From positions 1 to 16,089 of the forward strand of contig JAHFCY010000048.1 of assembly GCA_023249255.1 (NCBI GenBank): a stretch of 16,089 nucleotides of DNA, read 5' to 3'. Of the stretch, positions 1 through 16,089 are shown piece by piece. This DNA comes from Candidatus Lindowiibacteriota bacterium. GTDB lineage: Bacteria; Lindowbacteria; 2-12-FULL-62-27. The translations under genes were made by a program, and so were the position numbers. The notes under the pieces were generated by a model that had not been told where the DNA came from, searched no databases, and saw only the letters and a program-made list of their open reading frames with translations. How positions within the stretch are numbered: position 1 is the stretch's first letter; each line of letters opens with the position of its first letter.

Positions 1-1223
1 TCCGGTGAACGAACCTCGAAAACAATCTCGGCATAGTGTTTCTCACCGAGCCTGGCCAATTCTTTTTCAAATTCTTCTTTCTCCCGGTCAGTTCCGAAAT
101 CGATGAAACTACCAGCGGTCTCTTTCCGGATTCGTCGACACAATGATTCCTCCATCTCGTCCGATAAGGGAACAACATGCAACATGTCATTCTTCCCCAT
201 GAGGCCGGAACAAATCGAGGGCGCAAGGGCGCGATGTGCGACTGCCAGGGATTCCGTACCGTCCGATCGCACGAGAGCGTCCAGAATGGTCAACACGTCG
301 AAGATTGGCAGTCGTTCCGACAACAGATCCTGAAAAAGAGCATGGATGCGGTCGAGTCCGAATCGTTCCATCGCCCAGGTAACCATCATCTCATCCTCCG
401 CCTTGGCTTTATCAAGGAGCTTTTGCGTCTGGTCCATCGACAATAATACCGCCGCGTGATGGACCAGAAATTCATACATGTGTCCGAGCACCACCGTGAC
501 CGGATCCAAAATATAGTAACCGGATTTCTCGGCAAGCTCCCGCTGTTCAGGCTTGATCCATACAGACGGGGAATGTCTGTCAGGATCAAGGCACGGAATC
601 CCGTCTATCTCATGATCGATGTCCTTGGTTCTGATGGCCAATACCCGGTCGGGGTAGAGAATGCCGGATTCGTTTGGCCTGCCTCTAAGGATAAAAGCGT
701 ATTCTTGGGCCGCAAGGTTCAAGTCATCACGTATGCGGACAGGCGGGAGGAGGACTCCGAGGTTGGAAGCCATCGACGTGCGCACAACATCGCATAGATG
801 GACAAATGCCTCATCCCCGGAAAACTCGGCCCTGACGAGATCGATCAGCCCATATCCGATTTTCAGTTCTATGGTTGTGACAATTTGCGGGTCGCAATCC
901 TTGTAAAAATATGTCCTGGAAGGACGATCGATCCTGTAGAAGACCGCCAATGCCGTAGCCACTGGCTCAAAATACTGGGGCGGGATTTCCTCTTCGACTC
1001 GGACATTTTCATACAGATTACGAGTGAGAACGTTGTCTTCGTAGAATGGTAATCCGATCTGCTTTGCGAGCCGAATCACATGCGCGCCATCCGGCCCTGA
1101 CCACTTTCCAATGACCCGAGGGGTCTGATCCTGATTGGGACGGTACGAAAGCGCGACAGCCATATCTGTCTCTGAAACAATAACAACGTCATAATCGTCT
1201 TTCGGTTGAATTTGTATGTTCAT
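1..1223 (-). CDS. Soluble FlhB-C/FlhA-C fusion protein (partial, C-terminus beyond the window)
   Basis: The frame is open for 407 codons from ATG 1223 to the window edge. Residues about 12-98 match the cytoplasmic domain of FlhB/YscU: MAVALSY (21-27), TPRVIGK, then LPFYEDNVLTRNLY (58-71) and EEEIPPQYFEPVATALAVFYR (77-97, seen as EEEIPP followed by a VATALA helix). Residues about 115-407 match the cytoplasmic domain of FlhA: IGYGLIDLV (122-130), LPPVRIRDDLNL (159-170), QEYAFILRG, LYPDRVLAI, GIPCLDPD, VWIKPEQ (221-227), ILDPVTVV, LLSERLPIFDVLTILDAL, then a final-subdomain-like tail. FlhA usually ends a few tens of residues later, so I expect about 440-450 residues in all. No membrane segment or signal peptide is present; the protein should be cytosolic. 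The FlhB autocleavage site NPTH is SETD here (17-20). GGAGG at 1229-1233, inside the end of the upstream gene, sets the start and implies translational coupling. The domain match is clear by eye; the function is unknown. Confidence 0.88.
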   Translation of the reverse strand, partial: MNIQIQPKDDYDVVIVSETDMAVALSYRPNQDQTPRVIGKWSGPDGAHVIRLAKQIGLPFYEDNVLTRNLYENVRVEEEIPPQYFEPVATALAVFYRIDRPSRTYFYKDCDPQIVTTIELKIGYGLIDLVRAEFSGDEAFVHLCDVVRTSMASNLGVLLPPVRIRDDLNLAAQEYAFILRGRPNESGILYPDRVLAIRTKDIDHEIDGIPCLDPDRHSPSVWIKPEQRELAEKSGYYILDPVTVVLGHMYEFLVHHAAVLLSMDQTQKLLDKAKAEDEMMVTWAMERFGLDRIHALFQDLLSERLPIFDVLTILDALVRSDGTESLAVAHRALAPSICSGLMGKNDMLHVVPLSDEMEESLCRRIRKETAGSFIDFGTDREKEEFEKELARLGEKHYAEIVFEVRSP

Positions 1224-1225
1224 CG

Positions 1226-2950
1226 TTACCTCCTCGACGCTTTGTCCAACAGCATGGACGAGTGTTGAATGGTCATTGCTTTCAAGTGGGAAACCATAAT
1301 TTCTACGGGATCGGCCACTGTGAATCCATTTTTGGTCGCGAGTTTCGCGTCCTTCGGCCTGATCCACAATGCCGCGGTGCCCGTTGTTGGCTCTTTTATG
1401 AACCACCCTGGAACGGGTTTCGGGTCACTGTCGGATTGCCGGGCCAGCAGGCGGTTCGGCATAATCTCAAACGACGCGATTTTGCAGTCTTTGATCAGGA
1501 TCTGGTATTCATTGGGGCTTAATGCCGACCAGTTTCTGATCCTGACTCTCGGCAAGCGAATTCTGCGGATCTTCAGCATTGATGTTCTTAATTCCCCGAT
1601 TTCATGGATTAGTTTGTGTCCCCGTTGCCCGATGACAGACAGAAGATTTTCGCCGAGCGCAATCTCCAGATCGTCTGGCAATGTCTGGATATCACCGTCG
1701 ACCGGCGCTTTCTCTCTATTTGAGGAGCCGATGGGGGTTTTCGGCTGGGATCCGTTTCCGCTCTTGTATCGTCCATTATGGGCAAGCACAGTTGCGACAT
1801 CTGAGTAATACTTTGGCGGAATCTTCCACCCGGTATAGACCTTGAAGAGGCCGCCCGCCAGCCGATCATTTTCTAAAATGGGTGTGCACTGACGCTTGAT
1901 GGTTTCCAAGACTCTCTGCACTGCCGGCCCCTCGATTTTGACGGTAACAACAGGCGCATCGATCTTGTCACCATCGTAGGCCAGTCCAATCAGCATACTT
2001 TTTTTGGAGTCGGTTATGGCGGCATTCATGACAAGCGGTGACTCCGGGACGATGTCCCAGAGTCGTCCCTGCCTCGCGAGCGTCCGAAGCCTTTGTTGAA
2101 TTGCGGGCCTGCCTGCCCCATAAAGAGATTTCAGTGTTTTTTCGGCCCCTTTATGCTCGATCATCACGCTCCGAACGAATCGATGAAACCTTCCGGGACC
2201 CAGACCGTTGAGATAGGTGACCGCTACTCGTGAGCTTTCATATAGCAGGTATGACGCTCCTTTTTTGCGAAAACGCCAAAAACATTTCTTTGCAATAAGC
2301 CGAAGACGATCGTTAAACTCCGTCGTCATGACGCATTGATTCCTTTGATAGGACTCGTGGGTACGTCGATACTTCAGTTTCTCCCATTCTTCCTGCACCC
2401 AGCAGGCCAAGCCCTCAGAGAGCCAGTTTGGATAATTATGGCCCGCCTTATGCCCCCAAAAACAATGGGCCAGTTCATGGACCGCGGTGTTTTTGTCAGA
2501 ATAGTTTTTCCAGTGTACGGGATGAATATTCATGTATACGATGGGGCTGGATACAATCACGCGAGCTTCCGACGACTCGGATTTATTATCCTCCTTCGCC
2601 AGAGGCCTTGCCCACGCCGGAAAAACGGATTCCGGCACCTGCCATTTTGCGACGAAAAGCCGGATTTTAGGCGGGATCGGCCAGCGGTAGCTGTGAAACC
2701 ACCGGGTTATAAATAGCATGGCTTCGAAAAAGTTGTTTAAAAGGTCTGGGGGAACCTCCCTCAGGCTCGGTTGCCTATATACCTCAACGGGTGGTCGCAG
2801 GGAGGAAACGAATGTCCCGTCCCGGACGTAATATTCGGGTACCCTGTTTTGTTTACAGAATTTTCGCCACTTCCGGGTGTTTGGTAGAATCCGGACATAT
2901 TTTCTGGAACTCATATGTTGATAGCGCTCAGACCGTAAGTTGTTCCTCAT
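1226..2950 (-). CDS. Zinc metallopeptidase fused to FlhB-C-like and truncated FlhA-C-like domains
   Basis: A 574-residue cytosolic protein. Residues about 1-300 are a gluzincin (peptidase MA-type) domain: HELAH at 158-162 supplies two zinc-binding histidines and the catalytic glutamate, and WLSEGLACW (176-184) supplies the third ligand E179. Residues about 305-397 are an FlhB-C-like domain (MLIGLAYD 319-326, APVVTVK, ILENDRLAGGLF 358-369, IPPKYYSDVATVLA 377-390). A polar linker (about 398-425) follows. Residues about 426-574 are an FlhA-C-like domain: LPRVRIRNW (466-474), NEYQILIKD (480-488), MPNRLLA, LWIRPKDA (528-535), VADPVEIMVSHL. It stops where FlhA would continue into its last subdomains. 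The aligned NPTH autocleavage position reads SKKS (315-318). AAGGA six bases before ATG 2950 supports this start. The stop lies two bases before the next gene, whose product repeats the FlhB-C/FlhA-C arrangement. Metallopeptidase and export-gate calls are sequence matches; the substrate is unknown. Confidence 0.88.
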   Translation of the reverse strand: MRNNLRSERYQHMSSRKYVRILPNTRKWRKFCKQNRVPEYYVRDGTFVSSLRPPVEVYRQPSLREVPPDLLNNFFEAMLFITRWFHSYRWPIPPKIRLFVAKWQVPESVFPAWARPLAKEDNKSESSEARVIVSSPIVYMNIHPVHWKNYSDKNTAVHELAHCFWGHKAGHNYPNWLSEGLACWVQEEWEKLKYRRTHESYQRNQCVMTTEFNDRLRLIAKKCFWRFRKKGASYLLYESSRVAVTYLNGLGPGRFHRFVRSVMIEHKGAEKTLKSLYGAGRPAIQQRLRTLARQGRLWDIVPESPLVMNAAITDSKKSMLIGLAYDGDKIDAPVVTVKIEGPAVQRVLETIKRQCTPILENDRLAGGLFKVYTGWKIPPKYYSDVATVLAHNGRYKSGNGSQPKTPIGSSNREKAPVDGDIQTLPDDLEIALGENLLSVIGQRGHKLIHEIGELRTSMLKIRRIRLPRVRIRNWSALSPNEYQILIKDCKIASFEIMPNRLLARQSDSDPKPVPGWFIKEPTTGTAALWIRPKDAKLATKNGFTVADPVEIMVSHLKAMTIQHSSMLLDKASRR

Positions 2951-3010
2951 TCTCCATCCTTTCCCGCGTCCCGAGTCTATTTCTCAAAAATGACTTTCAG
3001 TTCCGGATAC

Positions 3011-3196
3011 TCATTCGTCGTCTTCCTCGATATCATCGGGTGATTCCTGCGTCCCCAAATCGGGATGTTTAAGCAATCGCGTTTTTGCTTCCTTCTTGAG
3101 GAAGGCTTTATACGCCTTCTCACTCTTCTCTCTGATCTTCGGGGTCTCCTTCATGGGTTTCGTTTTTCCGGTTCGTCTTCTTTTTTTAGTGTTCAT
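3011..3196 (-). CDS. Small charge-segregated protein, unknown function
   Basis: A 61-residue protein with a strongly basic N-terminal half (KKRRR at 4-8, many lysines to about residue 43) and an acidic C-terminus (DDIEEDDE, 54-61). It has no membrane segment, cysteine or recognisable domain. GGAG eight bases before ATG 3196 is a good ribosome binding site. The gene sits 27 bases after the 71-residue gene and 60 bases before the peptidase fusion, all on one strand, so it is probably co-transcribed. The basic half could bind nucleic acid, or the whole could be a disordered adaptor or export-substrate-like peptide for the FlhA/FlhB domains next door; neither idea is shown by the sequence. Confidence 0.6.
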   Translation of the reverse strand: MNTKKRRRTGKTKPMKETPKIREKSEKAYKAFLKKEAKTRLLKHPDLGTQESPDDIEEDDE

Positions 3197-3223
3197 GAAG
3201 CACTCCGCCTCTACGGGTATGTG

Positions 3224-3439
3224 TCAGTCATAAATTTCGGCCAGATCGTCGGTCAGACCCTTGGCCAATTTGAGGATGTCCCTTTTGTCTGCCGGCTTTG
3301 AATCTATTGAAAGACTCTTGAGGATGTCGATCACATCTTGCCTATCCTTTGCCATCAATCTCTGGGTCCGCAGACTCTTCCACTCGGCGGCAGTAACTTT
3401 GCCCACAAGTTCCTTCGGAAGACCCTTGTTCATATTCAT
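3224..3439 (-). CDS. Small helical protein, unknown function (71 aa)
   Basis: I place the start at ATG 3439 rather than at an earlier ATG at 3496, because it makes an ATGA overlap with the stop of the 222-residue gene and is preceded by AAGGGTGG, a usable ribosome binding site; the earlier start would overlap the upstream gene by about 60 bases. The product is polar and probably mostly helical (VTAAEWKSLRTQRLM, then alternating acidic and lysine-rich helices to DDLAEIYD). I recognise no domain. The ATGA overlap implies coupled translation and equal output with the 222-residue protein, so the two may form a complex. Position in the operon links it to the FlhB/FlhA-type fusions. Confidence 0.62.
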   Translation of the reverse strand: MNMNKGLPKELVGKVTAAEWKSLRTQRLMAKDRQDVIDILKSLSIDSKPADKRDILKLAKGLTDDLAEIYD

Positions 3440-4104
3440 TCCACCCTTCGCGTCCGATTCCGCGCGAACGCGTCCTTTGCGGTGCGTATCGCCCAATCAA
3501 CAAATGTGCAGTTGAAACATTCAATGACGTCGTCCGCGTCAATTTCCTTTGCCCTATTCTTAGCCGCTTCAAAATAGCGGGCGTCTTCAAAAGTGTATAA
3601 GAGTTCGGCCAGTGCCTCTTGATTGCGCTTGACGATGTCTCCGGGTCGAGCGAGGGAATATTCGCTGATATCGATCATCAGCCGGATCAGTTCCTCGACC
3701 GTATCCGGAGGAACGCGCCGTTGAACTTGTTGGACTTTCACGCCAACGGCTGCCGAGCGGATCATCTGAAAAAGGCCGTACCAGAACATACCGTCCTCAT
3801 AAAGTTCGTGCTTCAGAAAATAGTCCCGGTGCTTGCTCACAAGTTCCAGGCCTTCCCGGGCGAGCGTTAAAAGTGCAGCGAAAAGTTTTGCCTCCGGCCG
3901 GTGGACGGCATGGAAGTGCATTTCCTCGCCTTTGGGATTGTATTGCTTTTCGAGTCTCCGGAGCTTGGAGTGCACGACGGCGAAATCCTTCACAACCGGA
4001 TTTCCCGCCCCTCTCCGGTTTATGTGCGCTTCGGACAGATTTTTTACGTTTTTCCCGCGCGGCCTCTTTTTCGTTACTCGTTTTGCCCCCGGGCCGCGCT
4101 TCAT
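3436..4104 (-). CDS. Helical protein of unknown function (222 aa)
   Basis: Unrecognised. The first 35 residues are basic and probably disordered (KRVTKKRPRGK). Residues about 40-60 look like a charged helix or short coiled coil. The rest is a run of predicted helices containing HFHAVHRPEAK (63-73) and several aromatic residues (FWYGLF). No membrane segment stands out. Two late cysteines (C-x2-C in CFNC) are too few for a zinc site on their own. The start ATG 4104 overlaps the stop of the ribbon-helix-helix gene as ATGA, and its own stop overlaps the next start the same way, so translation of three genes is chained. Being second in an operon behind a DNA-binding protein could suggest a partner of that protein, but its role is not evident. 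Confidence 0.72.
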   Translation of the reverse strand: MKRGPGAKRVTKKRPRGKNVKNLSEAHINRRGAGNPVVKDFAVVHSKLRRLEKQYNPKGEEMHFHAVHRPEAKLFAALLTLAREGLELVSKHRDYFLKHELYEDGMFWYGLFQMIRSAAVGVKVQQVQRRVPPDTVEELIRLMIDISEYSLARPGDIVKRNQEALAELLYTFEDARYFEAAKNRAKEIDADDVIECFNCTFVDWAIRTAKDAFARNRTRRVE

Positions 4105-4349
4105 TTCATCGGCCTTCCACCTTTGAGGTCGGACGTTCTATGGGGAAACCTCTTGCCGCTTTTCTTCTCCAGCTTGTACACAGCATCCCTAAATGCCCTC
4201 TCGGCAAGGTCCGAGAGCGTCAGACCCGGCGTCCAGAAGACCGAGTTTTTGACCTGGTCGATAACGTCGACCGGCACGTGGACGGTCAGGCGCTCCTTGG
4301 CGATTTTTTCGGATTTCTCCCGTTTTATGGGTTTTGATGTCGGACTCAT
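4101..4349 (-). CDS. Ribbon-helix-helix DNA-binding protein, probable autorepressor
   Basis: An 82-residue protein. A lysine-rich N-terminal arm (1-18) is followed by a strand ERLTVHVPVDVIDQVKNSV and a helix-turn-helix-like segment WTPGLTLSDLAERAFRDAV, then KLEKKSGKRFPHR and a GGRPMK tail. This layout is typical of small ribbon-helix-helix (MetJ/Arc) proteins seen on plasmids and phages, some linked to partition or toxin-antitoxin loci. I chose ATG 4349 because GAGAGG lies five bases upstream; the longer frame would begin with TTG 4421, which is itself the -35 hexamer of a strong promoter and so cannot be the start. The gene is first in the operon, and repeated CGTATAT boxes lie in its promoter, consistent with autoregulation. 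A partition role is less likely: no ParA-type ATPase is visible nearby. Confidence 0.8.
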   Translation of the reverse strand: MSPTSKPIKREKSEKIAKERLTVHVPVDVIDQVKNSVFWTPGLTLSDLAERAFRDAVYKLEKKSGKRFPHRTSDLKGGRPMK

Positions 4350-4365
4350 GACAGCCTCTCTCTCC

Positions 4366-4380
4366 GGGGCTATCGGCCCC
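4366..4380 (-). other. Leader hairpin just upstream of the RHH ribosome binding site
   Basis: The minus strand reads GGGGC-CGATA-GCCCC, a five-base-pair all-GC stem with a five-base loop. It starts about six bases from the predicted 5' end of the transcript and ends four bases before the ribosome binding site region. It could protect the 5' end of the mRNA or tune initiation. It is too short and lacks a following T-run, so it is not a terminator. Confidence 0.4.
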
Positions 4381-4389
4381 TTGTATGGC

Positions 4390-4416
4390 CGTATATTAAT
4401 AAATGGGAACGTATAT
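4390..4416. promoter_or_regulatory. Candidate operator: two CGTATAT boxes 20 bp apart
   Basis: CGTATAT occurs at 4390-4396 and again at 4410-4416, in the same orientation and 20 bases apart, close to two helical turns. The first box overlaps the -10 hexamer and the second reaches the -35. Tandem boxes on one DNA face are a common binding pattern for ribbon-helix-helix repressors, and the first gene of this operon encodes such a protein. Binding is inferred, not shown. Confidence 0.45.
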
Positions 4417-4421
4417 GTCAA
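4393..4421 (-). promoter_or_regulatory. Sigma70-type promoter of the RHH/FlhB-FlhA operon
   Basis: On the minus strand TTGACA (4421-4416) and TAATAT (4398-4393) are separated by exactly 17 bases: a consensus -35 and a five-of-six -10 at ideal spacing. Transcription should begin near A4386, giving a leader of about 37 nt before ATG 4349. It is the only strong promoter I see for the genes from 4349 to the left edge. Confidence 0.8.
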
Positions 4422-4538
4422 GTAATATTTGCGGGTTTCTCATAAATCAGGATATGCTCTCAGAAGTGGGGCTGGCAGAACATTTCAGGGCAAGCATCTC
4501 AAGCGGACAAACCACCGCCACCGCGCTGTCGAAATCGT
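4422..4538. other. Intergenic gap after the GIY-YIG gene
   Basis: These 117 bases lie between the stop of the GIY-YIG gene and the -35 of the next operon on the same strand. I see no convincing hairpin with a T-run, so readthrough from the upstream operon into the RHH operon is possible. Confidence 0.4.
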
Positions 4539-5453
4539 CTAAAATCTATTCTCCGGAACTTTTAGATAGCAGTCGGGCCATCCTCTAGCCCTACAGCGTT
4601 TTTTAAATGGGATGTCCCATTTGCTTAACGAGAGATCCAATACCTTTTGGAGTCTGTCGGACTCACGGACAAACCAGATTAAAATTGCCGATGCGGCCTC
4701 AACGAGCAACACAGCTTGCTGAAGATAAGCAAATGCGGGTTCCTGATCTGTACCACGATTGTCGTTGGTAACGACACTAACTTCATTCCAAAAAGATATC
4801 AGGAGCGCTTCCGCGGCTTCCAGCGTATCCAACGCAAAAGTTTGCTCAACTCCTTCCGGCGAAACAAAAATCCACCAAAGGGGCTTCCTCTTTTTGAAAT
4901 GATCAACCGATCGTGTATGAAATTCGGTTGTATTGCCAACGTAAAGTCCCTCCGATAATCGCAGAAAATATACTCCACGGCGCTTTGCAAGAGACTTGCC
5001 TTCGGGCCTCTGCTTCCCTAAATAAACGCGCAATCTTGGAACAGAAGGGTTGCGCAGTGTGATCACAAATTCTTTATAGGTCCTCTTTTTGCCCGATTTG
5101 GGTGATTCCAACGAGTAGATTGGATCCCATGATAGCTGTCGAACAATATTATGAGGCGGAAGATACAGTAAGCGCCAGTTCTTGTCCTCATCTGTCCAGC
5201 CCTTTTCTTCCGGGCGGGGTTCGGTATTTCTTTCCGACAAGAGAGGGGGTCTGGCTTTACGTAGATTTTGAATTAAAACATGAGGCGCTCCGCCGCTGAT
5301 AGTAGATAATCCGAGTTCTTTTCGGGCGGCCTGAACTTGATTTTTAACCAAGTCCTCGACTTTGGGTTGTTTCCGGGCAATCAGTCTTTCCCAGGCTAGG
5401 ATTCTCAAGAAGACAGCGTTAAGAGGGTCGTCGTAAGTCAGAGGCAGAGCCAT
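4539..5453 (-). CDS. GIY-YIG-fold nuclease family protein
   Basis: A 304-residue protein. The nuclease core is at about 158-216: GVYFL (160-164) stands for the GIY motif, LYVG (170-173) for YIG, then TTEFHTRSVDHF supplies the conserved arginine R181 and histidine H185, and LEAAEALLI (211-219) supplies the glutamate expected to bind the metal (E212 or E215). GIY-YIG domains cut DNA and occur in homing endonucleases, restriction enzymes and UvrC. The first 150 residues are unrecognised. Residues about 240-262 are a hydrophobic helix (AYLQQAVLLVEAASAILIW) that could be a buried helix or a weak membrane segment. ATG 5453 follows the stop of the 336-residue gene by one base, so the pair is almost certainly co-translated. 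The core motifs are degenerate but in the right order and spacing. It may be an effector nuclease of the adjacent helicase/PLD cassette. Confidence 0.72.
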   Translation of the reverse strand: MALPLTYDDPLNAVFLRILAWERLIARKQPKVEDLVKNQVQAARKELGLSTISGGAPHVLIQNLRKARPPLLSERNTEPRPEEKGWTDEDKNWRLLYLPPHNIVRQLSWDPIYSLESPKSGKKRTYKEFVITLRNPSVPRLRVYLGKQRPEGKSLAKRRGVYFLRLSEGLYVGNTTEFHTRSVDHFKKRKPLWWIFVSPEGVEQTFALDTLEAAEALLISFWNEVSVVTNDNRGTDQEPAFAYLQQAVLLVEAASAILIWFVRESDRLQKVLDLSLSKWDIPFKKRCRARGWPDCYLKVPENRF

Positions 5454-5454
5454 A

Positions 5455-6465
5455 TCAGATAGGCATTTCTGAACGAATGTTGGCCAGAATATTTTTCTGG
5501 TCCAACTTGACGAGATTTGTGACCGTCATAGCCAGATCCACATGCCTATCTCTTGCATAAATTCTCAATGCGTTTTTCTCTGACGGCACATAGTCTTTAG
5601 GCAGGTGTTTTGCTCGCGTCAATTTCGCCTGTTTGGCCCCCTCGAAATTTCTGGCTACGGCGGAACTCCACATGGCGGTTCTGATCACGGTCAACTCATC
5701 GAGGAATAAGACCGTTGCATCTCCATTGGACAATTTAACCAGCGACGCGGGTATCGCGGTCATCCCCTTGCTCTGTAACTGTTCAAATTTTTCAATCTCT
5801 CCCGGCTCTTGGCTTTTCACATATTCAATCGCAAAAACAGAATTGTCACCAATCTTTGCCTTGAACTTCCCCGTCTTTTGCAGACGAATCATGATTGTGT
5901 TGAGGTCTATCCGACGGCCCTGTGTAACCAAGCCAGCAATGTTTTCGGGGACAACCCCGTAATCGTTAGGCGCCCGGGGGGCGGAGAGAACCTCCGCCAT
6001 ATCGCGGGGAGCCTCCGGGACAGCTATCCGCTCCCGAAACCCGTGTCCTTTCCGTAGTTTGTCGATGAGCTTGGCATTTTCCACAGAAACCGTCACATGG
6101 ATCTTTTCCATTCCTCTTTCAATAACCATCGTGTCCCCGGAAGCATATTTCGAAAAATCGGCGGCAGAGGAAGTGATTTTGGCCTTGCGGGCCCCATCGG
6201 GATCCTGCACACGGACAGCACAACGAAAAAGGCATCGGGACAAGTCGAACTCGTTTTGAGTCAGGGCTACGGATCGTCCGCCAGCGGTAACCGTCCTGGA
6301 TCCGTAATCGATCTGTCCGTTCGTGTCCACAGTGGCCGTGATCTTTTCAAAAAGACTGCCGGACCCGTCGTTCAGCAGCCGGAGCCGGAATCGGAGGCCG
6401 TCCTCGACCTCGACAGCGATTCGGCCTGACGTTTGAAATGCCTTTAGCGCGTGAGTGATATTCAC
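5455..6465 (-). CDS. Unrecognised protein paired with the GIY-YIG nuclease (336 aa)
   Basis: No family recognised. The start is GTG 6465, with AAGGAG about 11 bases upstream, slightly long spacing. The first 100 residues look beta-rich (GRIAVEVEDGLRFRLRLL, then regular polar/hydrophobic alternation). Residues about 110-150 resemble a further alpha/beta segment (DTMVIERGMEKIHVTVSVENAK). The C-terminal part carries a lysine/arginine-rich stretch (NFEGAKQAKLTRAKHL, about 275-290). It has no membrane segment or signal peptide. The gene leads a two-gene unit and ends one base before the GIY-YIG gene, so it probably acts with that nuclease, for example as a DNA-recognition, activator or immunity partner. 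This role is inferred from position only. Confidence 0.68.
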   Translation of the reverse strand: MNITHALKAFQTSGRIAVEVEDGLRFRLRLLNDGSGSLFEKITATVDTNGQIDYGSRTVTAGGRSVALTQNEFDLSRCLFRCAVRVQDPDGARKAKITSSAADFSKYASGDTMVIERGMEKIHVTVSVENAKLIDKLRKGHGFRERIAVPEAPRDMAEVLSAPRAPNDYGVVPENIAGLVTQGRRIDLNTIMIRLQKTGKFKAKIGDNSVFAIEYVKSQEPGEIEKFEQLQSKGMTAIPASLVKLSNGDATVLFLDELTVIRTAMWSSAVARNFEGAKQAKLTRAKHLPKDYVPSEKNALRIYARDRHVDLAMTVTNLVKLDQKNILANIRSEMPI

Positions 6466-6668
6466 CCAGTTATGGTCTCCTTATAGGCGATTTGACAGCA
6501 ATGACGCTATCTTCTGAATCATGGAATGACTATGCTACCGTAATAGTCTGATCATGTCAGTCCCACCAAGCAGGGGTCATAGATCGTCGAATTGAAATTG
6601 AAACAAATGTAAAGATTTTCTGAGCAATCGCCCACCGATTTAGGGCGGTCCCGAACGCCTTAACAAAT
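6466..6668. other. 203-bp intergenic region with promoter and inverted repeats
   Basis: It separates the helicase stop from the GTG of the 336-residue gene on the same strand. It holds a candidate promoter (6532-6560), two inverted repeats (6528-6548 and 6547-6563) and a weak CGCCC/GGGCG stem (6629-6647) without a T-run. No small gene is evident. The length suggests that the downstream pair has its own expression control. Confidence 0.5.
6532..6560 (-). promoter_or_regulatory. Candidate promoter for the 336-aa/GIY-YIG pair, overlapped by inverted repeats
   Basis: The minus strand has CTGACA (6560-6555) and TAGCAT (6537-6532) 17 bases apart: five of six and four of six matches to consensus. 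An imperfect palindrome, GTCTGA-TCATG-TCAGTC (6547-6563), covers the -35. A perfect GACTAT/ATAGTC inverted repeat (6528-6533 and 6543-6548) straddles the -10. These could be operator sites. The same TAGCAT -10 appears in the candidate promoter of the helicase cassette. Confidence 0.4.
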
Positions 6669-9600
6669 TCATACGACGTTCAATCGAACGCGCAGATCTT
6701 CCATCATGGATGCAGGGAGAGTGATAAATGCCCAGCCATTTTCTCGGCCTTCATCATCTTTGCCCGATTCAGTCTGACCTTCGGCATGGTCGGGCGCATG
6801 ATCGCCGCCCGTCAAAACTTCAAATGTCTGTGCCCTCACACGCAATTCCTCGTATATCCGTTCGTCATAAGTTCCTGCAAGGTAGGGAATCCCTACTTCC
6901 AAAAAGGATTGAGCGTGGCCGCCATTCTTAGTCTCGGCATCTCGCTCACGAAACGCTTTAGAGCCGATGCGATCCGCCCTGCCTGTCCTCTGCTCAAGGG
7001 ACGCAGGGTTCCACGGGAGATCATAATGCACGACATAGCGGCAATAACGATGAAGATCTATGCCTTCTTGCCCGACCTGAGTGCAAATGAGAATTTCCGG
7101 GACCAGGGGCGTATTGAACGCGGAGAATATTCGATTTCGCTGTTTGGTGTTTCCCTCCACAAGTGAAATCAAGGACTCATCATGGAGCATCGTCGAATCA
7201 ATGATGGCATAACGGCTTTTATCTTTGTCTTGAACCGTCCCCGACGAACCCTTATAATCTTCCGCAAATACAACAAGTCGGTGAAAAAATGACTCCGTTT
7301 GATTGGGAAGAGGAGCCATGATTCTGTCGGTCAGCAGTTCGCCCCATGATTCCTCGCCTCTTTCCGATTTCTCCGGCAACAGTCGGACGAGCGTTGATTC
7401 GCGTAGAACCGCTCTACGGAAAGCCGCAAAAAGATGCAGACGGTCTTCCAAAGAGACATCCTGATCTTTCGGACTCAACTTCCAAAGGCAACGATGTAGA
7501 GCAAGTATTTCCGGGGTTCGGGTCGCAACGGTCTTCATAGGGTCATTCCCAAGCCATAGATTCGGTGCGAGGGCGATACTCTCAAGGATGCCGCGTCGAT
7601 CTGATTTGCCGGCCTTGGATTCCCGATCTCTTATTGCCCTGGCCAGAGTTTCTATTTCGTCTTCAGAGACATCATCCCTCACGACAGGATAAACATGCTG
7701 GACACCCTTTCTCTGATTGAAAAGTACATCATCCCTCTGTTCTTCAGATTCCCCGACTCTGTCCAGTCCGTAGGGTCTGCCGATCCAATTCGGATCCGCA
7801 ATCTGACGCAGAAGGGTGATAAACTCCCTATCAGACTTGCATGTGGCAAGAAGGCGTTTTGCAAGGATGTGCTCGAATGCTCTATGTAAAAATACGCGGT
7901 CGAGCTGTTCCTTCCTCAGGTCAACGCCAAACTTCAGGGCTGCTAATGCAATTGATCTAAAATCCTCTGGCTTTACGCCAAAATCCTCGACGCGTACTGG
8001 CAACGCATGTCCATCAGCCATACCCGCAAGAAATCTGGACCAGATGACACGGTCTAACACGAGAGGCATGAGGTCCCGCTCACGCCCGCTCATCCTGGAT
8101 CGTAAATTTTTCAGGGCATTTTCTGACCCTAGGATACGTTGGCGTTTTGAGCTGATGATATGTTCAATCTCGTCTCGAAGAATATCCCGAAGGCGACGGG
8201 CTGTATGAACTCTAAAGCAAAAAATGAGATATTTTTCACCCCTCTCCCACATCCGGATGATCTGATCAACGAGGGCTTTGACCTTCGGATGCGCCGGGTC
8301 CCTTCGCTCGCTGACCATTCCGCGCAAGATGGAAAAATAGAATCGGGCATTGCCGTCAGACATGGCACGACGGAGGGATGCGCCTTCGTTGCTGTATGTC
8401 AGCGTCGAATACGTACCGGTCAGGGATGTTCCAAGAGCCGTTTTTCCCCGGCCGTGTTTTAATTCGGATACAGCGCGCATGAGTACATAATGCGGTAGTT
8501 CGGGTTCACCTTCGACATTCAATCCTGCCGACACGTGTAAAAACGACCTATCCGGGCGCTTTTCGACGTCGTCAGATGACGCTGAAAATTCAGATCCGAC
8601 CCGAACCAGACGGTGTGCCGTGGTTCTCCGGTGCCGGATGACCAGCTTCCCCAGTTCGTCACTCAAGTCCGCATTATATCCGTATAACAGGAGGGCTTGC
8701 ATAAAAAACCCACGGACTGCGGGGTCGAGTCCGGTCACCGGAATTTTTGCGTGGGTTTGAACAAACTCATCGTCGATCACATCAGGTTCTTTGGATTGCT
8801 TCATGATCAAGTCTCGCGCGCGACGCAGGCTCTCTGATTCCCATATATCTTCGAGATCTTCCGTGCGAATGCGCCTCGGCAATCGCGCCCACGCTTTGGC
8901 AAAATGTCTGCTTGCTTGCTCAGACCGTTTTAAAACAACCTCGATCGTGTTTTCCCGTATCTTTTTAAGTCTCTCTTGCCGCTCCGTTGGGATTCCGAGA
9001 TGGTCACCGACCTTTAGAATCTCAAGAATCTCGCTGGGCCGTAGCTGGAAAGGCGTGGCGGTGAGGAGCAGTATTCGGCGTGACTTCGGTGCGATGTAAC
9101 GCGCAAATGTGTCGTAAGCATTGGCGCCACCTCTTGGGCCGTTCTTCCAATTGTGCGCTTCATCGACAATAACCAGGGGAAAGCTTTGGCGAATGAATTC
9201 AAAACAAATGCGAACATACAACTCGCTCAGTTTTGCCGCAAATTTGGGGAAATCCACATCTCGATATTGTCGAAATGGTGTCCCGAGGTCCTTGGCCCAC
9301 TCAAGCGTTTCTTCCATCATCTTTCGGGCGTCTTCATCCCTGCTTGACTCAATCTGCCCGAGCAATGTCTTGAATTCCTCCTCATAAAAATGCAGATACT
9401 GAAGTTCGGCTTCGTAGTATCGGCCTACGTCATTATCTGTTCTTGGCCAACCTTCCGGCGCGCCTCGAAGAAGAACGTCCCGGTGCTCTATAGGGAAACG
9501 TTTCCCCCAGTAGCGGCAGAGAGCGGAAAACATGAATTGATGTTTTGTGCTGCGGTGTTTGAGTTTGTTGGATTCAAGTCGGTTTGTCTTGATGACCAGA

Positions 9601-10037
9601 ACGGTGGCGCCTTTCGGGGATCGCAACTGACGGACGAGTTCATCTATCCGATCGCATCTGGCGGCCTCGAACCATTTTGCATCCCCATTTACGCATCGGC
9701 CGACAAATTCGGATGTCTCGCTGACCCATTTCCTGTATAGCGCATCATTATCCGGCGTTACGACGAGGATCTTTTGATAACAGCCCCCGAGTTCTGAGGC
9801 TCGTCCCTCACGCATCGACTCAAGGACAGAAAAAGCCGACGCCAAAGCCACGAACGTCTTCCCCATCCCAACCTCATCAGCCAGAATCTGCAATTCCATC
9901 CGATGCCGCTCGGACGATGTGTAGAGTCGTTCAAGTATCGCATCCACCGTTTGTGTCTGGCGTTTCTTGTCTTCCGGATTGCTCATGCGTACCTTGTCCT
10001 TGCCGAGATCGATCAATTTCGAAAGACGAATCGTCAT
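6669..10037 (-). CDS. SNF2-like superfamily 2 helicase/ATPase of a probable defence cassette
   Basis: A 1122-residue helicase. Motifs in order: Walker A DEVGMGKT (54-61), KILVVTPDNDALYRKW (motif Ia region, about 89-104), DEAH (292-295), LLTATPF (324-330), LIFCFRVHTARRL (motif IV region), CTQVGQEGIDL (motif V, about 985-995) and QRTGRADRIG (motif VI, 1016-1025). A long charged helical insertion (about 150-285) lies between motifs Ia and II, and another large one lies between the two ATPase lobes. This matches SNF2/RapA-like remodelling helicases, found in defence systems such as DISARM and Dpd; I cannot place it in a named system. The longest start ATG 10037 lies four bases after the phospholipase D gene and has a poor ribosome binding site; ATG 9986 (Met18), with AAGGT in front, may be the real one. 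It probably translocates on DNA for the PLD-type partner. Confidence 0.9.
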   Translation of the reverse strand: MTIRLSKLIDLGKDKVRMSNPEDKKRQTQTVDAILERLYTSSERHRMELQILADEVGMGKTFVALASAFSVLESMREGRASELGGCYQKILVVTPDNDALYRKWVSETSEFVGRCVNGDAKWFEAARCDRIDELVRQLRSPKGATVLVIKTNRLESNKLKHRSTKHQFMFSALCRYWGKRFPIEHRDVLLRGAPEGWPRTDNDVGRYYEAELQYLHFYEEEFKTLLGQIESSRDEDARKMMEETLEWAKDLGTPFRQYRDVDFPKFAAKLSELYVRICFEFIRQSFPLVIVDEAHNWKNGPRGGANAYDTFARYIAPKSRRILLLTATPFQLRPSEILEILKVGDHLGIPTERQERLKKIRENTIEVVLKRSEQASRHFAKAWARLPRRIRTEDLEDIWESESLRRARDLIMKQSKEPDVIDDEFVQTHAKIPVTGLDPAVRGFFMQALLLYGYNADLSDELGKLVIRHRRTTAHRLVRVGSEFSASSDDVEKRPDRSFLHVSAGLNVEGEPELPHYVLMRAVSELKHGRGKTALGTSLTGTYSTLTYSNEGASLRRAMSDGNARFYFSILRGMVSERRDPAHPKVKALVDQIIRMWERGEKYLIFCFRVHTARRLRDILRDEIEHIISSKRQRILGSENALKNLRSRMSGRERDLMPLVLDRVIWSRFLAGMADGHALPVRVEDFGVKPEDFRSIALAALKFGVDLRKEQLDRVFLHRAFEHILAKRLLATCKSDREFITLLRQIADPNWIGRPYGLDRVGESEEQRDDVLFNQRKGVQHVYPVVRDDVSEDEIETLARAIRDRESKAGKSDRRGILESIALAPNLWLGNDPMKTVATRTPEILALHRCLWKLSPKDQDVSLEDRLHLFAAFRRAVLRESTLVRLLPEKSERGEESWGELLTDRIMAPLPNQTESFFHRLVVFAEDYKGSSGTVQDKDKSRYAIIDSTMLHDESLISLVEGNTKQRNRIFSAFNTPLVPEILICTQVGQEGIDLHRYCRYVVHYDLPWNPASLEQRTGRADRIGSKAFRERDAETKNGGHAQSFLEVGIPYLAGTYDERIYEELRVRAQTFEVLTGGDHAPDHAEGQTESGKDDEGRENGWAFITLPASMMEDLRVRLNVV

Positions 10038-10041
10038 CGCG

Positions 10042-12132
10042 CTATGACGCCAGACACTTTCGCGTCTGTCGGGTAATTTTTTTTGCGTAGGTCACCATAG
10101 TCTCCGCTCCTGATCCATCGAACACGTTTCTGGACAGGCGGTTCAGTTCTTCTATTGCCCGTATAAACAATTTCTTCTCTTCTTTTGTCCGGCATTCCCT
10201 CTTTCTCAATGAATACGCCCGGGCTACGGCATACTGAAGTTCAAGAAGCTGAAACGCGCCTGCCGTGCGCCCGCGTTTGCATTCCCTCACCTTTGTCTCT
10301 ATTTGACGGCCGAGTTCGACAGGGCTGATCGGACCCAATAGAGATCGTCTGAGCGTTCGCTCATCCGGAAGTACGGATACAATCTCCTGAATAATTCCCG
10401 GTAGTGCCTCCACAAATTCTCGAATCTGGTAGGTCTGGATTTTACCCGTGTCGACTTCAGAACGAAGAGGGGCCTCCATCACTCCGGCAGTTTTATCGGC
10501 CTCGTGCGGCTCCGGAAACAAATCCTCCCACCGGAGTCTGCCTTGATAATAGGCAAGAAGGGCGTCTTCTCCGGGAAACAGTACGTTCGGCGCTACAGGC
10601 AAGCGGTCTTTGGCGTGTTCGGTGACATTCACTGGAAATGGAGTGCCGGCAGGAAACGGCAGCCAGCATACCAGCACTTCCCTGTCTGTTAGAATACGCT
10701 GAAGAGAATCAGGCGACAACAGCACAATGGCACGGCATGCAGAACGTCCGCGTGCCTTTTTAAATTCACACAGCGCCTCGGACATGCCGCCATCCAAGCG
10801 CAAAGATATGGCCCAACTCGCCGGCGCCGATACGGCACGCCATAAGACACATAGATTAAGTCGGTCGGCGGCTTTGGGATCGGGGATCAATTCAATTCGT
10901 TCTATAAATCCCGGCCACGGTTTGGATTCCACGTCATCCATTGAATATTGCAGCTCACCGGCGGGGATCTTGCCGAGTTCCACTTCTTTCCCTGCCGTCT
11001 CCGGGATGAGAATGTCAAAAGAAGTGGGACTTTTGTCAGAGACAACAATAACCCCGGCCTCCAGATTGGCTTGATGGGCGGGAATATCCCAACCCCAACC
11101 ACGACGCGTGCAGTTGGCCGATCCAAGATAAACCATGGCGGTTTTGTTTCCACGAACGATGATCATTTTCGAATGCAGACTTCGCACGGCGAGAGTCGAA
11201 TCCGTGATCCGAAGATGGATCTTTTCGATTTCAGAGAGATGTGGATTCACCGCATGTGCAGTGATCTTCAATTTATTCCTGCCGACGGCCCACTCCCCGA
11301 TAACCGGCGGAAGAGAGGGCAACTGATCGTTGTCCCGGCGTACCGCGCAATAGAGTCGTATCCGCAAGCCGGAGGACGGTTCAACTAAGTCCTTAAAAGA
11401 TTCTATCAGTCCGTCAAGCGCGGACGCATCAGTTTGCGACCAGAATGGAGAGACAATATCGATGGATTGTATCCGGTCACTCCCAGGCCATGCGTCCGAC
11501 AGTTGACGCGGCAACGAGTGATCTACGCCGCACCATGCGATTTTGAATGCGGGACGGTTGGGCTGTGTTTTCTTCATCCACTCTTGCAAAACATCCGATG
11601 TAGCCTGCATTGACTTGGCCATTTCTTCTGTCATCGCGCTTCCGATGATCCGTTTCCATGTATCTATCGTTTCCACAATTAATTTTCCGCCGTCGGTGTT
11701 TTTCGGCGTACAATCGATGGCGGTTGCACATTCATAATTGCGGCGAGATCCATGATCAGTCAGGTTTGCAGATGTGACTATGAGTCGGACCCGATGTTCG
11801 TACGTAAGCAGATAGAGTTTGGCGTGCTGCTTACCGGAACCGGATGGCCGCGTAAATGGGATCATGTCTACACGCAAGGTAGGACGCTCCCGATAATTTT
11901 GTCCGTCAATCACGACGCCAACGTAGGCGTCCTGAAGGTGGCGTTCAAGCGCAATCCTCGATGACCAGCCTTTGATCTGCCATGCGCCCATGTTGAAAAT
12001 CGTTGGCAGAAAATCAATTTCAAAAAATGTGGCATTAAATTCATAGGTCATGCCGCAGAACGACCGAATCCGCCCTGCCTTGTCCGGCGGTCTGACAAAT
12101 TCAAGAAATCTCTGAAGCGGTTTCCCGGTCAT
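10042..12132 (-). CDS. Phospholipase D-superfamily protein with two HxK motifs, probable nuclease
   Basis: A 696-residue protein with two PLD half-sites: HAKLYLL (H103, K105) followed by TSANLTDHG (N123), and HSKMIIV (H320, K322) followed by GSANCTRRGWG (N340). The paired HxK-(x)n-N layout resembles Tdp1-type and nuclease-type PLD proteins rather than the strict HKD form, because the aspartate is not obvious. The C-terminal 300 residues are unrecognised, with a conserved-looking RLRWEDLFPEP segment. No signal peptide or membrane segment is visible, so a cytosolic DNA or nucleotide phosphodiesterase is likely. ATG 12132 overlaps the stop of the 502-residue gene as ATGA, and the helicase follows after four bases, so the three are translated together. 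PLD plus helicase pairs are a recurrent defence theme (DrmC in DISARM is one example). Confidence 0.82.
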   Translation of the reverse strand: MTGKPLQRFLEFVRPPDKAGRIRSFCGMTYEFNATFFEIDFLPTIFNMGAWQIKGWSSRIALERHLQDAYVGVVIDGQNYRERPTLRVDMIPFTRPSGSGKQHAKLYLLTYEHRVRLIVTSANLTDHGSRRNYECATAIDCTPKNTDGGKLIVETIDTWKRIIGSAMTEEMAKSMQATSDVLQEWMKKTQPNRPAFKIAWCGVDHSLPRQLSDAWPGSDRIQSIDIVSPFWSQTDASALDGLIESFKDLVEPSSGLRIRLYCAVRRDNDQLPSLPPVIGEWAVGRNKLKITAHAVNPHLSEIEKIHLRITDSTLAVRSLHSKMIIVRGNKTAMVYLGSANCTRRGWGWDIPAHQANLEAGVIVVSDKSPTSFDILIPETAGKEVELGKIPAGELQYSMDDVESKPWPGFIERIELIPDPKAADRLNLCVLWRAVSAPASWAISLRLDGGMSEALCEFKKARGRSACRAIVLLSPDSLQRILTDREVLVCWLPFPAGTPFPVNVTEHAKDRLPVAPNVLFPGEDALLAYYQGRLRWEDLFPEPHEADKTAGVMEAPLRSEVDTGKIQTYQIREFVEALPGIIQEIVSVLPDERTLRRSLLGPISPVELGRQIETKVRECKRGRTAGAFQLLELQYAVARAYSLRKRECRTKEEKKLFIRAIEELNRLSRNVFDGSGAETMVTYAKKITRQTRKCLAS

Positions 12133-13637
12133 GGTTTGACGTTGAGTGCCCGGAGGAATCGAAGAGCGTTATACAGACGGTACGGATGCGGCCCAATTTC
12201 CGCCGCATCGCTTACTTCTCTGCTCAATCCGCCCGGCCTGCTGAAAGTCAGACGATAGAATCCGCCTTCTTCAACAACCCATGCTGATTTTCTTCTGCCC
12301 TTGTCAAACTTCCCATTCTGGACATCCTTGTGGCGGGCGATGACCGACCTGACAAATTCGCCGGTGTTGTCGGCAGTCAAAGCGCTTGCCCGAACGGCAT
12401 CAACGGCATCCTTGATCGAATCATGTGTCGTCTTTGGGAGGGATGATTCTCCTGAAAGAATCTTCTCCAATCGAACGCACGATGTTTTGATTTCACCTGC
12501 TGCACGTCGGACAATTCTGTCCTTCTGAATTTGATCTGCCGGAAGACCTCCCGGGGTCCTCTTGACAAGCCACAGAATTCTCTCGAACGCGAGGCTCAAG
12601 ACACGGTAAACAGTTTCATATGCGGGTATGATTCTCAGTGCGGCGCCGACGGCCGTGGAAATCTCGTCTGGAATCTTTCTGTACCGCTTTCCGCTCCGGA
12701 TGATCCGGTCCATTTCTTGCATCGTCTTAAGTTCTGCGTCAACCACTCCAGTTTCTTCGAGCACGGACATGGATTCACGTAGAAGGCAGAATGTACAAGC
12801 TCGGTACGTCCCCTCCGTCCCCTGCAACATCCCCTCCCTGAGCAGTTCCTGCTCATGTGACAACATCCGCGCGGCCGGATGGGCCTTCTCGCCCCATCGA
12901 ATTAAGCGGGCAACGCTGACCGGTTCTCCGTAAACAATGGCCTTCTTTACTTGAGATCCGCCAGTGGACTCGATGAACATTTCTCCCAAGGGAACCCCAA
13001 GATCAGGTGTCAATCGCCATTCGCCTGAAAACAACAGGCCCGCGGATTCCATGAGACTGCGATACGTGCCCAATCCCCCCGTGAGACGCTGTTGCCGGAG
13101 AAATTGAAATTCGAGATCGGCCAGATGAGTGCTACCGGATTCTAACAGGAGCTTGAGCTGATGCTCGGCATAAGTGATGCCGCGAATCGATCCCCAATCT
13201 CCGGATGTCGCTTCAGGATGGGTATTCCAGAAAAGTACGGACGAAACCGCCCAGAGCCTTTCCATGCGCTGGATAATCTCCAGAACTTTCTCCTCCGATT
13301 TCGCCGTGTGAGGTTCATCACCGACCACCGCTTGAGCCAGAGTTATTCCCCCGGCAATCATGGAAAGATATCGGGGAGTTTCTGTGATTGTCGTCATCCC
13401 CGGTAAAAGAACATCCGCCAGTGCGACATACCCCCGCTCAAACCCGAGAGGGTCAACGCTGGTGCCCGGTAGATCGGATGGGTCGTACAGCGTCGTGAAC
13501 ATGGTGACGCCACCGAAACGCAAAGGTTCGAAGGCCAAAGCCTTCGTGGATGTCATGTCACTCATTGTTTCGCGTTTACCTCCCTTTATATGTGAACTCG
13601 ACTCCTTTTCGATCGGTAGAATAAATGGGTCGCACAT
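12129..13637 (-). CDS. First gene of the helicase/PLD cassette, possibly DUF6361-like
   Basis: Up to 502 residues. After the start, FGGVTMFTTLYDPSDLPG and LADVLLPGMTTITETPRYL give a pattern that resembles my memory of DUF6361 proteins (a residue-poor domain with a 'LFPGTSTIQTRARY' type segment) which occur beside helicases and PLD proteins; this link is tentative. The middle is helical, with a C-x2-C (ACTFC, about residue 282-286) that has no obvious partner cysteines. The C-terminus is a compact segment with GGFYRLTF. The longest frame starts at ATG 13637 with AAGGTG upstream. ATG 13565 (Met25) is equally possible: the conserved-looking part begins soon after it and GGGAGG lies upstream, though 13 bases away. 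The stop overlaps the PLD start. It may be a sensor or scaffold of the system. Confidence 0.72.
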   Translation of the reverse strand: MCDPFILPIEKESSSHIKGGKRETMSDMTSTKALAFEPLRFGGVTMFTTLYDPSDLPGTSVDPLGFERGYVALADVLLPGMTTITETPRYLSMIAGGITLAQAVVGDEPHTAKSEEKVLEIIQRMERLWAVSSVLFWNTHPEATSGDWGSIRGITYAEHQLKLLLESGSTHLADLEFQFLRQQRLTGGLGTYRSLMESAGLLFSGEWRLTPDLGVPLGEMFIESTGGSQVKKAIVYGEPVSVARLIRWGEKAHPAARMLSHEQELLREGMLQGTEGTYRACTFCLLRESMSVLEETGVVDAELKTMQEMDRIIRSGKRYRKIPDEISTAVGAALRIIPAYETVYRVLSLAFERILWLVKRTPGGLPADQIQKDRIVRRAAGEIKTSCVRLEKILSGESSLPKTTHDSIKDAVDAVRASALTADNTGEFVRSVIARHKDVQNGKFDKGRRKSAWVVEEGGFYRLTFSRPGGLSREVSDAAEIGPHPYRLYNALRFLRALNVKP

Positions 13638-13668
13638 TCCAACACCTTGGCGATATTCAAGGCCACTG

Positions 13669-13697
13669 ATGCTATTTGTTTATGCCATCTATATCAA
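13669..13697 (-). promoter_or_regulatory. Candidate promoter of the helicase/PLD cassette
   Basis: The minus strand has TTGATA (13697-13692) and TAGCAT (13674-13669) with a 17-base spacer, five of six and four of six matches. Transcription would start near 13662, about 25 bases before ATG 13637. A perfect TATAAT on the same strand at 13778-13773 lacks a -35 partner at usual spacing. Confidence 0.4.
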
Positions 13698-13851
13698 CTC
13701 TTCTAATTTCCCATCGTCACCCGTATACCTGACATCGAGTCTACGACTGCAGACATGGCCTTATCCGCAACTATTATATTTGATTTTTTCGATGGTTGGA
13801 TCTAAACAATGGATTCTTGACTTCCCCTCAAATGTCACGCATTGCCCCCTC

Positions 13852-13860
13852 GGAGGTGAT
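13852..13860 (+). promoter_or_regulatory. Strong ribosome binding site of the phage-type operon
   Basis: GGAGGTGAT is a full complement of the 16S rRNA tail and lies five bases before ATG 13866. It fixes the start of the 138-residue gene and suggests high-level translation, as expected for a structural protein. Confidence 0.75.
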
Positions 13861-13865
13861 GGGAC

Positions 13866-14282
13866 ATGGCGTTGCACATTTTCAAGGCAGCCGGGGGAGT
13901 CGGGCCGATTGCGGATGATGCGGGGCAATCCGGAGCGGCGTTTTTTGATGATGTGACGTTCAACGGGACGACGGGGGAAGTGCGGAATCTTGGGGTGTTC
14001 GTCCGGAATGCGGATGCGACAAAACAGTATCAGCAGATTCAGATATCGATCGACGACACGGATCCGGTTCTGGATCCGACGAATTTTCGGATGGCGACGA
14101 GTCTTGCGGGGCTGGACACGGCGACTCCGGGGTCTCCGCTTTCCCTGCCAAATATTCCAGCGGCCAATCCGTCACCGGTGGATGTGGCGATTTTTCTTCG
14201 ATGCACCGTCGGGCCGGGTACAACGGTGGGCGCGTATGTCGGGATCAAGTTTGTGATCAATGCTGTAGAACTGCCGGCGTAG
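13866..14282 (+). CDS. Probable phage or mobile-element structural protein (138 aa)
   Basis: A 138-residue, largely beta protein, rich in small and hydroxylated residues and in asparagine, with segments such as GEVRNLGVFVRN, DTDPVLDPTNF and a glycine-rich end GTTVGAYVGIKFVIN. No signal peptide, transmembrane segment or catalytic motif is visible. The fold and composition resemble small head-decoration or tail-associated proteins, but I do not recognise the family. It is preceded by a very strong ribosome binding site and is followed one base later by the 520-residue gene, then by a terminase, so a virion role is the best reading. It reads opposite to all genes on its left. Confidence 0.6.
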   Translation: MALHIFKAAGGVGPIADDAGQSGAAFFDDVTFNGTTGEVRNLGVFVRNADATKQYQQIQISIDDTDPVLDPTNFRMATSLAGLDTATPGSPLSLPNIPAANPSPVDVAIFLRCTVGPGTTVGAYVGIKFVINAVELPA

Positions 14283-14283
14283 G

Positions 14284-15846
14284 ATGGTGACCGCCGCCGA
14301 GCTTCATCCGGACGGCGATTACGCCGCCGGGCGGAACAACCTCTTTGTTGCGGTCTTTTCGGATCAGACTTTTTATGGATTGGGCGGGTCGCGCCATGCT
14401 TGGACGGGTGTTCTCAAGCGCATCCATGGGAATGTCGGAGGCTCGGGATTGAGTATCGGGATATTGCCGCCGCCGGGGCCAAGCAATATTATTACGGACG
14501 GCGGGTTCAACAGTCTTGGACCCGGGACCGATATTGGATTCAGCGGATTTCAGAACACTCCGATTCCACCGTGGTCTTACAAGTTCATCATCAAGTTTGC
14601 GATTCCCACCACCGGCGGGGAGTACGTCGGGCGGTTCGAGTTTGATTTTGGCAATACGACGGACATTGCTTTCTACTGGGTTCGGGCGCCGTCGACGACG
14701 GCCGGGCAGGGATCAGCGACGGATGATTTTCCGGAATGGTACAACCTCGACGTCGTCTCGGTGCAGTACGGGGTTCCGTTTGATTTCAACCACGGTGTCA
14801 TGGCGATCGACGCGCCTCACGTATTTGCCATCCGGCAGGTCAAGACGAAGTCCAGGATCGTTGTTCAGAGGGACGTGTCCGCCGCCGCCGGCGTGCTCAT
14901 CCGCATTTTCAATTCCTTTGTGAGGGTCGATTCCCGAATTGTCGTCGGGCGAACGGTCAGGATACGTGCCGGGAGTAATGTCCGGGTCGGCAACCGTGTG
15001 ACCCTTCGGGCGAGTGTCCGAGTTGCGATCCATCATGTGATCCGACAGGCCAGTGATTGTCTGGTCCAAGTGATCAACGCCCGCGTGTCGGCTGAAACAT
15101 TTATCCTCGTCGGATCTTCGATTGCATTCCGCTATGATTGCCGGATCATCGTCTATCGGCCGCAGGCGGTGGCGGCGCAGAGCAACATCATTGTCGGATA
15201 CATCAATGTCGAGAATCTCAAGAACGATATGCAGATCATTTTCGGGGTCGACACGGAACTTGTGACCAAAACGCTCGTCACGATTCCAGCCGTCAACGGG
15301 GCGGCGTTCAGCCAGAATCTGGAACACGTCCTGATCGAAACAGGCTCGGAGACGGTTCGGCGGCTGAACTTTCCGGGCGCGCTGTCCTCCTGGAGCGCGG
15401 CGGGGTTGTACGAGATCGATTACGTGCTCGGCCGATTTCGGTGGATTGGCGCCAACCCCGAACCGGTCGAATTGACATACCGGCACAGCAGTACCCGGAT
15501 CACGGACCAGAACATCATCTCGTCGATCATCAAGGCGTCGTCGTTCATCCAGGAGCGGCTGAAGCCTGCCGCGGCGATCGGCGATCCACGATTTCGGCGC
15601 GGTGCGGAGGAGCTGGCGATGTCGTTTCTGCTGGACGCGGCGATTTGGAATATGACGCAAACGATATCGGCGGGCGCGGCGGCCGGGACGGGATCCAGGC
15701 GGATCGATCTCATGCAAAACCAGAAACGGGAGTTCGAGCGGCGGGCGTATGAAACGCTGGGGCCGTTCATTCACGAGCCGGTTCCGGGAACGCCCGTACG
15801 TGCGGCGCTGGCGCGGCCGAAATCGATCCGGGTGTACGGAGAGTGA
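14284..15846 (+). CDS. Probable virion protein with a beta-repeat region (520 aa)
   Basis: A 520-residue protein. Residues about 1-180 are beta-rich and glycine/proline-rich (ILPPPGPSNIITDGG). Residues about 188-305 form an approximate repeat of about 12-14 residues built on S-R-I-V-V-x-R or variants (KSRIVVQRDV, DSRIVVGRTV, VRVGNRVTLRA, DCRIIVYRP, SNIIVGY), suggesting a beta-solenoid or fibre shaft. Residues about 320-400 are another beta domain. The last 120 residues are helical (AEELAMSFLLDAAIWNM, then QKREFERRAYETLGPF). The start ATG 14284 lies one base after the previous stop; its own ribosome binding site is weak, so translation is probably coupled. It could be a tail spike, fibre or baseplate-like protein; its place before a terminase is unusual for a tail gene. 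Family not recognised. Confidence 0.65.
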   Translation: MVTAAELHPDGDYAAGRNNLFVAVFSDQTFYGLGGSRHAWTGVLKRIHGNVGGSGLSIGILPPPGPSNIITDGGFNSLGPGTDIGFSGFQNTPIPPWSYKFIIKFAIPTTGGEYVGRFEFDFGNTTDIAFYWVRAPSTTAGQGSATDDFPEWYNLDVVSVQYGVPFDFNHGVMAIDAPHVFAIRQVKTKSRIVVQRDVSAAAGVLIRIFNSFVRVDSRIVVGRTVRIRAGSNVRVGNRVTLRASVRVAIHHVIRQASDCLVQVINARVSAETFILVGSSIAFRYDCRIIVYRPQAVAAQSNIIVGYINVENLKNDMQIIFGVDTELVTKTLVTIPAVNGAAFSQNLEHVLIETGSETVRRLNFPGALSSWSAAGLYEIDYVLGRFRWIGANPEPVELTYRHSSTRITDQNIISSIIKASSFIQERLKPAAAIGDPRFRRGAEELAMSFLLDAAIWNMTQTISAGAAAGTGSRRIDLMQNQKREFERRAYETLGPFIHEPVPGTPVRAALARPKSIRVYGE

Positions 15847-15851
15847 GCGGC

Positions 15852-16089
15852 GTGACGGCTGAACTGACGTCCCATCTGGCGAAAATCCAGGACGATGGGA
15901 CCCGGGCCAGGCTGGCGGCGCTGGCGGATGTTGTCTTGTGGGCGCGCGACAAATTCGGATGGGAGCCAAAACCGCGGCAGCAGGAGATGCTTCGGGCGAT
16001 TCTCACTCAAAACAAAATCGCGTACCGCATCGGTCGGCAATTCGGGAAGACCGAGTGCCTGGCGCTGATTGTTCTCTACGTGGCGTGGG
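15852..16089 (+). CDS. Probable phage terminase large subunit (partial, N-terminus)
   Basis: The frame runs from GTG 15852 to the window edge, 79 residues. The N-terminal segment ends in ILTQNKIAYRIGRQFGKTE: GRQFGKTE is the Walker A-type motif of terminase ATPases (residues about 61-68), preceded by PKPRQQEMLRAIL, the usual 'P-x-x-Q-x-x-x-L' lead-in. Terminase large subunits pump DNA into proheads and cut it. GGAG at 15838-15841 supports GTG 15852. GTG 15843 in the same frame overlaps the previous stop as GTGA and is an alternative. The rest of the protein, including the Walker B and nuclease motifs, lies outside. A DEAD-like helicase is the other possibility, less likely. Confidence 0.72.
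   Translation, partial: MTAELTSHLAKIQDDGTRARLAALADVVLWARDKFGWEPKPRQQEMLRAILTQNKIAYRIGRQFGKTECLALIVLYVAW

Follow-up and report, generated by a model that had tools for sequence, protein, structure and literature searches.

The gene at positions 1226-2950 on the minus strand of the window, the window being the whole stretch of 16,089 nucleotides that was analysed, is confirmed by sequence comparisons as encoding a predicted cytosolic protein of 574 amino acids, in which a gluzincin (a peptidase of the MA type) is fused to an FlhB-C domain and to the D1-D2 portion only of FlhA-C. A 19-residue hydropathy scan of the whole protein detected no membrane segment, and its peak value was 0.93, compared with 3.05 in canonical FlhA. 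We give about even credence to the interpretation that this protein belongs to a cytosolic protease/unfoldase family in which FlhB and FlhA domains derived from the export gate serve as docking or assembly modules. An earlier note, made from the letters alone, had proposed the three-domain anatomy of a peptidase, an FlhB-C domain and a shortened FlhA-C domain. This reading was right according to Pfam, NCBIfam, PDB sequences, Foldseek and, for the peptidase, its relatives, and the domain limits proposed there are approximately correct. What the note overlooked is the second soluble FlhB-C/FlhA-C gene that follows, the membership in a family with exchangeable heads, and the most likely derivation of the domains from the flhB-flhA pair of the lineage itself, all described below.

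The FlhA-C part of the fusion (residues 416-571; 1238-1705, minus strand) consists of D1-D2, with D3-D4 absent, and the truncation falls at a domain boundary. The Pfam profile FHIPEP (FlhA) matches residues 415-570 with an E-value of 2.3e-23. The match covers profile positions 322-475 of 657, and its start at 322 implies that the N-terminal multi-pass membrane domain of FlhA is absent from the fusion. The FlhB-C part (residues 280-392; 1775-2113, minus strand) is matched by Bac_export_2 (FlhB) over residues 280-390 with an E-value of 6.4e-9. Both matches exceed the curated Pfam cut-offs, and the profile searches on which the earlier note had staked its claim are therefore significant for FlhA and FlhB alike. 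In addition, NCBIfam returned FlhA at 1.6e-25 and three FlhB-type models at approximately 1e-6, and a sequence search of the PDB returned FlhA-C at 2.8e-14 and FlhB-C at 9e-7. An AlphaFold model built from an alignment of four sequences had a mean pLDDT of 48 and was locally usable for FlhB-C and FlhA D2 only. In a Foldseek search, this model recovered FlhA-C structures at 1e-7 and YscU, EscU and FlhB-C structures at 1e-5 with a target TM of 0.7-0.8, and the FlhB-C fold is thus identified by both profile and structure (6.4e-9 and 1e-5). The structural check suggested earlier was borne out for the FlhB-C and FlhA-C folds but yielded no confident model of the peptidase.

The peptidase MA-like domain occupies approximately residues 60-278 (2117-2773, minus strand). 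It contains a predicted zinc-binding and catalytic motif, HELAH (residues 158-162; 2465-2479, minus strand), which is kept in the paralogue described below and in Peptidase_MA_2 relatives, and a downstream WLSEG (residues 176-180; 2411-2425, minus strand), in which Glu179 is the putative third zinc ligand. The fusion therefore has the HExxH and the downstream glutamate in WLxEG that mark Peptidase_MA_2 gluzincins, and the motif is intact in both paralogues. The direct match to the Peptidase_MA_2 profile is weak (E = 0.11; 12.7-14.4 bits) and below the Pfam gathering cut-off of 32.4, and it sits exactly on HELAH...WLSEG. However, two proteins linked by a genome search to residues of approximately 150-260 align over the peptidase domain, match Peptidase_MA_2 with 62 and 92 bits (E = 7e-17 and 5e-26), and have the H, E, H, W, E and G in common with the fusion. 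We therefore consider the peptidase assignment to be confirmed indirectly, by transitivity through these relatives and not by a direct profile match. In the AlphaFold model, the pLDDT of the peptidase region was about 24-53, and the peptidase modelled alone without an alignment reached 35.5. Because AlphaFold could not model the peptidase, its predicted fold rests on sequence relatives.

A second copy of the fusion occurs in the same genome on another contig (C84), with 84% amino acid identity. At the DNA level, the two copies are 88% identical over 1241-2911, and the likeness stops at the limits of the gene. Because it is confined in this way, the second copy represents a diverged duplicate and not a shared assembly error, and this independent copy also rules out an assembly chimera. 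The start codon of the fusion at 2950 is accompanied by AAGGA, a plausible Shine-Dalgarno sequence, but the likeness of the paralogue begins only at residue 14-15. Between the two copies, the dN/dS ratio (NG86) was approximately 0.16 for residues 15-130, approximately 0.18 for the peptidase core, 0.37 for FlhB-C and 0.25 for FlhA. The inter-domain linker (residues 393-416, of which 393-415 correspond to 1706-1774 on the minus strand) is poorly conserved in the paralogue, with only 46% identity over residues 393-416. All three folded parts are thus under purifying selection, which is strongest on the peptidase half, and the linker is free. A chance occurrence of the motifs is ruled out by the E-values together with this selection.

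Gene 2 of the operon (3-1223, minus strand; partial at the contig end) begins 2 nt past the stop codon of the fusion, whose last bases include AGGAGG; judged by this arrangement, gene 2 is translationally coupled to the fusion gene. It encodes a soluble FlhB-C domain (residues 12-94) and an FlhA-C domain that extends from residue 115 to at least 381, reaching into D3-D4, where the reading frame runs off the contig. A scan of the genome contigs with an alignment of gene 2 found one relative, on MFPR01000035 of Lindowbacteria. Two further genes of the window have homologues near the FlhB-FlhA locus of that contig, namely, a small reading frame of 90 amino acids (3227-3496, minus strand; 51%) and a protein of 222 amino acids (3439-4104, minus strand; 48%). 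Just upstream of the fusion operon, a three-gene cluster (6669-13637, minus strand) encodes a helicase matching ZacC (3.6e-36), a PLD protein matching ZacB (4.5e-17) and a weak match to ZacA (0.003), and it also matches DrmD and DrmC of DISARM; it is a probable defence system. The PADLOC defence models had no match to the fusion protein. Elsewhere in the window, a protein of 304 amino acids (4539-5453, minus strand) has a C-terminal part that resembles GIY-YIG by eye and a weak PADLOC match to PDC-S14 (9e-4), and two adjacent reading frames (138 and 520 amino acids; 13866-15846, plus strand) without clear matches have the look of phage structural proteins.

Our sample of the lineage, taken at the phylum level, comprises three genomes, including Candidatus Lindowbacteria RIFCSPLOWO2_12_FULL_62_27 (G001), and all three have a canonical flagellar gate (FliP, FlhA and FlhB). 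In G001, contig 35 (MFPR01000035.1) carries an orthologue of gene 2 with 59% identity that is extended by DUF6745. Directly upstream of it lies a gene for a protein of 854 amino acids (L036:12062-14626; MFPR01000035.1 / L060:5607-8168) that joins a ClpX core (E = 1.9e-62) to FlhA-C (E = 1.7e-48); its FlhB-C-like stretch gives a weak match that is not significant on its own. This sibling keeps Walker A, Walker B, the GYHG pore loop, the IGF loop and GARG, and is without the N-terminal zinc domain (the profile match begins at 43). In ClpX, the IGF loop docks ClpP, and many clients are recognised through the zinc domain and adaptors. A ClpX-like unfoldase fused to FlhA-C is apparently undescribed. 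Judged from gene order and domain content, the enzyme head is swapped at the same operon position: the present genome has a peptidase there, and the sister genus has an unfoldase resembling ClpX. The detached gate domains form a small family with exchangeable heads (peptidase, ClpX-like and DUF6745). Further members are FlhA-C proteins with a twin-arginine-like start, one per genus (L009:6735-8036 and L037:9227-10441); in G001, this protein is followed by FlhB-C, which is the reverse order. They begin SRRRFLQ and SRRGFFQ, which would imply that a domain usually confined to the cytoplasm is exported. In the third genome (G002, 81% complete), the flagellar gate is present and no soluble member is among the matches listed. 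The ClpX sibling is preceded by genes for a TPR protein and a regulator-like protein. A conserved gene pair (L007:4587-7452, L037:1669-4219 and L075:9367-11893), which encodes an HTH/regulator-like protein and a "PGQIWAL" protein and often precedes a gene with a Lon-like domain, is rare in the genome, yet it adjoins two gate-derived loci.

A maximum-likelihood tree built from 39 FlhA-C sequences places the soluble proteins of this lineage and its canonical FlhA in one group with a support of 92/96; the tree has long branches, and this key node is just under the strict 95 mark. A foreign or contaminant origin is rejected by this placement. The canonical flhB of these genomes is followed by its neighbour, the canonical flhA. 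Duplication of this pair and removal of the membrane parts in between would explain the order of FlhB-C and FlhA-C in the fusion, and from the observed domain content and tree we infer that such a pair, duplicated within a flagellated lineage, most likely gave rise to the soluble domains by shedding its membrane-spanning parts.

A search for the FlhA family in 290 genomes found at least three genomes outside the lineage with an FlhA-C lacking the membrane part. One of them (G099), which has no FliP and no canonical FlhA, carries a TPR-FlhA-C protein and an FlhA-C protein in tandem beside a HEFGH protein. This tandem (L056:1-11490) follows three related proteins, one with HEFGH...ELFAD, and a fragment of an FlhA-C-like gene occurs in a sister genome (L076). 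In two others (G265 and G129), a soluble SctV-like FlhA-C is fused to NadC, a quinolinate phosphoribosyltransferase (L057:8754-11210 and L058:1157-3523; two species of one genus). Because the sequences from these three genomes group with SctV-like FlhA, they represent a separate origin, and a single origin of all soluble FlhA-C proteins is not supported. Searches of 386 genomes, viral contigs, phages and plasmids found no further protein that joins peptidase, FlhB and FlhA parts. The few phage and plasmid matches concern the FlhA part only and are mostly annotated flhA, and a viral or plasmid gene is therefore rejected. The earlier note had called the fusion unfamiliar and had proposed a search for the same domain order; in the 386 genomes, this architecture is confined to the source genome, and no paper on it was found. 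Literature searches on such fusions, on soluble FlhA paralogues and on DUF6745 returned nothing relevant. The components are known, and a soluble gate-derived module on proteolytic heads is undescribed in the literature searched, which took in few subscription papers.

The detached domains have lost features that are central to the gate. In Salmonella, the D1/D2 dimple of FlhA-C (Asp456, Phe459 and Thr490) docks chaperone-substrate complexes (PMC8166844). The corresponding triad is (E/D)(F/Y)T in all of the flagellar FlhA sequences aligned and N-N-L in three SctV-like sequences. The fusion has E-T-S (E520, T523 and S554) and its paralogue has E-S-S, gene 2 encodes D-R-G, and the ClpX sibling carries E-S-K; one soluble member, the twin-arginine-like FlhA-C of G000, retains E-Y-T. 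Moreover, none of the soluble members examined has the NPTH motif, of which N-P is present in canonical FlhB; the fusion has DSKK at this place, and its siblings have SETD- or GGTG-type sequences. Because the fusion has no transmembrane part, no NPTH, a dimple altered from F/Y to T, and D1-D2 only, it cannot be a component of the gate. The earlier note had suggested that the peptidase may be aimed at export substrates, chaperones or the gate itself. The altered dimple and the loss of NPTH weaken the simple reading that the fusion binds chaperone-substrate complexes or switches specificity, and the docking role of the ancestor may have been lost. If the fusion binds clients, it would do so in a modified way.

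We propose that the soluble modules were joined to protein-processing enzymes, an MA zinc peptidase in this genome and, in the sister genus, an unfoldase of the ClpX kind, and that the fusion would work in the cytosol with the coupled gene-2 protein. FlhA-C forms a nonameric ring in the export gate. The absence of D3-D4 makes ring membership of the fusion doubtful; considering the tandem pairs and this known ring, its D1-D2 would probably form a mixed assembly with the more complete FlhA-C of gene 2. The FlhB/FlhA part may then bring selected proteins to the enzyme, which the peptidase would cleave and the ClpX-like head would unfold. Candidate clients are flagellar export components or something unrelated; because the dimple is altered, the clients are unlikely to be held as FlgN-, FliS- or FliT-substrate complexes are, which weakens, without removing, the case for a flagellar client.

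A more far-reaching reading, to which we give somewhat less than even weight, is a new kind of targeted-proteolysis system in which the membrane-free gate domains act as a soluble substrate receptor for interchangeable heads, either a zinc peptidase or a ClpX-like AAA+ unfoldase. A flagellum-specific quality control or switch, in which a gate mimic would capture export substrates, chaperones or subunits of the gate for destruction by the head and so adjust flagellar assembly, would agree with the canonical gate in all three genomes, with the derivation of the domains from the lineage's own FlhA, and with the retention of D1-D2, the dimple-bearing part in Salmonella (PMC8166844). However, the dimple that is invariant in flagellar FlhA has become E-T-S, D-R-G or E-S-K in most soluble members, NPTH has been lost, the fusion locus lies outside the flagellar gene cluster, and G002 combines a flagellar gate with no soluble member among the matches listed; we regard this explanation as rather unlikely.

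Slightly less probable still is a conflict or defence module, in which the gate domains serve merely as the scaffold of a system directed against phages or other bacteria, with a toxic or regulated peptidase or unfoldase head. The case for a defence role comes solely from gene neighbourhoods and from G099, which is not flagellated: the Zac/DISARM-like helicase-PLD cluster lies in the window, the C84 paralogue adjoins a Fic-like protein and a Hel308-like helicase, transposase and nuclease-like genes occur at the G001 locus, and G099 has its soluble FlhA-C proteins beside an HExxH protein. The exchange of heads also fits such a module. However, the fusion itself matches no defence family, no copies were found in phages, plasmids or viral contigs, the neighbourhoods differ between loci, and the FlhA-C of G099 groups with SctV-like proteins of separate origin. 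A passive remnant, a plain peptidase with a decaying FlhB/FlhA tail, might account for the missing D3-D4, the long branches of the tree and the restriction of the exact form to one of the 386 genomes, but it is very improbable, considering that the FlhB and FlhA parts show dN/dS ratios of 0.25-0.37 while the linker has drifted to 46% identity, that the truncation ends at a domain boundary, and that the sister proteins are 59% conserved between genera.

Work on FlhA-C and FlhB-C has, to our knowledge, dealt with them as membrane-tethered parts of the export gate, along with small FlhB-like proteins. A lineage in which both domains are detached, maintained by selection and paired with a peptidase or a ClpX-like unfoldase would show that docking domains of the gate are reusable as stand-alone modules. 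It would also provide a simple soluble system for asking which properties of FlhA and FlhB need the membrane, and it points to an evolutionary connection between the export of proteins and their degradation.

Several known systems resemble parts of this family. Peptidase_MA_2 (PF13485) proteins have HExxH...WLxEG and the overall alignment in common with the fusion; the relatives examined appear to open with a hydrophobic or signal segment, whereas the fusion is cytosolic and joined to gate domains. ClpX has an intact core with the IGF loop, as does the sibling on MFPR01000035, but the sibling has FlhA-C, together with a stretch that weakly resembles FlhB-C, and is without the zinc domain. The FliR-FlhB fusion (NF009411) is likewise an FlhB fusion, but it is a membrane gate protein, and the membrane parts are absent here. 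Small FlhB-like proteins (TIGR00789, of the FlhX/YlqH type) have a soluble FlhB-C-like domain, as in the fusion; however, they stand alone (the model has 84 positions), whereas the FlhB-C of the fusion lies between two domains and scores 29 bits against a cut-off of 117. FlhB/SctU has the FlhB-C fold and sequence in common with the fusion (E = 6e-9), which differs by the absence of the transmembrane domain and by the change of the NPTH autocleavage motif to DSKK. Finally, the C-terminal domain of FlhA/SctV (FHIPEP) is homologous to the D1-D2 of the fusion (E = 1e-23), and the gene-2 partner has a fuller FlhA-C; compared with FlhA/SctV, the fusion is without the transmembrane domain and D3-D4, its dimple is altered, and a peptidase is attached.
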